DNA of 64,000 bases from Methanocorpusculum sp. Its GTDB lineage: Archaea > Halobacteriota > Methanomicrobia > Methanomicrobiales > Methanocorpusculaceae. Below are positions 1-64,000 of the stretch, piece by piece; the stretch's first letter is position 1, and each line of letters begins with the position of its first letter. Both the position numbers and the translations under genes were made by a program. The stretch covers positions 1-64,000 of the forward strand of contig NZ_JAUSPQ010000006.1 of assembly GCF_030655665.1 (NCBI RefSeq), written 5' to 3'. A model generated the notes under the pieces. The model was given only the letters and a program-made list of their open reading frames with translations. It had not been told where the DNA came from and ran no database searches.

Positions 1-100
1 TCAATGAATGTCCGCATCGCCACAATACCAACGTCAGGACCAACAATCACTCCGGCCTTACCCGGATGATTCGCGTTTTGTCCTCCACTTAAACAGCTCT

Positions 101-217
101 ACTATATCAGCATCAGATGCTTATATAGTCTTCGAACCGAACTCCCGGGAGCCAGGAACAGGGTGCCTAGCCCCTTGGAGATCAAATCCAAGAGCCTTGC
201 GAGGTAACATAGTTACC
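101..217. other. Cluster of inverted repeats, possible structured RNA
   Basis: Several inverted repeats follow each other. Bases 101-129 form 14-base arms (ACTATATCAGCATC against its near complement, one mismatch). Bases 142-151 are the palindrome CTCCCGGGAG. Bases 174-192 form a 6-bp stem with a 7-base loop. Bases 203-217 form GGTAAC-ATA-GTTACC. On the minus strand the 7-base loop reads TTTGATC, like an anticodon loop, but no acceptor or T arm fits, so a tRNA is not supported. Strand and function are unknown. Confidence 0.3.
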
Positions 218-321
218 CCCAATCACTTATAAACCCACCGAAACACAGAGGAAACACACCCAGAGAAAACCAGGAGATTTCCAACGCAGATCGGTTGGCT
301 TGTGAGGTAATAATGTTAGGG

Positions 322-347
322 ATTCCGGCATATAAAGACGCCGGAAT
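322..347 (-). terminator. Hairpin downstream of the Rpap gene
   Basis: ATTCCGGC and GCCGGAAT form an 8-bp stem with a 10-base loop, lying 31 bases past the stop of the RPA-associated gene. No strong T run follows, so a terminator or 3'-end stabilising role is an inference from position. Confidence 0.35.
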
Positions 348-378
348 GACATCCTGAAAAATAAATTTTTGAATGGGT

Positions 379-984
379 TTACAGCTGCATGATGCGTGAA
401 AGGGCATCAGAAACCATCTTTTTCCAGTGATCAGGAGATAAATGATAGGTCTCACGCGCGAGCAGGATATCCGCAGACGGAGATTCCGACGAAAGCGCAT
501 CCACTCTATCAAGGGTTGAACGCGCTGCATCCTGGATCCAGAGATCGCGGGTCTCCTGATTCACCACAAGAATCGACTCCGCACGCACAGAGATCAGGGT
601 TTTGCCATCAGGTGTCGTGTAGGCATTCGGTTTACCGACAACTACCACGAACGACGGATTCGCCGTATCGATCTTCGCAAGCTGATGCATCGCCTCAGGC
701 TGATAGGAACTTGCGTTGATATAGAATATCCCAGTCGGATCGGAAACCCGCGCACGGTACAGAATATTCTGGTCGCCGACCTTATCCTTCTGCGTTATTG
801 TCCCGGCGATCAGGACCCGGTTACACCGCTCGCCCGTCGGCAGCAGAAGATACACCGGACTCTTTTCATCCTCAGTATCTTTAATGGTCTTTGAAGCTTC
901 GCGCAGTTCAGCAGCAAACACGCGTTTTGCCGGCTCACGTTCATAGGACATAAATTGTCCATTTGGCACAGTATTTATACTCAT
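379..984 (-). CDS. RPA-associated protein (Rpap, OB-fold)
   Basis: 201 aa, resembling the archaeal RPA-associated proteins (COG3390 type) encoded next to replication protein A. A single OB-fold is likely at about residues 45-130, with YRARVSDPTGIFYINASSY as the central strands, followed by a helical tail. In relatives it partners RPA on single-stranded DNA. The ATG overlaps the RPA stop as ATGA and is preceded by GGAGGTGA six bases upstream, so this start is preferred over the internal Met12. It is co-transcribed with RPA, upstream, and probably translationally coupled to it. Confidence 0.85.
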   Translation of the reverse strand: MSINTVPNGQFMSYEREPAKRVFAAELREASKTIKDTEDEKSPVYLLLPTGERCNRVLIAGTITQKDKVGDQNILYRARVSDPTGIFYINASSYQPEAMHQLAKIDTANPSFVVVVGKPNAYTTPDGKTLISVRAESILVVNQETRDLWIQDAARSTLDRVDALSSESPSADILLARETYHLSPDHWKKMVSDALSRIMQL

Positions 985-2582
985 ATTCCGTCACCTCCGG
1001 CAGAAGCCCCCGCACGATTCATAAGTTCGGCAGTAACCTTTGGATCAAGACGGATAAACTCCGCAGACTTCACGAGAATCCTGCCGTCGAACTCGTTACC
1101 CAAACATTTCACATATCTTCCGCACAGCCGTTCGGTAAGAACTGCCTGGATCTCCTCCAGACCAAGAGGACTGTTCGAAGCCATCTCAATCGCCTGATCC
1201 ATGGTCATCCCGGAAAGTGCCTCGGTGACCTCACGGTTCATAAGAACATTATATGCCCGCTGACCATTATCCACAACTCCCTTGATCCGAAGATCATAAT
1301 TGAAGGAGTTCTGGATCTCGTGGACCGGACAGAAATTCTGCCGGGAAAGAACGCGGTTACATCCCTCGACCGGACAGCGCCGAACCAAACCTGACCCTTT
1401 TGAGACCTGGACAATGGTCCCAGACACCTCATCCAGACGCTTCCCGACCGCGATATCCGCATCAGGCTCATCCGCGGAATACGTCGCCGGATTCAGACTG
1501 ATCGAAAGACGGCCGTTGAACTCATCCACTTTCGCGTTCGTGATCTCATAAACACGCCCGAGTTCCAGACGTTCCTTGGAATCATCCTGCCACAAAACGA
1601 ATTTGATCCTTCCGGTCTCATCGCCGACAAGACCACTCTGCATCATCCGTTCGCTCTTGGACTCCCACTCCTCAACGAATTTGACGCGAAGAGAGGCATA
1701 ACCTACTTTCAGGTCACGGATCGAAGATACCGGCAGAGGCTCCTTTGGGGCTGAACTGCCCGAAGATACCGAAACTGAAATCTCGGCATCCTCATCCTGG
1801 ATCCAGACAGCCGAGTTCAGAGTCAGGGAAAGCCGCCCGTTGTATTCATCCACACTCGCGTAAAAAATATTGTATACTGCGCCTGGAACCAGCTTCTCCT
1901 TCTCAGGATCCTGCCACAAAACAAACTTTGTCCGCCCGGATTCATCAGCAACAAGGCCGCTCTGCATCATCCGATCACTGCGCAACTCCCACTCTTCGAT
2001 GAACTTCACGTGAACACAGGAAACGACGCCGGGCTTCAGATCGCTCAGCTTCGTCGGCTCGGACGGGACCAAACACCGATCATCCTTGATCTCGGTGACA
2101 TGGGACCCTGAGTGAAGTTTCAGATTGGGAACCCCTTTGAACGAATCGACGACCGCCGACTCGATCCGATACCATTTCTCAAGTTCAAGCTTCGGCAGTT
2201 CTGATGCCTTGGAAAAAACGACAAATCGTACGGCTCCGGTACTGTCCGCAAAGATCCCGCTCTGTGCGATCGACGGAGAATTAGGCGTCTGAAGGGAAAC
2301 GACTTTGACCTCGACCGTGACCCAGTCGTTTGGCTGGATATCGGCAATATGTACGAGGTCACCTGTCGAAGAACCTGCCGCGGGCTTTGCCTCTTCAGGG
2401 ATCTTGTGCTGTTTATACTGATCAGAGAGTACTTTCCGCTCCGCTTCGAACGGAACCACACCAAACTCGTTGATGTAGAGGTTAAGCTTCTCTGAAATGC
2501 TTTGCTTGTCCGGCGAAACTCCTTTGGACACTAAGTTCTGGGAGATTCTGTCGGTAATCTGCTGGATCTGCTGTGCGTCCAT
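981..2582 (-). CDS. rpa: Replication factor A (single-stranded DNA-binding protein)
   Basis: 533 aa. The start at 2582 (MDAQQIQQ) is chosen because GGAGATC lies just upstream; a longer open frame reaches 2645 without a ribosome site. Several OB-folds follow in series. Two at about residues 175-270 and 295-385 are close repeats sharing MMQSGLV, DE.GR and KFVLWQD, evidence of internal duplication. A C-terminal zinc motif (CPVEGC, then CPVH) precedes or interrupts the last OB-fold. It coats single-stranded DNA during replication and repair. It forms an operon with Rpap downstream (ATGA overlap). Confidence 0.92.
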   Translation of the reverse strand: MDAQQIQQITDRISQNLVSKGVSPDKQSISEKLNLYINEFGVVPFEAERKVLSDQYKQHKIPEEAKPAAGSSTGDLVHIADIQPNDWVTVEVKVVSLQTPNSPSIAQSGIFADSTGAVRFVVFSKASELPKLELEKWYRIESAVVDSFKGVPNLKLHSGSHVTEIKDDRCLVPSEPTKLSDLKPGVVSCVHVKFIEEWELRSDRMMQSGLVADESGRTKFVLWQDPEKEKLVPGAVYNIFYASVDEYNGRLSLTLNSAVWIQDEDAEISVSVSSGSSAPKEPLPVSSIRDLKVGYASLRVKFVEEWESKSERMMQSGLVGDETGRIKFVLWQDDSKERLELGRVYEITNAKVDEFNGRLSISLNPATYSADEPDADIAVGKRLDEVSGTIVQVSKGSGLVRRCPVEGCNRVLSRQNFCPVHEIQNSFNYDLRIKGVVDNGQRAYNVLMNREVTEALSGMTMDQAIEMASNSPLGLEEIQAVLTERLCGRYVKCLGNEFDGRILVKSAEFIRLDPKVTAELMNRAGASAGGDGI

Positions 2583-2614
2583 TTTGATCTCCAAGTAAGA
2601 ATATGACGCATACC

Positions 2615-2663
2615 CTATATATGCTTTGACCGCGCGGTGCGACAATGCCTCGGAATTTGGCTA
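2615..2663 (+). promoter_or_regulatory. TATA-palindrome-leaderless start cassette, copy A
   Basis: TATATAT at 2616-2622 is followed by the perfect 10-base palindrome ACCGCGCGGT (2629-2638), then GCGACA and ATG at 2645, about 29 bases from the TATA box. That spacing predicts a leaderless transcript. The palindrome to ATGCCTCGG stretch is repeated with one change in 25 bases at 56471-56495. The TATA element also lies in the upstream region of the divergent RPA gene, so both may be co-regulated. Confidence 0.55.
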
Positions 2664-2863
2664 AAACACCGCTCCCATTGAATGAGAGCGGTACAAAAAT
2701 TGTGCAAAAAACTGAGGATGAGGATCTAGATTATGTCGTTTCGCCGTTCCATGGCGATCGTATTCTGCCAGCTGCCGAATTTGTCTTTCGCAATCCTTTC
2801 ACGGTAACCAATTTCTCTAAAACCGCACTTGGTATGAAGATTGAGACTTGCAGTATTTATTGA
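2645..2863 (+). CDS. Small ORF with conserved MPRxxAKTPL start (doubtful)
   Basis: 72-aa frame. Its first 14 codons (MPRNLAKTPLPLNE) match those of another small frame at 56487 (MPRGFAKTPLSLRE) at 10 of 14 residues, and both follow the same promoter cassette. Beyond about residue 27 the frame is antisense to the 3' end of the GNAT gene and looks non-coding, so the real product may be shorter, decayed, or an RNA. A hairpin ACCGCTC/GAGCGGT covers codons 9-15. I recognise no protein family. Confidence 0.3.
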   Translation: MPRNLAKTPLPLNESGTKIVQKTEDEDLDYVVSPFHGDRILPAAEFVFRNPFTVTNFSKTALGMKIETCSIY

Positions 2864-3217
2864 GAAAATGTTCACATACAAACACCAATACCCTTTTTCT
2901 TCACTTTCCCGGCAGAGATGATCCAGCAGTTTTGTGCCAAGACCCTGCCCGCGAAATGCTTTATCAAAATAAATGCTGACTTCCACAACACCTTTGTAAG
3001 CTTCCCGGGCAGAAGTCGGGCTAACGGCACACCATCCAACGACCGTATCGTCCGCAAGCAGAACATAACGGCAGTCTTTCAGATGTGACGCGTCCCACTC
3101 TTCAAAGGTCGGACATACCGTAGCAAATGTCGAGATCCCTTCCAAAAGTCCCTGCGTATAGATCTGGCTGACCCGCGTCCAGTCATCCTCTTTCATATCT
3201 CTAATAGTAAAATGCAT
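2726..3217 (-). CDS. GNAT N-acetyltransferase, phosphinothricin acetyltransferase-like
   Basis: 163 aa, the usual length for the Pat/MddA branch of GNAT enzymes, which acetylate amino acids or analogues such as methionine sulfoximine with acetyl-CoA. The acetyl-CoA motif A is FRGQGLGTKLLDHL (about residues 89-102), preceded by VVEVSIYFD; motif B follows with VNIFSINTASLNLHTKCGF. GAGGTG stands five bases before the ATG. It is monocistronic, and its 3' end is overlapped by the antisense small ORF at 2645. Substrate is unknown. Confidence 0.85.
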   Translation of the reverse strand: MHFTIRDMKEDDWTRVSQIYTQGLLEGISTFATVCPTFEEWDASHLKDCRYVLLADDTVVGWCAVSPTSAREAYKGVVEVSIYFDKAFRGQGLGTKLLDHLCRESEEKGYWCLYVNIFSINTASLNLHTKCGFREIGYRERIAKDKFGSWQNTIAMERRNDII

Positions 3218-3298
3218 TTTTACACCTCAGCGACACAAACTGAAACAGAATAGAGCCGGCAAAAAAGAGCAATAGCTACTTTCGTCTCAACCTGCATT

Positions 3299-4126
3299 TT
3301 ACATATCTACCTCTAAACTTACATCAGCGCAGCGAACAGAGTGCGTCAGTGCCCCCATACTGATCACATCAATATCAAGACCGGCGTATCGGTCAACGGT
3401 CTCGGGCGTGATGCCGCCTGATATCTCCAAGGACACTTCCCCGCGAAGACCTGCAGCCTCAAGCGCGGCGATAGCCTCACGGATAAGTTCCGGGGTCATG
3501 TTGTCGAACATGATGATATCGGCGCCGGTCTCTGCCGCAAGAAGAGCGTCTTCCAGAGACTCGACCTCGCACTCCACCTTCTTATCAGAATACGCCTGGC
3601 ATTTCCGCACCGCCTCATCGACCGGCATAAACGCCCGATGGGTATCCTTGATCAGGAACTGATTAAAAAGCGTGTGTCTGTGGGGCAGAGCACCGCCGGC
3701 AATTAATGCTTTTTTATCAAAATAACGGAGTCCGGGGGCGGTCTTCCTCGTTCCGGCGACCCGAACGTGATCATTGACGACCGAGACAAGCCGGGAGGCC
3801 TTTGCCGCGGCGGACGCAATGCCGCTCATCCGACCGAGAAGATTCAGACAGGTCCGCTCTAAGGAGAGGATGGCGTGGACCGATCCTCTGAGCGCGATGA
3901 TCTTCTCACCCGGGTGGGCAGTCGAACCGTCCTTTACCAGAACATCGGCAAGAACACCGGCATTCTTAAACAGCCATTCGCACTCTTCAGCCCCTGACAC
4001 GACCATCTCTTCCCTTGCTTCGATACGTGCAGAAATGACCTTGTCTTCCAAAAGAGCAAGGGTCGTGATGTCGCCTGCAGAAACATCCTCGGCAACAAAT
4101 GCAAGAAGCTGATCGGTCGGGAGCAT
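3299..4126 (-). CDS. nadC: Nicotinate-nucleotide pyrophosphorylase (carboxylating)
   Basis: 275 aa, typical length. It converts quinolinate and PRPP to nicotinate mononucleotide, CO2 and pyrophosphate in de novo NAD synthesis. Seen: N-terminal ITTLALL segment, LLGRMSGIAS helix, phosphoribosyl-binding VAGTRKTAPGLR (about residues 121-132), the His-rich GGALPHRHTLFNQFLIKDTH loop and the barrel end SLEISGGITPE. Last gene of the nadX-nadA-nadC operon; its ATG directly follows the nadA stop (TAAATG). Confidence 0.96.
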   Translation of the reverse strand: MLPTDQLLAFVAEDVSAGDITTLALLEDKVISARIEAREEMVVSGAEECEWLFKNAGVLADVLVKDGSTAHPGEKIIALRGSVHAILSLERTCLNLLGRMSGIASAAAKASRLVSVVNDHVRVAGTRKTAPGLRYFDKKALIAGGALPHRHTLFNQFLIKDTHRAFMPVDEAVRKCQAYSDKKVECEVESLEDALLAAETGADIIMFDNMTPELIREAIAALEAAGLRGEVSLEISGGITPETVDRYAGLDIDVISMGALTHSVRCADVSLEVDM

Positions 4127-5029
4127 TTATGCCGATGCCTCGATCATCCGCTCGATCGCAAGACGTGCACGCTCTGCGATGTAATCCGGCACCTGGATCG
4201 GGACAACGCCGTCCCTAAGCGTAATGTAGAGATCCTCTTCGGTGATCAGCTTCATGTTTGAACAGACTGCCGTGTCGATGCCGTGGAATATGGTATCCGG
4301 ATACTTTTTCTGGAGAGGGTGGATGATACCCTTCTCTGTAAGGATCACCCACTCCTTCTTTTCGCCGCATCTCCGGATCATATACCCGGTCGAGCCGACA
4401 AGATCAGATGCGAGCTGGACCTCGGGGGAACACTCGGGGTGACTGATTATTGTCGCGTTTGGATACTCGCGTCTTGCAGCCTCAACATCCCGGAGGGTAA
4501 ACTGGTGATGGGTCGGGCAGCCGCCGTTCAATGGAACTGGGATGATCGTTTTTTCCGGGACAAGCCGCTGGGTATATGCTGCAAGATTTGCGTCCGGACC
4601 AAACAGGATCGTGTCTTCTTTGAGTGAGCGAACAACATCCGCGGCATTTGCGGACGTGCAGGTGATATCGCACTCTGCTTTCGTCGCCGCGTTCGAGTTC
4701 ACGTACACAACGAACGGGGAGCCGGGGTGAGCCGCTTTTGCTGCACGGACCGATGACGGAGTGAGCTGATCGGCAAGCGGGCAGCCTCCGTCCGGTCTTG
4801 GGATCAGGACGGTCTTTTCCGGGGAGAGGATCTTTGCCGTCTCGGCCATGAAATAGACACCGCAGACAACAAGTGTCGACTCCTTTGCGTCCTTCGCCTT
4901 CCTGGCGAGTTCGAGCGAATCACCGGTGATGTCTGCAAGGTCCTGGATCTCAGGCGGCTGATAATTGTGTGCAAGGATCAGGGCGCCTTTTTCAGCGGCA
5001 AGTCTCCTGATCTCCTTTTCATAGTTCAT
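4127..5029 (-). CDS. nadA: Quinolinate synthase
   Basis: 300 aa [4Fe-4S] enzyme that condenses iminoaspartate with dihydroxyacetone phosphate to quinolinate. Seen: HNYQPPEIQDLAD near the N terminus, the first cluster cysteine in VVCGVYFMAETA (about residue 56), the pseudo-repeat VPLNGGCPTHHQF, EVQLASDLVGSTGYM, and conserved CSNMK near residue 260. The ATG overlaps the nadX stop by four bases (ATGA), consistent with translational coupling. The short NadA form is typical of archaea. Confidence 0.96.
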   Translation of the reverse strand: MNYEKEIRRLAAEKGALILAHNYQPPEIQDLADITGDSLELARKAKDAKESTLVVCGVYFMAETAKILSPEKTVLIPRPDGGCPLADQLTPSSVRAAKAAHPGSPFVVYVNSNAATKAECDITCTSANAADVVRSLKEDTILFGPDANLAAYTQRLVPEKTIIPVPLNGGCPTHHQFTLRDVEAARREYPNATIISHPECSPEVQLASDLVGSTGYMIRRCGEKKEWVILTEKGIIHPLQKKYPDTIFHGIDTAVCSNMKLITEEDLYITLRDGVVPIQVPDYIAERARLAIERMIEASA

Positions 5030-5784
5030 GCACCGATCACCAACGGATTGTCAAGATTTTTCAGGAGCGTCAGGATCGAAAGAGCTGCAAGATAACTGGT
5101 TGCCGGATTATCCGGGGACGGGACGTTTCTGACTCTGATATATGCCTCGCCAAACTCTCCTTCGAAGAAGATCTCATGCATATTCCGATCCTCTTTTGGA
5201 TCCATCCATAACTCGACATCCACATCTCTTCCGCAGGCAAGAGAAAGAGACTCGGCAACATTCGTGTTTTTCGGGTACTGATGAACACAGTCGTAGGCTT
5301 TTCCAGAGAAGATGCAGGTTTTTTCCTCCGCTTCACGGGACAGGGATTTCGGATTTTTCGTTGTGCGGAGAACGAATTTATCGATACCTGATATCTGACC
5401 GACACGGATGTTGTCCAATCCCATGATAGCCCCGGACGGGATGTGGATCTTTTTCTTCATTTCGCGGGCAGTCTGGATGAGTTCTTCACGGAAAGAAATG
5501 TCTGCAAGTGCCCCTACGCTCATGATAACAAGATCTTTTCCTGCGAGAAGAATGCTCTGTGCATGGGACGTGGCCGCCGCAACAGATGCCGCCTCGACGA
5601 CGATATCTGTGGACTCTTTAAGGAATGCCGAAAAATCAGAGTAAGGAGTTGCCCCGAACTCTCTGCCGAATGCCTCTGCACGTTCAAAAACCACATCATA
5701 TACTGCAGTGATTTTGAAGTTCTCCTGACTCTTTGCGATCACGTGACCGATATTTCCGCACCCTAAAAGCCCGACGGTAATCAT
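5026..5784 (-). CDS. nadX: L-aspartate dehydrogenase
   Basis: 252 aa. It oxidises L-aspartate to iminoaspartate with NAD(P), the oxygen-independent entry to NAD synthesis, replacing the flavin oxidase NadB; this suits an anaerobe. Rossmann motif GLLGCGNIGHVI at residues 5-16; HIPSGAIMGLDNI and PKNTNVAESLSLA are the family catalytic-domain segments. First gene of nadX-nadA-nadC. TATAATCC lies about 25 bases before the ATG and no ribosome site is visible, so the mRNA is probably leaderless. Confidence 0.93.
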   Translation of the reverse strand: MITVGLLGCGNIGHVIAKSQENFKITAVYDVVFERAEAFGREFGATPYSDFSAFLKESTDIVVEAASVAAATSHAQSILLAGKDLVIMSVGALADISFREELIQTAREMKKKIHIPSGAIMGLDNIRVGQISGIDKFVLRTTKNPKSLSREAEEKTCIFSGKAYDCVHQYPKNTNVAESLSLACGRDVDVELWMDPKEDRNMHEIFFEGEFGEAYIRVRNVPSPDNPATSYLAALSILTLLKNLDNPLVIGA

Positions 5785-5858
5785 AATTGGTACAGAGTTT
5801 CGGATTATAGATAGTTAAGGATTGTGCCGTCTGCACGGGATCGGGAAAAAAGAGGGGG

Positions 5859-6062
5859 TCATTTTTGATATTCCAGGATGTCTCCTGGCTGACAATCGAG
5901 GACCCGGCAGATAGCGTCGAGCGTCGAAAACCGGATAGCGGCGATCTTGCCGGTTTTGATTTTGGAAAGATTGACATTGGTGATGCCGACCTTTTCCGCA
6001 AGTTCACCAAGAGACATCTTCCGGTCCGCCATCACGCGGTCAAGTCTGAGAATGATCGGCAT
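5859..6062 (-). CDS. Small XRE-type HTH regulator
   Basis: 67 aa. One Cro/C1 helix-turn-helix fills the protein: RMADRKMSLGELAEKVGI as helices 1-2, TNVNLSKIKTGKIAAIRF as recognition helix and turn, then FSTLDAICRVLDCQPGDIL. It resembles the YozG-like regulators habitually paired with DUF2975 membrane proteins, and that gene lies directly upstream, with two bases between stop and ATG. A likely target is the palindrome at 6680-6698, in the shared promoter region with the ROK kinase. Inference: autoregulator of the pair. Confidence 0.88.
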   Translation of the reverse strand: MPIILRLDRVMADRKMSLGELAEKVGITNVNLSKIKTGKIAAIRFSTLDAICRVLDCQPGDILEYQK

Positions 6063-6064
6063 GA

Positions 6065-6637
6065 TCAGAGGGTTTCATCCGCCTGTTCCTGAAGATTCAG
6101 CCCATATTCAAAGATGTGGGCAAGGGAATACACCACAAATGCAAGGACCAGACCTTCGATGCTGAAAGTAAACATATCCAGAGAGAAGCCGAGTATCGCA
6201 CCCCCGATCAACTCGATAAGAGCAGGAACGACGGAAATAACGGCTATCAAAACCGCAATGGTCTTCAGATGGTTGGTATTCTCTTCGGTAAACGGAAGGA
6301 GCGTCTTTCGGATGCCGGAAAATATCTTCCCGGCGACGATAAGGATCGCCATAATAAGTCCCATATACGCAAAGGATACGATCGAAAACAATGCGATGAT
6401 ACCCGGGATCATGCCGACAGTTAAGCCAGTTTCGCCGCCAGCGGTCAATACGGTCACATCTTCGGAAGTAAGCACGTCGGTAAACAACTCCGAACCGGCC
6501 AGTCCGTAAATAACTGCGGCGCCTCCAAGAAGAAGAACCATGCAGGCAATAATTATCCATCCAAGGATACGGGCGATCTTCAATACTATATCTGCAACAC
6601 GTGCACTATGTTCGATTTTTATCTGAGTAGCATTCAT
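6065..6637 (-). CDS. DUF2975-like membrane protein
   Basis: 190 aa from the start at 6637 (MNATQIKIEH), chosen because GGTGTGAT lies just upstream; the frame extends to 6673. Four hydrophobic segments are visible at about residues 17-43, 68-96, 118-145 and 152-175, with the conserved linker LLPFTEENTNHLKTIAV and the C-terminal IFEYGLNLQEQADETL typical of DUF2975. Function of the family is unknown; it is nearly always next to a small XRE regulator, as here. It is divergent from the ROK kinase. Confidence 0.75.
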   Translation of the reverse strand: MNATQIKIEHSARVADIVLKIARILGWIIIACMVLLLGGAAVIYGLAGSELFTDVLTSEDVTVLTAGGETGLTVGMIPGIIALFSIVSFAYMGLIMAILIVAGKIFSGIRKTLLPFTEENTNHLKTIAVLIAVISVVPALIELIGGAILGFSLDMFTFSIEGLVLAFVVYSLAHIFEYGLNLQEQADETL

Positions 6638-6679
6638 CAAGCTTATCACACCCACATATTTGTTGTATTCCATTAATAA

Positions 6680-6698
6680 ATTATCGTTTATCGATAAT
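6680..6698. promoter_or_regulatory. Inverted repeat operator between DUF2975 and ROK genes
   Basis: ATTATCG-TTTAT-CGATAAT, perfect 7-base arms with a 5-base spacer, in the divergent promoter region and followed by the TATA-like AATATTTAAT. The small XRE protein at 5859 is the obvious candidate to bind it. Confidence 0.5.
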
Positions 6699-6771
6699 AT
6701 TTAATTGAGTGAAAATAACACAGCCGATTAAGGAATACTTGATTTACAAGAAGAGCAAATCTAGCCATAAG

Positions 6772-7716
6772 ATGGATGATCATACGTATGTTGCCGCGGT
6801 CGATCTTGGAGCTACACATCTCCGTGCGGGGATCGTTGACAAAGAGGGGGCGATCGAGGCATTTTCCCAAAACGAGGTCAAAGACCTCTCAAGCGCGGCG
6901 GATATACGGATCCTGATATCAAAAATGATCCTTGATCTGAGCCGGGGTACCGGGATCACGCCGAAAGCGATCGGGATCAGTACCGCGGGGCCCGTCGATC
7001 TGAAGACCGGTTCGGTCGTCTGTTCACCCAATATGAAATGTGAACGGATCTTCCTTTCCGGACCGCTCCAGGAAAAGTTCGGCATTCCGGTCCGTATGAT
7101 GACCGACTGTAAAGCGGGCGTCCTTGGAGAATATTATTTCGGCGGGGCAAAGGACGCGGCAACGCTCGTGTATCTGACCTTTTCCACCGGGATCGGCGCA
7201 GGAGTTCTGGACCGGGGCAGGCTCTTATGCGGTTCGAATGGAAATGCCTCGGAAGCCGGTCACCTTCTCGTGGATACGACCTGGAATCTTCCCTGCGGCT
7301 GCGGAGGGGTCGGGCACTGGGAGGCATACGCGAGCGGAACCGGGATCCCGAACTTTTTCCGGGTCTGGAGTGAGGATCGTATCGACTGTGATCCCAAACC
7401 TTCGATGAATGCCGGGCAGATCCTGTACGCAGCGGAACATGGAAGTCCGCTCTTCTGTTCCTTTGCAGAAGAGCTCGCAAAAATAAACGGACGGGGACTT
7501 TCTTCGGTCGTTGCGGCCTACAATCCTGATTTGATCGTGCTTGACGGCCCCGTTGTCAGAAACTATCCGGCGCTGATAGCCAAAAAAATGACCGAATGTA
7601 TGGATCACTACCTGACGATGCCGGAGATCCGCATCTCCGCTCTTGAGGGAAAAGCCCCCCTGCTCGGTGCCTCGGTCTCTGCATTCAAAGCTGCCAGAGT
7701 TGAGAAAAATCGATAA
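6772..7716 (+). CDS. ROK-family sugar kinase (glucokinase-like)
   Basis: 314 aa from ATG 6772 (MDDHTYVAAVDLGATHLRAG); the frame extends upstream to a GTG at 6709 that would sit too close to the promoter. Phosphate-binding motif DLGATHLRAG at residues 11-20, catalytic Asp in RMMTDCKAGVLGEYYFG, second nucleotide loop STGIGAGVL, and the ROK zinc motif CGCGGVGHWEAYASG at about residues 177-191. It probably phosphorylates a hexose in the cytoplasm. Monocistronic. Substrate cannot be read from sequence. Confidence 0.88.
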   Translation: MDDHTYVAAVDLGATHLRAGIVDKEGAIEAFSQNEVKDLSSAADIRILISKMILDLSRGTGITPKAIGISTAGPVDLKTGSVVCSPNMKCERIFLSGPLQEKFGIPVRMMTDCKAGVLGEYYFGGAKDAATLVYLTFSTGIGAGVLDRGRLLCGSNGNASEAGHLLVDTTWNLPCGCGGVGHWEAYASGTGIPNFFRVWSEDRIDCDPKPSMNAGQILYAAEHGSPLFCSFAEELAKINGRGLSSVVAAYNPDLIVLDGPVVRNYPALIAKKMTECMDHYLTMPEIRISALEGKAPLLGASVSAFKAARVEKNR

Positions 7717-7819
7717 GATTTTTTGTGAAAAAGAGAAAGACCGGCATTCTTCGTCCGTCTACGTCATCAGTTAACTCCAAGAATATATAAACTCAGACCG
7801 GCAAAATTAGATAGAATCA

Positions 7820-9793
7820 ATGAGAGACACCGTATTTACCCGCTTTCGAAGATGGTTTCAAAACAACTTTGTCTTCTTCGGACCAGGTCTTCTTCTCGCA
7901 ATAACCGCGGCCGGTGAGGCAGGGGTAACTGAGGCAATCGAAATCGGCGCACACTACGGTCCGGCGCTGATCTGGGTAGTTATCATCACCCTCGTCTTCA
8001 AATACGCATTCACCAATGGAATCGCCCGATATACTCTCGCGACGAACCAGACGATCTTTGACGCACTCAATCGTCTGCCAGGTCCGAAAAACTGGGGTTC
8101 CTATCTGATCATCGGCTCCTATCTCATGGAGATGTTTGCAATCGGCGCGATGCTCGTCTTTTCCGCAACATTTCTGGACTATCTTCTTCCCGGGATCTAC
8201 TCGGTCTTTCTCATAGCAGTTTTCCTCCTTATATTAACGCTCGCCGTCATTCGGACGAGTTCATACGAGATCCTCGAACCGGTCATGGCAGTGCTGATAA
8301 GCATACTTGCAGGCGTTGTTCTCATCTCCCTTTCTCAGTTCCCGCTCTCCTTCAACCTTCTTCTGGACGGACTGGTCCCTTCGATCCCCGCAGGTTCCGA
8401 GATGGCGATCCTCGCAATTCTCGGAGTGGTCGGGTCCGGACTGAACCTGATGCTCTATTCGGTCTGGCTTTCACAGAAAACAAAGATCCACTCGGAAAAT
8501 AAAGAGGAGTGCACACTCCAAAACGAGTCTTTTTTCAGAAAATACATCCGCAGTGTGAATTTTGACGTGCTGACCGGGTTCTTCTTTGTCGCAGTCATCA
8601 CGATCGGTTTCATGTTCCTCGGGTATGCGGGATATGCCGTATCTTTCATGCCGCACGGGGCGGAGATCACGCTTGATACGCTGATCACCCAGATCCTCTA
8701 TATTTTCAGCTCGATACCCTACGGACCGTATCTTTTCCTGATGTTCGTCGCGATCATCTTTTTCGGGGCGGTCGTCGTCGGTATGGACGCCCGTGCCCGC
8801 GCTCTCGCAAAAGTAGTTCGCCACCTTGGAGAAGACAAGGGGATGAAACTGCCAAGCGAGTATAATCTTTATCAGATCGTTCTCCTCGTATTCACCGGTG
8901 TGATCATCCTTGCTATGGTGATCGCGGATCCGATGACAGTCATTCGTCAGATCGCGGCACTTTCAGCGATCCTTTTTGGTATCTTCGGATTCATCGTCAT
9001 TTATCTGGACAGCAGACTGCCGAAGTATGCAAAAGGATCCAGAATCTGGACTGCCATAATGATGCTCGGGAGCGGGCTTTCGATCTATGTAGCTTTACTG
9101 ATAGAATCCTCGTTCCTCGTAAACGGCATCCCACTGATCGAACGAATGCTCGTGATCGTAGTGATACTCTTCGTCTTCACAAAGACGGATATGTTTAAGA
9201 AACTCGTCAGCGGAACGGCGACTCTTGCAGATAAGGCCTGGACGGTCGCGTTAGGCGGCGGTCTTTCCATTTACGGCGTTTTTAGGGGGATCGATGTCAA
9301 CGGTCTTATCTTCAACTTCAGCGCGATCGGACCGATCGTCGCCGGACTTCTGGGAGGTCCGGTCGTCGGCGGACTTGCCGGACTTATCGGATGCATCTAC
9401 CGTCTGGCCCAGGGCGGACCGACAGCTGTTGGATGTTCACTTGCCATTCTCGCGGCCGGACTTATCGCAGGATTTGCCGTCCGCTGGTGGCAGGGAAGGA
9501 TCACCATCTTCAAAGCAACCGTATTGACCGTCATCATCGAATGGATACACCTGCTCATCATCGTTCCGGGATGCGGACTCCTTTTGGGTACACAGACCGT
9601 TGACGAGATCATAGCGATCATTGCGAGCACGTTCCTCCCGATCACGATCGTCAATACCCTTGGCGTGGCATTGTTCGCCTACTTCGCGAAAGACCATATC
9701 GTTTTCGCCGCAGGGACAGGCAAACTGTTCGGCAGAAAGAAACCGGAGACCGGGGATGGACCCGAAGAAGAGGAAATAAAGGAGGAGAAGTAA
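7820..9793 (+). CDS. Nramp-like transporter fused to a C-terminal 5TMR-LYT domain
   Basis: 657 aa, all membrane apart from linkers. Residues about 1-455 read as a divergent Nramp/Mn2+-Fe2+ carrier: FFGPGLLLAITAAGEAGV is the first unwound helix region, but the canonical DPGN is absent, so the cargo may not be Mn/Fe. Residues about 470-630 match the LytS-YhcK five-helix sensor domain: FSAIGPIVAGLLGGPVVGG, GLIGCIYRLAQGGPTAV and AILAAGLIAGFAVRW are its hallmarks. That domain is normally N-terminal to kinases or GGDEF domains; here it ends a carrier. TATATAA 30-36 bases before the ATG predicts a short-leader mRNA. The binding-protein gene follows immediately. Confidence 0.8.
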   Translation: MRDTVFTRFRRWFQNNFVFFGPGLLLAITAAGEAGVTEAIEIGAHYGPALIWVVIITLVFKYAFTNGIARYTLATNQTIFDALNRLPGPKNWGSYLIIGSYLMEMFAIGAMLVFSATFLDYLLPGIYSVFLIAVFLLILTLAVIRTSSYEILEPVMAVLISILAGVVLISLSQFPLSFNLLLDGLVPSIPAGSEMAILAILGVVGSGLNLMLYSVWLSQKTKIHSENKEECTLQNESFFRKYIRSVNFDVLTGFFFVAVITIGFMFLGYAGYAVSFMPHGAEITLDTLITQILYIFSSIPYGPYLFLMFVAIIFFGAVVVGMDARARALAKVVRHLGEDKGMKLPSEYNLYQIVLLVFTGVIILAMVIADPMTVIRQIAALSAILFGIFGFIVIYLDSRLPKYAKGSRIWTAIMMLGSGLSIYVALLIESSFLVNGIPLIERMLVIVVILFVFTKTDMFKKLVSGTATLADKAWTVALGGGLSIYGVFRGIDVNGLIFNFSAIGPIVAGLLGGPVVGGLAGLIGCIYRLAQGGPTAVGCSLAILAAGLIAGFAVRWWQGRITIFKATVLTVIIEWIHLLIIVPGCGLLLGTQTVDEIIAIIASTFLPITIVNTLGVALFAYFAKDHIVFAAGTGKLFGRKKPETGDGPEEEEIKEEK

Positions 9794-11032
9794 ATGTCCG
9801 GTCATCATGAAAAACCGCCGCAGACAAAAGCATCGAAGTACATCACCCTCGGGATCATCATCCTGACGATCCTCATGTTTATCCTCGCGTTCCACCCATT
9901 TGGGACGATCATCGACAGTGATTTCCCGGAAGATGAAGTGATTGTCGCGGTTTCACTGCCGTTTGAAGGAGAGATGACGGAGTTCGGCGTCGAGTATATG
10001 CGGGGGATCGAACTCGCAGTCGAGGATATCAATGATGAGGGCGGTATCCGGGGCGTTCCCGTACGGGCCGTGTATTTTGACAACAAAGGAAACGTCACAC
10101 TCGCAAAAGCGCAGTTCAAGGAGATCCGGGACCTCGGGATCCCGGTGGTGATCGGCGGAGTCTCGAGCACGGTCACACTTGCCATGGCGCCGTACGCAGA
10201 GTCATATGAGATCGTTCTCATCTCTCCCTCCGCAACATCCGCGAGTCTCTCGGCGTACGGCAATTATGTCTATAGAACGGTCTCCTCCGACATTTATCTT
10301 GGAGCCGGCATGGCGAAAATCATCGGCGGGAGAAACGAAACGCAGAATGTGATGCTGATCAGCCTCGACACCAGTTACGGAAAGAGTCTCAGATATGCAT
10401 TCCTCAAGGAGGCAAATGCGTCGTATCCGGATATGCATATCGTCTCCGACATATCGGTCCCCGACTCGGATACGGTGAACATAACGGAGATCATCACCGC
10501 AATGAAGGACACACATCCGCAGTCCGTTCTTCTGATCGTGAACCCGAGTCAGGGTGTAGAGATCATGAAAGCGGCGGAAAAGGAGGGCCTCTCCCCTGCA
10601 TGGTTCGCTTCCGACACGTTGACCAACCGTCAGGTCCCTCTGGAAGTCGGTGCATACGCCGATGGTCTGATCGGATTTTCCCAGGCGAGAAGGATCTCCG
10701 ATCCCTCATACGAGGAGCATTATATTGAGACATTCGGAGAAGAACTGATGGTCCGTGACTCGATCTACGGGTATGAGACGATGATCGTGGTGTCCCAGGC
10801 AATAGAAAACAGCGGATATACGGCAGACGGAATCAGGGAAGGCCTTGACCTGATCCGTCACGTAGGACTCACTGGAACCATCGTCTTCGATGAAAAAGGG
10901 GATGCATACCCTTCGTATGATGTGATGCGGCTCGAAAACGGCGAGTGGGTCGATCTTCCATGGAAAGAGGTGCTCACCTTCGAAAAGAAAGCCGCGGCGA
11001 TCTCATCGGCCCACAGCACCTCCTCCCATTGA
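9794..11032 (+). CDS. Membrane-tethered LivJ-type substrate-binding protein
   Basis: 412 aa. One N-terminal membrane segment (about residues 13-33) anchors a type 1 periplasmic binding fold: VSLPFEGEMTEFGVEYMRGI, the NDEGGIRGVPVRAVYFDNKG lobe, VVIGGVSSTVTLAMAPYAE and a SPSATSASLS ligand pocket, as in Leu/Ile/Val or amide binding proteins. No ABC permease or ATPase gene is nearby. The ATG abuts the upstream stop and GGAGGAG lies five bases before it, so it is co-translated with the Nramp/5TMR-LYT fusion. Inference: it delivers or senses an organic ligand for that protein outside the cell. Confidence 0.85.
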   Translation: MSGHHEKPPQTKASKYITLGIIILTILMFILAFHPFGTIIDSDFPEDEVIVAVSLPFEGEMTEFGVEYMRGIELAVEDINDEGGIRGVPVRAVYFDNKGNVTLAKAQFKEIRDLGIPVVIGGVSSTVTLAMAPYAESYEIVLISPSATSASLSAYGNYVYRTVSSDIYLGAGMAKIIGGRNETQNVMLISLDTSYGKSLRYAFLKEANASYPDMHIVSDISVPDSDTVNITEIITAMKDTHPQSVLLIVNPSQGVEIMKAAEKEGLSPAWFASDTLTNRQVPLEVGAYADGLIGFSQARRISDPSYEEHYIETFGEELMVRDSIYGYETMIVVSQAIENSGYTADGIREGLDLIRHVGLTGTIVFDEKGDAYPSYDVMRLENGEWVDLPWKEVLTFEKKAAAISSAHSTSSH

Positions 11033-11089
11033 TCTTTTTTTGATACCTTCTTCGTAAATATCAAGTAGTAATCCCGCCAACATAGTACC

Positions 11090-11275
11090 ATGGCAATCAC
11101 ACTTGATTCAACTATCGCCGACCTTCTCCGCGAGAAACCTGAGTCTGCAGCAACCCTCCAGAGTTTTGGCATGGGCTGTCTCGGCTGCGCGATCGCAAAC
11201 AATGAGACCATTCGCGAGGCTGCAATGGTCCACGGCATCCCATTAGAAGAGCTCGCAAAAAAGCTTGGACTCTAA
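11090..11275 (+). CDS. DUF1858 protein with CLGC motif
   Basis: 61 aa, the complete DUF1858 fold: TLDSTIADLLREKPESAATL, then the redox-looking pair in GMGCLGCAIANNETIREAA, then the helix GIPLEELAKKLGL. Related proteins are called hybrid-cluster- or disulfide-associated, but a firm function is not established. TAAATATC about 37 bases before the ATG suggests its own promoter. Its 3' end overlaps the convergent CbiZ gene by four bases. Confidence 0.88.
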   Translation: MAITLDSTIADLLREKPESAATLQSFGMGCLGCAIANNETIREAAMVHGIPLEELAKKLGL

Positions 11276-12195
11276 ATATTTTTCTTTTTTACTGATTTCA
11301 GTTCGAGGACGCCTGCCTCCGGATTTGCGAGAAGATGGTTTGCCACCCGCGGTTCGTGTACAAGACGGCAGTCCATGCAGCTCCATATCTCTCCGTGCGG
11401 CGTATCGATCATCTGACCGAGATCCGTGTCCATGCAGGGATAGAGCGGGCAGTAGCAAAAACTGCATTGCTGTTCGGCATAATTATGACACGGATAATAC
11501 GGACAGTCCTCCGGGATCCATTCGTTCCAGTGGTCGCCCCCATATCGGCTGTAAATGAAAAATGACGGCCGGTGCCGTTTCACGATCGCAGGATTCCCCC
11601 GCGACCATCCGCGGGTCACGCCCCAGGTAGAGAGAAGATAGTTATCGAACCTGACCAGAGCTTCGGTCAAGGCATGAGATACGGCTTTTGAGATCCGCAT
11701 CCCGGTCTCGGTAAGGGGTCCCGCAAACGTCTCCGGGATCCCGTCCGTCTTTTCACAAGCCACAACTACGGCGTCCGTGGACAGAGCACTGCCGGGAAGT
11801 TTTCTCGCCGCGATCACCTGCATCTTCGCTTCGGTGACCGTCATCATGGCACCGAGAAGTGCGGCATCGGTCAGAGGACGTTCGCAGGTGACGATGATAT
11901 TGATCGTCCGATTCCGGTCTGAAACGGCGGCGGTCACGAAAACGGTAACGTAGTCATAGCGGGCGATGCAGAGATTCGTGATCGGCAGAGCGGTAAGAAG
12001 ACCGAAATACGGCTCTAAAAAACCATTCCGCATCGACATGCTGTTTATGTAAAGAGCGGCATCATCCGAAAACTGCCGCGGGACGGAGATGTTCAGGATC
12101 GATCTGACATCCGAAAGACCTCCGTCGACACCGTTACTTGCCGCCCTAAAGTCCCCGCGGACGATCAGGGTATCTTTTCTCAGATAATACCGCAT
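11272..12195 (-). CDS. cbiZ: Adenosylcobinamide amidohydrolase fused to a Cys-rich domain
   Basis: 307 aa. Residues about 15-215 resemble CbiZ, which hydrolyses adenosylcobinamide to adenosylcobyric acid so archaea can salvage cobinamides: LNISVPRQF, INIIVTCERPLTDAALLGAM and DAVVVACEK are visible family segments. Residues about 225-290 form a cysteine-rich small domain, with DCPYYPCHNYAEQQCSFCYC and CMDCRLVHEP giving about ten cysteines, likely metal binding. It lies two bases after the DHPS-like gene and is probably co-transcribed. Confidence 0.78.
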   Translation of the reverse strand: MRYYLRKDTLIVRGDFRAASNGVDGGLSDVRSILNISVPRQFSDDAALYINSMSMRNGFLEPYFGLLTALPITNLCIARYDYVTVFVTAAVSDRNRTINIIVTCERPLTDAALLGAMMTVTEAKMQVIAARKLPGSALSTDAVVVACEKTDGIPETFAGPLTETGMRISKAVSHALTEALVRFDNYLLSTWGVTRGWSRGNPAIVKRHRPSFFIYSRYGGDHWNEWIPEDCPYYPCHNYAEQQCSFCYCPLYPCMDTDLGQMIDTPHGEIWSCMDCRLVHEPRVANHLLANPEAGVLELKSVKKKNI

Positions 12196-12197
12196 GG

Positions 12198-13625
12198 TCA
12201 GAACTTCCCGTCCTGCTCAAAGCTCCTGCCAAACTGCAGGGCAAGCTCCGCTTTATACAGCTCTTTACCCAGATAGCCCGCATGATCCAGAAGCGAGACC
12301 CCGTCTTCTGCGAGGATCGCGGAGAACACCTCATACCAGGATGTCCCGCGGATCGCCTTTCCATCTCTGACGGCGACGATGTATCCGTTTTCGATCCCGA
12401 TCCGGAAGTTTCCTTTCGGATCATAGACGAGGGATTCCGAAGGAACCCCGGCATCCCGGATATCTTCGTACAGCAGAGGAGGTTCCCGACGGAACCGTTT
12501 TTCTTTGAGGATCAAAAGATCAAGCCCGACATCTTTTGGATACGGCCGGCCTTTCGACAAGGCCATCATCTCGACCGCACGCCGCATCTCGGCAGTTGCT
12601 CCATGCGTTTTGTCCGAGTGTTCGGAGATCAAAAGACACGCAGTCCCCGTTTCGGCCGCGACCGACGCGAGCACAGCACATATCCCCGGACTGTCCGCGT
12701 CCATCATCTCCACGACATTCACGCAGCCAAGTACCTTGGGACACATGGTCTTTGGCAAATATGCCGCAAGAGACCGGGTCATCCCCGAAAGCGGCGGCTG
12801 AAGAAGCGGGTCCGCAAGGATCCGGAAAAGGCCTGCCTCCATAGCAGCCAGGATCGTTTCTTCGAGCGATGCGTTGTCCCGCGGGATCAAAACCACCGCG
12901 GCTCCGGCCTCCAGGATCTTATCTGCGAGCAGAGGGATCGTTTCCTTTGTGAGAGAAAGGATCAGATCCGCACGGAAAAGCGACGCCTCGATCAGTTCGG
13001 GATCCAGCGTATCGATCGAGAGAGGGATCTCCAGATCCCCCACACTCGAAAAACACCTGACCACATCATCCTCGGTCGCATCGAACCCGAACCCGAGATC
13101 CACGATATCCGCGCCGTTCTCTTTTGCACGGATCACCGCGTCCCGAAGGAAGGGATGCCGGTGAGCATCCATAATCTCATGGATCACCTTGATCCGTGAG
13201 GATCCGCCGATCTTTACTCCCCGGATGGTCAAAAACGAGTCGGCCTCCCACTCCATAAGAACCAGATTCTGCCGGGCGGCCGCTGCCTTTTCTGCGAGAA
13301 GCATATCATCGGCCGGCATATCAGCGGAAAGCCTGCCGGCGGATATCAGCGGGACGCATATCCCCATGTCCGCCGCGTGGCGCGTTCCTTTACGAACGGG
13401 AACGCCCGTCCTCTTTTCTGTATCCTGAAAAGACGCCGTACACATCCCGGAAACGACCACAAGATCTGAGGGATGCGTGTGAATCAGCTTTTCTAACGAC
13501 CCCGGCGTTAAAAATGACGCGATTTCGCCTGTTTCGACGATCTCACAGGTAAACTCTGTTACCTTGGATAATGCCAGACTGAGGGAGGATGCACTCTGGC
13601 GTCCTGTGGGAAAGAGAACATGCAT
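12198..13625 (-). CDS. Archaeal dihydropteroate synthase-like protein
   Basis: 475 aa, matching the archaeal DHPS-related family (TIGR00284 type, MJ0107-like). Residues 1-150 form a family-specific N-terminal domain. A pterin-binding barrel follows: SRIKVIHEIMDAHRHPF, ENGADIVDLGFGFDATEDD, IPLSIDTLDPELIEASL, VVLIPRDN and the GCVNVVEMMDADSPG strand. A C-terminal domain (LDLLILKEKRF, GNFRIGIENGYIVAV) is also typical. It presumably acts in pterin (tetrahydromethanopterin or folate) metabolism; the exact reaction is not certain. First gene of an operon with cbiZ; divergent from the PHP gene. Confidence 0.82.
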   Translation of the reverse strand: MHVLFPTGRQSASSLSLALSKVTEFTCEIVETGEIASFLTPGSLEKLIHTHPSDLVVVSGMCTASFQDTEKRTGVPVRKGTRHAADMGICVPLISAGRLSADMPADDMLLAEKAAAARQNLVLMEWEADSFLTIRGVKIGGSSRIKVIHEIMDAHRHPFLRDAVIRAKENGADIVDLGFGFDATEDDVVRCFSSVGDLEIPLSIDTLDPELIEASLFRADLILSLTKETIPLLADKILEAGAAVVLIPRDNASLEETILAAMEAGLFRILADPLLQPPLSGMTRSLAAYLPKTMCPKVLGCVNVVEMMDADSPGICAVLASVAAETGTACLLISEHSDKTHGATAEMRRAVEMMALSKGRPYPKDVGLDLLILKEKRFRREPPLLYEDIRDAGVPSESLVYDPKGNFRIGIENGYIVAVRDGKAIRGTSWYEVFSAILAEDGVSLLDHAGYLGKELYKAELALQFGRSFEQDGKF

Positions 13626-13672
13626 TGTATGTTATCCTTATGTTTTTGTACTTACATAGTAATTACCTTAAG

Positions 13673-14371
13673 ATGGTTCTGATAACGTGCGATCTGCATA
13701 TCCACTCAAGCGCGTCGGCTGACGGGAAGTGTCCCGTCGCAGAGGTCATAGCGAAAGCGAAGGAACGCGGACTGGATGCGATCTCGATAACAGACCATGA
13801 CACGACCGAAGGCGCAAAGCAGGCGCTCGCCATAAAAAATCCCGGGATCCTGATCATCCCGGGGATCGAGGTCTCGACCAAACAGGGACATGTCCTCGTT
13901 CTCGGCACGACCGAGATGTTCGAGCCGGGAAAAGACGCCCTCGAGACAATCCGGGAGGCAAAAGCACAAGGCTGCCTCACGATCATTCCCCACCCCTATC
14001 ACAGATGGCGGCACGCGGTTGGTCTCCATTCGCCGAAAGCCCTGCGGGAAGCCGACGCGATCGAAGTGTTCAACAGTAGATACTATCTCGGGCTCGCAAA
14101 CATCAGGGCGGCCAAATTCGCCAAAAAATACCATATACCGATGACCGCCGGGTCCGACGCCCACACCTGTCAGTTCGTCGGATACGGGATCAATATCATC
14201 GACGCAGAAGAACGGACAGTCCCTTCGATCCTTGAGGCGATCAGAAACGGAAAGCTCGAGAGCCGGTGTAAAAAGACCCCGATCAGGACCTACACATCCC
14301 AGTCGTTTCATAATGTCGTCCGAAAGGCGAGACGGCAGACCTCCCGGCTCAAACCGCGGCGGATGAGATGA
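13673..14371 (+). CDS. PHP-domain metal-dependent phosphoesterase
   Basis: 232 aa from ATG 13673 (MVLITCDLHIHSSASADG). The PHP motifs are intact: DLHIHS (I), ITDHDTTEGA (II), GIEVSTKQGHVLVLG (III), IIPHPYHRW and MTAGSDAHTCQFVG (IV). Relatives include TrpH-type 5'-3' exonucleases and 3',5'-bisphosphate nucleotidases. The tail is very basic (KARRQTSRLKPRRMR), suggesting nucleic acid contact. It overlaps truA by four bases (ATGA) and is translationally coupled to it. Confidence 0.85.
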   Translation: MVLITCDLHIHSSASADGKCPVAEVIAKAKERGLDAISITDHDTTEGAKQALAIKNPGILIIPGIEVSTKQGHVLVLGTTEMFEPGKDALETIREAKAQGCLTIIPHPYHRWRHAVGLHSPKALREADAIEVFNSRYYLGLANIRAAKFAKKYHIPMTAGSDAHTCQFVGYGINIIDAEERTVPSILEAIRNGKLESRCKKTPIRTYTSQSFHNVVRKARRQTSRLKPRRMR

Positions 14372-15219
14372 AGCTCGCGTTCCTTGCGGGATACCGGGGA
14401 CAGAACTTCGCCGGATCCCAGTACCAGCCGGATAAACGGACCGTGGAAGGGGAGTTTGTCGCCGGCGGGATCGAGCTCGGGCTGTTTGCCGATGCGAAGG
14501 AAGCGCATTTCCGGACCGCAGGACGGACCGATAAAGGTGTGAGTGCGAGAAAACAGCTGTTCTCGATCACGACCGATAAACCCGAACTCGCGGTCGAGGC
14601 ACTGAACTTTCATCTGCCGGACGATATCTGGTGTATCGGCGCAGCCGAAGTCGACGACGAATTCTATCCCCGGTATGCCGCAAGGGAGCGGAGCTACCGG
14701 TATTATTTTCCCTACCCTGCGGATGTTTCCCGAATGCAGGACGCGGCTTCGCGGCTTGTCGGAACGCACAACTTCAGCGGGTTTGCAAAAATGGAGGCGG
14801 GCAGGGATCCGGTCAGGACCGTGACCCGCGCCGAGGTCTTCGAAGGAGCGGACGGCTGCCCGGTCTTCGAAGTTGCCGCGAAGAGTTTTCTCTGGAACAT
14901 GGTCCGGGGCATGGCAGGCGCTTTGCAGACCGTCGGCCTCGGCCTTGCGGAGCCGGAAATCATCGACGACCTGCTCACCTCCCAAAAGGACCGGGTCCAT
15001 CCGGCACCCGCCGAAGGACTCATCTTCTGGGATGTCGTCTGCGATCTTTCCTTCACGCCGATGCGGCAGAAACGCGAAGTAAAGCGATCGCTCGCCCGGG
15101 AAGCGGTCTGTGCCCGGGCAGATATGCATACCGCCGAAGCTCTTCTTGAGGACGAACCGGACGCGTTCTGGAAGAAAAAAGTGATACGGGGATATTCGAC
15201 ATTAATCAAAAAAACGTGA
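14368..15219 (+). CDS. truA: tRNA pseudouridine synthase TruA
   Basis: 283 aa. It isomerises uridines 38-40 of the tRNA anticodon arm. The catalytic Asp lies in TAGRTDKGVSARKQ (about residue 54); YRYYFPYP and SFLWNMVRGMAGALQTVGLG are the later family motifs. The N terminus LAFLAGYRGQNFAGSQYQP starts directly at ATG 14368, which overlaps the PHP gene stop. Length is normal for archaeal TruA. Confidence 0.95.
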   Translation: MKLAFLAGYRGQNFAGSQYQPDKRTVEGEFVAGGIELGLFADAKEAHFRTAGRTDKGVSARKQLFSITTDKPELAVEALNFHLPDDIWCIGAAEVDDEFYPRYAARERSYRYYFPYPADVSRMQDAASRLVGTHNFSGFAKMEAGRDPVRTVTRAEVFEGADGCPVFEVAAKSFLWNMVRGMAGALQTVGLGLAEPEIIDDLLTSQKDRVHPAPAEGLIFWDVVCDLSFTPMRQKREVKRSLAREAVCARADMHTAEALLEDEPDAFWKKKVIRGYSTLIKKT

Positions 15220-15223
15220 AGGG

Positions 15224-15814
15224 TCAGGCATTCATCTTCATCACGATCTCTTTTCCCCGCTTTTTTGCCTCGACCACACTCTCCGGCCAGCCCTGCACCC
15301 CGCCGTGCTTATCCATGCCCGGAAACAGCACATTATCCGCATAGGAAAAACCCGAATCATTGAAAAACGCCCTGACCACCGGAAACGCGGAATCAAAAAT
15401 ATACGGAAGATTCTGCCCCGACGTCCCGAGAAACACACCCTTGTGTTTTTTCAGATGGGCGGCGTCAAAGACGAGGGTCTTTCGAATGAACTTCTGCGCC
15501 CACAAAAACTGACCGCGGTCGATAAAGGATTTCATCTCGGCCGTCACCGTCATCGAATAGATCGGAGACGCCAGAACCAGAATATCCGACTCCAGCATCT
15601 GGTCGAACACCGGCGTTAACGCGTCTTTGATGACGCAGACACCGTTTTTATGGCAGGCATTACATCCTTTGCAGTTTTTGTGTTCGATCTCCACGAGACG
15701 GATGGTCGTTACGTCTGCACCGGCTTCTTTTGCCCCTGCGACGAAGGCATTCAGCACCGTCTCGGTGTTCCCCCCCTTCCTCGGGCTTCCGTTGATGACG
15801 AGCATGGTCGTCAT
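15224..15814 (-). CDS. Iron-sulfur flavoprotein (Isf), copy 1
   Basis: 196 aa. Flavodoxin-like FMN site INGSPRKGGNTETVL at residues 7-21, then the compact [4Fe-4S] motif CKGCNACHKNGVC at about residues 49-61 (CX2CX2CX5C), then ASPIYSMTVTAEMKSFIDR for flavin contact. In methanogens Isf proteins dispose of O2 or H2O2 or carry electrons from ferredoxin. It overlaps the second Isf by four bases (ATGA); the pair share order and length and are paralogues. Convergent with truA. Confidence 0.9.
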   Translation of the reverse strand: MTTMLVINGSPRKGGNTETVLNAFVAGAKEAGADVTTIRLVEIEHKNCKGCNACHKNGVCVIKDALTPVFDQMLESDILVLASPIYSMTVTAEMKSFIDRGQFLWAQKFIRKTLVFDAAHLKKHKGVFLGTSGQNLPYIFDSAFPVVRAFFNDSGFSYADNVLFPGMDKHGGVQGWPESVVEAKKRGKEIVMKMNA

Positions 15815-16398
15815 TCTTTCACCATCAGTGCCGCCATCGCGTCCCCGGCTTCTTTTGCCCGGGCGATCACCTCGGGGTTTTTCCGGAAATCACTGATCTT
15901 GTCGAGACCCGGGAGAAGGAGGTACCGGATCCGTGAAACCGGGATTTGGGACACATCGAAGAGGAACTGAGCGACCGGAACGGTGTGGTCGAAGATCCCT
16001 TCACGGTTCTGTCCGGAAGCCGAGATGAACATCCCGAACTTTTTTCCTTCGGGTTTTGGAAGGTCGTGGAGGACATACTTTCTCGACCAGAAAACCTGAC
16101 AGCGGTCGATGAGGATTTTTCCCTGACCACAGACAGACATGGAATAGACGGGGGATGCGAAGATGAGAAGGTCGCAAGCCCGGATCTTTTCGCCGAGTTC
16201 AACAAAATCGTCTACATGGATGCATACGCCGGCTTTTTCGCATTTACCGCAGCCTTTGCAGGGATTGATATTGAGGTCGTTTAAGACGACCTTTTCGACA
16301 GACATCTCGGAAAACGATTCGAGCACCTTGTCGAGGGCGGATTCAGTATTGCCGTGACGACGCGGTGAAGTTGTGATGGCAAGGACGGATAAGGGCAT
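15811..16398 (-). CDS. Iron-sulfur flavoprotein (Isf), copy 2
   Basis: 195 aa and first gene of the Isf pair. FMN loop ITTSPRRHGNTESALDKVL at residues 8-26, cluster motif CKGCGKCEKAGVC at about residues 48-60, flavin segment ASPVYSMSVCGQGKILIDR. It differs from copy 1 through the middle (KPEGKKFGMFISASGQNREG), so the duplication is not recent. Likely redox or oxidative-stress role in the cytoplasm. Divergent from the His-tailed transporter. Confidence 0.9.
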   Translation of the reverse strand: MPLSVLAITTSPRRHGNTESALDKVLESFSEMSVEKVVLNDLNINPCKGCGKCEKAGVCIHVDDFVELGEKIRACDLLIFASPVYSMSVCGQGKILIDRCQVFWSRKYVLHDLPKPEGKKFGMFISASGQNREGIFDHTVPVAQFLFDVSQIPVSRIRYLLLPGLDKISDFRKNPEVIARAKEAGDAMAALMVKE

Positions 16399-16437
16399 TT
16401 ATTCAGTATATTACCCCGAATACAGATAAATCCAGTG

Positions 16438-17559
16438 ATGGGGAAAGGGAAGTATGAAAAACCTCATCACCATCCGGGACCAATGGAAAGTATGCATGTT
16501 TCGGCAGGGAGACTGGCGATCGGATTTGCGGTTCTGGCGGCTGTTTTGTACGGGATCAGCTCTCCTGTGGCGAAGATCCTGCTCGAAACGACGTCCCCCG
16601 AGCTGATGGCGGCCCTGTTGTATCTGGGGGCGGGTATCGGGATGTTTGCGGTGAATCTCGTGACCCATCGGCGGAACCGGGAGCGAAAGGAGGCGCCGCT
16701 TTCGCGAAAAGATCTGCCGTTCGTGATTGGGATGATCGTGCTGGATATTGCGGCGCCGATCCTTTTGATGCTGGGTCTTTCGCTGACGACTGCCGCAAAT
16801 GCCTCGCTTTTGAATAATTTTGAGATCGTGACGACGGCGCTTGTCGCCCTCTTGATATTTCGGGAGACGATCGACCGGCGTTTGTGGATCGCGATCGTGT
16901 TGATCGTGGCGGGGAGTGTTCTTTTAACAGTGAACGATGCGGGCAGTTTTTCGTTTTCGGCGGGGTCGATCCTCGTGATCCTCGCGTGTGTGTGCTGGGG
17001 TGTGGAGAACAACTGTACGCGGATGCTTTCGCTGAAGAATCCGATGCAGATCGTTGTTGTCAAAGGGTTCGGGGCAGGGTTCGGGGCTTTGCTGATCGCG
17101 TTTCTGGCGTCCGGGATGCAGACGGATCTCCCTAGTGTGGTCGCGGCGCTTGTTCTCGGATTTTTTGCGTACGGTCTTTCGATCTATCTGTATGTGCTTG
17201 CCCAGCGGCAGCTTGGAGCGGCGAGGACGAGTGCGTTTTATGCGGTGGCGCCGTTTATCGGGGCAGGTATTTCGTTCGTGGTGTTCCGGACGCCGCTTAC
17301 CCCGCTGTTTGTTTTAGCGGCGGGGATCATGGTCGTTGGAGCGTATTTTGCGGCGACGGGAGGCCATGTGCATTTCCATATCCATGAGTCGGTGAGGCAT
17401 GATCACCGGCACGGGCATGATGACGGTCATCATACGCATGTCCATGATCCTCCGGTCGAGGGAGAACATAGTCATGAACATCTGCATGAACGTCTGGAAC
17501 ACGATCATCCGCACGGAGCGGATATGCATCACGTTCACGTGCATGAAGAGAAGAAGTGA
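16438..17559 (+). CDS. DMT/EamA transporter with histidine-rich tail
   Basis: 373 aa from ATG 16438; TATATTA begins 31 bases upstream, predicting a leaderless mRNA. About ten hydrophobic helices in two EamA halves (about residues 25-160 and 170-310). The last 55 residues are soluble and carry about 25 histidines (for example HVHFHIHESVRHDHRHGHDD), with a smaller HHH patch near the N terminus. Such tails are known from zinc, nickel and cobalt transporters rather than EamA proteins. Inference: export or buffering of a transition metal or metal complex. Stand-alone. Confidence 0.82.
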   Translation: MGKGKYEKPHHHPGPMESMHVSAGRLAIGFAVLAAVLYGISSPVAKILLETTSPELMAALLYLGAGIGMFAVNLVTHRRNRERKEAPLSRKDLPFVIGMIVLDIAAPILLMLGLSLTTAANASLLNNFEIVTTALVALLIFRETIDRRLWIAIVLIVAGSVLLTVNDAGSFSFSAGSILVILACVCWGVENNCTRMLSLKNPMQIVVVKGFGAGFGALLIAFLASGMQTDLPSVVAALVLGFFAYGLSIYLYVLAQRQLGAARTSAFYAVAPFIGAGISFVVFRTPLTPLFVLAAGIMVVGAYFAATGGHVHFHIHESVRHDHRHGHDDGHHTHVHDPPVEGEHSHEHLHERLEHDHPHGADMHHVHVHEEKK

Positions 17560-17763
17560 GAGAATGGTGATTCTACCATCGCGTCATGTCCCTGCATATT
17601 CCTTTTGTTGATGCAAGAAACATCCTCGGATTTCAAAAAAAAATGGTTCGAATTTGAGACGAATTAAATGGACTTTTCGTTTTGATAAATCTCTCGGCTA
17701 TTCTGTTGAAAAGCCAGTCACTTTAGAAGGCGGGGATATCTGTGCGTCGTGATGCGGAAATAA

Positions 17764-18255
17764 TCATGTTTCCTCCCGATAGACGAAATGCTGTACCCCT
17801 CTATCCATTATTCCAAATAACTCTGCTGCATTTGCCGGGTAGATTTTGATACTATTCAGGTTATCTATTGGTATCCAATGAAACTCAATATTGAATGGCC
17901 GCTCATTCATTTGCTCTATACCTATAAACATTCGGTCAAGCGGTATTTGCGTAGTATCATCAAGCGTTACAAGATAATAATTGCATATTTGATGACATGG
18001 CTTTTCACCCCACGGAAAAAATATTTCTGCAACCCATTTAAGTTCGTTTACTGAAATATTAGCACCAATTTCCTCTTTGAACTCGCGAATTAGTGTCTTA
18101 GCGTTGGTTTCTCCAAAAGAAACATGTCCGCCGGGAAATGCAAAACCTGTATCATTGGTTGGCTTTTGCAAAAGCACCTTGCCGTTATGAATTAAAATCC
18201 CTGCTACACGGTAACTAAATATCCAGTCATCGGTTTTGAACAATATATCACTCAT
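17764..18255 (-). CDS. NUDIX hydrolase
   Basis: 163 aa. Complete Nudix box GGHVSFGETNAKTLIREF followed by KEEIGA at about residues 42-65 (GX5EX7REXXEEXG), so divalent-metal pyrophosphohydrolase activity is expected; the nucleotide substrate is unknown. Visibly richer in A and T than its neighbours, with different codon use (AAA, ATT, TTG), which suggests acquisition from elsewhere. The 204 bases between it and the His-tailed transporter hold nothing recognisable. Confidence 0.9.
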   Translation of the reverse strand: MSDILFKTDDWIFSYRVAGILIHNGKVLLQKPTNDTGFAFPGGHVSFGETNAKTLIREFKEEIGANISVNELKWVAEIFFPWGEKPCHQICNYYLVTLDDTTQIPLDRMFIGIEQMNERPFNIEFHWIPIDNLNSIKIYPANAAELFGIMDRGVQHFVYREET

Positions 18256-18386
18256 GAATGTTTTCCTTTACCCAAAAATGCAAATATCAGCATTTCTAAC
18301 TGCCCCTGTGCATTTATCACGAAACACGTCGAGCCTTCGAAGATAAATATCCTTGTATTCCTTAAAGAGAAAAAAAATTGTTCAGG

Positions 18387-19154
18387 TTACAGCAGAACCG
18401 TTATTCCGAGCAGGATAATTGGGAGGAGAAGTACCGCCAGCAGTGCGCTAAGATAGAGATATACGCGTTTTTTCGAATTGGTCGTCAGGGCGGCGCCGAT
18501 CAGCCATGTGACGATGACCCCGTAGAGAAAACCTATCCGGTGAGCGGTATCCGGGATGACGGGGGATGCGTTTAGTATTTCTGCAAGAGGGAGGAGGAGA
18601 TATACTACTGCCGAGAAGAGAAGGATCCCAATAAGGAGTCTGATGCTTTCAAAATTTTTCCAGACGGCAAAGGAGATCATGACGCATATCATCCCGAATA
18701 CGGCACACACCATTCCAGAAAATCCGACTATTTGTACCAGATGAAGGCCCGGCACCAAAAGTAAGGCTGTTGAGCATGAGAAGGGGAGGATGGTTACAAA
18801 GAGGAGACATGCGATGAACGGGCAAAGATAAAACCGTTTGTCCAGTTTCGGAAATATGGCTGTGATGAGCATCAGAAAGATGCCGAGAATGAAGAAGATC
18901 AGGAGGTTTGTTAACAAATGCATCGGTATCTCATGGCAAAACGGTGCGAGATAGAGTGCCAGGAGGGTGGTGCCGGAGGAAGAGAGGGAGACGGCGTCTA
19001 TGGGGAGTATGCCGCAGTACAGGAGCGTCCACATGGCGACGAGGACGATTCCAAGAATGAGCCAGTATATCAGGATGAATAGGCGGAATCTCGAGGGCGG
19101 GAGGCTGATGTTCCTGTCGTTCAGGTGCTCGGAGAGGGGAGTGGGCCAGGTCAT
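18387..19154 (-). CDS. Rhomboid-like intramembrane protease (predicted)
   Basis: 255 aa, about seven hydrophobic segments. Rhomboid hallmarks in order: HEIPMHLLTNLLIFFILG (His/Asn helix 2 region), GFSGMVCAVFG with the catalytic Ser in the GxSG context, and AHRIGFLYGVI with the second catalytic His and GxxxG. The family cleaves membrane proteins within the bilayer. The sequence is divergent, so the call rests on these spaced motifs. It is divergent from the HEAT protein at 19254. Confidence 0.68.
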   Translation of the reverse strand: MTWPTPLSEHLNDRNISLPPSRFRLFILIYWLILGIVLVAMWTLLYCGILPIDAVSLSSSGTTLLALYLAPFCHEIPMHLLTNLLIFFILGIFLMLITAIFPKLDKRFYLCPFIACLLFVTILPFSCSTALLLVPGLHLVQIVGFSGMVCAVFGMICVMISFAVWKNFESIRLLIGILLFSAVVYLLLPLAEILNASPVIPDTAHRIGFLYGVIVTWLIGAALTTNSKKRVYLYLSALLAVLLLPIILLGITVLL

Positions 19155-19253
19155 GGGGATATGCAGTTATTATGATGATGACCTGATAAGTTTGACGCAA
19201 GGGATAGTCCGGCAGGATAAGTATTATTGCGTTCCCGGGTGATGGAGAATAGT

Positions 19254-19703
19254 ATGGATGCAAAAGAGCTGGAAGAGGATGTCCGGGGATTGTATTCACC
19301 GGATACGAAAGCGGCGTATGCAAGTTTTCTGCGGCTGAAGGCGGAGAGCGAGGCGGGCAATGCGGTGTACCGGTTCTGGGACGATTTTGCCGGGATGATT
19401 CATAGCGAGAATTCGTATGTCCGGACCCGGGGCCTTTTGCTGATCGCAGAAAACGCGAAATGGGATGCGGATCATAAGCTGGACGGTGTTCTCCCCCGGT
19501 ATCTGGAGCATGTGTGTGACGAGAAGCCGATCACGGCCCGTCAGTGTATTCAGGCGCTGAAGAGTATCGTTTCGGCAAGGAGGGATCTGGTCCCGGAGAT
19601 CAGGGAGGCACTGGAGCATGCCGATACGGGGAGGTATAATGCGAATATGCGGCCGCTGATCGAGCGGGATATCGCGGGTGTGCTGAAGATGATGGAGGGG
19701 TGA
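19254..19703 (+). CDS. HEAT-like repeat protein of the so-called SufBD type
   Basis: 149 aa from ATG 19254, six bases after GGAG. All helical, with conserved NSYVRTRGLLLIAENAKWD and DEKPITARQCIQALKSIV. Similar proteins in Clostridia and methanogens carry the database label SufBD protein, but this one shows no SufB or SufD beta-helix; it looks like a small alpha-solenoid scaffold. Function unknown. Confidence 0.7.
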   Translation: MDAKELEEDVRGLYSPDTKAAYASFLRLKAESEAGNAVYRFWDDFAGMIHSENSYVRTRGLLLIAENAKWDADHKLDGVLPRYLEHVCDEKPITARQCIQALKSIVSARRDLVPEIREALEHADTGRYNANMRPLIERDIAGVLKMMEG

Positions 19704-19743
19704 GGGGGACTATTTTAGATGTTAGAGAGTGAAGTAATACAAT

Positions 19744-20292
19744 ATGACTGATGGTAACGAGAGTGATTTTGAACCAACTGATGAGAGTATTCTTTATGCA
19801 CAAGAATTAGTGTCTGAACATTTGAATCGTCAACTTGGATGGACAACAGAATTGGATCAAAAAGCAGCGTCCGTAATTTCAGTAATTGGAATTGTTCTTG
19901 CTTTGGAGGTCCCATTAGTAGTATTTCAACAGAATATCTTAACAAATATCGTATTCATCCCAATAATAATTGTAATCTATTTTTTGTTTTTTCTACAATT
20001 AAGCTGCTTTAGTCTCACATTGTTGTTCTCATACAAGGGTCATAAAATAAAACCTATACCTACTCCGGATAAAATTTTACTTGTGAAAGAAATACTTGAT
20101 GGTCATACATTTAAGGATAAACGTTCAGCAGTAATCCAAAATATTGCGGATATGCTAATGGCGTCAAAAGCAATTCTTGATAGTCTTGATAGGAAAGCAA
20201 TGGATGTTAGTAGAAGTCAACAGTTTTTCCTCATTGGTGGAATATCACTAGCAATCCTGCTTAGTGGTCTCATCCTTGTAGGTATGATTTAA
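19744..20292 (+). CDS. Three-helix membrane protein, PycTM/SLATT-like layout
   Basis: 182 aa, AT-rich. An N-terminal amphipathic stretch (YAQELVSEHLNRQLGWTTEL) leads into DQKAASVISVIGIVLALEV, then a second membrane helix, a soluble segment of about 60 residues, and a last helix (LIGGISLAILLSGLILVGMI). The D.KA.S...GI..A pattern before helix 1 resembles Pycsar-type and SLATT effector membrane proteins, but I cannot confirm homology. No nucleotide synthase gene is adjacent; a class III cyclase lies 15 kb away at 35335. Possibly acquired. Confidence 0.55.
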   Translation: MTDGNESDFEPTDESILYAQELVSEHLNRQLGWTTELDQKAASVISVIGIVLALEVPLVVFQQNILTNIVFIPIIIVIYFLFFLQLSCFSLTLLFSYKGHKIKPIPTPDKILLVKEILDGHTFKDKRSAVIQNIADMLMASKAILDSLDRKAMDVSRSQQFFLIGGISLAILLSGLILVGMI

Positions 20293-20317
20293 TAGAGAAG
20301 ACATCTATTTTTATATA

Positions 20318-20467
20318 ATGACGAGAGAAGAAAAGGTTGGGAAAAAATCCTTAGAAGAGAGTTCTTTTAGAAAATCAGAGAGAATTCTCAATACACATCT
20401 TGAAATGCCCGAAGGAAGAACACAGCCTGTCAAAAAGGCCGGCAGTCTTACAGGCGACAGAAAATAA
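20318..20467 (+). CDS. Small hypothetical protein, 49 aa
   Basis: Open frame MTREEKVGKKSLEESSFRKS to SLTGDRK, basic and hydrophilic, no membrane segment. It begins 26 bases after the preceding gene, with no clear ribosome site. A hairpin followed by TTTT at 20481-20504 fits a 3' end just after it, which is the main support for transcription. No family recognised. Confidence 0.35.
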   Translation: MTREEKVGKKSLEESSFRKSERILNTHLEMPEGRTQPVKKAGSLTGDRK

Positions 20468-20480
20468 TTGTTGACGTGTC

Positions 20481-20504
20481 TGGTGGGAAAAACACCACCA
20501 TTTT
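20481..20504 (+). terminator. Hairpin plus T run
   Basis: TGGTGG and CCACCA form a 6-bp stem around an 8-base loop, followed directly by TTTT. It lies 13 bases past the stop of the 49-aa frame and ends the 19744-20467 transcript. Confidence 0.5.
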
Positions 20505-20693
20505 ACGTATATGTGTTAAGTATTTTTCATCTATTTTCCGGTGTCATTTCTTTATCATAGCATAAGCTTCCATCAAAAATACATCCCAAAAATGCCCTTT
20601 GAACACATCACATGATAAATTTGTGTACGGGATATGTACAGACACATGAGAAATCCCTTTTCTGTATGAATTCCCCGTGAAAAAAAGAATATT

Positions 20694-21875
20694 CTATGGA
20701 CTCAGATTCTGGAACATAATGCCGAGACGGGTGATGAGAGCTGCAAGAATGAAGTACCCGAGAACGATATGGATGGTCACACAGAGCAAAGCAGGATAAT
20801 CCAGCACGATGGCCGCGAGATCAGTGATGCTGAACATCATCAGGTTGGTCTGCAGGAAGGCAATGATAAAATCATGTGCATCCAGCACTGTTGTGACGGC
20901 ACCTGCCAGGATAGGGTGGGTTTGTAACGGCAGGATATACTGATAGATGAGTGCCCAAATCAAATTCCAGCCGAAAAATACAGCAATGACCCGTTTTGTC
21001 GAGCTGCCGTAGTTGGAGATCCACCAGAAGAGCCGGACAAAAGCATTGATGATCCTATCGACCCAAGAATGTTTGGTTTCCCAGTTTTTCTTTTCCGGGA
21101 ATTTTCCGGATGAGAATTTGGAGATGAGTTTGGTCTTGATTTCTGCCATATCCGGGTAGAATTTCGGCATTTTATACCATTGTTCCCAGCGAAGCTGCCG
21201 GATGTTTCGTTCGAGCTGTGTTCTGAGTTCCGGTTCGATGCGGGCTGATGAGAGAGATGTTCCAGTGAAATCGGTTTTATCATCTATGGTGTTGCTGAAA
21301 AACAGGGTCTCCCCATCAACTATGGCTAGAATGAATTCTGCCCCCTCAAGATGGGCACTATTGAATCGGGCTCCTTCAAGATGGGTACCTATGAAATTGG
21401 CTCTATCAAGATGCGCACCCATGAAATTTGCTTTCTCAAGTTGTGCCCTTCTGAAATTTGCTCCTTCAAGATTGGCAAAATAGAAATTGGCTCCATCAAG
21501 ATGGGCACTATTGAATCGGGCTCCTTCAAGATGGGCAAAATGGAAATCGGCCCCTTCCAGATGTACGCCTGAGAAATTTGCTTTTTTCCGAATTTCATCG
21601 GTAAAATCTTCATCTTGAAAATCAGGTTTTACAAAACCAGAACGATTATCAAATAATTTCCCAATATTTTCCGAATCATATCCCTCACTCGGAAAACGCC
21701 TCCCCCATTCAGATCTCAGATATGCCTCATACGCCTGATTCCACTCTTCGATTCCGTCATTCTGAGCACACGTAATTAAAAAATCATGGCTCAGTCTATC
21801 ATACAGTTCTTTATTCCATCCTTCCGATCTTTCATCCACATCCACCATAATATCATAGAGTAGTCCCTCCCTCAT
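20694..21875 (-). CDS. Pentapeptide-repeat protein with C-terminal membrane domain
   Basis: 393 aa. Residues about 98-180 are tandem A(N/D/R)(F/L)xx repeats (ANFSG, VHLEG, ADFHF, AHLEG, ARFNS and so on), predicted to form a right-handed beta-helix; the same blocks recur almost exactly in the DNA. Residues about 295-390 hold three hydrophobic segments arranged like a two-helix ion channel, but the expected TxGxG selectivity loop is replaced by NLMMFSITDL. Soluble helical linker between. Function unknown; an ion-channel-derived membrane device is an inference. Shares its 5' region with the primase 3' end. Confidence 0.72.
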   Translation of the reverse strand: MREGLLYDIMVDVDERSEGWNKELYDRLSHDFLITCAQNDGIEEWNQAYEAYLRSEWGRRFPSEGYDSENIGKLFDNRSGFVKPDFQDEDFTDEIRKKANFSGVHLEGADFHFAHLEGARFNSAHLDGANFYFANLEGANFRRAQLEKANFMGAHLDRANFIGTHLEGARFNSAHLEGAEFILAIVDGETLFFSNTIDDKTDFTGTSLSSARIEPELRTQLERNIRQLRWEQWYKMPKFYPDMAEIKTKLISKFSSGKFPEKKNWETKHSWVDRIINAFVRLFWWISNYGSSTKRVIAVFFGWNLIWALIYQYILPLQTHPILAGAVTTVLDAHDFIIAFLQTNLMMFSITDLAAIVLDYPALLCVTIHIVLGYFILAALITRLGIMFQNLSP

Positions 21876-21900
21876 GATTATAATACCTCAAAGATGTTCA

Positions 21901-22133
21901 GGGTGCACATTTTTCTCAAAACCCTGGGAAAATTTTCTAAAACCTAAATATACCCCTAATTACTACAAAATACAGAGTTTCGGAAAAAATCTGCACCCTC
22001 ACCAAAAACCTTCAAATAAGCCTATTTTTCAAAAAATAACGCAAATCATACCAAAATAAGGGTGCACGTAGATTTTTGAAACCTGCACCCTCAGCACAAA
22101 TAAAAAACAAGGGTGCAGGTCCGACGTGCACCC
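21901..22133. repeat. Six GGGTGCA repeats in alternating orientation
   Basis: GGGTGCA at 21901, 22060 and 22111; TGCACCC at 21992, 22084 and 22127. The orientations alternate strictly, so neighbours can pair into hairpins; the spacing shrinks toward the primase gene. The region is otherwise AT-rich. It could be an iteron-type origin or binding region of a former plasmid or virus, or stacked 3'-end hairpins of the primase mRNA. Confidence 0.6.
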
Positions 22134-22134
22134 T
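22098..22134 (-). terminator. Terminator-like hairpin at primase 3' end
   Basis: Read on the minus strand: AGGGTGCA, a 9-base loop, TGCACCCT, then TGTTTTTTATTTG. The stem overlaps the primase stop codon. A second hairpin of the same repeats with TTATTTT follows at about 22050-22092. Confidence 0.5.
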
Positions 22135-23950
22135 ACTTTTTCAGAACACAGCTGAAAAACCGTGTTCCACGAACCGTTTTCTCCTCAAACCCGTACACCC
22201 GCATCCCCTTAAACAGCCCCCTCTTCTCCTTCTCCGACAGACCCTGCCGGAAATTCACCTGAGAATACTCATCATACCCTGGCATCTGGATCTTTGCAAG
22301 GCCCACCGGGATATCATGCCGGGCACACCACGCAATATACGCCTCCTCCAGCTCCAGGCGGGACACCTTCCCCGTCTCCGACCTCTCCACGCACTCCTCG
22401 ATGAATGCCGACACCTCGAAGCCTGCCAGAAGCTCGTTCTGCGTCGCCGCACAAAACGCCGGCACCGGCAAAAGCCCCTCATTGATATACGCAATCAGCT
22501 CATCCACCACCATCGAAAAGATCGCATCCCCCTCGGCAAGCAAAGACTCCCGGATATCACGCACCCGCTCATCCCCCGCAAACAGATGCGGGAACGGGAT
22601 CGTAAAGATCCGGCGCAGAAGGGCAAAATCCAGAACCTTATCGAACCGGGGCAGCTCATTCGTTACCCCGACAGGCGTACAGACGATCTTCTGCGGGCGG
22701 GACTTCTCATACATATCCCGGAACCGACTCGTCACCGCGTCCCCAGTAAGAGCTTTCACCGTGTCCGCACTGATCCGCCCGCCCCGGGACTCCTCATCGC
22801 TCGCCTCCGAAATCAGCATCGCACGCTTCGAAAGCGACCGGTAAATACCCGACGCCGGACGGTCCTCGAACCCTGCATACAGCTCCCGGACCGACGCCTC
22901 CGACATCTCCGACCCGAAAATATCCCGCAGCACATCGATCGTCGTCGACTTCCCGTTACTCCCCTTTCCCCACAGGAAAAGGATGATCTGCTCCGGATTC
23001 GCCGGATACAGCAGATAGCCCAGCAGGCGCAGAAAACACCGCCCGAGCTCCATCATCCGAAGCGTCCGCTCATCTTCGGTCAGATCGCTCGTATTGTCCG
23101 TGAACACCGCTTTCAGGTGGTCGATGAACGCCTGCGAGCGAAGCCCCGGCGTATAGGTCCGATCGAGATAGATCAGCGGATACTTCTCGCGGATCGAATC
23201 GCACGCCCAGATCGGGATGATTTCGCCGGTTTTACAGTCGATTGCGCCGTTCTTAAAGGTGATATACCGGTCGTCGGACGCTTCGGCGAGATTCACCTGC
23301 ATCGAAGAGCCTTCGATCATCTTCCGGAGAGCGACCTGTTTTGTGTGGTTCTTGCTCAGATTCACGTGATTCTGGAGCTGAGTGACAAGATTCCGCATCT
23401 CAGGCGTGTTTTCGATCTCTGCACGGCGCTTCCAGTAGTTTAGCTCCTCTTCGGTGCTTTTCCCAACGAGCCGGAGGACCTGCCCGATCTTTTCTTTGGC
23501 AGGTTCCCAGTGGTTGTCGATCCAGGCAAACCATTCACCCCGGGTCGCGTCATATCTGAGATAGCGGGCGGCTTCTTTTTCGAACCGGACGGCGTTTCCT
23601 TCGTCGTTGAGCGAGTTGAGCAGAGCTTCGGGCGTCGGGAGCTGCCCGCGGGTCATGGTCTTTCTCTCCCAGGGCGGGGCAAAAGACGGATCAAAGAACC
23701 GGAGAAGATACGCTTTTTCGGGTCCTTCGGGTTCGGTGTCGATGATGTGTTCTTTGACGGCGCGACGAAGATCGGCGCTGGTATCACTGGTGGTGAGGAT
23801 GTCTTTGAGCTGGCCGTTTTTGTAGAGGTTGATCCGGTAGGACTCGACGTCGAGACCGATCGGGGCTCCGCTGGGCGAAAGAGGTTCTGTGATCGTTTCT
23901 TTGAGTTCGGCGGTGTAGCCCGCCGGAAGCGGAATGGGTAGTTCGTTCAA
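22133..23950 (-). CDS. Phage/plasmid primase-helicase (P4/D5 family, SF3)
   Basis: 605 aa. A D5_N-type domain at about residues 95-310 (RYDATRGEWFAWIDNHW, FKNGAIDCKTGEI) is followed by an SF3 helicase: Walker A LFLWGKGSNGKSTTIDVL at about residues 335-352, SEASDEESRGGRI, and sensor VGVTNELPRFD. The C-terminal winged-helix-like part ends the protein. There is no obvious N-terminal primase (AEP) domain. It replicates mobile DNA, so this zone is probably an integrated element. Start is TTG 23950, set by GGAGGGA ten bases upstream. TATAAAAT at about 24004-24011 is its promoter. Confidence 0.88.
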   Translation of the reverse strand: MNELPIPLPAGYTAELKETITEPLSPSGAPIGLDVESYRINLYKNGQLKDILTTSDTSADLRRAVKEHIIDTEPEGPEKAYLLRFFDPSFAPPWERKTMTRGQLPTPEALLNSLNDEGNAVRFEKEAARYLRYDATRGEWFAWIDNHWEPAKEKIGQVLRLVGKSTEEELNYWKRRAEIENTPEMRNLVTQLQNHVNLSKNHTKQVALRKMIEGSSMQVNLAEASDDRYITFKNGAIDCKTGEIIPIWACDSIREKYPLIYLDRTYTPGLRSQAFIDHLKAVFTDNTSDLTEDERTLRMMELGRCFLRLLGYLLYPANPEQIILFLWGKGSNGKSTTIDVLRDIFGSEMSEASVRELYAGFEDRPASGIYRSLSKRAMLISEASDEESRGGRISADTVKALTGDAVTSRFRDMYEKSRPQKIVCTPVGVTNELPRFDKVLDFALLRRIFTIPFPHLFAGDERVRDIRESLLAEGDAIFSMVVDELIAYINEGLLPVPAFCAATQNELLAGFEVSAFIEECVERSETGKVSRLELEEAYIAWCARHDIPVGLAKIQMPGYDEYSQVNFRQGLSEKEKRGLFKGMRVYGFEEKTVRGTRFFSCVLKK

Positions 23951-24070
23951 GGCCGTTACTTCCCTCCGTTGTTTTTTAGGGGTTGATATATCTTTGATAT
24001 CATTTTATACAAATAAGTTTGGATAGCAGAGTATTTATAGATATACGTAGAATAGGTATGTAGAGTAATT

Positions 24071-24460
24071 ATGGCTGAAGAAAAGAATGATGATCAGATC
24101 CTGATTCGGCTCCCGAAGAACCTGAAGATGCAGCTGGAAACAGCGGCACGCGTGGAAGGGACGACGGTTCAGGATTGGGTGCGAAAAGCGATGGTGAATC
24201 GGATCAGTCTGCTGAATGTGTGCCCGGTTTGCGGTACGGTGAATTCCGGGACGGCGAAGTTCTGTAATGAGTGCGGGGCGAGTCTGAAGGATAGTAAGAG
24301 GGCGATGTATTTCGAGTGGATGAAGGATCTGCTGAAGGAGGCGTTGGAGGAGGGCAGGGATCTTGACGCGGTTCTGGCGTATCTGGAGGATCCGGCAGGG
24401 GAGCAGGCGAAGCTCGAGAAGAAGGGGAAGACGATCGTGCGGACTGAAGTGAAAAAATAA
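24071..24460 (+). CDS. Ribbon-helix-helix plus zinc-ribbon protein
   Basis: 129 aa. Residues about 9-45 read as a ribbon-helix-helix DNA-binding unit (ILIRLPKNLKMQLETAARV, TTVQDWVRKAMVNRI). A zinc ribbon follows at about residues 49-68 (CPVCGTVNSGTAKFCNECG). The remainder is a charged helix. Divergent from the primase across 120 bases that contain TATA boxes and short repeats (TGATAT/ATATCA at about 23976-23994), so it may regulate or help initiate replication of the element. Confidence 0.75.
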   Translation: MAEEKNDDQILIRLPKNLKMQLETAARVEGTTVQDWVRKAMVNRISLLNVCPVCGTVNSGTAKFCNECGASLKDSKRAMYFEWMKDLLKEALEEGRDLDAVLAYLEDPAGEQAKLEKKGKTIVRTEVKK

Positions 24461-24494
24461 TCTTTTTTTTTAAGATATCTTTATCGTAAAAGAC

Positions 24495-25157
24495 GTGAAT
24501 GATTCATTCATTATCATGTGTAGAGATTCATTAACGCCAAATATGCGAAAAGAGGTCGAAGAGATTGTAGCTGCAAAATTAAAAGAGCGAGAAAATGATA
24601 GATCTAATCAATCAACTGATTCTCTGAACGTACTTGCAGACAAGACAAAAGAACAGAAGATTGAGGGGAATGATTCTTCAATTACCGAATTATTACAAGA
24701 GATTCTAAACGAAACAAAAAAACAGACTAAATTACTTTCAGAAAATAAATATTCATCAAATATTCTGGAAAAAATAATTTTTGTATTTGCAGGATTGTCA
24801 CTCATCTCTGCCTTAGCTTCGATAAATATAGCTTCCTTGGAATTAAACGATAGTGGAAATCCAACGGGATTGGGTATTTTTTATTTGACTCTTATCTTTA
24901 TTTTCATAGGAATTATTATTATTTGGGCAGAAATGATCAAGACTTGTCTCAAAAAAATAGGAGATAAGCATCAAACCCTTAGGAAAATTTTTGAGGCAGT
25001 ATTAATGATTGGGATCTCTCTTATTTCAGTAATTATTACTATAAATGTTCTAATCATCCTGCCTCTATTAGGGATATTTATGTTAATAATTACTATAATC
25101 ATGATAGGGATAACTATTTGTCACATTATTAGAGATAATTTTACAACAATAAAGTAA
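24495..25157 (+). CDS. AT-rich membrane protein, unknown
   Basis: 220 aa. A hydrophilic, possibly coiled-coil N-terminal third (EVEEIVAAKLKERENDR, LLQEILNETKKQTKLL) precedes about four to five membrane helices from residue 90 on. Strongly AT-rich with Ile-heavy helices, unlike the core genes; likely acquired with the primase zone. No family recognised. It starts about 35 bases after the zinc-ribbon gene stop. Confidence 0.6.
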   Translation: MNDSFIIMCRDSLTPNMRKEVEEIVAAKLKERENDRSNQSTDSLNVLADKTKEQKIEGNDSSITELLQEILNETKKQTKLLSENKYSSNILEKIIFVFAGLSLISALASINIASLELNDSGNPTGLGIFYLTLIFIFIGIIIIWAEMIKTCLKKIGDKHQTLRKIFEAVLMIGISLISVIITINVLIILPLLGIFMLIITIIMIGITICHIIRDNFTTIK

Positions 25158-25458
25158 ATTTGTGAATTTAACCCTAATTTTTCTATGAAGTTCCAGCTAA
25201 AATATATTAATATAGGACTTCTGAGATATGCTCTCGATCAAAAAGCTGACGTACGAGTAAGATTTATTTTGATTTCATGTACGGCATTCGTGTGGATACA
25301 AGAAATAAAACAAACCGCGAATCGGCGCGAATCCCGCCCAACACTTCAAAAATCAAATACCATCAAGAAAGAGTGACATCAGTCTTCTCAAGGATGAACA
25401 GACTCCCGGAAGACGACAACTTCATTAGAAACCATATCCAATATGTAAAAGTATTTTC
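25158..25458. other. Gene-poor stretch before tRNA-Leu
   Basis: Short open frames here have poor composition and are not called. Bases 25314-25332 (ACCGCGAATCGGCGCGAATC region) resemble the outer arm of the large palindrome at 36497, hinting at a scattered repeat. AATATGTAAAAG just before the tRNA may act as its promoter. Confidence 0.4.
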
Positions 25459-25540
25459 GCGAGGGTATCCAAGTGGCCAACGGAGACTGACTCAAGATCT
25501 GTTCTTAAGTAGTTCGCGGGTTCGAATCCCTCCCCTCGCA
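25459..25540 (+). tRNA. tRNA-Leu (anticodon CAA)
   Basis: 82 bases. Acceptor GCGAGGG pairs fully with CCCTCGC, discriminator A. D arm TCCAAGTGGCCAACGGA, anticodon loop CTCAAGA with CAA, class II variable arm, T loop TTCGAAT. Two stem positions do not pair: T.T in the anticodon stem (ACTGA/TCTGT) and C.T in the T stem (GCGGG/CCCTC). The T-stem mismatch lies in the 3' part that is duplicated at 29334, so the 3' end may have been supplied by an integrating element. Functional state uncertain. Confidence 0.8.
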
Positions 25541-25542
25541 TC
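25526..25542 (+). repeat. Left attachment-site repeat in tRNA-Leu 3' end
   Basis: 17 bases, ATCCCTCCCCTCGCATC, covering the 3' T stem, acceptor strand and two bases beyond. An exact copy lies at 29334-29350 in the same orientation, as expected for attL/attR of a tRNA-targeting integrase. Confidence 0.7.
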
Positions 25543-25675
25543 TGATTTAGGGGTAATAGTTATCTGGAAAATTTTGAATCCCCTACGTGTGATATCACAC
25601 AGTTCTGAAAAATTACTTGCACAATAACGTACTCTTTTCCAAACACACTTGGTTGTATCAAAAACTTTATGATGA

Positions 25676-25707
25676 TTGCGCCCGCAACTATATTGTTGCG
25701 GGCGCAA
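25676..25707. promoter_or_regulatory. Perfect 12-base inverted repeat, MarR operator candidate
   Basis: TTGCGCCCGCAA, an 8-base spacer CTATATTG, then TTGCGGGCGCAA. The spacer holds a TATA-like CTATATT, so a bound dimer would block TBP. It lies 47 bases before the MarR ATG, and autoregulation of marR-MFS is the simplest reading. Confidence 0.65.
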
Positions 25708-25753
25708 CATTATAGATCCAACAAAGAAAAGCTAAGGATTGGAAATCATTATA

Positions 25754-26188
25754 ATGAGCAATAAGGGATTCATTGGAAAATTCGTTTCATTTCTCTACAG
25801 GTATAATCAGATCTACCTTGACAAAGAATTGAAATCTTACAATATTGGACCCGGACAGTTTTACCTTTTAATGCCACTTTTTCAAAAAGATGGAGTAAAT
25901 CAGGAATCACTTGGTCAGTCCATTAATCTGGATAGAGCGAACGTCACAAGAGCCGTACAAAAACTCGTTAAGGAAGGCTATGTTTATCGACAGAGAGACG
26001 AAAAAGACAAACGATCCTATAGAGTGTTTCTAACCGAAAAAGGGAAAGCGATAGAACCCGGTCTCAAAAAGATAGCATTAGAATGGGAGAATATTCTCTT
26101 ATCTAATTTTGATCCTGATCAAAGACAAACTATTGTGAATTCTTTCGAGGATATGATCAAAAACGTATCCCGGACAATGGAAAAATAG
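25754..26188 (+). CDS. MarR-family regulator
   Basis: 144 aa from ATG 25754 (MSNKGFIGKF); the frame opens at a TTG five codons earlier. Winged helix: QESLGQSINLDRANVTRAVQ as helix-turn-helix, KLVKEGYVYRQRDEKDKRSY as wing. Dimerisation helices at both ends. It precedes the MFS gene by 11 bases, the usual layout of drug- or phenol-responsive repressor and efflux pump. Ligand unknown. Confidence 0.92.
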   Translation: MSNKGFIGKFVSFLYRYNQIYLDKELKSYNIGPGQFYLLMPLFQKDGVNQESLGQSINLDRANVTRAVQKLVKEGYVYRQRDEKDKRSYRVFLTEKGKAIEPGLKKIALEWENILLSNFDPDQRQTIVNSFEDMIKNVSRTMEK

Positions 26189-26199
26189 TCGGAGAGATC

Positions 26200-27399
26200 A
26201 TGGAATTCAAAAATATTCACATACTCATGCTCTGTCTCGTTGCATTTTTTGCAATGGCTGGAGGGGCTCTTCTGGCACCCGTATTACCGGAGATGGTGGG
26301 GCCCTTGGAGACCCCCGCACAGAATATAGCACTGATTATGTCTGTGTTTACGTTCTCAACAGCGGTCTTCACCCTCATCATAGGACATTTTATTGACCGT
26401 GTAAATCGTAAGAGGATACTGGTCCCAAGCCTTATACTCTATGGAATAACGGGACTGGTGAGTTTTTTTGTAGCGGATTTCCCGTTACTCCTTATCCTAA
26501 GGTTTGTACAGGGGATTGGCGTGGCGGGGATGACATCCATGGCCATGCTGGTCATAGGAGATGTCTACACCGGCCTTGATCGTGTGAGGGCCATGAGTAA
26601 GATCAGCATATCATTTGCCTTTGGATCAGTATTTGCCCCAGTGATCGGGGGCGGCCTTGCTATGCTGGGATGGAACTATGCATTCCTGTTTTATACACTT
26701 TCCCTGCCATTTGCGATTGTGATAATCACATTACTCCCTGAGACAAAAGTCCAGATAGAAACCGGCGATCAGAAGGGGATACTTGAAGCACTCAAATGTC
26801 TTAGGAGTGTGCCAATCATCTACACAATATTCATGGGGTTCTCAATCTTTTTCATGTTGTTTGCCATGATGACGTACGTTCCCTTCATGCTCAAGAGTTC
26901 ATTCGGCTATGCGTCAGGGGCATCAGGACTTATGCTCGCCATTCCGGGAATCACATGCATGCTGCTTGCATCCCGTGTGGGGCCCCTTGCCGGCAAGTAT
27001 TCCTTGCTCATGGTGATTGTTGGGGGTTTTGCCTGTGTCGGCCTGTCGATGATATGCATGCCGGTTTTGCATTCCGTTGCCGGAGTGGTTCTTGCATTAT
27101 TACTGTTCGGAGCAGGTCTTATTCTTGCCCAAACGGCCATTGATGTGCAGATTATTGATATTTCCCCACCCGAATCAAGAGGAGGAGTGATCTCAATTCA
27201 CAACTGCATGAAATACGTTGGTCAGAGTGCTTCTCCTGTTGTACTTGGTATCCTCCTCGTGTATTTCGGCCTGAACGCAGTTTTTATAGCTGCAGGTGTC
27301 TTCGGGTTGCTTATCGCCCTGACAACGTACCTGATGAAAAAACGGTTTGGTGGTTCAAGCAATCCTCAGGTTAAAGATACGAAAGCACAAACTCTATAG
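26200..27399 (+). CDS. MFS multidrug-type exporter
   Basis: 399 aa with twelve predicted membrane helices. The MFS motif A is GHFIDRVNRKRIL between helices 2 and 3; GIGVAGMTSMAMLVIGDVY lies in helices 4-5, the region carrying motif C in drug/proton antiporters. Second gene of the marR operon, inside the tRNA-Leu island. Inference: efflux of a toxic hydrophobic compound sensed by the MarR protein. Confidence 0.9.
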   Translation: MEFKNIHILMLCLVAFFAMAGGALLAPVLPEMVGPLETPAQNIALIMSVFTFSTAVFTLIIGHFIDRVNRKRILVPSLILYGITGLVSFFVADFPLLLILRFVQGIGVAGMTSMAMLVIGDVYTGLDRVRAMSKISISFAFGSVFAPVIGGGLAMLGWNYAFLFYTLSLPFAIVIITLLPETKVQIETGDQKGILEALKCLRSVPIIYTIFMGFSIFFMLFAMMTYVPFMLKSSFGYASGASGLMLAIPGITCMLLASRVGPLAGKYSLLMVIVGGFACVGLSMICMPVLHSVAGVVLALLLFGAGLILAQTAIDVQIIDISPPESRGGVISIHNCMKYVGQSASPVVLGILLVYFGLNAVFIAAGVFGLLIALTTYLMKKRFGGSSNPQVKDTKAQTL

Positions 27400-27517
27400 A
27401 TATCTCCAAATTTTTTTGCGATTTTTCGAACATTCGTATCTGAAGATTAAGGACAGAGGTGTTAAGAGTAATCTCCTTCCTGAGTATGGAGGCACAGATT
27501 ATAGAGCGTGAAAAACT

Positions 27518-28036
27518 TCACCGCTTAATCTCCACCCCCACCTCGTTATGCCGCAGGAATCCGGGCATCCATGGAGGATTATACCGCATCAAAAACACCT
27601 CTCCCGCCGCCTCGATCCCCGCATCCTTGAGCCCTTTTCGGAGCCATGCCTCCTCCTCCCTCACATCCTTCTCATGGGTTTTTCCCTTGAATGTGATAAC
27701 GGCAACTTCCCGCTCAGGGACCGGAACGATCCGGACCTTCATGTCCAGCGGCTCCGGGATCTCATCCAGGGTTTTTCCCGCAGGCATCACAAACGACATC
27801 GTGGTCCCGTCGGAAACGACCGGCGCCGTCATAGGGATCTTTGCCGACGTGATCACCGGAGCAGTCATCGGAATAGTATTTTTCGCGGAATTTTTACCCG
27901 TGATATAGGCAAACAGCAGATTGAACCCTGAATCATCCCCTGCACTGTCGACCGTTGCGAGCACAAGTGCGGGATACTTCCGATACTCAATCTCTCCCGC
28001 CTTCCCCGTGACCTCATAGGAGATCGTTTCCGTCAT
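27518..28036 (-). CDS. SOUL heme-binding family protein
   Basis: 172 aa, a complete SOUL domain: IEYRKYPALVLATV, FNLLFAYITGKNSAKNTIPM, the doubled IPMTAPV motif (about residues 54-60 and 67-73), FVMPAGKT and LMRYNPPWMPGFLRHNEV at the C terminus. Family members bind heme or tetrapyrroles weakly in the cytoplasm. GCCCGG and GGATC precede the ATG. About 60 bases upstream lies a copy of the cupin promoter and its first four codons (28091-28149), which may drive it. Confidence 0.93.
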   Translation of the reverse strand: MTETISYEVTGKAGEIEYRKYPALVLATVDSAGDDSGFNLLFAYITGKNSAKNTIPMTAPVITSAKIPMTAPVVSDGTTMSFVMPAGKTLDEIPEPLDMKVRIVPVPEREVAVITFKGKTHEKDVREEEAWLRKGLKDAGIEAAGEVFLMRYNPPWMPGFLRHNEVGVEIKR

Positions 28037-28090
28037 GATCCGGGCCCTCCCGGGAAGAGGGAAATCGAAGAGGGGGCATGCGTAATTCCA

Positions 28091-28149
28091 TAGATCGTCA
28101 TACTATCTTGCTTCGTCACAAAGACGAAATAGGTAACTGATGAGGCAAA
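28091..28149 (-). promoter_or_regulatory. Duplicated promoter block upstream of SOUL gene
   Basis: About 59 bases align without gaps to 30718-30776. The first 23 are identical, and roughly three quarters overall. It includes CTATTTC about 31 bases before ATGACGATCTA, the cupin start. Here that start opens a dead 22-codon frame (MTIYGITHAP, stop overlapping the SOUL ATG), so only the control region was copied. Confidence 0.55.
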
Positions 28150-28251
28150 TCGGCCGCGGATTAAAAAATTCCTTCGAGAAAAAATCCAAAATAATTTTCA
28201 CCGTTTTTTGTGAAAAAATTTAATTCCTCAAAGAACATTAATGAAAATATT

Positions 28252-29277
28252 ATGAGGAAAGTAGAAGCGGCACTCGCCGTTTTACTCATCATCCTATCAC
28301 TGACTTCCTGTGCCGCAGCACATGTCCCGCAAATAACCGGAGCAAACGAAGGAATACAAAACGCCGTCCATATCGATGACCCCTACAAATCATGGGCATT
28401 CTACGGCACATTCCAAAATGCCGGATCGGTTGCCTACTATCAATTTTCCCTTGAGACCGGAGACCGGCTCTGGTTCTCCGTATTTACCCCGGATATAGGG
28501 GCCGCCAATCCCGAGGCGGTCCTCATCGGCCCGGAGATCGAAAACGAGGGAGATATCCCAGCCGGCGTCGTTCTTTTCGATAACGAAGGATACATCGTCA
28601 TCCCGGGAGAAGCCCCCGACCTTCCCGAGTATGAACCCTTCACCCCTGCCGCAAACTACCAGTGGCTGGAATACGAATACATCGCCGAGTCCTCCGGCAC
28701 GTATTTTATTGCGATGGTCAACAACGGAACGGGGGCCGGAAATTACGGTCTTGCCCTCGGCTACCGCGAAGAGTTTTCTCTTCCCGAGTGGGTCATGATC
28801 CCGATCTCGATCGCGAATATACGCATATGGGAAGGAAACAGTCAGGCATTCGTCATCGGATTCCCTCTCCTGATCGTCGTATTCGGGCTGGTCTATCTCT
28901 TTAGAGTAAAAAAAGAGCCGGTGCCCATCAATCCGGAGACGCTCGCCGGATCTGCCGGAGGTCTCCTGTATATCGCCGGATCGGCATTCATGCTTATCCA
29001 GGCGATGCTCGCACTCAGTAGAACTGGGTTCGAGGCATCATTCGCCGTAACGGCGGTTTTTATTCTGATCCCGTTCGTTTTGGGATGCCTGGTATTGAGA
29101 TATTATGTCCGACCCGGGAAAAAGCCGGTGAGATATCGATGGCTGAAACTCCTGATCCTCGGCATTCTCGGACTGGTTGTCTGGGCAGGGTATGTTGTCG
29201 GCCCGATCCTCGTGATATGTGCCGGACTAAAAGCCCTGTTCGATGCGAAAAGCAGGGAAAAAAGAAATTCGCGCTGA
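28252..29277 (+). CDS. Secreted/membrane protein with PPC-like ectodomain
   Basis: 341 aa from ATG 28252 (MRKVEAALAVLLIILSLTSC). The signal peptide ends in LTSC, a lipobox-like cysteine. Residues about 40-185 form a beta-rich ectodomain (YYQFSLETGDRLWFSVFTPD, SGTYFIAMVNNGTGAGNYGL) similar in style to bacterial pre-peptidase C-terminal domains. Four membrane segments follow (about residues 203-226, 240-262, 272-291 and 308-330) with a basic tail. Last gene of the tRNA-Leu island. Function unknown. Confidence 0.65.
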   Translation: MRKVEAALAVLLIILSLTSCAAAHVPQITGANEGIQNAVHIDDPYKSWAFYGTFQNAGSVAYYQFSLETGDRLWFSVFTPDIGAANPEAVLIGPEIENEGDIPAGVVLFDNEGYIVIPGEAPDLPEYEPFTPAANYQWLEYEYIAESSGTYFIAMVNNGTGAGNYGLALGYREEFSLPEWVMIPISIANIRIWEGNSQAFVIGFPLLIVVFGLVYLFRVKKEPVPINPETLAGSAGGLLYIAGSAFMLIQAMLALSRTGFEASFAVTAVFILIPFVLGCLVLRYYVRPGKKPVRYRWLKLLILGILGLVVWAGYVVGPILVICAGLKALFDAKSREKRNSR

Positions 29278-29333
29278 TCCATACCCGACCGTATGGACAG
29301 GATCGCCTTTCTCAGAAAATTCTGGTTTTCGGG

Positions 29334-29350
29334 ATCCCTCCCCTCGCATC
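29334..29350 (+). repeat. Right attachment-site repeat (tRNA-Leu 3' end copy)
   Basis: Exact 17-base copy of 25526-25542. The preceding bases TTCGGG resemble the T loop TTCGA, so the copied segment may be slightly longer than the exact match. Confidence 0.65.
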
Positions 29351-29445
29351 AGAAAAACAGGGTATAATGCTTATAAAGTCCCGGGTTTAATACAGCTGAA
29401 CAAGAATTTGATTGACGTTCTAAAGAAATGCAGTAGGGTGATACA

Positions 29446-30216
29446 ATGGACTTGCGTTTAAAGTTTAATGAAGATGAAATGAACTACGATCACGTAAGAC
29501 CCACATACCCTGATGAATTGTTTGCGGATATAATCAGGTATTCTTCAGTTGATGAGGGAAGTCATTCTTTAGAGATAGGAATTGGCACAGGGCAAGCAAC
29601 AAAATCTATTCTCCAAACCGGCTGCTTGGTTACTGCGATTGAACTCGGCGATAAATTGAGTGACTTGGTAAAAAAGAAGTTTAGCAAATACGATAATTTC
29701 AATGTTATCAATGCCGACTTTATGACGCTGCCTCTTGAATCGGATTCATACGATCTGGTGTATTGTGCAACCGCCTTTCACTGGCTGCCTTTGGAAGAAG
29801 GATACGGTAAGGTAAAAGATATTTTAAAACAGGGCGGCACTATAGCATTATTTTGGAATCATCCGTTTCCCAACAGAAAAGACGATATGAGCAATCAAGT
29901 AAACAAACGAGTATATGATACATATTGTCCATCCGATAAGGAGATCGTTGAATTTGGTGAAAAAGATTGTGAACGACGCACACGCGAATTAGAACAATTT
30001 GGGTTTAAAGATGTCAAAGCAAAATTGTATCATCGGGTCCGCACGCTCACCTCTGATTCTTATATTGCTTTACTAAACACATATTCAGATCATCGAACTT
30101 TAGATGTCAAGATAAAAGATGCTTTTGAAGCTGAGATGAAAACGTTAATTGATGAAATCGGGGGTAAAATCAATATATACGATACCATAGACCTATATTT
30201 AGCGAGAAAACCATAA
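29446..30216 (+). CDS. Class I SAM-dependent methyltransferase
   Basis: 256 aa, AT-rich. SAM motif I SLEIGIGTGQATKSIL at about residues 44-59, acidic residue in VTAIELGD, motif II/III DLVYCATAFHWLPLEEGYG and KVKDILKQGGTIALFWN. This matches the Methyltransf_11 group acting on small molecules; substrate unknown. GGGTGAT lies just before the ATG. Just right of the tRNA-Leu island; base composition suggests acquisition. Confidence 0.9.
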   Translation: MDLRLKFNEDEMNYDHVRPTYPDELFADIIRYSSVDEGSHSLEIGIGTGQATKSILQTGCLVTAIELGDKLSDLVKKKFSKYDNFNVINADFMTLPLESDSYDLVYCATAFHWLPLEEGYGKVKDILKQGGTIALFWNHPFPNRKDDMSNQVNKRVYDTYCPSDKEIVEFGEKDCERRTRELEQFGFKDVKAKLYHRVRTLTSDSYIALLNTYSDHRTLDVKIKDAFEAEMKTLIDEIGGKINIYDTIDLYLARKP

Positions 30217-30370
30217 CTGCACAAAAATGAGCATAAGGAGAAATCGACGGGTTTTGGTCTGTTGCTCTCAAATAGGAATCGTTTATCGCAAAAAATCCCA
30301 TAATACGTGAAACATTTTCTGAATTATAATTATGATGAACGACGACCGTTATTCAAAAAAAATGGAATGG

Positions 30371-30727
30371 TCACAGCAGTCTGGTTTTCGTATCCTTCCC
30401 TTCACCGGTCGTCAGCTTTTTGATCACCATCACCCGGAACACATCATCACTGTCGTTGATCAGCACATGCGGCACGCATTTCGGGCTTTCGACCAGGAAA
30501 TTCTCCTCGACCCCCGTCTCTTCGTCGCCGATCACGACGATGCCCTTCCCTTCCAGCACATAAAACAGCACATCCACCGGCGTCATATGCTTTTTCAGCG
30601 TCTCGCCCGGCTGCAGGGTAATGACCACCACATCGGTACTTGGTGAGCCGTGGACTTTGCGGACATCCACATTATGCGGGTTCTCCGAGATCGGAGTTTT
30701 ATCCAGCGTTGTTACGTAGATCGTCAT
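30371..30727 (-). CDS. Cupin-domain protein
   Basis: 118 aa, a single cupin barrel. Motif 1 is TLQPGETLKKHMTPVDVLFYVLEG with one clear His (about residue 47), motif 2 CVPHVLINDSDD. Only two of the usual metal-binding histidines are present, so it may bind ligand without metal or use another donor. The promoter block and first four codons are repeated upstream of the SOUL gene. The gap between the methyltransferase and this gene (150 bases) is empty. Confidence 0.88.
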   Translation of the reverse strand: MTIYVTTLDKTPISENPHNVDVRKVHGSPSTDVVVITLQPGETLKKHMTPVDVLFYVLEGKGIVVIGDEETGVEENFLVESPKCVPHVLINDSDDVFRVMVIKKLTTGEGKDTKTRLL

Positions 30728-30776
30728 ACTATCTTGCTTAGTCAGTGACGGGAAATAGCTTCCTGATGAGGTAGAA
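30718..30776 (-). promoter_or_regulatory. Cupin promoter block (source of duplicated copy)
   Basis: GCTATTTC lies about 31 bases before the cupin ATG, with no ribosome site, so the mRNA is probably leaderless. The whole block from the ATG outward is repeated at 28091-28149. Confidence 0.5.
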
Positions 30777-30790
30777 TTGTTTATCCGAGA

Positions 30791-31501
30791 TCACCAGATC
30801 CCCGGGAAAAGCCGATACCGCACTTTCTCTGCATAAGCCTGATACCCGACAAGCTCTCTCTTTAGAGTAGCATCCTCCCGCCTGGTCCGTACGACAAAGA
30901 GGATAACCGTGATCACGGCCGGTATAAGTGCCCAGAAAGAGCCAAGCATCAGAGGTTGGGCAAGAACGATCAAAATAAAACCCAGATACCCGGGATGACG
31001 AACGAAACGGTAGGGACCGGTGGTCACGGCACGGTGATCCTTCTCATCCTGAATACGGACAACACGGGAAAAAAAGCGGTTTGTCAGCATCGCCCAGGTA
31101 AATAGACCGTAGCCGATAAGAAAGAAACAGAGAGCAATCCCTTCCGCGAAGATCGGGACCTGTCCGATCCAGCCGAACCGCAGAGCGAGGCCTGCTATCA
31201 GGAGAGGAAGCAGACCAACAAGGTTCATCGCTCTGACCAGACGGGCATCCCAGTCCTTTGCCCCTTTCTGTTTATGCATCCGTTCCAGGATCAGATCCGG
31301 GCTGCAAAGGAGGGTAACGAACGCGGTGGCCGCGAACATGACGCCGAGGATGACCCAGGCCATCGGCCAGCTGAACGTACCCGCCGAAACGAACAGGATC
31401 ACCCCCATGATCAGAACCGGGATCGTTCCGGACAGGATACCCTTCACCCGAAGGATACGCACGGCATTCTTCGAAAGGGGCTCGCTGCCCTGCGGGTTCA
31501 T
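30791..31501 (-). CDS. Isoprenylcysteine carboxyl methyltransferase-like membrane protein
   Basis: 236 aa from ATG 31501 (MNPQGSEPLSK), which overlaps the amidohydrolase stop as ATGA; a longer frame reaches 31552. Five to six membrane helices. The ICMT/PEMT signature is TTGPYRFVRHPGYLGFILI at about residues 165-183, with a C-terminal VGYQAYAEKVRYRLFPGIW. Family members methylate prenylcysteine or lipid head groups, and many archaeal ones have no known substrate. Confidence 0.82.
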   Translation of the reverse strand: MNPQGSEPLSKNAVRILRVKGILSGTIPVLIMGVILFVSAGTFSWPMAWVILGVMFAATAFVTLLCSPDLILERMHKQKGAKDWDARLVRAMNLVGLLPLLIAGLALRFGWIGQVPIFAEGIALCFFLIGYGLFTWAMLTNRFFSRVVRIQDEKDHRAVTTGPYRFVRHPGYLGFILIVLAQPLMLGSFWALIPAVITVILFVVRTRREDATLKRELVGYQAYAEKVRYRLFPGIW

Positions 31502-33099
31502 ACAGTTTTCCCCGTGTTTTCGCGTCTGTACACGATCCGGCCGTCCTTCCATGTCTCATCAACGACCGGGGGATTTTGGGGGTCGAGTTCTCCTGCAAGG
31601 ATCACGAGATCCGCGACCAATCCGCCTTTCAGCATGCCCCGCTCGTTCTCCTGCCCGCCGGCCCATGCCCCTCCGGCAGTGTACATCCGGAGCCATTCCT
31701 CGAACGGAAGGACCTGATCGGGGAAGATGGTTCTGCCGTCACCGGCACTCATGGTCGAACCCATCACCGAACATTTGATCGGATCGCGGGCTTCCATGAA
31801 TCCTCCGGGATCATCACTGCTCGCCGCAACGACCACGCCCGCACGGGAAAGATCGCCGAACGCGAACCATTTTCCTTCATCGAGAGGAGCACGCTTCATG
31901 CCCTCACCCCGGACAAGGAACTGCGGCTGGATCGAGACGCAGGCGTTCATTTTCGCAAGCCGCCCGATCTGGCTGTCGGAAAGGAGGGCCACATGCTCGA
32001 ATCTGGGCCGAAGCACGAAGCCGGCGGGTGTTTCCTTTGCCGCCTGTTCGTAGGCATCGAGTACGGCGTCGGTCGTGGCGTTCCCGAAAGAATGGACACA
32101 GGTCTGGAATCCGTGACGGGCGGCGGCGCATAATGCTTCGGCGAAATCGTCCCGGTATTTTCCGGTTTTGATTATCTGACCGTGCATCTTCATGGCAAAT
32201 CCAACGGTCTCCGAGGTTGCTCCGTCGGCAAAGAGTTTCACCGGACCGGTCCGGAGTTGCTCATCTCCCGTTCCGGTCACGGGACCGGCGAGACGGGGGC
32301 CGAGATCGTTGTCGAGTACGGCGGCGCCGTGCGGCATCATCAGGACAGAGACAGGAAGTCTCCCTTCATCATAGAGCAGACGGTAGGCGGCCTCCGCTGC
32401 GGGGGTGACGCCCGGATCGTGGACCGCGGTGATTCCAAACGGCAGAAGTTCGCGGCCCCGTGCCTCAATGAGGTCGGCATGCCGCCGGGTGTCTGCGTTC
32501 ATGATTTCCCGGAACACCGGGACCTGGGCTTCTTCGATCAGGACACCGGTGGGAACTCCCTCCGGATTACGCTGGATAATCCCGCACCGCGGGTCCGGCG
32601 TCGACGAGTCGATGCCGAGGATCTCCAGCGCCCGGCTGTTGACAACGCTTTTGTGAAAGGTCGCCTGAACGAGAACGACCGGACGGTCGGGACAGAACGC
32701 ATCGAGATCCGCCCGGGTGAATTCCCGGCCCCCGCACTGGGCATCGAACCAGCCGAATCCGACAAGCCAGCCGGTTCCGGGATGCAGTTTTTCGTGTTCG
32801 GCGAGGCCTGCAAACAGCGCCTTCTCATCGGTGATGCCGATGAGGTTTGCCCATTCCGGGAAAAAACAGCCGAAGGAGGAGAGGTGGTTATGCGAATCGA
32901 TGAAGCCCGGCAAAAGGGTCCGACCGTGGAGGTCAATGATTTCGGCACCGGGGTACTGTTGTATGATTTCCGCACTGCCGAGGTCGAGGATCCGGCCGTT
33001 TTTGATTACTAATGTCTCTGCATGATCACGGTCGGGATCCATCGTAAGGATCCGACCGCCGGTGAACGCAGTTATTTTTTCGTTCGGTATTGTTGTCAT
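31498..33099 (-). CDS. Amidohydrolase family protein (YtcJ-like)
   Basis: 533 aa from ATG 33099 (MTTIPNEKITAF), preceded by GTGATC; an ATG eight codons earlier at 33123 is possible. Metal-dependent TIM-barrel hydrolase of the amidohydrolase 3 type: HGRTLLPGFIDSHNHLSSFG supplies the HxH pair, then FRPRFEHVALLS near residue 370 and AASSDDPGGFMEARDP supplies the late Asp. Probably cytoplasmic; substrate (an amide, urea or hydantoin-like bond) unknown. First gene of a pair with the ICMT-like protein. Confidence 0.88.
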   Translation of the reverse strand: MTTIPNEKITAFTGGRILTMDPDRDHAETLVIKNGRILDLGSAEIIQQYPGAEIIDLHGRTLLPGFIDSHNHLSSFGCFFPEWANLIGITDEKALFAGLAEHEKLHPGTGWLVGFGWFDAQCGGREFTRADLDAFCPDRPVVLVQATFHKSVVNSRALEILGIDSSTPDPRCGIIQRNPEGVPTGVLIEEAQVPVFREIMNADTRRHADLIEARGRELLPFGITAVHDPGVTPAAEAAYRLLYDEGRLPVSVLMMPHGAAVLDNDLGPRLAGPVTGTGDEQLRTGPVKLFADGATSETVGFAMKMHGQIIKTGKYRDDFAEALCAAARHGFQTCVHSFGNATTDAVLDAYEQAAKETPAGFVLRPRFEHVALLSDSQIGRLAKMNACVSIQPQFLVRGEGMKRAPLDEGKWFAFGDLSRAGVVVAASSDDPGGFMEARDPIKCSVMGSTMSAGDGRTIFPDQVLPFEEWLRMYTAGGAWAGGQENERGMLKGGLVADLVILAGELDPQNPPVVDETWKDGRIVYRRENTGKTV

Positions 33100-33224
33100 G
33101 GTGATCACGGATTGTCTCTCCATTTCAGTTCTTACGGGAATCGACCATGACTATTGATGTGGTCCTCTCCAGCAAACTGCCCGGATATGCTGCACAATCC
33201 ATTTTACTAATTATACTGTGTACT

Positions 33225-33254
33225 AATTAAAGTTACTGCACAGTAACTTTAATT
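33225..33254. promoter_or_regulatory. 30-base palindrome, TetR operator candidate
   Basis: Fourteen-base perfect arms (AATTAAAGTTACTG and its complement) around CA. It lies between the divergent amidohydrolase and TetR genes, 58 bases before the chosen TetR start. Further half-sites (TACTAATTA at 33203 and 33221, GAGTAACGTTA at 33261) flank it. Confidence 0.65.
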
Positions 33255-33312
33255 CTTGTTGAGTAACGTTATTATAGGACCGGAGCCCATTTTTATGCAA
33301 GAGGTAATGGTT

Positions 33313-33942
33313 ATGCCAAAGATGGTGCCGGAGTATCGGGAAGAGGCAAAAAGGAGGATCGTTCAGGCAGGGCTTGAGGCGATGTATGAGAAGGGTTACT
33401 GTAAAACCACGATGGATGATATCGCGGGCCGTCTTGATGTGAGTAAACCCGCTCTCTACCGGTATTTTAAAAATAAGGAGGAGCTTGTTATAGAGAGTTC
33501 GAAGATCCTTCAGGGACAATACCGCAAAGTCACCAATCAGGATGCACCTGATCGCTGCCCGGTCAGGATGCGGATCGAGACGTTTGATCAGATGATGTCG
33601 TCGAATCTGAATGAGCATGCTCTGCTTCTTGAGATCTTCGGGATCACTGTTCGTGAACCGGTTATCCGGGATTTTTCCGTTGAACGGATGAAAAACGGGA
33701 TCGATGCTCCAGCACGGATGATTGCAGAGCAGCAGAAGGAGGGTCTTGTTTCGTCGGAGATTGATCCGCGTACGCTTGCCATTGCCTGCGTGGCGATGTT
33801 CAACGGGATGAGGATAATGATGCTTCTCGGTGTCGAGAGGGAGGAACTTCGTTCCCGGTGGATCGAGATCGTCAGAGCTCTTTTTGGGGTCCAAACAGAG
33901 TGCCCCAAGGGTTGTGCCGGATGCGGGATGTGCAGCAGGTAA
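33313..33942 (+). CDS. TetR-family regulator with cysteine-rich C terminus
   Basis: 209 aa from ATG 33313 (MPKMVPEYREEAKR), with GAGG eight bases upstream; the frame opens at 33256. HTH: KTTMDDIAGRLDVSKPALYR followed by YFKNKEELV. The ligand domain is all-helical. The last residues CPKGCAGCGMC hold four cysteines, which could bind a metal or sense redox state, unusual for TetR proteins. It likely represses itself and the divergent amidohydrolase through the palindrome at 33225. Confidence 0.9.
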   Translation: MPKMVPEYREEAKRRIVQAGLEAMYEKGYCKTTMDDIAGRLDVSKPALYRYFKNKEELVIESSKILQGQYRKVTNQDAPDRCPVRMRIETFDQMMSSNLNEHALLLEIFGITVREPVIRDFSVERMKNGIDAPARMIAEQQKEGLVSSEIDPRTLAIACVAMFNGMRIMMLLGVEREELRSRWIEIVRALFGVQTECPKGCAGCGMCSR

Positions 33943-33976
33943 ACAGGCTTAGCAAAAATTATTTTGAAGCCTGTTT

Positions 33977-34927
33977 TCAAGCAGCGCGATTCTGACCTTC
34001 TGGAAAAACCTCTGCAGAGCAGAAGATCAGAAGACCGGTAGCTTTCTTCTCAGGTATTTTTCCGGCGAACAATTTGCTTAGATACGTGCGGTCGATCACT
34101 ACTTTGACAGCAGAAAATCCAAGATCCGTCAGGAATCGTTCTTCTTCTCCATCCTGAATCCCAAAAAGGAACGGCTCTCCCATATCCGTCACATGCTGCC
34201 GGAGACGTCCCGCCACAACCGAGGGGTTGGTGCCGTCGATCATGGACTGTGGAATTGTATCGAAAAGTATGCCGCTGCCCGGAGCCGCATTTTGTCTGAT
34301 ATTTCGCAGTAAGGGTACTACAATTTCCGGAGGCAGGTAGCAGAGGAGGCCTTCCATAATGAACAACGCAGGTTTTGATCCGTCAAACCCGGATTCAATC
34401 AGTGATGAAAACATATCTCCTGCAGTAATGTCAAGGGGCAGATACGAAACATGGGACGGAAGTTTGCCGAATATGGTTTGAATAATACGTTTTTTCGTAG
34501 TCTGGGTTTCCTCCAGGTCTATTTCAAAGACCTGTGTTTCTTCCATACCCTCAAGTCTGTAGGGACGGGAGTCATACCCGGCACCGATTATGACGAACTG
34601 TGAAACGCCGTCGACAATTTTTCCCCTGATGAAATCATCAAAATACCGGACCCTCGTTAAGATGGAATTCCGGTGTCCGGGCAGGATCTGATCGAATTCG
34701 GTCCGTTTTTTCTCGAGTTCTTCTGCATTGGAAAGATTATTGAAGTGAGCGATCAGTTCAGGACGGATAAAACGTATTGCCAGGGGATCGTAACATATCC
34801 GCTCATCGGCAGGCTTTCCTGCTTCTCCCGCCCTCATGAGAGCTACCCCTTCGGCAGTCATACTTCCCAGACGCCTTTCTTTCATAAGTGAGACATTGTC
34901 CTGAATCATCGAATCGTTAACGCTCAT
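33977..34927 (-). CDS. Leucine carboxyl methyltransferase-like SAM enzyme
   Basis: 316 aa, of the TIGR00027/LCMT type. Motif I is QFVIIGAGYDSRPYRL at about residues 110-125, followed by VFEIDLEETQTTKKRII and ALFIMEGLLCYLPPEIV. N-terminal segment RICYDPLAIRFI is typical of the polyketide/leucine carboxyl O-methyltransferase group. GGGAG lies seven bases before the ATG. Convergent with the TetR gene, so the two may be functionally linked. Substrate unknown. Confidence 0.88.
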   Translation of the reverse strand: MSVNDSMIQDNVSLMKERRLGSMTAEGVALMRAGEAGKPADERICYDPLAIRFIRPELIAHFNNLSNAEELEKKRTEFDQILPGHRNSILTRVRYFDDFIRGKIVDGVSQFVIIGAGYDSRPYRLEGMEETQVFEIDLEETQTTKKRIIQTIFGKLPSHVSYLPLDITAGDMFSSLIESGFDGSKPALFIMEGLLCYLPPEIVVPLLRNIRQNAAPGSGILFDTIPQSMIDGTNPSVVAGRLRQHVTDMGEPFLFGIQDGEEERFLTDLGFSAVKVVIDRTYLSKLFAGKIPEKKATGLLIFCSAEVFPEGQNRAA

Positions 34928-34991
34928 CGTAAATCTCCCAAATACTGCATATGATTGCTTATATTTTGCAGATTATCCCATATAGCTACCG

Positions 34992-35198
34992 ATGTGGGCG
35001 ACGACGGAGGGAGCGGTGAAGCGGGAGCGGGAGAAGGGCAGTATCCAAACGAAAACGGATGCACGAACGCTGGCATATATTATGGTGGCTCTCTATTCGG
35101 GTCTGCTGAATTATAAGATGACCGAGATGCCCGAAGAGGAGATCAAAAAGATCTGGCAGGGGGGTGTGCAGCTGATTGTGTCGAAGGGGGGGAAGTAA
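34992..35198 (+). pseudogene. TetR C-terminal remnant
   Basis: 68-codon frame whose GSIQTKTDARTLAYIMVALY and SGLLNYKMTEMPEEEIKKIW match the end of TetR ligand domains, including the D.RTLA...VA.... pattern of the TetR at 33313. No helix-turn-helix part is present upstream, so it is a truncated gene. Confidence 0.6.
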
Positions 35199-35334
35199 GG
35201 CTTGTTCCCCTTATTTTAAAAAAGTAGCAGTGAATAGTATTGAGAGGAAAATCGGTTTATTGGGGTGGAGAAAGTTTCCCACTAAGGTTATCGAATTCGA
35301 ATTCCATCCACCTAACTACTTACTATTTTAGATA

Positions 35335-36318
35335 TTATTGGTAACTCAATCGATTTTTATACCTATATACTTGGTATATCCCATCACTATCTTGATCTTT
35401 AATGGTCCAATTATCCCCCAAATCAACCTCTTCGCACCCTTCTTGCAATGAGCAGTGAAGGAGCTCAAATATTCTTCTTCCTAATAAGATATCATTGAAC
35501 CCAGCTTGACCTTGAATTTTAGCCGTCACATTCATTGAACGTCCAATTAAATCGATATTACTCCCGAGATTTTCTTCCCCCATCGTATCAATACGAACAG
35601 ATCCAATATCCAGACCTATATGGCAACCAATTGTTGGGATGCCTTTTTCTTCAAAAATTGGATTTAGTACTTTTTCTATTACTGCACACATTAATATTGC
35701 AGATTGTATTGCATTATCGCATGTTGAAGTAAAATTATCTTCAGCTGGAAAAATACCAATAACACAATCTCCAACATACTTGAACACATATCCCTTACAA
35801 TTATCAATTGCTCTAGCCATTTGCATTAGGAATATTTTGTTGATTTTGACATTTGTATCAGGATCTACATTGGAACTTAAATTTGTTGAACCTGCCATAT
35901 CAACATATATTATTACAAAATTTGCATCTTTACCTACAATAGTAGCCAAATATTCCTCAATTGGTTTCATTTTAGGATTGATATTATATTTCTTATCCCA
36001 TTTGTCCAATAATTCAGATTTAATCTCACGTAAATATTTACATAAATCAGACTCCTTAAGAGGACTATAGTATATCGGAATTTCAGCAGGGAAATTTATC
36101 TCATTAAGAGTTGATAAAGGCATTATTATACCAGAAAATTTGTCTTTATATCCATACAAGCTACCACCTTCAAAGACTTCATCATACTTTCTTGGATCTG
36201 GCTTCAATACAATCATAATAGTACCATCGGATTGTTTTTCTGAGCCAACCGGATCAATTATCCAATCCATTCGAAATACTTTCCTATCATCTTCTGGTTT
36301 TTTGGAGAGAGGAGTCAT
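35335..36318 (-). CDS. Class III nucleotidyl cyclase
   Basis: 327 aa, AT-rich. The C-terminal half is a class III cyclase domain: VIIYVDMAGSTNLSSN (first metal Asp), FKYVGDCVIGIFPAEDN (second metal Asp), HIGLDIGSVRID and GRSMNVTAKIQGQ. In the last motif the transition-state Arg of NxxxR is Lys. The N-terminal 135 residues contain a segment of unknown type. No membrane helix. It would make cAMP or another cyclic nucleotide; no effector gene is adjacent. Such enzymes are rare in methanogens; acquisition is likely. Confidence 0.82.
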   Translation of the reverse strand: MTPLSKKPEDDRKVFRMDWIIDPVGSEKQSDGTIMIVLKPDPRKYDEVFEGGSLYGYKDKFSGIIMPLSTLNEINFPAEIPIYYSPLKESDLCKYLREIKSELLDKWDKKYNINPKMKPIEEYLATIVGKDANFVIIYVDMAGSTNLSSNVDPDTNVKINKIFLMQMARAIDNCKGYVFKYVGDCVIGIFPAEDNFTSTCDNAIQSAILMCAVIEKVLNPIFEEKGIPTIGCHIGLDIGSVRIDTMGEENLGSNIDLIGRSMNVTAKIQGQAGFNDILLGRRIFELLHCSLQEGCEEVDLGDNWTIKDQDSDGIYQVYRYKNRLSYQ

Positions 36319-36496
36319 GTTATTAATGATTTAATGAGCATTTAACAGACTTAATATTACTGACACCAATTATACAAAAACAAAAACATCGTTCGAACCA
36401 TTAATGAGGCACATCTAAATTTTATAGGACATACGTGGTTTGAGAGAGCTTTACTCCAAATGTGTTAGCTTTGATATGGACACTAGAGATAAATTC

Positions 36497-36814
36497 CAAC
36501 CGCGAATCTCCGCTAATCTTCGCGAATCGCATTTTCCTTGCGCCTGCGTGCTCTGCTCCGGCTGATCGCCTACGCAGGAATCGCACGCCGGCTGGAAAAA
36601 TGCTAAGGAAAAACCGGCGTGCCGGTTTTTCTCTCCGTTAACTTCTCTTTTTGTGTAATCGAAAAACAATGTAACAACAGAAAAACCCGCACGCGGGTTT
36701 TTCCTATAGCATTTTTCAAGAGAGGATGCGATTCTGCGCAGGCGATCAGCCGAAGCAGAGCATCCGAACGCAAGGAAAATGCGATTCGCGAAGATTGGCG
36801 GAGATTCGCGGTTG
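36497..36814. repeat. 318-base imperfect palindrome with tip hairpins
   Basis: Two 135-base arms (36497-36631 and 36680-36814) are inverted copies, about 87 percent alike by hand alignment. The outer 46 bases differ at one position. Each arm ends in its own perfect hairpin: AAAAACCGGC-GT-GCCGGTTTTT at 36609-36630 and AAAAACCCGC-AC-GCGGGTTTTT at 36681-36702. Between the arms the two stem bases G/C are swapped in a compensating way. No open frame, no transposase, no clear target duplication. It fills the 513-base gap between the cyclase and polC; 36319-36496 holds nothing else recognisable. Confidence 0.85.
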
Positions 36815-36831
36815 TTTTTCTTATAGTACTA

Positions 36832-39800
36832 TCAAAAGAAGTCCGACAGATCCATCTGGGCCTTCTCCTCTTCCCCAAACGTCGAATTGATATTCATCTC
36901 CGTCACCTGGATCCGCTGATTCGTATAATCCGACAACACATAATGCTCCGCCATATACTTCGAGATCTCCAGATACTTCGTCACATTCCCCTTATGCATC
37001 GTCGCCTTCACCGGCCCCCCGCACTTATTACACTTCCCTGAAACCGGAATACGCCGGTAACTCATCTTACACTTCGGACAACGAAACGACTGCTTCGAAA
37101 ACGACCGCAGATTACCGATCATATCCGGCATCAAATGACTGTTGATGATTCTTTCTGCAAGATCGTTCGTATCCACCGCCCGGATACGGTCCGCAAGACC
37201 CAATTCAGCCTTGATCTTGTCCGCCGTCCCTTTCAGGATCGGATTCGTGTACATCGTATCGATCGGCCCTTCGGAGATATCCGTCGTGTCATGCGTGAAG
37301 GAAAAGCCCTCGAACTGACCGGGCGTCTCCACCCGCTTCTCCACGTAATCCACGAACTTTCCAACCTCCTTCGGCGGCCTGTACGTCAGACATGCCGTAT
37401 ATACTTCCAGCGGATACCGGGACATCACATCCACGTTCAGCGTCTCCTTATCCACCTCCTTTGGATTCAGCGTCGTCGTCAAAACGAGCGGGGCATCCAT
37501 CGTCCCACCGCGGGTGCTCGGCAAAAACGACCGCGAAAAATTCAGCAGACCGTCCATCAGAAGCATCACGCAGTCCTCATCCCCGTCGCAGTTTCGCCTT
37601 TTTGCCGCATGATAATACGGATGGGCATATCCCGCCTTCGCCTTCGTGAACCCAACGATCCGGGCGAGAACGCCCGCACTCGTGTGCGGCGCAAGACCCA
37701 TCACCAGGTGACCCACCAGATCCTCCGGCGTCTCCACATGATAATACGCCTCCTGCCCGTACACCTTCACCAAAAGTTCATCAATATACCGGGCCACCCG
37801 GACCAGATACTCCCCGCAGTCCACCGAGACCATGATATCCTGCGGGTGAAGTTCGACAAGCTGGGACGCATCAGCCAGATCGGTGCCGTGCATATCCTTC
37901 GTGTAGCCGATCGAACGGAGTTTTTCCACAGAAACCCCGACCTCAGCCGGACGGAAATGCGTCAGCGGCAGATCGATCATATCATACCGGATCGTCCCGT
38001 CCCGGAAAACAAACACATTATTCTTCGCTCGAAGCAGACCCTTCTCCAAAGGCTCGACCACCCGTTCACGCGAGATAAGACCGATGACCCCTTTCAGTTC
38101 AGGGATCGAAGAGGGCGACATACCAACGTTTGCGAGAGCCGAAGCATACTCCTGCGCCAGACTGATGATACTCTCCCGGGCACAGACAAGATTCGACCCG
38201 CACTTCGGGCAGGTTTCCTTTCCCTCTTCCCCGGGCTGATTACAGTGGGGACACCGGTAGACCGCGTCGGTATGCGTGCCGCAGTCCGGACACCGGCTCT
38301 TAAACGTGACCGCCCCGCATTTCGGGCACTTCCGCTCCCCGGTCTTGACCTGGATCAGTCCTTCCACCTGACCCGTCGTCACCGAGGTCCCGTGGAAATT
38401 TTCATCCGAGTCCGAGTTGCAGATCTTTGCCGCATTGTCGATAGAACGTTTCATGCCGCCCGATTCGCCGATCGGGAAAAGCACATGGACCGGCGGCTTC
38501 ATTTTTCTGGGAGCCGATTTGCCGGGTCTGCCCATCCTTCCCCCGACACGGGTCCCGGCCTTCGACCGCATCTTCAGACCGGAAAGATACATCGCCATGG
38601 ATAGACCGTTTGAAAACGGCGGAAGGGTCTTCCAGGTTGGACTTTTTTCGAGGGTATAGGTCAGACCAAGTCCCATGACGAGGGCAAGAGGCGTTCTAAG
38701 AACGTAAAAGCCATCTTCCACGGTATGCGGCACGAGCAGCTCTTCCAGAACGGATTTCACCGCGGGATCTTCCGGAATGTACAAAACCCCGTCCCGCATA
38801 GAGCCGGTTTCGGCGACTTTGTCCGAAAGGAAAATCAGCTGCTCCTTGGTGCAGTCGTCCCAGAACCAGGTATAATCCGGATGAAGATAAGCGCCTTCGA
38901 TAACGAAGGAAAGGGCCTCGGCTTCGTTCTTCGGATGCCGGGGGCCTCCCTCCTGGAGCCACCACTCTTCGCAGTAGCTCGGCGGCATGAGGACATGGTT
39001 GTTCTCCATGAATTCACCGAACGAGATCAGGATCTCCCCGATGTCGAGGATGTATTCCACCTGATCAAAGTATTTGTTCGCCGCATCAAGCGTGTCGATC
39101 CTGAGAAGCTCGCCGCTTTTCAGACGAACGGTCGGGCCTTCGATGTCCGTACACGGAACGACACCGCAGGCTTTGCCCGGCCGCTCGACCTTCATCTGCG
39201 TGCCGACTGCAAGATAATCGTCAAGGATATGTAAGGTAGCCGGGTTGAAGCCGCAGGTCGCAAGACCCGTATTTCTGCACCGTCCGAAACGGAATCGGAA
39301 GCCGCCTTTCCGCATAGGATACGAAAAGGACGGTCTGCCGGCGAGCATATCCCGCATATACTTGTCCTTCGGATGGACCCCCGGCTCCTCTTCTTCCTCT
39401 TGGGCAGGAGTATTTCCGCTGATAAGTTCCTCGAGCCACTCCCAGCCGTCGAGATTCATCTTCGCGACGTTCTTCTGGATCTTCGGGGCTTTCAGACCGA
39501 TACCTTCGGCGATAACGAGGGCCATTCCTCCGCGAACAACGTTCGTCTCGACCCGTTCCAGATTTCGGTGTCCTGAGATCTCTTCCTTCTCGGTGGGTTC
39601 TCCGTCGATGCAGATAGGACAGTTTCTGATGATCAGACGAATATCGTCGTCTTTTGGGAGATACTGCATACTCTGGATATTATTATACTGTTTGATCTCC
39701 TCGACGTACCGCTCGATCTCCTCTTCACGGGGTTTGTACCGGTCGATCCCGAGAAGCCGGCGCACATAATCGCCGACGAGAACTGAAAGCGCCTGGGCCG

Positions 39801-40257
39801 TTCCTCCGGCGGAACGGATGGGGCCTGCATAGTAGATCGAGAGATACTCGGTCCCGTCGTCGTTTCTTCGAACGGCAACTTTGCCGATACCCTCGGTCGG
39901 CGCCGCGACCACACCTTCTGTGAGAAGGGCCATGGATGCACGGATCGCATGATCGAGGATATCCTCGCGGGTCGACTCGCCGAACTCCTTCCCGACGAAC
40001 GCGTCACCGATCTTGAGGGCGGCCTCTTCTCTGGACATCCGGTCCTCAAGATACCGGATCTTTTCGGCGACCCCTTTGTAGCCGAGCAAAGCTTCCACTC
40101 GTCCGGCGAGATCACTTGCGATCGGGATCTCCACATACGGCCGGGGATCGACGCCGACACGTTTCGCCGCATTGGCAATTTCCATCGCCCGGTCGAGTCC
40201 GGCGATAAGGCCGTCGAGATACGCCCGGTACTCACTCGAGGTTACCAGTTCTGCCAT
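36832..40257 (-). CDS. polC: DNA polymerase II large subunit DP2
   Basis: 1141 aa, the catalytic subunit of euryarchaeal D-family replicative polymerase; works with the DP1 exonuclease subunit (not in this window). Seen: start ELVTSSEYRAYLDGL, IYYAGPIRSAGGTAQALSVL, zinc clusters CPKCGAVTFKSRCPDCG and CPHCNQPGEEGKETCPKCG near residues 630-690, active-site block NCDGDEDCVMLLMDGLLNFS near residue 905, and a last zinc finger CPKCKMSYRRIPVSGKCNKC. The C terminus QMDLSDFF is a PCNA-binding PIP box. No intein interrupts it. Last gene of the DUF432-MscS-HEAT-polC run. Confidence 0.97.
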   Translation of the reverse strand: MAELVTSSEYRAYLDGLIAGLDRAMEIANAAKRVGVDPRPYVEIPIASDLAGRVEALLGYKGVAEKIRYLEDRMSREEAALKIGDAFVGKEFGESTREDILDHAIRASMALLTEGVVAAPTEGIGKVAVRRNDDGTEYLSIYYAGPIRSAGGTAQALSVLVGDYVRRLLGIDRYKPREEEIERYVEEIKQYNNIQSMQYLPKDDDIRLIIRNCPICIDGEPTEKEEISGHRNLERVETNVVRGGMALVIAEGIGLKAPKIQKNVAKMNLDGWEWLEELISGNTPAQEEEEEPGVHPKDKYMRDMLAGRPSFSYPMRKGGFRFRFGRCRNTGLATCGFNPATLHILDDYLAVGTQMKVERPGKACGVVPCTDIEGPTVRLKSGELLRIDTLDAANKYFDQVEYILDIGEILISFGEFMENNHVLMPPSYCEEWWLQEGGPRHPKNEAEALSFVIEGAYLHPDYTWFWDDCTKEQLIFLSDKVAETGSMRDGVLYIPEDPAVKSVLEELLVPHTVEDGFYVLRTPLALVMGLGLTYTLEKSPTWKTLPPFSNGLSMAMYLSGLKMRSKAGTRVGGRMGRPGKSAPRKMKPPVHVLFPIGESGGMKRSIDNAAKICNSDSDENFHGTSVTTGQVEGLIQVKTGERKCPKCGAVTFKSRCPDCGTHTDAVYRCPHCNQPGEEGKETCPKCGSNLVCARESIISLAQEYASALANVGMSPSSIPELKGVIGLISRERVVEPLEKGLLRAKNNVFVFRDGTIRYDMIDLPLTHFRPAEVGVSVEKLRSIGYTKDMHGTDLADASQLVELHPQDIMVSVDCGEYLVRVARYIDELLVKVYGQEAYYHVETPEDLVGHLVMGLAPHTSAGVLARIVGFTKAKAGYAHPYYHAAKRRNCDGDEDCVMLLMDGLLNFSRSFLPSTRGGTMDAPLVLTTTLNPKEVDKETLNVDVMSRYPLEVYTACLTYRPPKEVGKFVDYVEKRVETPGQFEGFSFTHDTTDISEGPIDTMYTNPILKGTADKIKAELGLADRIRAVDTNDLAERIINSHLMPDMIGNLRSFSKQSFRCPKCKMSYRRIPVSGKCNKCGGPVKATMHKGNVTKYLEISKYMAEHYVLSDYTNQRIQVTEMNINSTFGEEEKAQMDLSDFF

Positions 40258-40260
40258 AGA

Positions 40261-40737
40261 TCAGTAATCATAGATCTGGAATTTTGCAAGCGTCAGGGCG
40301 GCACAGAGTTTAACGGTGCCGTCGGAACTTTTGGCAGCTTCCATGAGAGATGGGAGCGAAGGCTCGCCGATCTTTTCAAGGGCGGCGGCCGCCATGCCGC
40401 GGGTGGTCGGGTTATTCGAAGAGAACAAACCAATAAGCGTCGGGACGGCCTCTTCGCCGAAAGCGGCAAAGACGGCGCCGTAATACTTCTGGGTCGCCAT
40501 TTCCGTCTCCTCTTTCGACGCAGCGACGAGGAAGGGCATCACTGAGGGGCCGATCCGGATCAGCGCACGACCGAGATACCAGCGGTGATTCATCGTTCCG
40601 GTCTTTAGTGCCGCAATGATTGCTGGGATGATCGTGTCCGGATCACTTTTTCCAAGAGCCGCCAATTCCGAAACGGCCTCGTGACGCTGATTCAGATCTT
40701 CAGCAGAGAGCCGGGCGAATACTTCTGCAGAATCCAT
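40261..40737 (-). CDS. HEAT-repeat protein
   Basis: 158 aa of four to five PBS-lyase-type HEAT repeats: LNQRHEAVSELAALGKSDPD, MNHRWYLGRALIRIGPSVMP, FAAFGEEAVPTLIGLF, NPTTRGMAAAALEKIGEPSL and DGTVKLCAALTLAKF. A small scaffold likely to bind a protein partner. Its ATG directly follows the MscS stop, and its stop lies three bases before the polC ATG, so all are on one transcript. A link to replication is only positional. Confidence 0.85.
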   Translation of the reverse strand: MDSAEVFARLSAEDLNQRHEAVSELAALGKSDPDTIIPAIIAALKTGTMNHRWYLGRALIRIGPSVMPFLVAASKEETEMATQKYYGAVFAAFGEEAVPTLIGLFSSNNPTTRGMAAAALEKIGEPSLPSLMEAAKSSDGTVKLCAALTLAKFQIYDY

Positions 40738-41670
40738 TTATTTGATCACCTTGATTGCGTTTTCCGGGGATGCCTCGCTTTTTCCAAGAACTTCCTGCGC
40801 TGAGAAGCCGGTACCCTTTGCCACCTTAGCGGGTTTTGGCGCATCCTCGCCGTACCAGAGGGTCAACTGCGGGAACGGAATGTCGATGCCGGCTTTCCGG
40901 AGAGCCTGGAACAATTTCCACAGCATATCGGTCCTCACATCCCACCAGAATCCTGACGGACACCAGATACGGACCTTAAGATTTATACTGTTGTTTCCGA
41001 GTTCGTCCACGTACACTGAGGGTCCCGGATTTTTCAGAGCATACGGATGCTTCTCGATAACCTCTTTGATGACTTTGATGGCTTTATCCGCATCATCCGT
41101 GTATCTGATCCCGATATTGTAATCGAACCTTCGTGCTATGTGGGCCACATAGTTCGTGATATCAGAGGAGAACATCGACGCATTCGGGATGCGAACGTAG
41201 ATCCCTTCGTAGGTACGGATCGTCGTGGAAAGAAGACCGATGTCTTCAACATAGCCTTCGATCCCGTTCACACTGATATTGTCCCCGATACCCACCGGCC
41301 GCTCGAACATCAGCAGAACGCCGGCAACAAAGTTGGAGAGCGTGTTTTGGGAAGCAAAACCTATTGCGATGGCGACGATACCTCCGGCGACCATCAAACC
41401 GGAGAAGTCTATATGCAGGAACGGACTTGCCGCAACGATACCGACAAAATACGTTCCCCATCGAACGAGCTTTGCCAGAAACGTGCTGTTGTTGATCTCA
41501 ACTTTGCCGGCAAGGACCCGCATAACAACAACCGAAATAACTTTCGCTATAACATATGTCGCGACAAGGATGATGACCGCAGCGAGAAGATTTCCATAGG
41601 TGATCGCACCAAAGAAGGTGGTATCAAGGAATGAATTGCCGACAAGGATCTCGGTGGTGTTGTCTGCCAT
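40738..41670 (-). CDS. MscS-type mechanosensitive channel
   Basis: 310 aa. Three or four membrane helices (about residues 20-45, 68-90 and 92-115), the pore helix GGIVAIAIGFASQNTLSNFV and AGVLLMFERPVGIGDNI, then the MscS beta domain (GYVEDIGLLSTTIRTYEGIY) and the alpha/beta part ending in LRKAGIDIPFPQLTLW. Releases solutes on membrane tension. One base separates the DUF432 stop from its ATG; HEAT and polC follow. Confidence 0.93.
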   Translation of the reverse strand: MADNTTEILVGNSFLDTTFFGAITYGNLLAAVIILVATYVIAKVISVVVMRVLAGKVEINNSTFLAKLVRWGTYFVGIVAASPFLHIDFSGLMVAGGIVAIAIGFASQNTLSNFVAGVLLMFERPVGIGDNISVNGIEGYVEDIGLLSTTIRTYEGIYVRIPNASMFSSDITNYVAHIARRFDYNIGIRYTDDADKAIKVIKEVIEKHPYALKNPGPSVYVDELGNNSINLKVRIWCPSGFWWDVRTDMLWKLFQALRKAGIDIPFPQLTLWYGEDAPKPAKVAKGTGFSAQEVLGKSEASPENAIKVIK

Positions 41671-41671
41671 T

Positions 41672-42499
41672 TCAGATCAGCCCCATATCCATAGTAAAGG
41701 ACGTATCGTTGAGCATACCGGTCACATTAAAAAATGGTGTGAGTTTGCGGTTTTTAAAGAGCCGGTTTGACGGGGTCATTTCCGGACGGATGGGGGAATC
41801 GATCCCAGTCACAACTGCCACATCCGGACTGATGATCTTCATTTCGGCTGAAGCGGCAACGAAATTTTCATCAAAGTAGAGGTAGAGACCTTTCTGGAAA
41901 ATGACGACTCTCCCAACGGTCGCCCATTCATCCGATCTGTTTTCGATCTCAAGTTTCAGGAGACCCGTCTCGTAATTTTTCATTGACGGCGGATAATAAT
42001 ACACCTTGCTTTCATTGAATCGGGTGATGACTCCGCGGTTCGCCCCGCCGTAGAGGGAGTATTTGGGGTATACATAGGAGACGATATCGAGGATATCTGC
42101 CGGACCTTCTTTCGACTCAAGAAAAACACCGATCTCGATCGGCATCGTCACAAAGACGACGCATTTTCCTGACGGCTCGACCCTGATCGGATCGAATTTG
42201 ATCTCCATGAAGTCGGTGAGGTTGTCGGGAAGGTTGAGCGGTTCGACCGGATGGATGAGCACTTTTGCGCCGTTCGCGCAGACATTGATCTCGGTTTTCC
42301 AGTCTCCAAGCGCCCGGTTATAATGATACATCCCGTTTTGGAGGTCAAAGGAAAGCGTGAGACCTTCGAAGTTGACCGCGTAGTCGATCGGGAATTTGCC
42401 GTACCCAAACTGCACTATATCGGTCTCGTTTCCGTGTTCGTAGGTAACGGTCTCGTTTCCTTTCTTTCGACCACTGGAATGAAGTATTTTCAATGCCAT
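41672..42499 (-). CDS. DUF432-like protein
   Basis: 275 aa from ATG 42499, placed by GAGGGG seven bases upstream (an ATG two codons earlier at 42505 is possible). Mixed alpha/beta without membrane helices: PIDYAVNFEGLTLSFDLQNG, IRVEPSGKCVVFVTMPIEIG, DIVSYVYPKYSLYGGANRG. It resembles archaeal DUF432 proteins, which often accompany MscS channels, as here. First gene of the MscS-HEAT-polC transcript. Function unknown. Confidence 0.65.
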   Translation of the reverse strand: MALKILHSSGRKKGNETVTYEHGNETDIVQFGYGKFPIDYAVNFEGLTLSFDLQNGMYHYNRALGDWKTEINVCANGAKVLIHPVEPLNLPDNLTDFMEIKFDPIRVEPSGKCVVFVTMPIEIGVFLESKEGPADILDIVSYVYPKYSLYGGANRGVITRFNESKVYYYPPSMKNYETGLLKLEIENRSDEWATVGRVVIFQKGLYLYFDENFVAASAEMKIISPDVAVVTGIDSPIRPEMTPSNRLFKNRKLTPFFNVTGMLNDTSFTMDMGLI

Positions 42500-42621
42500 G
42501 TTCATGCCCCTCGAATCTTTAGTACTATTGGTCGTACCGGGGTAAGTTAGTTTTCATTAGCGGACCATTCGCTTGCATCCTATTCAATGAAGTGCGGAAT
42601 GATCAAAAAAAAGGGGGAAGA

Positions 42622-43659
42622 TCAGTCGACGATATCTTCCGGTGTCTTTGCAAGCTGGCTTGCATTTTTCACCGCTTCTACGGCCTTTGCGATCTCCTCT
42701 TTGTCCGGGAGGTCGCCTAAGATACTGTCATCCAGAACAATATCGGAGATTGAATCCGCTTCTGCGAGGTCTTCTCCGCCAAGGAACTTTGCACCCTGTT
42801 TTACCAGGTTCGTAAGTTCGAACGGGAAGATGATCTTCGTTGCCTGACCGTCTGCCATCTTCTGCATGGTGTTTAAGGAAAGGACTGTGATAGAACGTTT
42901 ATCGAGCGTACGGGATCCAAGAGAGATGATCCGCAGACCCTGGGCTTCTCCCTGGGCTTCGAGGATCCGGCTCTGACGGGTACCTTCTGCACGAAGGATC
43001 TTACTCTGACGTTCACCCTCGGACTCAAGGATCATACTCTGTCTGAGACCTTCGGCTTTGAGAATTGCGGCACGCTTTTCTCCGTCTGCACGAAGGATTG
43101 CGGCACGCCGTTCTCTTTCTGCAGAGGTCTGTTCTGTCATTGCCTGCTTGACGGCGCCGATCGGGTTGACTTCTTTGATCTCGACACGTTCGATCTTGAC
43201 ACCCCACTGATCGGTTTCCTTATCAAGGATATCCCGAAGCTTGCGGTTGATCATATCACGGTTGTAGAGGACCTCATCGAGTTCCATATCACCGATAATG
43301 CCACGAAGACTCGTCTGAGCAAGGGCCACGGTTGCCTGACGGTAGTTGGCTACTTCAAAGTAGGCACGTTCCGGGTCCATGACACGGACATAAATGATCG
43401 CATCCACGTCGGTCGGAGAGTTATCTTTGGTGATGACTTCCTGGGACGGGACGTCGATGACCTGGGTCCTGAGATCAAGTTTGTACACTGTGGTGATGAA
43501 CGGAACGACCCATTTAAAACCGGGATTGACCTGACCCGTGTAGGTTCCAAGACGGACGGCAAGTCCTTTCTGATACGGCTGAACGATGACAACACCTTTT
43601 GCAAATATGAAAAGGATGATGACAACTAAGATTATTGCAAGTAAAGTTAATGCATCCAT
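42622..43659 (-). CDS. SPFH/band 7 membrane protein (stomatin/paraslipin-like)
   Basis: 345 aa. One N-terminal membrane helix (TLLAIILVVIILFIFAKGV), then the SPFH domain (VVIVQPYQKGLAVRLGTYTG, FKWVVPFITTVYKLDLRTQV), a long coiled coil with AERERRAAILRADGEKRAAI repeats, and GLRIISLG plus TKIIFPFELTNLV at the end. It forms ring-like membrane microdomain scaffolds. Three bases separate it from the NfeD gene, its classic partner. Confidence 0.93.
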   Translation of the reverse strand: MDALTLLAIILVVIILFIFAKGVVIVQPYQKGLAVRLGTYTGQVNPGFKWVVPFITTVYKLDLRTQVIDVPSQEVITKDNSPTDVDAIIYVRVMDPERAYFEVANYRQATVALAQTSLRGIIGDMELDEVLYNRDMINRKLRDILDKETDQWGVKIERVEIKEVNPIGAVKQAMTEQTSAERERRAAILRADGEKRAAILKAEGLRQSMILESEGERQSKILRAEGTRQSRILEAQGEAQGLRIISLGSRTLDKRSITVLSLNTMQKMADGQATKIIFPFELTNLVKQGAKFLGGEDLAEADSISDIVLDDSILGDLPDKEEIAKAVEAVKNASQLAKTPEDIVD

Positions 43660-43662
43660 AAA

Positions 43663-44127
43663 TTAGACCTTTTTTACTGTGAGGTGAACCCCGCTTGCTG
43701 CGGTCACCTCGATTTTTGTTCCGGGGGGGATGGTCCCGTCAGTACATTTTGCACTCCATACGACGCCGTCGATCTCAACTTTGCCGGATATAGAATCGGG
43801 AACGATTTCCACAGTAACATAACCGGGTTTTCCAATAATCGAGTCCTGCCCTGAGGTAGTGGGTTTCTGATCGGGAGAGAGTTTTTTGTACAAAAAGACC
43901 GTGACGACTGCTGCTAAAATCGCGGCCAGGACGGTAAGTGTGATTCCTAAGGGGGAGGAAAGGAACTCTAACCCGAAGAAGAAGTCCATGACTCCGAGAA
44001 AGATCATGGCGGTTCCGGGAACTGCCATGAAAAATCCCGGCGAGCTGGCTTCAATAAGAAGAAGTGCGGCTCCGATAGCAATTAAAACCCAAGGTAGAAC
44101 TGTAGGGCTGAGGAGTAATTCAAACAT
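43663..44127 (-). CDS. NfeD-family membrane protein
   Basis: 154 aa, short NfeD without the protease half. Three membrane segments at about residues 10-75 (WVLIAIGAALLLIEASSPGF, GVMDFFFGLEFL, LTVLAAILAAVVTVFLYKKL), then a C-terminal OB fold (GKPGYVTVEIVPDSISGKVE, GTKIEVTAASGVHLTVKKV). Pairs with the downstream SPFH protein in membrane quality or microdomain control. First gene of the pair. Confidence 0.92.
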   Translation of the reverse strand: MFELLLSPTVLPWVLIAIGAALLLIEASSPGFFMAVPGTAMIFLGVMDFFFGLEFLSSPLGITLTVLAAILAAVVTVFLYKKLSPDQKPTTSGQDSIIGKPGYVTVEIVPDSISGKVEIDGVVWSAKCTDGTIPPGTKIEVTAASGVHLTVKKV

Positions 44128-44258
44128 ATCTGATATACTACTTATAGGCGAGGGGCGTTAAATAGTTGCTCTCGGGAAAAGGAATCCAGTTAACCTGATT
44201 TTTCTGTAAAAAAACGATTTCTCAAAAAAAAAAGATCCGCAGGTTTTACTGACCCGCT

Positions 44259-45170
44259 TTATTTGTTCTGGAAATATGCGCTGATCCTGTCGCCGACATT
44301 CTGCTGAAGGTTTCTGTACCAGAATGCATAGTCGTACCTATGATAGACGTCTTTTGGGAAATACGGTCGGAGCCCCAGATCCTCATCTGCCGGGATCGTG
44401 GCCGTAAGTGCTCCGGTTTTTATATCGATTCTCGCATCGCAGTAGTGGATGACTTCACGCAGGAACTCTCCCGTTTCAAAATTGTAGAACCGTGCGCCGA
44501 GATTCTCCGTGGCGGGGGCGTAGGTCGTATCGGTCTTCCAGTTCAAAGGATTGATGCATTTCGCCCCTTCCATAAGAACGAAGCTGCCGACTGCTGACGG
44601 AGACTGGGTATTGTAGGTGATCACAACGCCGGTATCATACGCACCCTCGGCGGTGGAGAGCCCGGCTTTGGAAAGATCGTCATCCGTCACGGTATAGCCG
44701 ATAAGATACGCAGCAATCAGACGACTGCGAAGAGCTTCGTCGCCGCCGAACCGGTTTTTGATAAGTTCGATAAGCGTCATCGTTCCCTGACTGTGTCCGG
44801 CAAGGATGAACGGCCGGCCGCCGCTGAAGTGCTCGAGGTAATACTCGAATGCGTCCTGAATGTCCTGGGCCCCCTGTTTGAACGCTTTCGTGTCGGAGAT
44901 GAGGTGATCGTCAACCTCCATCTTGACCCTCGCTGTCATCTGTCGGTAATAGGGAGCAAAGACGTTCCCATGCGGCTCATACACGCTTGCCTCGGTTGCG
45001 GAAAAAGCCCGGGCAAGTGCCCTGTCCCCTTCATCCGCGATGGGCATAGACCCGGATTCATGGCTGCTTACCGTCGGATACACGTAAAATATATCCACCG
45101 GTTTCGAGATTTTCGGGAGATACAACCAGTTCTGCGGATCGGAATAATCGATGCCTGCGTTTTCAGACAT
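44259..45170 (-). CDS. DUF3089 alpha/beta hydrolase, copy 1
   Basis: 303 aa. DUF3089 fold: VDIFYVYPTVSSHESGSMP, EPHGNVFAPYYRQMTARVKM, nucleophile elbow FILAGHSQGTMTLIEL (Ser near residue 126), AAYLIGYTVTDDDL, and a conserved C-terminal HRYDYAFWYRNLQQNVGDRI. No signal peptide, unlike copy 3, so it would stay in the cytoplasm. Its promoter region repeats AAATACATTATTTA found before copies 2 and 3. Probable esterase or lipase-like activity; substrate unknown. Confidence 0.85.
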   Translation of the reverse strand: MSENAGIDYSDPQNWLYLPKISKPVDIFYVYPTVSSHESGSMPIADEGDRALARAFSATEASVYEPHGNVFAPYYRQMTARVKMEVDDHLISDTKAFKQGAQDIQDAFEYYLEHFSGGRPFILAGHSQGTMTLIELIKNRFGGDEALRSRLIAAYLIGYTVTDDDLSKAGLSTAEGAYDTGVVITYNTQSPSAVGSFVLMEGAKCINPLNWKTDTTYAPATENLGARFYNFETGEFLREVIHYCDARIDIKTGALTATIPADEDLGLRPYFPKDVYHRYDYAFWYRNLQQNVGDRISAYFQNK

Positions 45171-45287
45171 AATGAAGACCTTACAGATAATTCAGTCTCC
45201 TCGGTAAATAATGTATTTGCGAAACCGCAAAATTCATCAGCGTATCTTCGGCCAGGTAAAAATAGGGCGGGTAAAGAAGACCCGCTT

Positions 45288-46241
45288 TTAAGTTTTCAAA
45301 AGATACGCGTTGATCCTGTCGCCGACATTCTGCTGAAGGTTTCTGTACCAGAATGCATAGTCAAACATGTGATAAACATCCTTCGGGAAATACGGTCCGA
45401 CATCCAGATCTTCTCCTTTCGGGATGTTTGTCATGAGTGCTCCGGTCTTCATATCGATTCTCGCATCGCAGTAATTTATGACTTCACGCAAGAATTCGCC
45501 TGTTTCAAAATCGTAGAACCGTGCACCGAGATTTTCCGAGGCTGGGGCGTAGGTCGAATCGGTCATCCAGTTCAAAGGATTGATGCAGTGTGCCCCTTCC
45601 ATAATCATGAAATTTTCCTTCGCGGTCGGAGCCTGGGTATTATAGGTTATCACAACACCGGTATCAAACGCACCAATTGCCGCGGTCAGACCTGCTTTTT
45701 TAAGATCAGCATCGGTCACGGTATAGCCGATAAGATATGCGGCGATCATGCGGCTGCGAAGTTTTTCGTCGTTCCCAAACCGACTCTTGATCAATTCGAT
45801 AAGGACCATCGTTCCCTGACTGTGAGCAGCAAGGATGAAAGGTCGGCCGTCATTGAAGTTGTTGAGGTAATACTCAAAGGCATCCCGAACATCGAGAGCA
45901 CCCTGCTTGAACGCTCCTGTATCGGTAATGAGCATGTCGTCATCCTCCATCTTGACCCTCGTGGTCATCTGTCGGTAATATGGAGTAAATACGTTCCCAT
46001 ATGGTTCATACACACTCGCTTCCGTCGCAGAAAAGCCTTGGGCAAGTGTCCTGTCCCCTTCATCCGAGATGGGCATCGAACCGGTTTCATTGCTGCTTAC
46101 CGTTGGATAAACATAAAAGATATCGACCTCTTTCGAAATTTCCGGGCGATATAACCAGTTGTAAGGATCCGAGTAATCGACACCGGGTTCTTTGGGTATA
46201 GGTGACTCGTTGTTCTGACGGGACGCGAAAACCATACACAT
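45288..46241 (-). CDS. DUF3089 alpha/beta hydrolase, copy 2
   Basis: 317 aa, closely similar to copies 1 and 3 along its length. The elbow is FILAAHSQGTMVLIEL, with Ala for the first Gly. The N terminus MCMVFASRQNNESPIPKEPG has no hydrophobic core, so a signal peptide is absent. The AAATACATTATTTAA element lies about 30 bases before the ATG, giving a probable leaderless start. Tandem duplication; same strand as its neighbours. Confidence 0.85.
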   Translation of the reverse strand: MCMVFASRQNNESPIPKEPGVDYSDPYNWLYRPEISKEVDIFYVYPTVSSNETGSMPISDEGDRTLAQGFSATEASVYEPYGNVFTPYYRQMTTRVKMEDDDMLITDTGAFKQGALDVRDAFEYYLNNFNDGRPFILAAHSQGTMVLIELIKSRFGNDEKLRSRMIAAYLIGYTVTDADLKKAGLTAAIGAFDTGVVITYNTQAPTAKENFMIMEGAHCINPLNWMTDSTYAPASENLGARFYDFETGEFLREVINYCDARIDMKTGALMTNIPKGEDLDVGPYFPKDVYHMFDYAFWYRNLQQNVGDRINAYLLKT

Positions 46242-46336
46242 AATACATTTTTCTCATTAAATAATGTATTTGTTAAACCGGGAAAGACCCGGCCGGCTCG
46301 TTCACGAAAAAAAGATGCGGTATTGAGAAAACGCGT

Positions 46337-47371
46337 TTATGTTTTCTGCAAATATGCGTTGATCCTGTCACCGACATTCTGCTGAAGATTTCTGTACCAG
46401 AATGCATAGTCATACCGGTGATAGACTCCCTCAGGATAAGCTCCGATATCCAGATCTTCTCCTTCAGGGATCGTTGTCATAAGTGCCCCGGTTTCAGGAT
46501 TGATTCTCGCATCCGAGTAACCAACAACTTCACGCAGGAACTCGCCGGTCGAATCGTTGTAAAACCGTGCGCCAAGATTTTCCGAGGCGGGAGCATAGGT
46601 TGAATCGGTCTTCCAGTTCAAAGGATTGATGCAGTGTGCACCTTCCATGAGCATAGGTCCGCCGACTGAAGTTGGAGACTGGGTATTGTAGGTGATCACA
46701 ACGCCGGTATCATTCGCACCAACTGCCGCGGTGAGTCCTGCTTTGGCAAGATCGTCATCCGTTACCGTATAGCCGATAAGATACGCGGCGACCATGCGGC
46801 TACGAAGTTCTTCGTCGTCACCGAATTTATTCTTGATCAGTTCAATAAGAGCCATCGTTCCCTGACTGTGTCCCGCAATGATGAACGGCCGGCCGTTATT
46901 GAGATTAGTGATGTAATACTCGAATGCATCCTCGACATCAACTGCTCCCTGTTTGAATTCCGGAGTATCGGTCGCGAGCATTCCGTCTTCCATCTTGACG
47001 TTCGTCGTCATCTGCCGGTAATACGGAGCAAAGACGTTTCCGTACGGCTCATACACACTTGCCTGAGCAGCAAAAATACCCTGGGCAAGGGCCCGGTCCC
47101 CTTCATCGGAGATGGACATCGAACCGGTCTCATTGCTGCTTACTGTTGGATACACATAAAAGATGTCGACCTCTTTCGATACGTTTGGAAGAGATAACCA
47201 GTTGTAAGAATCAGCGTAATCGACCGCCGGGATCTGCGGGGTCTCGGGGTTCTGACCGGATGTATCAGTGCTGATGCAGCCTGAAGCGAAGATAAATCCG
47301 GCACATAGAAGGAGGAGGAAACTGATGAAAAACCATGGTCTTTTACCATTTCCTGACTTAATCAAGGCCAT
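46337..47371 (-). CDS. DUF3089 alpha/beta hydrolase, copy 3 (lipoprotein)
   Basis: 344 aa. Unlike the other two it has a signal peptide, PWFFISFLLLLCAGFIFASG, ending in a lipobox-type GC at about residue 32, so it is probably anchored outside the membrane. Elbow FIIAGHSQGTMALIEL is intact. It is likely the ancestral secreted form, with copies 1 and 2 having lost the leader. An AT-rich element akin to AATACATTTTTTAA precedes it. Confidence 0.87.
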   Translation of the reverse strand: MALIKSGNGKRPWFFISFLLLLCAGFIFASGCISTDTSGQNPETPQIPAVDYADSYNWLSLPNVSKEVDIFYVYPTVSSNETGSMSISDEGDRALAQGIFAAQASVYEPYGNVFAPYYRQMTTNVKMEDGMLATDTPEFKQGAVDVEDAFEYYITNLNNGRPFIIAGHSQGTMALIELIKNKFGDDEELRSRMVAAYLIGYTVTDDDLAKAGLTAAVGANDTGVVITYNTQSPTSVGGPMLMEGAHCINPLNWKTDSTYAPASENLGARFYNDSTGEFLREVVGYSDARINPETGALMTTIPEGEDLDIGAYPEGVYHRYDYAFWYRNLQQNVGDRINAYLQKT

Positions 47372-47469
47372 AAACCTAATTTAGGCTCACTATTAAAAAA
47401 TGTATTGATTTGATCGGAATTCTGAGCCGGCGCCTGTTTTTATGATTGAAGAGCGATCGGAAAGGAAAA

Positions 47470-48984
47470 TTATGCGAGTCCAAAGAGCCGCAGAACTCTC
47501 TGCATAAGGTTCAGGTCTTCTTCTGTCTCGTCATCCGGGACTTCCGATTCGGTTTTCTCAATTGCAGGTGTGTGCATCACAAACTGGACCGAGCTCACCT
47601 GGGTGTTTTTTTCTGAAACGAAGGAGTGTGTGCTCCCGGTCCCGCCCCGTAAGGGGTCGAGCACTTCATTGATCTTATCAGTGAGTTTCGTGTCAAGCCC
47701 GGTAGTATTGTCACGCAGTTCCCCGGTTCCATCAGTCAGATTGACCATGGCTACTTTGAGTTCGTTCGTGCCGGAGTTCAATTCCGAAAGACCGAATGAT
47801 AATGACGAGGCTCCATTGGCGAGAGTGATCGCCCCGGATGAAAGGAGGGTGGCGTTCGTCGAGGCATAGCCTACCCCTGTTGTGTACGTCACCAGACCAG
47901 TGTAGAAGGTTTGATACGCAGTCAGTTGGCTGAGAAGCTGCGTGAGCTGCCCGGTCGGGTCGCCGGTCGAGTTGATGACCGCAGTGAGAACGTCGGCGTA
48001 ATTATCTTTTGTTAACGTTGGAATACCTGATCCGGAAAGCTGGGCGTTTGCCGATGCGAGCAGGCCGCTAAAGATCTGATCGGCACCTCCGGTCAGAGCG
48101 GCATTTTGCCCGGCAAGTGAGGCGAGACCCGATGATAATGCATTTGTCCCGGAAGCAAGAGTTGCTGCTCCTGACTGGATCCTGTATCCCCCGACAGACG
48201 CGTTACCCACGCCCCGTGAGAGATTGTTCACGCCGTCGCGAAGCTCCCATGCCCCGTCGTCAAGTTTTACAATCCCGTCACTCAGTTCCGTAAGATCGTC
48301 TTCCATTTCAGTTGTGTCCACGTCAACGTTGAGTGAAAGACGGATACCATTCAGTGATATCGCATCCATCTCGAAGTCGACCACGGATGAAGTAATGACG
48401 ACATCTGCTCCCTTATCCGGGAGGATGGTGTAGGAGAGTTGCTTGTCGCTCCCGACATTTGCCATAGTTGCGCCGGATGCGGAAATATTTCTGCATTTGT
48501 TCGCATCCATGGTCACCGTCATCATAAGAGCATACTTTTCATAGAAGTCCTCTGTGTCTGACGGATCTTTGGTGATGACGATATGCATCTCGAGATTGCC
48601 GCTTTTGCCTGCAATATCTTCGGCAGAATAGGGAACACCATCCATGTAGTAGGTGATCCTGACATCCCACGGGATGGGGGCGGCGCCAAGATCCCCTTCA
48701 TAGTAGAGTTTTCCGGGAGTCGTATCGATCGTTATCTCGTCCCCGTTAACGTTGATCTGGTCAGTCGTGACCATGTTCCTGACAGAGTAATACGAACCAT
48801 AATCGGTGATCCGTCCTCCTGTCTGCATATCGAAGATGTTTACCGCATACACGTGGCTGACCGATCCGTCACCGTTGAGATTGACGTAGATGACTTCTTC
48901 TTTTTGTGTTCCGGCCGCTGCGGCCGGGACGATGAATAATGTGATTATTATCAGGGTTATGAGAATTTTTACCGATGATTTCAT
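47470..48984 (-). CDS. Secreted heptad-repeat protein linked to MMPL transporter
   Basis: 504 aa from ATG 48984 (MKSSVKILITLIIITLFIVP), with AGGAG in the end of the MMPL gene; a frame extends to 49011. Signal peptide, then a beta-rich domain (about residues 25-235), then helical repeats of the type xxxLxxGxxxLxxG (LTELSDGIVKLDDGAWELRD, SGAATLASGTNALSSGLASL, GASSLSFGLSELNSG), as in YhgE/Pip-like proteins. No clear C-terminal membrane helix. It presumably bridges from the membrane pump to the cell surface. Confidence 0.8.
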   Translation of the reverse strand: MKSSVKILITLIIITLFIVPAAAAGTQKEEVIYVNLNGDGSVSHVYAVNIFDMQTGGRITDYGSYYSVRNMVTTDQINVNGDEITIDTTPGKLYYEGDLGAAPIPWDVRITYYMDGVPYSAEDIAGKSGNLEMHIVITKDPSDTEDFYEKYALMMTVTMDANKCRNISASGATMANVGSDKQLSYTILPDKGADVVITSSVVDFEMDAISLNGIRLSLNVDVDTTEMEDDLTELSDGIVKLDDGAWELRDGVNNLSRGVGNASVGGYRIQSGAATLASGTNALSSGLASLAGQNAALTGGADQIFSGLLASANAQLSGSGIPTLTKDNYADVLTAVINSTGDPTGQLTQLLSQLTAYQTFYTGLVTYTTGVGYASTNATLLSSGAITLANGASSLSFGLSELNSGTNELKVAMVNLTDGTGELRDNTTGLDTKLTDKINEVLDPLRGGTGSTHSFVSEKNTQVSSVQFVMHTPAIEKTESEVPDDETEEDLNLMQRVLRLFGLA

Positions 48985-48985
48985 G

Positions 48986-51052
48986 TTATACTCCTGTTTT
49001 GTCAGGCACAAACTGCATGTTCAGAGATGTTTTCTGGATAATCTTATCGAAGATCATGAAGAGAGCCGGCAGCACGAACAAGACTGCAATGATCGAGAGA
49101 ATAGATCCTCTGCCAACGAGCATGCCCACTTCGCTTAAGAGAGCATTCGAGGAGAAGACCCACAATGCAAGACCGGCGATCAGGAGAATGCATGCGGAGA
49201 CGAGAATCGAGACCGCCGCTTTTGATATGGTCATCTCGACAGCCTCGTGTTTGGGATGGATCCTTCTGAACTCGACGTACCTGCTGGTAAACATTATCGC
49301 ATAATCGACGGTGATGCCGAGCTGGAGGGAGCTTATAACAAGATACGAGATGTAGAACATCTGTTCTCCCTGGAAGTAGGGTAGTGCACAGTTGATCCAG
49401 ATCGCCGATTTGATGACGAGAACGAGGATCAATGGGAGGGAGAAGGAACGGAATGCGATCAGAATGACGATGCAGATCGCAATGATGCCGACCGCTTCGA
49501 TTTTCAGATTATCCTCTTCGATAAAGGATTTCATGTCGTATGCATTGGCGATTTCGCCTGCCAGATACCATTCTCCGGGATAATGGGCTTCGCCGATTTC
49601 CCGGATCTTTTCTATTGCTGCGAAGGATTCGGGATCTTCGAGAGAGGTATCTACGGTGATGATCATCCTACTGTAGTTGTCGGATTCCAGTTTGGAAAGT
49701 GTGCTCCCTGGTACAAACTCCTGGGGGATTTCGGCACCGACCGTGCCCACATAGGAGATCACCGATACGACATTGGGTATCGCCTCGATTTCATTAAGGA
49801 CGGCCTGTTCTTCTGCGAGATTCCCCTTATGGACCATGAGGACAAGGGAGGAGGCCCCACCGAATGTATCTGTTATCGCGATGGCATCCTGCCCGATCGG
49901 TGTGCGTTCATCGGAGAAGAGATCGAAGTAAACATAATCGTTGTTTTCGATAGCAAGGACCGAAGGTATCACGATCAGGGAGAAGATGATCAGGGCAGGG
50001 AAGCTTAATTTGACGATGACCTTTGCAAGTTTTTTCAGATCTGGAACGAACGAGCGGTGCTGGGTCTTCTCAATAAGTCTGCTACAGACGAGAGTGAGAG
50101 CCGGCAGAAGCGTGAAAACGCAGATAAGACTGATGACGATTCCTTTCGTCAGAACAAGACCGAGATCCGGACCTATCCGGATTCTCATCAGGATAAGCGC
50201 TGCAAAACCGATCAGCGTGGCAATACCGCACGCAGTGACGGAGCCAATTGATTTGACGAGGGCATGCTTCATCGCATCGCAGACCGGAAGTCCTTCTTTC
50301 CGGATCTCGGTGAATCGGTACAGAACGAATATTCCATAATCCAAGGCTATAGCAAGCTGCAGAATGGCCGCCACCCCCTGAGTGATGAACGATACTTCTC
50401 CAAATATGATATTGGTTCCCATGTTGATGACGATGGCAATACCAATAGTGAACATCAGGAGAAACGGTTCAAACCATGAACCGGTGGTCAGGAACAGAAC
50501 TGCGAGGATGAAAGGTATCGCAATCAGGAAGATTTTTGCCACGTCACTTGCAAGTGTCCCTTTCGAGAATGTCGAAGAGACGGAAAGTCCCGACATGGCC
50601 GCATCTTCACCTGCAAGTTCTGCAAGTTCATTGACGGCGGAAGTGGCTTTTTCATTGTCGAGAGTTATGCTGAAAAGTGCGGTGTTGTTTTTATAATACG
50701 CTTCAACGGTATCTTTGTCGAGGGTTTCAAATGGTACGTCGAGTGAGACGGCATCATCAAGCCAGGTTACTTCTTCAACACCGTCAACGGCAGAAAATTG
50801 TTTTTTCAGTTCAAGTGCTTCCGGTATCGTGACGTCCGGCACCATAATACGTGCATTGGGTACTCCCTCGGTGAACTCCTCGTTCATAACATTGAGAGCG
50901 ATGGTGGAGGGAGCTTCATCGGGGAGATAATCAATGATGTTATAGTTTACGGAAACCTGCGGTATCAGAATAAGGCAAAGAACGGCGATCAAGAGGGTTA
51001 TGATTATGACCTGCTTTCTTTTCTGCAGGATGGTTCCGGAGATGTCTATCAT
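48986..51052 (-). CDS. MMPL/RND-superfamily exporter
   Basis: 688 aa, twelve membrane helices in two halves of TM1, large external loop, TM2-6. N terminus KRKQVIIITLLIAVLCLILI, external loop 1 about residues 45-175, and GVAAILQLAIALDYGIFVLY as the TM4 proton-relay region; the second half repeats it as SSLQLGITVDYAIMFTSRYV. It belongs to the HAE3/MMPL branch that exports lipids or hydrophobic compounds. First gene of an operon with the heptad-repeat protein (one base between stop and ATG). Divergent from a TetR gene. Confidence 0.92.
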   Translation of the reverse strand: MIDISGTILQKRKQVIIITLLIAVLCLILIPQVSVNYNIIDYLPDEAPSTIALNVMNEEFTEGVPNARIMVPDVTIPEALELKKQFSAVDGVEEVTWLDDAVSLDVPFETLDKDTVEAYYKNNTALFSITLDNEKATSAVNELAELAGEDAAMSGLSVSSTFSKGTLASDVAKIFLIAIPFILAVLFLTTGSWFEPFLLMFTIGIAIVINMGTNIIFGEVSFITQGVAAILQLAIALDYGIFVLYRFTEIRKEGLPVCDAMKHALVKSIGSVTACGIATLIGFAALILMRIRIGPDLGLVLTKGIVISLICVFTLLPALTLVCSRLIEKTQHRSFVPDLKKLAKVIVKLSFPALIIFSLIVIPSVLAIENNDYVYFDLFSDERTPIGQDAIAITDTFGGASSLVLMVHKGNLAEEQAVLNEIEAIPNVVSVISYVGTVGAEIPQEFVPGSTLSKLESDNYSRMIITVDTSLEDPESFAAIEKIREIGEAHYPGEWYLAGEIANAYDMKSFIEEDNLKIEAVGIIAICIVILIAFRSFSLPLILVLVIKSAIWINCALPYFQGEQMFYISYLVISSLQLGITVDYAIMFTSRYVEFRRIHPKHEAVEMTISKAAVSILVSACILLIAGLALWVFSSNALLSEVGMLVGRGSILSIIAVLFVLPALFMIFDKIIQKTSLNMQFVPDKTGV

Positions 51053-51219
51053 AGTTTGGGGGGAACCGGGTAGCCGGTTGTCTGAATATGTCTCCCTGAA
51101 TTTGTGATAAACATCTTGAATTTTGGACAGATTAGGACAGGTGTCTAGGCAAGTAATATTTTAATCTATCCTATTGTGGAAAAATATATGGCAATCAAAC
51201 CATACAAGTATATATACAT

Positions 51220-51915
51220 ATGTCAAATGATGCGGCTTTCCAGAGTAATATGACCAAAAAAATGCTGGCGGCATCTTTGAAAAAACTGATGAGACAAAAG
51301 CCTCTGCATAAGATCACCGTTCAGGAAATCGTGGAAGGATGCGGAATCCACCGCCAGACATTTTATTATCATTTTAGGGATGTGTATGCTCTGGTACAGT
51401 GGATGTATGAAGAAGAAATGGATAGTTTGCTGGTACAGGGTGATACTGCATCTTGCTGGCAGGATAAGATTCTGCAGCTTTTCAATTATATCTCGGAAAA
51501 TCATGAGGTGTGTTTGTGTACGCTGAATTCCCTCAGCCGTGCAACACTGAAGGAGTTATTTAAGGAGGATTTAGAGGGAGCCGTTCGTGAGATTATTTTG
51601 ATGTATGGAGAAAATATGTGGGATTCGATGAGAGACGATCGGGAGAATATGTTGATGGATGGAGATAATATTTCGAATTTAAAGAGATATAGAGAATATT
51701 TGACGCATTTTTATACTATGGCTTTTGCCGGCATGGTTGAAAACTGGATATTAGGGGAGATGAATATGACACCGGAGATGATCGTCGAATATATGGAACG
51801 GCTGATTGCGGATCAGCTTAACGGGGCAAGAATGAGATTTGACTTGATAAAAGATGAAAAACCGGAAATAAAGAAACCGAAATCACAATTTGAGAATGGG
51901 TCTTCCGCAACCTGA
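51220..51915 (+). CDS. TetR/AcrR regulator (DhaS-like)
   Basis: 231 aa. HTH region HKITVQEIVEGCGIHRQTFY followed by YHFRDVYALVQWMYEEEM, the pattern of DhaS-type TetR proteins. Two candidate starts: ATG 51220, or ATG 51250 (MTKKMLAAS), because TATATATAC at 51204-51213 is too close to the first, while AATATATGG at about 51184 would suit it. Divergent from the MMPL operon, which it probably represses; TAGGACAGGTGTCTA at about 51136 is an imperfect operator candidate. Confidence 0.85.
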   Translation: MSNDAAFQSNMTKKMLAASLKKLMRQKPLHKITVQEIVEGCGIHRQTFYYHFRDVYALVQWMYEEEMDSLLVQGDTASCWQDKILQLFNYISENHEVCLCTLNSLSRATLKELFKEDLEGAVREIILMYGENMWDSMRDDRENMLMDGDNISNLKRYREYLTHFYTMAFAGMVENWILGEMNMTPEMIVEYMERLIADQLNGARMRFDLIKDEKPEIKKPKSQFENGSSAT

Positions 51916-52038
51916 TCGCCCAGTCCTTCAGGAAAAACCATTGTGCTCCCGGACCCTTTTGCAAGGCCTAGTCGTTTTCTGTTTTGCTGCAACATGCAGC
52001 CATCCAAAAAGAGAACAACACTGATGTAAAAAAGAGGG

Positions 52039-53322
52039 TTAAGAGGTGAAATTAAATGTCTTCTGCACGATCTTGATCGCACAGAAATCGCCGCACATCG
52101 TGCATGCGTCGGAATCTGCCGGCATGCGGGAATTTCTGATACAGCGTGCCCTCTCCGGATTGATGGAGACGGCATACTGGCGTTCCCAGTCAAGATCCCG
52201 GCGTGCGTGTCCCATCTCAAGGTCCGCTTCACGGGTCTTTGGGAGTTTCACCATATCGCCGACATGGGCGGCAATACGTGAACTCATGACTCCCTCATAA
52301 ACCTCTTCGGGGGTCGGAAGAGCAAGATGCTCGGCCGGGGTCACATAACAGATGAAATCTGCACCGGCGGCAGACGAGACGGAGGCACCGATCGCAGCAA
52401 CGCGGTCGTCATATCCCGGAGCAATGTCCGTTACAAGCGGACCGAGCATATAGAACGGTTTGTTGTTCGTAACACGCTTTTCGAGCTGGACGTTCGTTTT
52501 GATCTCATCGAGCGGGATGTGGCCCGGACCTTCCATGATACACTGAACACCCGCATCATGTGCCTGGTCGGCAAGCTCGGCGTTGATCAAAAGTTCCTGG
52601 ATGGCGGCACGATCCGTGGCGTCGTGACAGGCGCCTGCCCGCATACCGTTTCCAAAAGAAAGCGTGACCTCGTGCTCTTTTAAGATCTCGACAAGGTAGT
52701 CGAACCTGCGGTAGAGAGGGTTTTCCATCTCATTGTGCAGCATCCATGCCGTCATGAATGCCCCTCCACGGGAAACAAGACCGCCGTGTCTACCCTGATT
52801 TTTCAGTCTTTTCACAGTCTCGTAATTGATCCCTGTGTGGATCGCCATAAAATTCGTACCGAGTTTTGCCTGCTGCTCGGTGATTTTAAAGAGATCGTCC
52901 TCATCCATGAAAACGACGCCGCCTTTTTTTCTGGCAGCTTCGATGAATGCCTGATAGAGCGGGACAGACCCGACGGAAAGATTCGACTGCTCACAAACTC
53001 TCCGGCGGATCTCAAGCAGATCTCCCCCTGTCGAAAGCTCCATGAGAGTGTCTGCCCCGGCGAGTTCGGCCTGACGTGCCTTTTCGAGCTCGACATCCAC
53101 ATCCGCAATATCAGATGAGGTCCCAATCGATGCATTCACTTTCGTGCGAAGACCTGAGCCGATACCGCAGAGTTTTACTTTCCGGTAGGCAGTCATCGGA
53201 ATGACGATATGACCGCCGGCGATCCCCCGACGGATGAAATCCTCGGTCACTCCCTCGGATTTTGCCACGACCTTCATCTCTTCGGTGATGAGGCCTTTCT
53301 TTGCATCTTCAATGATGGTCAT
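52039..53322 (-). CDS. thiC: Phosphomethylpyrimidine synthase ThiC
   Basis: 427 aa, the short archaeal form. A radical-SAM [4Fe-4S] enzyme turning aminoimidazole ribotide into the thiamine pyrimidine. Seen: [61 protein letters not shown] and the C-terminal cluster [11 protein letters not shown] (CX2CX4C). No TPP riboswitch pattern is visible upstream; TATA-like TTTATAAT at about 53349 suggests an ordinary promoter. The 255 bases to the next gene are AT-rich and hold nothing recognisable. Confidence 0.96.
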
Positions 53323-53578
53323 ACTTATACATCAGGAGGCTGGAGATTATAAACTATTTTATTTGTTATAAATAAAAACAAATTTATTTGCTGATTTGAC
53401 AAGTAAAATACCGTTTTATTGTGTATTATCCCAGATATTTTGGGTGATCAGCAAGTAAAGTTTGGTCCTGAGTATGGTAAACTTGCGGGCAGGGAAACCG
53501 ATCTTGCGTAATATTCTGAAAAAACAGCAGAGATGAGAAGGTCCCAAAAAAAGTGAGATAAGATATTTTCTGTATGAT

Positions 53579-54544
53579 CTACTTTTCAAGACCGCTGGTA
53601 ATCTTTCGTTCAAGGATGTACGGGAGAGCGATACCCATGACGATGATAATAACACCGACCCAGCGAAGCGCGGCGACCGGCTCGAGAATGATCACAGCGG
53701 CTGCAAGTACCTCGACCGGAAGTTCAGCTGAGTTCAGAATGGTTGCCATACCGGTACTGACTTTCGGGGCTCCGACTGCAAGGAAGAAGATCGGAATTGC
53801 GATACCGAAGAGACCGAGCGGGATACTGTAGGCCAATGCATTCACATTTGTGATTCCTTCAATGACTGCGGCTCCTCCATAGATCGTGCCGACGAAAAGC
53901 AGAACAAAGGCCATACCGGCGGTAGCGATAAAGAAACTGCGGTTCATTGGTGCAAGTTCCGGGCTGACCCTTCCGCTCAGGTAAACGAACAGAGCGTAGA
54001 AGAATGCCGCAAGGAGACCGAGCGCGATTCCAGCCGGATTCATCTCTGCAAGTGAAAGACCTGAACCAATGATACCGCCTGCAAGGATAGTTCCGACGAC
54101 GATAACGACACAGGCAATGACCTGATTTCTCGACGGAAGTTTTCTTCTGGTAACTGCCTCGATAACCACACCGATCCAGGAATACTGGAAGAGTAAAACA
54201 ACTGCAAGAGAGATCGGCAGGTACCCAAGTGAAAGGAAGTAACATACCGTTACGAGAGCCATCACGATACCGGTGATGATGAGAGTTACAACACGCTTCC
54301 AGAGCGGCAGAGTGCTTGGTGCATGTTTTGGCTGCTTTCTCTGATAGACAAACCAGATGAGAACCACAAGTACGAAAAGGATGATCCATCCGTAGACGAA
54401 CTTACCGACTAAAATGACCGGTATGCCAAAACCGTTTATTACAGCGAGCGTTACGATGGTTGAGAGAATTGCATACGAACAGGATGCTAAAAGCACCAGA
54501 ATCGAGCAAAAGACAACCGAGCTTGATAATTTTTTAAGATCCAC
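53579..54544 (-). CDS. DMT/EamA-family transporter
   Basis: 321 aa with ten membrane helices in two EamA halves: VVFCSILVLLASCSYAILST to LVVLIWFVYQ and SLGYLPISLAVVLLFQYSWI in the first; GLLAAFFYALFVYLSG and GLFGIAIPIFFLAVGAPKVS in the second, closing with EPVAALRWVGVIIIVMGIAL. No histidine tail, unlike the EamA protein at 16438. Located upstream of thiC on the same strand but 256 bases away, so a link to thiamine is not shown. Cargo unknown. Confidence 0.9.
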   Translation of the reverse strand: MDLKKLSSSVVFCSILVLLASCSYAILSTIVTLAVINGFGIPVILVGKFVYGWIILFVLVVLIWFVYQRKQPKHAPSTLPLWKRVVTLIITGIVMALVTVCYFLSLGYLPISLAVVLLFQYSWIGVVIEAVTRRKLPSRNQVIACVVIVVGTILAGGIIGSGLSLAEMNPAGIALGLLAAFFYALFVYLSGRVSPELAPMNRSFFIATAGMAFVLLFVGTIYGGAAVIEGITNVNALAYSIPLGLFGIAIPIFFLAVGAPKVSTGMATILNSAELPVEVLAAAVIILEPVAALRWVGVIIIVMGIALPYILERKITSGLEK

Positions 54545-54658
54545 AGAGTACTCCTGTCACTAAAATAGGCTGAAGAATCTATAATAAATTATGTATTTCT
54601 TGAAATAAGTACAAATTACTTTAGCAGTTAGCAAGAACATCTGTGCAATATTGCTTTA

Positions 54659-55366
54659 ATGGAGAACAACCATTATTGTGTCATGGACGAGGACGAGATC
54701 GGAATGCTGACCCAGGGAAATATGAATATTATGAATCCTGTTTCTGAAAAGAAGCTGATCCTTGCCGGGAAGTATGCGAACCTCAAGCCAGGAATGTCGG
54801 TGCTGGATGTTGGATGCGGGAACGGAACGCTGCTGAGTCTCTGGCACAAGGAGTTCGGGATTTCTGGATGCGGCATTGAGCTGCAGAAAGAGTCGGCTTC
54901 CCGCGCAAAAGAACTGCTCCGGGGAACCGGCATCTCGGTGATCGAAGGAGATGCCGCTAAATGTATCCCGGAAGGACCGTACGACGCGGTCTGTGCCTTT
55001 GGCACATCATTTATTTTTGGCGGAGCGGAAAAGACACTCGAGTATCTTGCCGGGTTTGTAAAAGAAGGAGGCAGCCTTGTAATTGGAGACCGGTTCTGGA
55101 AAAAGGAGTCCGTCCCGCCTGATTTCGCGAGAGAGTGGAGAGATGTCCCGACATCCTTAGAACTGGTTTCAACAGCACGATATCTGGGGCTCACGCTTAC
55201 CGGTATGCTAAGTGCCTCGGATGAGGAATGGGACCAGTACGAATCTGCAGTCTGGCAAAATGCAGTCTCTGAAAATTTATATGATTACCTTGAGCAGATC
55301 CAGGATGAATACCTTACCTATGGGCGGGAATATATGGCCTGGGGCTGCTTTGTCTTCCGGGGTTAG
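54659..55366 (+). CDS. Class I SAM-dependent methyltransferase
   Basis: 235 aa. Motif I SVLDVGCGNGTLLSLWHKEF at about residues 43-62, acidic GCGIELQKESASRAKEL, then ISVIEGDAAKCIPEGPYDAV and YLAGFVKEGGSLVIGDRFW. Small-molecule type; substrate unknown. Monocistronic; no ribosome site is evident, so a leaderless start at ATG 54659 is likely. Its stop overlaps the convergent CorA gene by four bases. Confidence 0.9.
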   Translation: MENNHYCVMDEDEIGMLTQGNMNIMNPVSEKKLILAGKYANLKPGMSVLDVGCGNGTLLSLWHKEFGISGCGIELQKESASRAKELLRGTGISVIEGDAAKCIPEGPYDAVCAFGTSFIFGGAEKTLEYLAGFVKEGGSLVIGDRFWKKESVPPDFAREWRDVPTSLELVSTARYLGLTLTGMLSASDEEWDQYESAVWQNAVSENLYDYLEQIQDEYLTYGREYMAWGCFVFRG

Positions 55367-56307
55367 AGGATCCTTTTTTTCAGCATCACAAAAATCAGGA
55401 GCGTCGATAAGCCAAGTGAACCTAACACGATGGAGAGGAAAGCAAGCGGATAATCGTTCAAAGGGATATTGACATTCATACCGAAAAATCCTGCGACGAC
55501 CATAGGGATGGCCATGATTGCCGCAAAACAGGTGAAGAGTTTCATGATCCAGTTTACATTGTTGTTGATTATCGAAGCAAACGCCCCCATCGTACTGGAA
55601 ATGGTTTCGGAATAGGTCTGTGCCATATCCAGAGCCTGATGGTTTTCGATGATGACATCCTCAAGAAGATCGCGGTCTTCTTCCGTCAGAGTTCCCGTTG
55701 CGGATTGCGACTTGGAGAGTTTTTCCAGTACGGATTCATTTCCTTTCAGTGAGTTGATGATATATACAAGGGATTTCGAGAGGGTGAGCATATGAAAAAG
55801 CTCCTCGTTTTTTGTGGATTTTCTAAGAGTCTTTTCTATTTCATTGGTGCGTTTGTCGATAAGTTTGAGATTTTGTACAAATAAACCGGCATTTTTGTAA
55901 AGAAACAGCAGGATAAAACCCGGATGGTTTTCCGTGGAAAAATTCTTGATTTTTCCCTGGGCAAAAAGATCGAGGATCGGATTTTTCCGCAGGGAAACGC
56001 TGATGATAACCCCGGACCGGAGAATAAAACCTGCCGGGATCGTCATATATGACTCTATATCATCTTCTGTTACCACATAGGGAGTATCGATAAGGATGAT
56101 AGAGGTACCTTCATCAAACTCTACACGAGGACGTTCCTCCTCATCCAGAAGGACCGTAAGCTCGGATTTTTCGATCGAGAGCCTGTCGCAGACAAACGAG
56201 ACCTCACCATCAGTCGGCTGGATCATACGTACCCAGCAGCCTTTACTGATAGTCTCCTGCAAAACAGGGATCTTTGCCTCGTTGACCGAAGAGTAGATTT
56301 GAATCAT
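55363..56307 (-). CDS. corA: CorA-family Mg2+/Co2+ channel
   Basis: 314 aa. N-terminal cytoplasmic alpha/beta funnel, a long stalk helix (about residues 200-245), and two C-terminal membrane helices. The pore motif GMN is present in VVAGFFGMNVNIPLNDYPLA (about residues 275-294), and the basic tail KKRIL follows. Closer to the CorA subgroup with YXXXMXN-like FFGMN than to ZntB. Takes up Mg2+ (or Co2+, Ni2+). Confidence 0.93.
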   Translation of the reverse strand: MIQIYSSVNEAKIPVLQETISKGCWVRMIQPTDGEVSFVCDRLSIEKSELTVLLDEEERPRVEFDEGTSIILIDTPYVVTEDDIESYMTIPAGFILRSGVIISVSLRKNPILDLFAQGKIKNFSTENHPGFILLFLYKNAGLFVQNLKLIDKRTNEIEKTLRKSTKNEELFHMLTLSKSLVYIINSLKGNESVLEKLSKSQSATGTLTEEDRDLLEDVIIENHQALDMAQTYSETISSTMGAFASIINNNVNWIMKLFTCFAAIMAIPMVVAGFFGMNVNIPLNDYPLAFLSIVLGSLGLSTLLIFVMLKKRIL

Positions 56308-56338
56308 GATTCCTTACTGATTCATAAGGGAGATAAAC

Positions 56339-56422
56339 ATGATAATGATTCCTGAAAATAGGAAGGGTGGGCTCATGAAGGACCAAACCGTTAAGGGTAC
56401 TGTCAGAGTGAACCATCCTTAG
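56339..56422 (+). CDS. 27-aa micro-ORF (doubtful)
   Basis: MIMIPENRKGGLMKDQTVKG and seven more residues. The only support is a strong ribosome site, AAGGGAGAT, six bases before the ATG. No family, no repeat elsewhere in the window. Confidence 0.2.
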   Translation: MIMIPENRKGGLMKDQTVKGTVRVNHP

Positions 56423-56456
56423 GGTGTGTTTACAATAATTACATACAACGCGGGAC

Positions 56457-56505
56457 TATATATACCCCTAACCGCGCGGTGCGATAATGCCTCGGGGATT
56501 CGCAA
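56457..56505 (+). promoter_or_regulatory. TATA-palindrome-leaderless start cassette, copy B
   Basis: TATATATA at 56457-56464, palindrome ACCGCGCGGT at 56471-56480, GCGATA, then ATG at 56487, about 30 bases after the TATA box. Matches copy A at 2615-2663 in order, spacing and sequence. Confidence 0.55.
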
Positions 56506-56606
56506 AAACACCGCTCTCACTCAGAGAGATAGGCTCCCATTTTTTCAGTTTTTCCGGTATTTATGCGACCCGGACCGGACAAGATCAGTCTGAAAACATC
56601 CGCTGA
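56487..56606 (+). CDS. 39-aa ORF with MPRxxAKTPL start
   Basis: MPRGFAKTPLSLREIGSHFF and then FSFSGIYATR to a stop at 56604. The first 14 residues are shared with the frame at 2645 (10 identities). Like copy A it runs into the 3' end of an opposite-strand gene (the J-domain protein). It may encode a tiny protein, or the cassette may drive an antisense RNA. No family recognised. Confidence 0.35.
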   Translation: MPRGFAKTPLSLREIGSHFFSFSGIYATRTGQDQSENIR

Positions 56607-56779
56607 AGAAACTCGAACGCGGCGATGACTTCGGTGTATTCTCTTCGCATTCTCGGATTTGTATCCGGATGATATTTGTCGCGAAGATTCCGGAATGCAA
56701 GAGAGGTTGTGGAAAAATCCGCATCGATCGGGAGTCCGAGGATCCCATATGCCCGTTCCTTTGTCATTTCTTCGATCAT
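56585..56779 (-). CDS. Minimal J-domain protein
   Basis: 64 aa consisting only of a DnaJ J-domain: ERAYGILGLPIDADFSTTSL, the HPD triad in RNLRDKYHPDTNPRMRREY, and EVIAAFEFLQRMF. No Gly/Phe linker, zinc domain or membrane helix. It should stimulate an Hsp70 ATPase or be a stand-alone adaptor. DnaK/DnaJ proper are not in this window. Its 3' end is overlapped by the antisense MPR frame. Confidence 0.85.
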   Translation of the reverse strand: MIEEMTKERAYGILGLPIDADFSTTSLAFRNLRDKYHPDTNPRMRREYTEVIAAFEFLQRMFSD

Positions 56780-56900
56780 TACATCTACTCTGTTGATTCA
56801 GATTACATAAATATTATGGGAACTCAACTAATATCTTGCATTTAATGAGATTTTCTTAACCCTTGGTGTGGAGGGAAAATCCAACGTAGGAGTGTATCTT

Positions 56901-58397
56901 GTGGTAGACTGGAATTTAATTGGAATCATTGCCGCATTTATTATATATTTCGGCATTATGATCTACATAGGCTTCTTCTATATGAAGAAGAACAAGACCG
57001 TTAGCGACTTCATTCTTGGAGGCAGAGGCCTTCACCGCTGGGTTACGGCGCTTTCGGCCGAAGCATCGGATATGAGCGGCTGGCTGCTTCTGGGTCTGCC
57101 GGGTCTTGCCTATGTATCGGGTCTTTCTTCAGCAGGATGGACCGCGATCGGCCTCGCAATCGGTACGTATCTGAACTGGAAACTCGTGGCAAAACGTCTG
57201 AGAGTTTACACCCACAAAGCAAAAGATTCGCTCACTCTTCCCGAGTTTTTTGTAAACAGATTCGGCGACAAAAAAGCATATCTTTCTGCGCTCTCTTCGG
57301 TTTTTATTATCATCTTCTTTGTTGTATACACCGCTGCACAGTTCGTTGCAGGGGGAAAACTCTTCAACTCCATCTTTGGCGTGGACTACACATGGGCAAT
57401 GCTCATTTGTGCAGCGATCGTCGTGTGCTATACATTCACCGGAGGATTTAGAGCAGTATGTCTGACGGATTCCATTCAGGGAATGCTGATGATCTTCGCA
57501 CTGGTCCTTGTCCCGATTTTCGCACTGTTTATGTTATTCGGTTCAGGTACTGAGGCAGTCGCAGCAATGAACCCTGACATGCTTTCACTCTTCAAAGATC
57601 CATCGACCGGAGAATTCATCTCAGTCTTTGTTATCGTATCAGGTCTTGCCTGGGCATTCGGCTACTTTGGTCAGCCGCATATCCTGCCAAGATTCATGGC
57701 GATCGAAAAACCCGAGGAGATCCCGCAGGCACGAAAGTTCGCTATGGTCTGGGTCATTATCTCCTTGTGTGCCGCGATCTTCATCGGTCTCTTAGGTCAG
57801 ATCTTCTTCAGTACACCCCTCGCAAGCCCCGAGACGGTGTTCATCGAGATGAGTAAAGCGACCCTCGTCAGTTTCCTTGCAGGAATTGTCTACTGCGGTA
57901 TCCTTGGTGCGATCATGAGTACCGCCTCAAGTCAGATGCTTGTGGCAGCCTCGGCAATTTCCCAGGATCTGTACAAGACGTTCTTTAACAAGAAAGCATC
58001 ACAGAAATCCTTGATCTGGATATCCCGCATAACCGTTCTTATCGTTGCATTGTTTGCGATCAGTCTCTCGCTTGATATGACAAGCTCAGTCTTTGGTATC
58101 GTTTCCTTTGCCTGGGCAGGTTTTGGAGCAACATTCGGCTCAGTTATCCTAGTCGGACTGTTCTGGAAGAGAATGAACTGGCAGGGAGCTCTTGCTGGTA
58201 TACTTGCAGGAGGAGTCACCGCATTCCTCTGGTATATGTTACTTGCAGCTTCCACAGGGATCTATGAGATGATCCCGGGCGTGCTCGTGAGTCTTTTAGC
58301 CATCTATGTAGTTACAAAGATCACTGCACCCCCCACAAAAGAAGTCGCCGATGTCTTTGACGCGTATGTAGAAGAGATCGGTGATGTGAAGACCTAA
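56901..58397 (+). CDS. putP: Sodium/proline symporter (SSS family)
   Basis: 498 aa from GTG 56901 (VVDWNLIGI), placed by AGGAG eight bases upstream; the frame opens at GTG 56868. Thirteen membrane helices. Signature segments: FILGGRGLHRWVTALSAEAS, DMSGWLLLGLPGLAYVSGLS, FTGGFRAVCLTDSIQGMLM and AIMSTASSQMLVAASAISQD, matching PutP closely, including Na+-site serines. Takes up proline with Na+, as osmolyte or nutrient. Monocistronic; a T-rich end follows at 58401-58410. Confidence 0.93.
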   Translation: MVDWNLIGIIAAFIIYFGIMIYIGFFYMKKNKTVSDFILGGRGLHRWVTALSAEASDMSGWLLLGLPGLAYVSGLSSAGWTAIGLAIGTYLNWKLVAKRLRVYTHKAKDSLTLPEFFVNRFGDKKAYLSALSSVFIIIFFVVYTAAQFVAGGKLFNSIFGVDYTWAMLICAAIVVCYTFTGGFRAVCLTDSIQGMLMIFALVLVPIFALFMLFGSGTEAVAAMNPDMLSLFKDPSTGEFISVFVIVSGLAWAFGYFGQPHILPRFMAIEKPEEIPQARKFAMVWVIISLCAAIFIGLLGQIFFSTPLASPETVFIEMSKATLVSFLAGIVYCGILGAIMSTASSQMLVAASAISQDLYKTFFNKKASQKSLIWISRITVLIVALFAISLSLDMTSSVFGIVSFAWAGFGATFGSVILVGLFWKRMNWQGALAGILAGGVTAFLWYMLLAASTGIYEMIPGVLVSLLAIYVVTKITAPPTKEVADVFDAYVEEIGDVKT

Positions 58398-58492
58398 TCT
58401 CTCTTTTTTTAATTTAGCTTTTCTGAGTACTCTTTTCTGCATACCCGGAGCATACAATTTTATCATTCATGAAAGAGAAGCATACTATAACT

Positions 58493-59521
58493 ATGATCAA
58501 GGTCGCAGTCAATGGATATGGAACGATCGGAAAACGCGTCGCCGACGCAGTTTCCTGTCAGCCCGATATGGAAATAATCGGTGTTTCCAAAACCAAACCC
58601 GGAGCAGAAGCATACGTTGCCAAGGAGAGAGGATACCCCCTCTACATCGCAGATATCAGCAAAAAAGATGCATTCGCGAAAGCAGGAATACAGGTCGCCG
58701 GCTCGGTCGAGGATATGATCCAGAAAGCCGACGTCGTGGTCGATGCAACACCAGGAGGGATCGGTGCAGGAAACAAAGCCCTCTACGAAAAGTACCAGAA
58801 GAAAGCCGTCTGGGAAGGGGGAGAGGAGCATGAACTCGCCGGATTTTCCTTCAACTCTTCCTGCAATTATGATCAGGCGATCGGCAGACAGTATGCACGG
58901 GTCGTTTCCTGTAATACCACCGGTCTTTGCCGGATCATCAAACTCATCGACTCGGTCTTTGGTGTGAAGAAAGTCCGGGCGACCATGGTTCGCCGGGGAG
59001 GAGATCCCGGAGATATCAAACGCGGACCGATCGATGCGATCGTCCTGAATCCGGTCACCATCCCGTCCCATCACGGTCCCGATGTACAGAGCATTCTGCC
59101 CGATATCAATATCATAACCTCCGCAATGATCGTGCCAACGACCCTCATGCATATGCATTTCATCAATATGGAGCTGAAAAACCCGGCGACCAAAGAGCAG
59201 GTCATCGAGCTGATCAAAGCCCACTCCCGTCTCGGTCTTATCGAGAAGAGTATGGGTATCACGAGCACGGCAGAACTCAAGGAGTTTACCTCCGATCTGC
59301 TCCGCCCAAGGGGAGACCTTTGGGAGAACGGTATCTTTGCCGAGTCGCTCTCGGTTCTTGATGAAGGGACCGACCTCTATCTCTTCCAGGCGATCCATCA
59401 GGAAGCGGATGTCGTTGTGGAAACCGTTGACTGTATCCGGGCAATGGCTGGAAACGTTAAGACGGCGATGGAATCGATCGCGATCACGAACAAAGCAGTT
59501 GGTCTGACTGCTATCCGCTAA
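58493..59521 (+). CDS. gap: Archaeal glyceraldehyde-3-phosphate dehydrogenase
   Basis: 342 aa from ATG 58493 (MIKVAVNGYGTIGKRVADAV); a frame opens eight codons earlier. Archaeal type II GAPDH: dinucleotide loop NGYGTIGKR at residues 7-15, catalytic Cys in RVVSCNTTGLCRIIKL (about residue 141), MHMHFINMEL and the late IHQEADVVVETVDCIRAM. Works in glycolysis/gluconeogenesis with NADP or NAD. TTTTATC about 35 bases upstream suggests a leaderless or short-leader mRNA. Seven bases separate its stop from the next ATG. Confidence 0.96.
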   Translation: MIKVAVNGYGTIGKRVADAVSCQPDMEIIGVSKTKPGAEAYVAKERGYPLYIADISKKDAFAKAGIQVAGSVEDMIQKADVVVDATPGGIGAGNKALYEKYQKKAVWEGGEEHELAGFSFNSSCNYDQAIGRQYARVVSCNTTGLCRIIKLIDSVFGVKKVRATMVRRGGDPGDIKRGPIDAIVLNPVTIPSHHGPDVQSILPDINIITSAMIVPTTLMHMHFINMELKNPATKEQVIELIKAHSRLGLIEKSMGITSTAELKEFTSDLLRPRGDLWENGIFAESLSVLDEGTDLYLFQAIHQEADVVVETVDCIRAMAGNVKTAMESIAITNKAVGLTAIR

Positions 59522-59528
59522 CTTTTTC

Positions 59529-60689
59529 ATGGATCTGCCAATACCCAGTCCGGACGGGACCTATCACGAATTTTGCGGCATCCCTATCTATGAAAAGCGG
59601 TTCAAAACCGTCGGACCGTTCAGGTTCCCGGGTCTTGCTGCCGTAGTTGATGATTCGGGGGCTTACCACATCGATTTTTCCGGAAACCCGATTTATGAAG
59701 AACGGTATCCCTGGGTCGGGGATTATGCCGACGACTGTGCTGTGGTCAAAACGGTCGGGGATGAGTATTTCCACATCAACGAAGAGGGAAAACGGATCGG
59801 ACACAACAACTATCTCTATGCAGAGGAGTTTTCCGAAGGAACGGCGGTGATTTACCGGAAAAATTACGGAGCCACGCACATCACGACCGGGGGGGAGATG
59901 GTGTACGGGGACTGGTATTTCGATGCCCGGAGTTTCAAAAACGGCGAGGCACTCGTCCGAGACGAAGACGGCTGGCTCGTTATCGACAAGACCGGGCAGG
60001 AGATCCGGCGGACCGACCCCCCGGATGAGGAGTATCCCGTTTCCGGCATCGTCAGATTTATCGGAACAGAAAGCCCGATCCCCACCATTCTAAAGATGAC
60101 CGAGTGGGACGCTGCGGTCGTTCTCGTCAGGCATGCCGAGCGGGAACCGTTCACTAAGGGAGAGCCGGGTTCCCAGAAAAAACTCACGACCCGGGGCGAA
60201 CGTGCCGCCATGACCTTTGGCGAAAAACTTGGAGGTCGGCCGGTCAAAGCGTACGCAAGCCCGATGTTCCGGTGCATGCATACTGCCGAACTGATCCTTG
60301 CAGGAACGGGAGAGACGGACAATGTCTGTGGAAATACGTGTTTGGGTGATCCGGGGGCATACGTTTTTGATGACGATCTGACCCGCGGCTTGTATGTGAA
60401 AAATCCGACCAAGACGATCACTCTTGAGTATATCAACACCGGCACGCTGCTCGGCCATTATCCAATCAAGGAAGGAACGGAAAGGCTTCTCGCCTTCCTA
60501 AAAAGTACAGCATTTCAGGACGGGATCTCGGTCTGCGTGACCCATGATGTGTTTCTGGCAGCATTTGTTTCGACCCTGACCGGCTATGATTTCGCGGACG
60601 ACTGGGTCGGATTCCTGGACGGCTGTATTTTATTTAGGAAAAAAGAAACATGGTACCTCTGGTGGAGAGGTAAGGAGACAAAATTATGA
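59529..60689 (+). CDS. WG-repeat protein fused to histidine-phosphatase domain
   Basis: 386 aa. Residues about 10-170 are four to five WG-type beta repeats (YEKRFKTVGPFRFPGLAAVV, YEERYPWVGDYADDCAVVKT, YAEEFSEGTAVIYRKN, DARSFKNGEALVRDEDGW). Residues about 195-380 are a phosphoglycerate-mutase-like histidine phosphatase: RHAEREPF with the catalytic His, ASPMFRCMHTAELIL, and VCVTHDVFLAAFVSTL with the second His. Both catalytic motifs are intact. It follows gap directly and overlaps the VOC gene by four bases, suggesting a role in sugar-phosphate or signalling dephosphorylation. Confidence 0.85.
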   Translation: MDLPIPSPDGTYHEFCGIPIYEKRFKTVGPFRFPGLAAVVDDSGAYHIDFSGNPIYEERYPWVGDYADDCAVVKTVGDEYFHINEEGKRIGHNNYLYAEEFSEGTAVIYRKNYGATHITTGGEMVYGDWYFDARSFKNGEALVRDEDGWLVIDKTGQEIRRTDPPDEEYPVSGIVRFIGTESPIPTILKMTEWDAAVVLVRHAEREPFTKGEPGSQKKLTTRGERAAMTFGEKLGGRPVKAYASPMFRCMHTAELILAGTGETDNVCGNTCLGDPGAYVFDDDLTRGLYVKNPTKTITLEYINTGTLLGHYPIKEGTERLLAFLKSTAFQDGISVCVTHDVFLAAFVSTLTGYDFADDWVGFLDGCILFRKKETWYLWWRGKETKL

Positions 60690-61156
60690 AGTTTATTTGC
60701 CCATTAATCGTCGTTGATGATATCGAAGCATCAAAGAAGTTTTATACCGGGATCCTTGGTCAGGAGATAACCATGGATTTCGGCGCAAACGTCACGTTTG
60801 CCGAATCGTTCGCCATTCAGTCGAAGAGTTCCTGGACAGGGTTTATCGAGAAACCTGATTCCGAGATCCGGTATCAGGGAAATGATGCCGAACTCTACTT
60901 CGAGGAGGAGGAGTTCGACGCATTTGTGGAACGCCTTAAGACGTATGAGGTGAAGTACGTCCATCAGGTGATCGAACATGCCTGGGGTCAGAGGGTCGTC
61001 AGATTCTATGATCCGGATATGCACATCATCGAGGTCGGCGAGAGTATGGTGACCGTCTGCCGCAGGTTCCGTGGACAGGATATGACCGTTGAGGAGATCG
61101 CGAAAAGAACGATGTTCCCTGAAGAGGTCGTGGAGATGTTCCTGGAAGAGGAATAA
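60686..61156 (+). CDS. VOC/glyoxalase-fold protein with C-terminal helix pair
   Basis: 156 aa. Residues 1-115 form a vicinal-oxygen-chelate fold: FICPLIVVDDIEASKKFYTG, ELYFEEEEFDAFVERLKTYE and RVVRFYDPDMHIIEVGE, the last giving the metal-type Glu. Residues about 118-156 form a small HTH-like helical tail (MTVEEIAKRTMFPEEVVEMF). Overlaps the upstream fusion gene (ATGA). Possibly a lyase or isomerase, or a metabolite-binding protein. Confidence 0.88.
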   Translation: MKFICPLIVVDDIEASKKFYTGILGQEITMDFGANVTFAESFAIQSKSSWTGFIEKPDSEIRYQGNDAELYFEEEEFDAFVERLKTYEVKYVHQVIEHAWGQRVVRFYDPDMHIIEVGESMVTVCRRFRGQDMTVEEIAKRTMFPEEVVEMFLEEE

Positions 61157-61209
61157 CTCCCGGGATTATAGGACGTGCCGTAGATTCGATGTCCTTTTGG
61201 ATGAAGGAT

Positions 61210-61887
61210 CTACTGCCCCTCATCTCTATTTTTTAATGACGCGAGCGTCAGAATTCCGGCTATCACGCCAATCACTGCCCATATGCCAAAGCCGATGAGT
61301 AATGTCCAGGTCGAATAATACCATATGTCATTTATCAGATGAAGTGAGGTATCATACTGCTGAACGCTGCGATAGACCCAGAAGTACACATATGTCATTC
61401 CTAAACCGGCAATGCCAAGACAGATACCTGATGTTTTTGCAGAAACTGCCTTTTTCGAAGATGCCCCTCTAAGCATAAATGCCGCCGGACAGTAGAGAGG
61501 CGTTAGAATCAGTGAGATGAAGAAGAGATTTAAGGAAAATATGCGCAGAGCTTCTCCAAATGATCGTGGATTTCCGATGAACATCAAGCATACAGATATA
61601 CCGAGAATGAGAACAACTGCCGTTATTATCAGTATGCAGGGAAGTTTTTGCAGCGTGTGCATCCGCAGACCTTGTATAGCCCCGGCAAACGGGATGAGGA
61701 GAAGGGAGACCGCAAATACCGCAAGGAGAGATGTGCCGAAAAGGAATACCGGAGCAAGGCTGCCCGAAATTGCAGGATAATAATATTGCGTGAATAAAAT
61801 ATACAAGAGCCATACTGATACCGGCAAAAAATAGATGAGTGCCATGAAAATAGCACTCCATTGGGTGTGTTGGGTTTGGTCAGTCAT
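61210..61887 (-). CDS. Six-helix membrane protein, array member 1
   Basis: 225 aa with six membrane helices. Segments SLILTPLYCPAAFML and FGIWAVIGVIAGILTLASL parallel LYLILIASPMMTSVIQ and VWVILGIAGGLQLVFGC of the gene at 62803 and PLYFVLILAPLFSLVVPK of the gene at 63447, so the three are distant paralogues. No catalytic motif. Function unknown. Convergent with the VOC gene across 53 bases. Confidence 0.6.
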   Translation of the reverse strand: MTDQTQHTQWSAIFMALIYFLPVSVWLLYILFTQYYYPAISGSLAPVFLFGTSLLAVFAVSLLLIPFAGAIQGLRMHTLQKLPCILIITAVVLILGISVCLMFIGNPRSFGEALRIFSLNLFFISLILTPLYCPAAFMLRGASSKKAVSAKTSGICLGIAGLGMTYVYFWVYRSVQQYDTSLHLINDIWYYSTWTLLIGFGIWAVIGVIAGILTLASLKNRDEGQ

Positions 61888-61959
61888 GGTTCCCGCCGGG
61901 CAGTATAACGTTGATTGTTGATTTCAGGAGGGTTTTCCCCATCGAAATGCCGGACAAAA

Positions 61960-62106
61960 TCACGACATGATCTGGGCAACGAGAAGAACGACACCGGAGG
62001 CAATCACACTCAGGATAAATAAAATACACACGGCAGATACAACGCCTAATACAACACCTAATGCTATTTTCGTAACATCTTTGGAAAACTCTTTATCAAT
62101 CATCAT
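61960..62106 (-). CDS. Small single-helix membrane protein, 48 aa
   Basis: MMIDKEFSKDVTKIALGVVL continuing to LLVAQIMS. A short charged N terminus is followed by a Gly/Val/Ala-rich stretch long enough for one or two membrane helices (about residues 14-46). Found between the membrane-protein array members 61210 and 62349. No clear ribosome site. The opposite-strand frame is less protein-like. No family recognised. Confidence 0.5.
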   Translation of the reverse strand: MMIDKEFSKDVTKIALGVVLGVVSAVCILFILSVIASGVVLLVAQIMS

Positions 62107-62348
62107 GATGTGTTCTCGTACATTTCATTATAGGCCGGTTTTTACACCACCATAACTATACCTTCTTCCTCATCTCTTATCAATACATTGAGCATAGATT
62201 CCAATGTTGAGTATATCTGTTGAACAGGCCCGTGAATAGTGCGGGAAAAAGAAAACAGGTCAACATCTATACGTAACAAATAATTAGGGGGATGATGATA
62301 GAGTCAAGGCGTCTATTTTCCACTCGATCCATTGAAGAGCTAAAAAAG

Positions 62349-62774
62349 TTATGAATACGGGATGCCTGCCTGATAATACTCTCCTTCCCAGTAGAGAATT
62401 CTGTGAATGCAGTATTTTTCCCGGATCTCATCGATTCGTTGTCGAGTCAGAACCTGGACACTATTCAATACAGGGTTATCTGTTCCAGGGTCCGATTTTT
62501 TTATACTGGTATCCCTCGTAAGAAACAACTCCTTTATCTCAGGATATTTTTCGAAATCATCATCAGTAATATTCAATATCGCATATCCGGATTCGTTCCA
62601 TACGTGGTTGATCGGTTTTTCAGGATATGATGAATAGGTTAATATCATTGACTTACTGTCCAAGATCCCGGTGGATTCCACCATAAGAGGGGCAAAAAGT
62701 ATGAACAGTAAGAAAATGAGAACTACCAATAATATATACCCATATTTTTTCGCGTGATTTGGGTCTTTGTTCAT
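62349..62774 (-). CDS. Membrane-anchored protein, unknown
   Basis: 141 aa from ATG 62774 (MNKDPNHAKKYGYILL), preceded by AAGGAT; the frame reaches 62834. One membrane helix at about residues 11-33 (YGYILLVVLIFLLFILFAPL), then a 105-residue external domain with NHVWNESGYAILNITDDDFE and IREKYCIHRILYWEGEYYQ. Follows the gene at 62803 by 28 bases, so probably one transcript. No family recognised. Confidence 0.6.
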   Translation of the reverse strand: MNKDPNHAKKYGYILLVVLIFLLFILFAPLMVESTGILDSKSMILTYSSYPEKPINHVWNESGYAILNITDDDFEKYPEIKELFLTRDTSIKKSDPGTDNPVLNSVQVLTRQRIDEIREKYCIHRILYWEGEYYQAGIPYS

Positions 62775-62802
62775 TGCATTATCCTCCTTCCCTTCAAAAC
62801 GT

Positions 62803-63450
62803 CTACGTGTCATCTTTTTTACATCCGAAAACAAGCTGCAGTCCGCCGGCGATCCCTAGAATAACCCAGACCGCAAAGACCGTGTTTATAAGAACCGTTG
62901 AGATCCACCACGGAACTGTTTGTACGGCTCCTTCGATCACGACATCATTTGCATCTCCCAAAACCGACAGAATGACATAACAGACGAGAAGTACAAAACC
63001 CCAAACGGAAAATGTATACGAGATCCGTTTCATCATTGTTCCGCAGGCAAAGTCTGCCGATACCTTCTGAATCACAGATGTCATCATCGGCGAGGCAATC
63101 AGTATGAGGTACATCAGTGTCAGCCAAACAGGCATCCTAAGTAAAACAGTGAGCTGTGAACCCCCTCCGGCCATAACGGATATGAGCCCTAATCCGATCT
63201 CGCCGATCAACAATAATGCAGTAAATACTGCGAGAAATTCAAAGCGGGATTTGACTGCTCCATCACTATTTCTGTAGCAGAGGATCGTTCCAATGAAAAG
63301 CACTACCGTCAATACGAAAAGACCTGCAGAGAGTATGGATTCGATACCTATATTTGAAAAATTCCAGGCAATAAACGCTCCAAAGATAAATATCGGTAAA
63401 AAATAGATCGGGAAGAGGAGTTTTATGTTTGGGCTCTGTGTCAGGTTCAT
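62803..63450 (-). CDS. Six-helix membrane protein, array member 2
   Basis: 215 aa, six membrane helices. Shares the middle LLRMPVWLTLMYLILIASPM with LRTSMWVTPLYFVLILAPLF of the upstream gene and the pattern SVLGDANDVVIEGAVQTVPW with GISGDAYDVVVVGMPPAYPW, so the two are clear paralogues. The ATG overlaps the upstream stop (ATGA). Function unknown. Confidence 0.65.
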   Translation of the reverse strand: MNLTQSPNIKLLFPIYFLPIFIFGAFIAWNFSNIGIESILSAGLFVLTVVLFIGTILCYRNSDGAVKSRFEFLAVFTALLLIGEIGLGLISVMAGGGSQLTVLLRMPVWLTLMYLILIASPMMTSVIQKVSADFACGTMMKRISYTFSVWGFVLLVCYVILSVLGDANDVVIEGAVQTVPWWISTVLINTVFAVWVILGIAGGLQLVFGCKKDDT

Positions 63451-64000
63451 TTTTCATCACATCCGTTACGCATGCATACATCATTTTCAGATTTTCGACA
63501 CAGCCAAATCATACAGGCTCCGACCGCGAGACCGAAAACGACCCAGATAATGGCGAGGCTCAACATAAATACCGGGGATATATACCAGGGATAAGCAGGA
63601 GGCATGCCAACGACAACAACATCATATGCATCTCCTGATATTCCATAAAACATAGCATAGATCAGATAGAAGAAGCTGAATACGGCAAAACTTTTCGAAA
63701 CTCGCGACAGGATCGTCTGCGGTTTTTGTCCTTCGCAAAATTTCGGGACAACAAGGGAGAAGAGGGGGGCAAGGATCAGGACGAAATAGAGAGGTGTGAC
63801 CCACATCGATGTTCGCAGAAAATTCGTCAGCATTGCCGGAGAAGTGATGGTTCCGTCGATGATATTTGTGAGGCCCATTCCGATGTTGATGACGAGCAAA
63901 AGAGCAAGAGCAATGAAAAGGACCGTGACCCATGTCGTGTTTTCCCTGCCGAGCGTTTTCCTATACGTTAGCACCCCAATCAGGGCTGCGATCGGCAGAA
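63447..64000 (-). CDS. Six-helix membrane protein, array member 3 (partial)
   Basis: At least 175 aa; the frame is still open at the window edge (LPIAALIGVLTYRKTLGREN), so the start lies beyond 64000. Membrane helices at TWVTVLFIALALLLVINIGM, VTPLYFVLILAPLFSLVV, FSFFYLIYAMFYGISGDA and FMLSLAIIWVVFGLAVGACM. Paralogue of the gene at 62803 and coupled to it. Function unknown. Confidence 0.65.
   Translation of the reverse strand, partial: LPIAALIGVLTYRKTLGRENTTWVTVLFIALALLLVINIGMGLTNIIDGTITSPAMLTNFLRTSMWVTPLYFVLILAPLFSLVVPKFCEGQKPQTILSRVSKSFAVFSFFYLIYAMFYGISGDAYDVVVVGMPPAYPWYISPVFMLSLAIIWVVFGLAVGACMIWLCRKSENDVCMRNGCDEK

Follow-up and report, generated by a model that had tools for sequence, protein, structure and literature searches.

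Organization of the locus

The sequence studied is a 64,000-nt window of a Methanocorpusculum genome (1.81 Mb, 11 contigs), for which Methanocorpusculum parvum XII is the nearest named relative at the locus, with 89% identity across the first of the two genes described here; the host is thus a methanogen of the Methanocorpusculum type. The two genes encode a transporter-receptor fusion and a membrane-tethered binding protein (SBP), and their features are as follows.

7820-9793, + strand: fusion gene, 657 aa, Nramp-type LeuT-fold carrier with a C-terminal LytS-type receptor module
7871-9103, + strand: carrier domain, about residues 18-428 (NF037982, PF01566 and PDB fold matches)
7913-7933, + strand: GEAGVTE, residues 32-38, in TM1 at the position of the DPGN metal motif (alignment with B. 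fragilis Nramp)
8432-8446, + strand: GSGLN, residues 205-209, in TM6 at the position of the MPH motif (alignment with B. fragilis Nramp)
9107-9694, + strand: LytS-type receptor module, H0 at residues 430-454 and PF07694 at 457-625 (PF07694 match, alignment with H0 of BtsS/PyrS)
9782-9796, + strand: fusion/SBP junction, with the end of a GGAGGAG run, the stop TAA and an immediate ATG
9794-11032, + strand: gene for the tethered LivJ-type SBP, 412 aa (PF13458, PF01094 and solved relatives)
9839-9895, + strand: N-terminal membrane anchor helix of the SBP, about residues 16-34 (hydropathy; modelled helix at residues 671-690 of a read-through chain)

The fusion gene stops with TAA at 9791-9793 and the ATG of the SBP gene follows at the very next base, 9794, with a GGAGG sequence just 5' of this start, and the junction appears favorable for translational coupling. 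Read-through from the first gene into the second was considered and set aside; re-initiation fits better, because the in-frame TAA is followed immediately by ATG and because junctions overlap in relatives. A ROK-family gene lies upstream of the pair (6709-7716) and a convergent CbiZ-type gene downstream (11272-12195). Within the window, neither ABC genes nor a kinase gene adjoin the pair, and an Rfam search of the locus found zero elements. Between the SBP gene and the CbiZ gene, a small ORF of ~61 codons with a CLGC motif was read by eye on the + strand (window about 11090-11275), and from its sequence it looks like a small redox-disulfide-type protein.

Carrier domain and altered metal site

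An earlier sequence-only reading had placed an Nramp-like carrier without DPGN at the N-terminus of the product of 7820-9793, and both parts of this proposal were borne out. Within the carrier part, residues 37-266 match PF01566 (E 3.9e-15) and residues 21-397 match NCBIfam NF037982 (E 1.5e-28). An AlphaFold2 model of the fusion, built from 23 homologues (mean pLDDT 78.8, pTM 0.70), contains an interrupted helix 6, and the PDB entries nearest to it in fold are Nramps (8e5s, TMt 0.82; 10ky of B. fragilis, TMt 0.84), which places the domain in the Nramp (SLC11) family with a LeuT-type fold. When aligned with the solved B. fragilis Nramp, DPGN falls on residues 32-35, where the fusion has GEAG, and VVMPHN of TM6 becomes VGSGLN, with SGL in place of MPH. 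Eight positions are invariant in the 23 aligned fusions (G32, E33, G35, E38, G205, L208, N209 and Y213); GExGxxE is retained in 23/23, with a GSGLN-type motif in TM6, and two long multi-module relatives outside this set deviate from the invariant positions. Other motifs occupy the TM1 and TM6 sites in stand-alone Nramp-like proteins of the host's order and in plasmid-borne bacterial relatives. A tblastn search against plasmids returned solely Nramp-family proteins (22-31% identity); the four inspected carry other TM1 motifs, and two are located in catabolic gene clusters. The highest-scoring PF01566 proteins among the relatives (L124 and L125, in genomes G017 and G002) have DNDAGG at the TM1 position; a literal DPGN was looked for in these two Nramps of the host's order and not found, so the comparison rests on the B. 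fragilis protein, and DPGN-less Nramps of several sorts occur in these archaea. As judged by alignment, the metal site of the fusion is altered: membership in the fold family is kept while the defining metal-site feature is absent, and the sequence offers no ground to annotate the protein as a Mn/Fe transporter.

Another member of the family, YcsG of B. subtilis, putatively also without DPGN, is reported to import Mn2+ (PMC10448178), which counts against reading the two genes as one complex for an organic solute and in favor of a divalent metal importer, in which the altered-site Nramp would still move metal and the SBP would bind a metal chelate, or the linkage would be regulatory. The Nramp fold and family match agree with metal import, and the two invariant TM1 glutamates could coordinate a cation, but both conserved metal motifs are replaced and the SBP retains an amino-acid-type site and is not of the metal-binding SBP type, making this the most improbable of the accounts considered. 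Precedent for a non-metal function is provided by PxpT, an NRAMP-family protein required for growth of Corynebacterium glutamicum on 5-oxoproline (PMC13274462). PxpT and YcsG belong to 5-oxoproline gene clusters and are thereby genetically tied to the use of an organic amino-acid-like substrate; they share the family assignment with the fusion and differ from it in that no receptor module or SBP is described for them.

LytS-type receptor module

The C-terminal part of the fusion matches PF07694 at residues 457-625 (E 2.6e-37, profile positions 2-168 of 169), and the helix at 430-454 aligns with helix H0 of BtsS, including its KT-x-x-F motif (KTDMF in the window, KTPLF in BtsS). An entire LytS-type module is therefore present, as expected from the 5TMR-LYT domain previously read at this end, and a spurious C-terminal match was rejected on the same two grounds. 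The module is followed by just a charged tail of about 33 residues, with no C-terminal cytoplasmic signalling domain. Loop charges fit a topology in which the N- and C-termini would be cytoplasmic and the receptor pocket would face outward. When the fusion was compared with PDB folds, the Nramp part governed the matches, and an S-component-like fold of the receptor part was not independently confirmed.

LytS-type modules are receptors, and the pyruvate site of BtsS, with R72, R99, C110, S113 and an NxR motif, has been described (PMC10653868). The fusion shares with the pyruvate receptors BtsS and PyrS the PF07694 module with H0 and the positions N70, R99 and C110 of BtsS, which align with N499, R528 and C539. 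It differs from them in having Ser and Ala at the positions of R72 and S113 (S501 and A542), and in carrying the module C-terminal to a carrier and not N-terminal to a kinase. Among 29 aligned fusions, arginine is found at position 501 in 14, and R528 and C539 have both disappeared from a small group. This pattern suggests that the receptor ligand is probably a carboxylate in many members and need not be pyruvate.

Other relatives of the fusion have two or three tandem receptor modules, or reach a length of about 1150-1170 aa. In L108:5328-8708 (G439), L050:6569-9106 and L051:5912-8503, three or two 5TMR modules stand in tandem behind an Nramp-type carrier; the Pfam family of ECF S-components, PF07155, also matches these three proteins, above cut-off in L108.

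Tethered binding protein and missing ABC permease

The SBP matches PF13458 (E 3e-34) and PF01094 (E 3.5e-34), and among solved structures it is closest to Leu/Ile/Val-, Leu- and GABA/Ala-binding proteins, in agreement with the LivJ-like protein proposed at 9794-11032. The proposed membrane anchor was likewise recovered, as a single N-terminal hydrophobic helix at about residues 16-34 with a positively charged N-terminus; no lipobox cysteine is visible in the SBP sequence. Ligand contacts of LivJ include Ser79, Thr102 and Tyr150, according to docking (PMC6983066). In the SBP these correspond to S125, T148 and Y195 (by sequence alignment, not superposition), each identical in 20/20 homologues, and position 274, which matches the acidic site residue of LivJ, is D or E in 20/20. 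This acidic residue presumably binds the amino group of the ligand, as in the LivJ and mGluR sites. By family and by site residues, the SBP is a type-I amino-acid binding protein, a kind known in ABC importers or as receptor ectodomains, such as that of mGluR. When phage records were searched with the SBP by tblastn, weak matches alone were obtained, and the annotated ones are LivK.

The closest relatives of the SBP outside the pair include L105:2795-5080 (G001), a protein of 761 aa with two tandem Peripla_BP_6 domains. In the host's order, proteins of ~700 aa were also found with a Peripla_BP_6 ectodomain and a legumain-type Peptidase_C13 domain (L106:4075-6204, L107:1974-4073 and L110:1685-3829, in G093, G140 and G167); binding protein and protease are rarely joined in this way.

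LivJ-type SBPs otherwise work with LivH/LivM permeases (PF02653). This family is absent from the host genome, so that service of the SBP to a LivHM permease encoded elsewhere in the genome was rejected, and, for this permease family, the absence of ABC partners first noted at the locus extends genome-wide. Among 199 genomes of the host's order, PF02653 is likewise absent from 37/37 genomes that carry the pair and present in 69/162 of those that do not (Fisher p 3.5e-8, a descriptive value that ignores shared ancestry). The pair thus has the SBP family and amino-acid-binding residues of Liv/HAAT ABC importers, but its genome has no LivH/LivM, and its SBP has an N-terminal helix as membrane anchor and a carrier fusion as partner.

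Conservation and phylogeny of the pair

Linkage of the two genes was surveyed in the same 199 genomes, with strong SBP orthologues defined as those scoring >390 bits. Thirty-three of the 34 strong orthologues lie directly beside a fusion gene, and the remaining one is at a contig start, with its fusion at a contig end. Three weaker or fragmented SBPs also adjoin a fusion, bringing the total to 37 genomes; the sequence-only reading would have been refuted had the two genes been neighbors in no other genome. In a maximum-likelihood tree of 62 Nramp-type proteins, all 36 SBP-linked fusions included form one clade (99/95). In its outermost member (G047), on a long branch, the SBP gene precedes the fusion instead of following it, meaning that gene order was inverted once across the pair-bearing genomes without loss of linkage. 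With the pair present in 37 genomes and in one clade, chance adjacency was rejected. Among 393 searched genomes of the host's phylum, full-length fusions were found in the host's order and in one other genome, G439. The pair is missing from some close relatives, such as G060 (95% complete), and is therefore dispensable.

These data bear on whether the genes merely share an operon, as two functionally independent membrane proteins responding to the same condition. Co-transcription alone is no proof of contact, and fusions that have no neighboring SBP gene are common, which also indicates that the carrier part is not always in need of an SBP and counts against a single complex. Independence is nonetheless improbable, given the strict linkage in 37 genomes with one inversion of order, a junction suited to translational coupling and the absence of a PF02653 permease for the SBP from all of these genomes.

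Five of the SBP-less fusions (L048, L059, L113, L114 and L115) form a separate clade (100/99), in which a REC-HisKA_2-HATPase kinase gene lies directly upstream on the same strand. This arrangement favors the main rival explanation, a pure sensor: the carrier would no longer transport, the SBP and the LytS-type module would be co-receptors, and the Nramp part would pass conformational changes on to a soluble kinase or another partner whose gene lies elsewhere. The receptor nature of LytS-type modules (PMC10653868) and the tandem modules of relatives point the same way. However, conservation within the pair is highest in the carrier (mean identity over 20 pairs of 55%, compared with 44% for the receptor module and 43% for the SBP), the fusion ends in a short tail that has no signalling domain, and no kinase gene adjoins the pair in the window. 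A sensor without transport is regarded as unlikely, while deserving serious consideration.

Proposed mechanism

The reading preferred here, held tentatively and at somewhat less than even confidence, is that both genes make one complex, which would act with the help of the SBP as a carrier or transceptor for a solute resembling an amino acid. The fusion and the SBP would form a single membrane complex, in which the tethered SBP would capture, outside the cell, a small solute that bears the head group of an alpha-amino acid, either an amino acid itself or a near analogue, and hand it over to the Nramp-like LeuT-fold carrier. The metal site of the carrier may have been remodelled to take a substrate that is organic or at any rate not Mn/Fe, and import would probably use a cation gradient. 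The attached LytS-type module, with its pocket outward, would read the same or a related carboxylate and either gate the carrier or report its occupancy. Support for one complex comes from linkage in 37 genomes of one clade, with order inverted in the outermost member; from the missing PF02653 permease in the host and all 37 genomes; from the amino-acid quartet of the SBP, conserved in 20/20; from replacement of the metal motifs by the invariant GExGxxE and a GSGLN-type motif; and from a receptor pocket that is conserved in part, with N499, R528 and C539 matching BtsS, together with the predicted Nramp fold. The loss of receptor pocket residues in some members counts against it. Structure prediction of the pair, suggested in the sequence-only reading, was carried out as a single-chain read-through of both genes with the TAA read as Gly and a 40-row alignment. 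Each part is well folded in this model (mean pLDDT 82.2, pTM 0.62), and the interface between fusion and SBP is not established by it, given the pTM value and an output that includes no error estimate between domains.

Relation to known systems

In their main text, Partipilo and Slotboom 2024 (PMC11109136) describe NRAMP-5TMR fusions as prevalent in archaea and as the sole case in which a 5TMR is joined to an integral membrane transporter, and propose that they link ion or metal transport to sensing. The window protein, an NRAMP domain followed by a C-terminal 5TMR, has this same two-domain, mostly archaeal architecture. The term "binding protein" has zero occurrences in that main text, and its passages on these fusions do not bring up the changed metal motifs or the kinase-linked clade found here. 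A search of the open-access literature found no report of the SBP pairing, the altered metal site or the kinase-linked clade. The novelty suggested in the sequence-only reading therefore holds for the pairing with an SBP and not for the fusion architecture, which was reported in 2024; the hand-over of ligand from SBP to carrier that it also suggested is plausible.

Precedent for SBP-dependent secondary carriers and for anchored SBPs exists in TRAP/TAXI and TTT systems (PMC11574862); membrane-anchored SBPs are known in TAXI systems from a title cited there. The pair resembles these systems in joining a binding protein to a secondary carrier, and differs in SBP family, in carrier family and fold, and in its built-in LytS-type module. 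Neither of its proteins has a TRAP or TTT Pfam match, and the pair includes no DctP-, TAXI- or TctC-type SBP and none of the membrane subunit families that go with these. By the sequence features tested, the pair is not a TRAP, TTT or Liv ABC member, though its mode of action may resemble that of a transceptor or of a secondary transporter assisted by an SBP. It is conceivable, and for now doubtful, that the two genes unite capture, transport and sensing and represent another class of secondary transport that depends on a binding protein, in which a LivJ-type SBP would serve a LeuT-fold transceptor, a carrier with its own outward-facing receptor module.

Altogether, the two-gene unit occurs in many methane-producing archaea, and its pairing of a transporter-sensor fusion with an SBP whose usual ABC permease is missing suggests a so far undescribed type of uptake or sensing complex assisted by a binding protein. 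The kinase-linked clade renders the transceptor idea of Partipilo and Slotboom testable, and the pair is a specific candidate for uptake or sensing in hydrogenotrophic methanogens. If the proposed mechanism is true, a LivJ-type SBP working with a LeuT-fold carrier that bears a receptor module would be a new route to high affinity and sensing in a secondary carrier.
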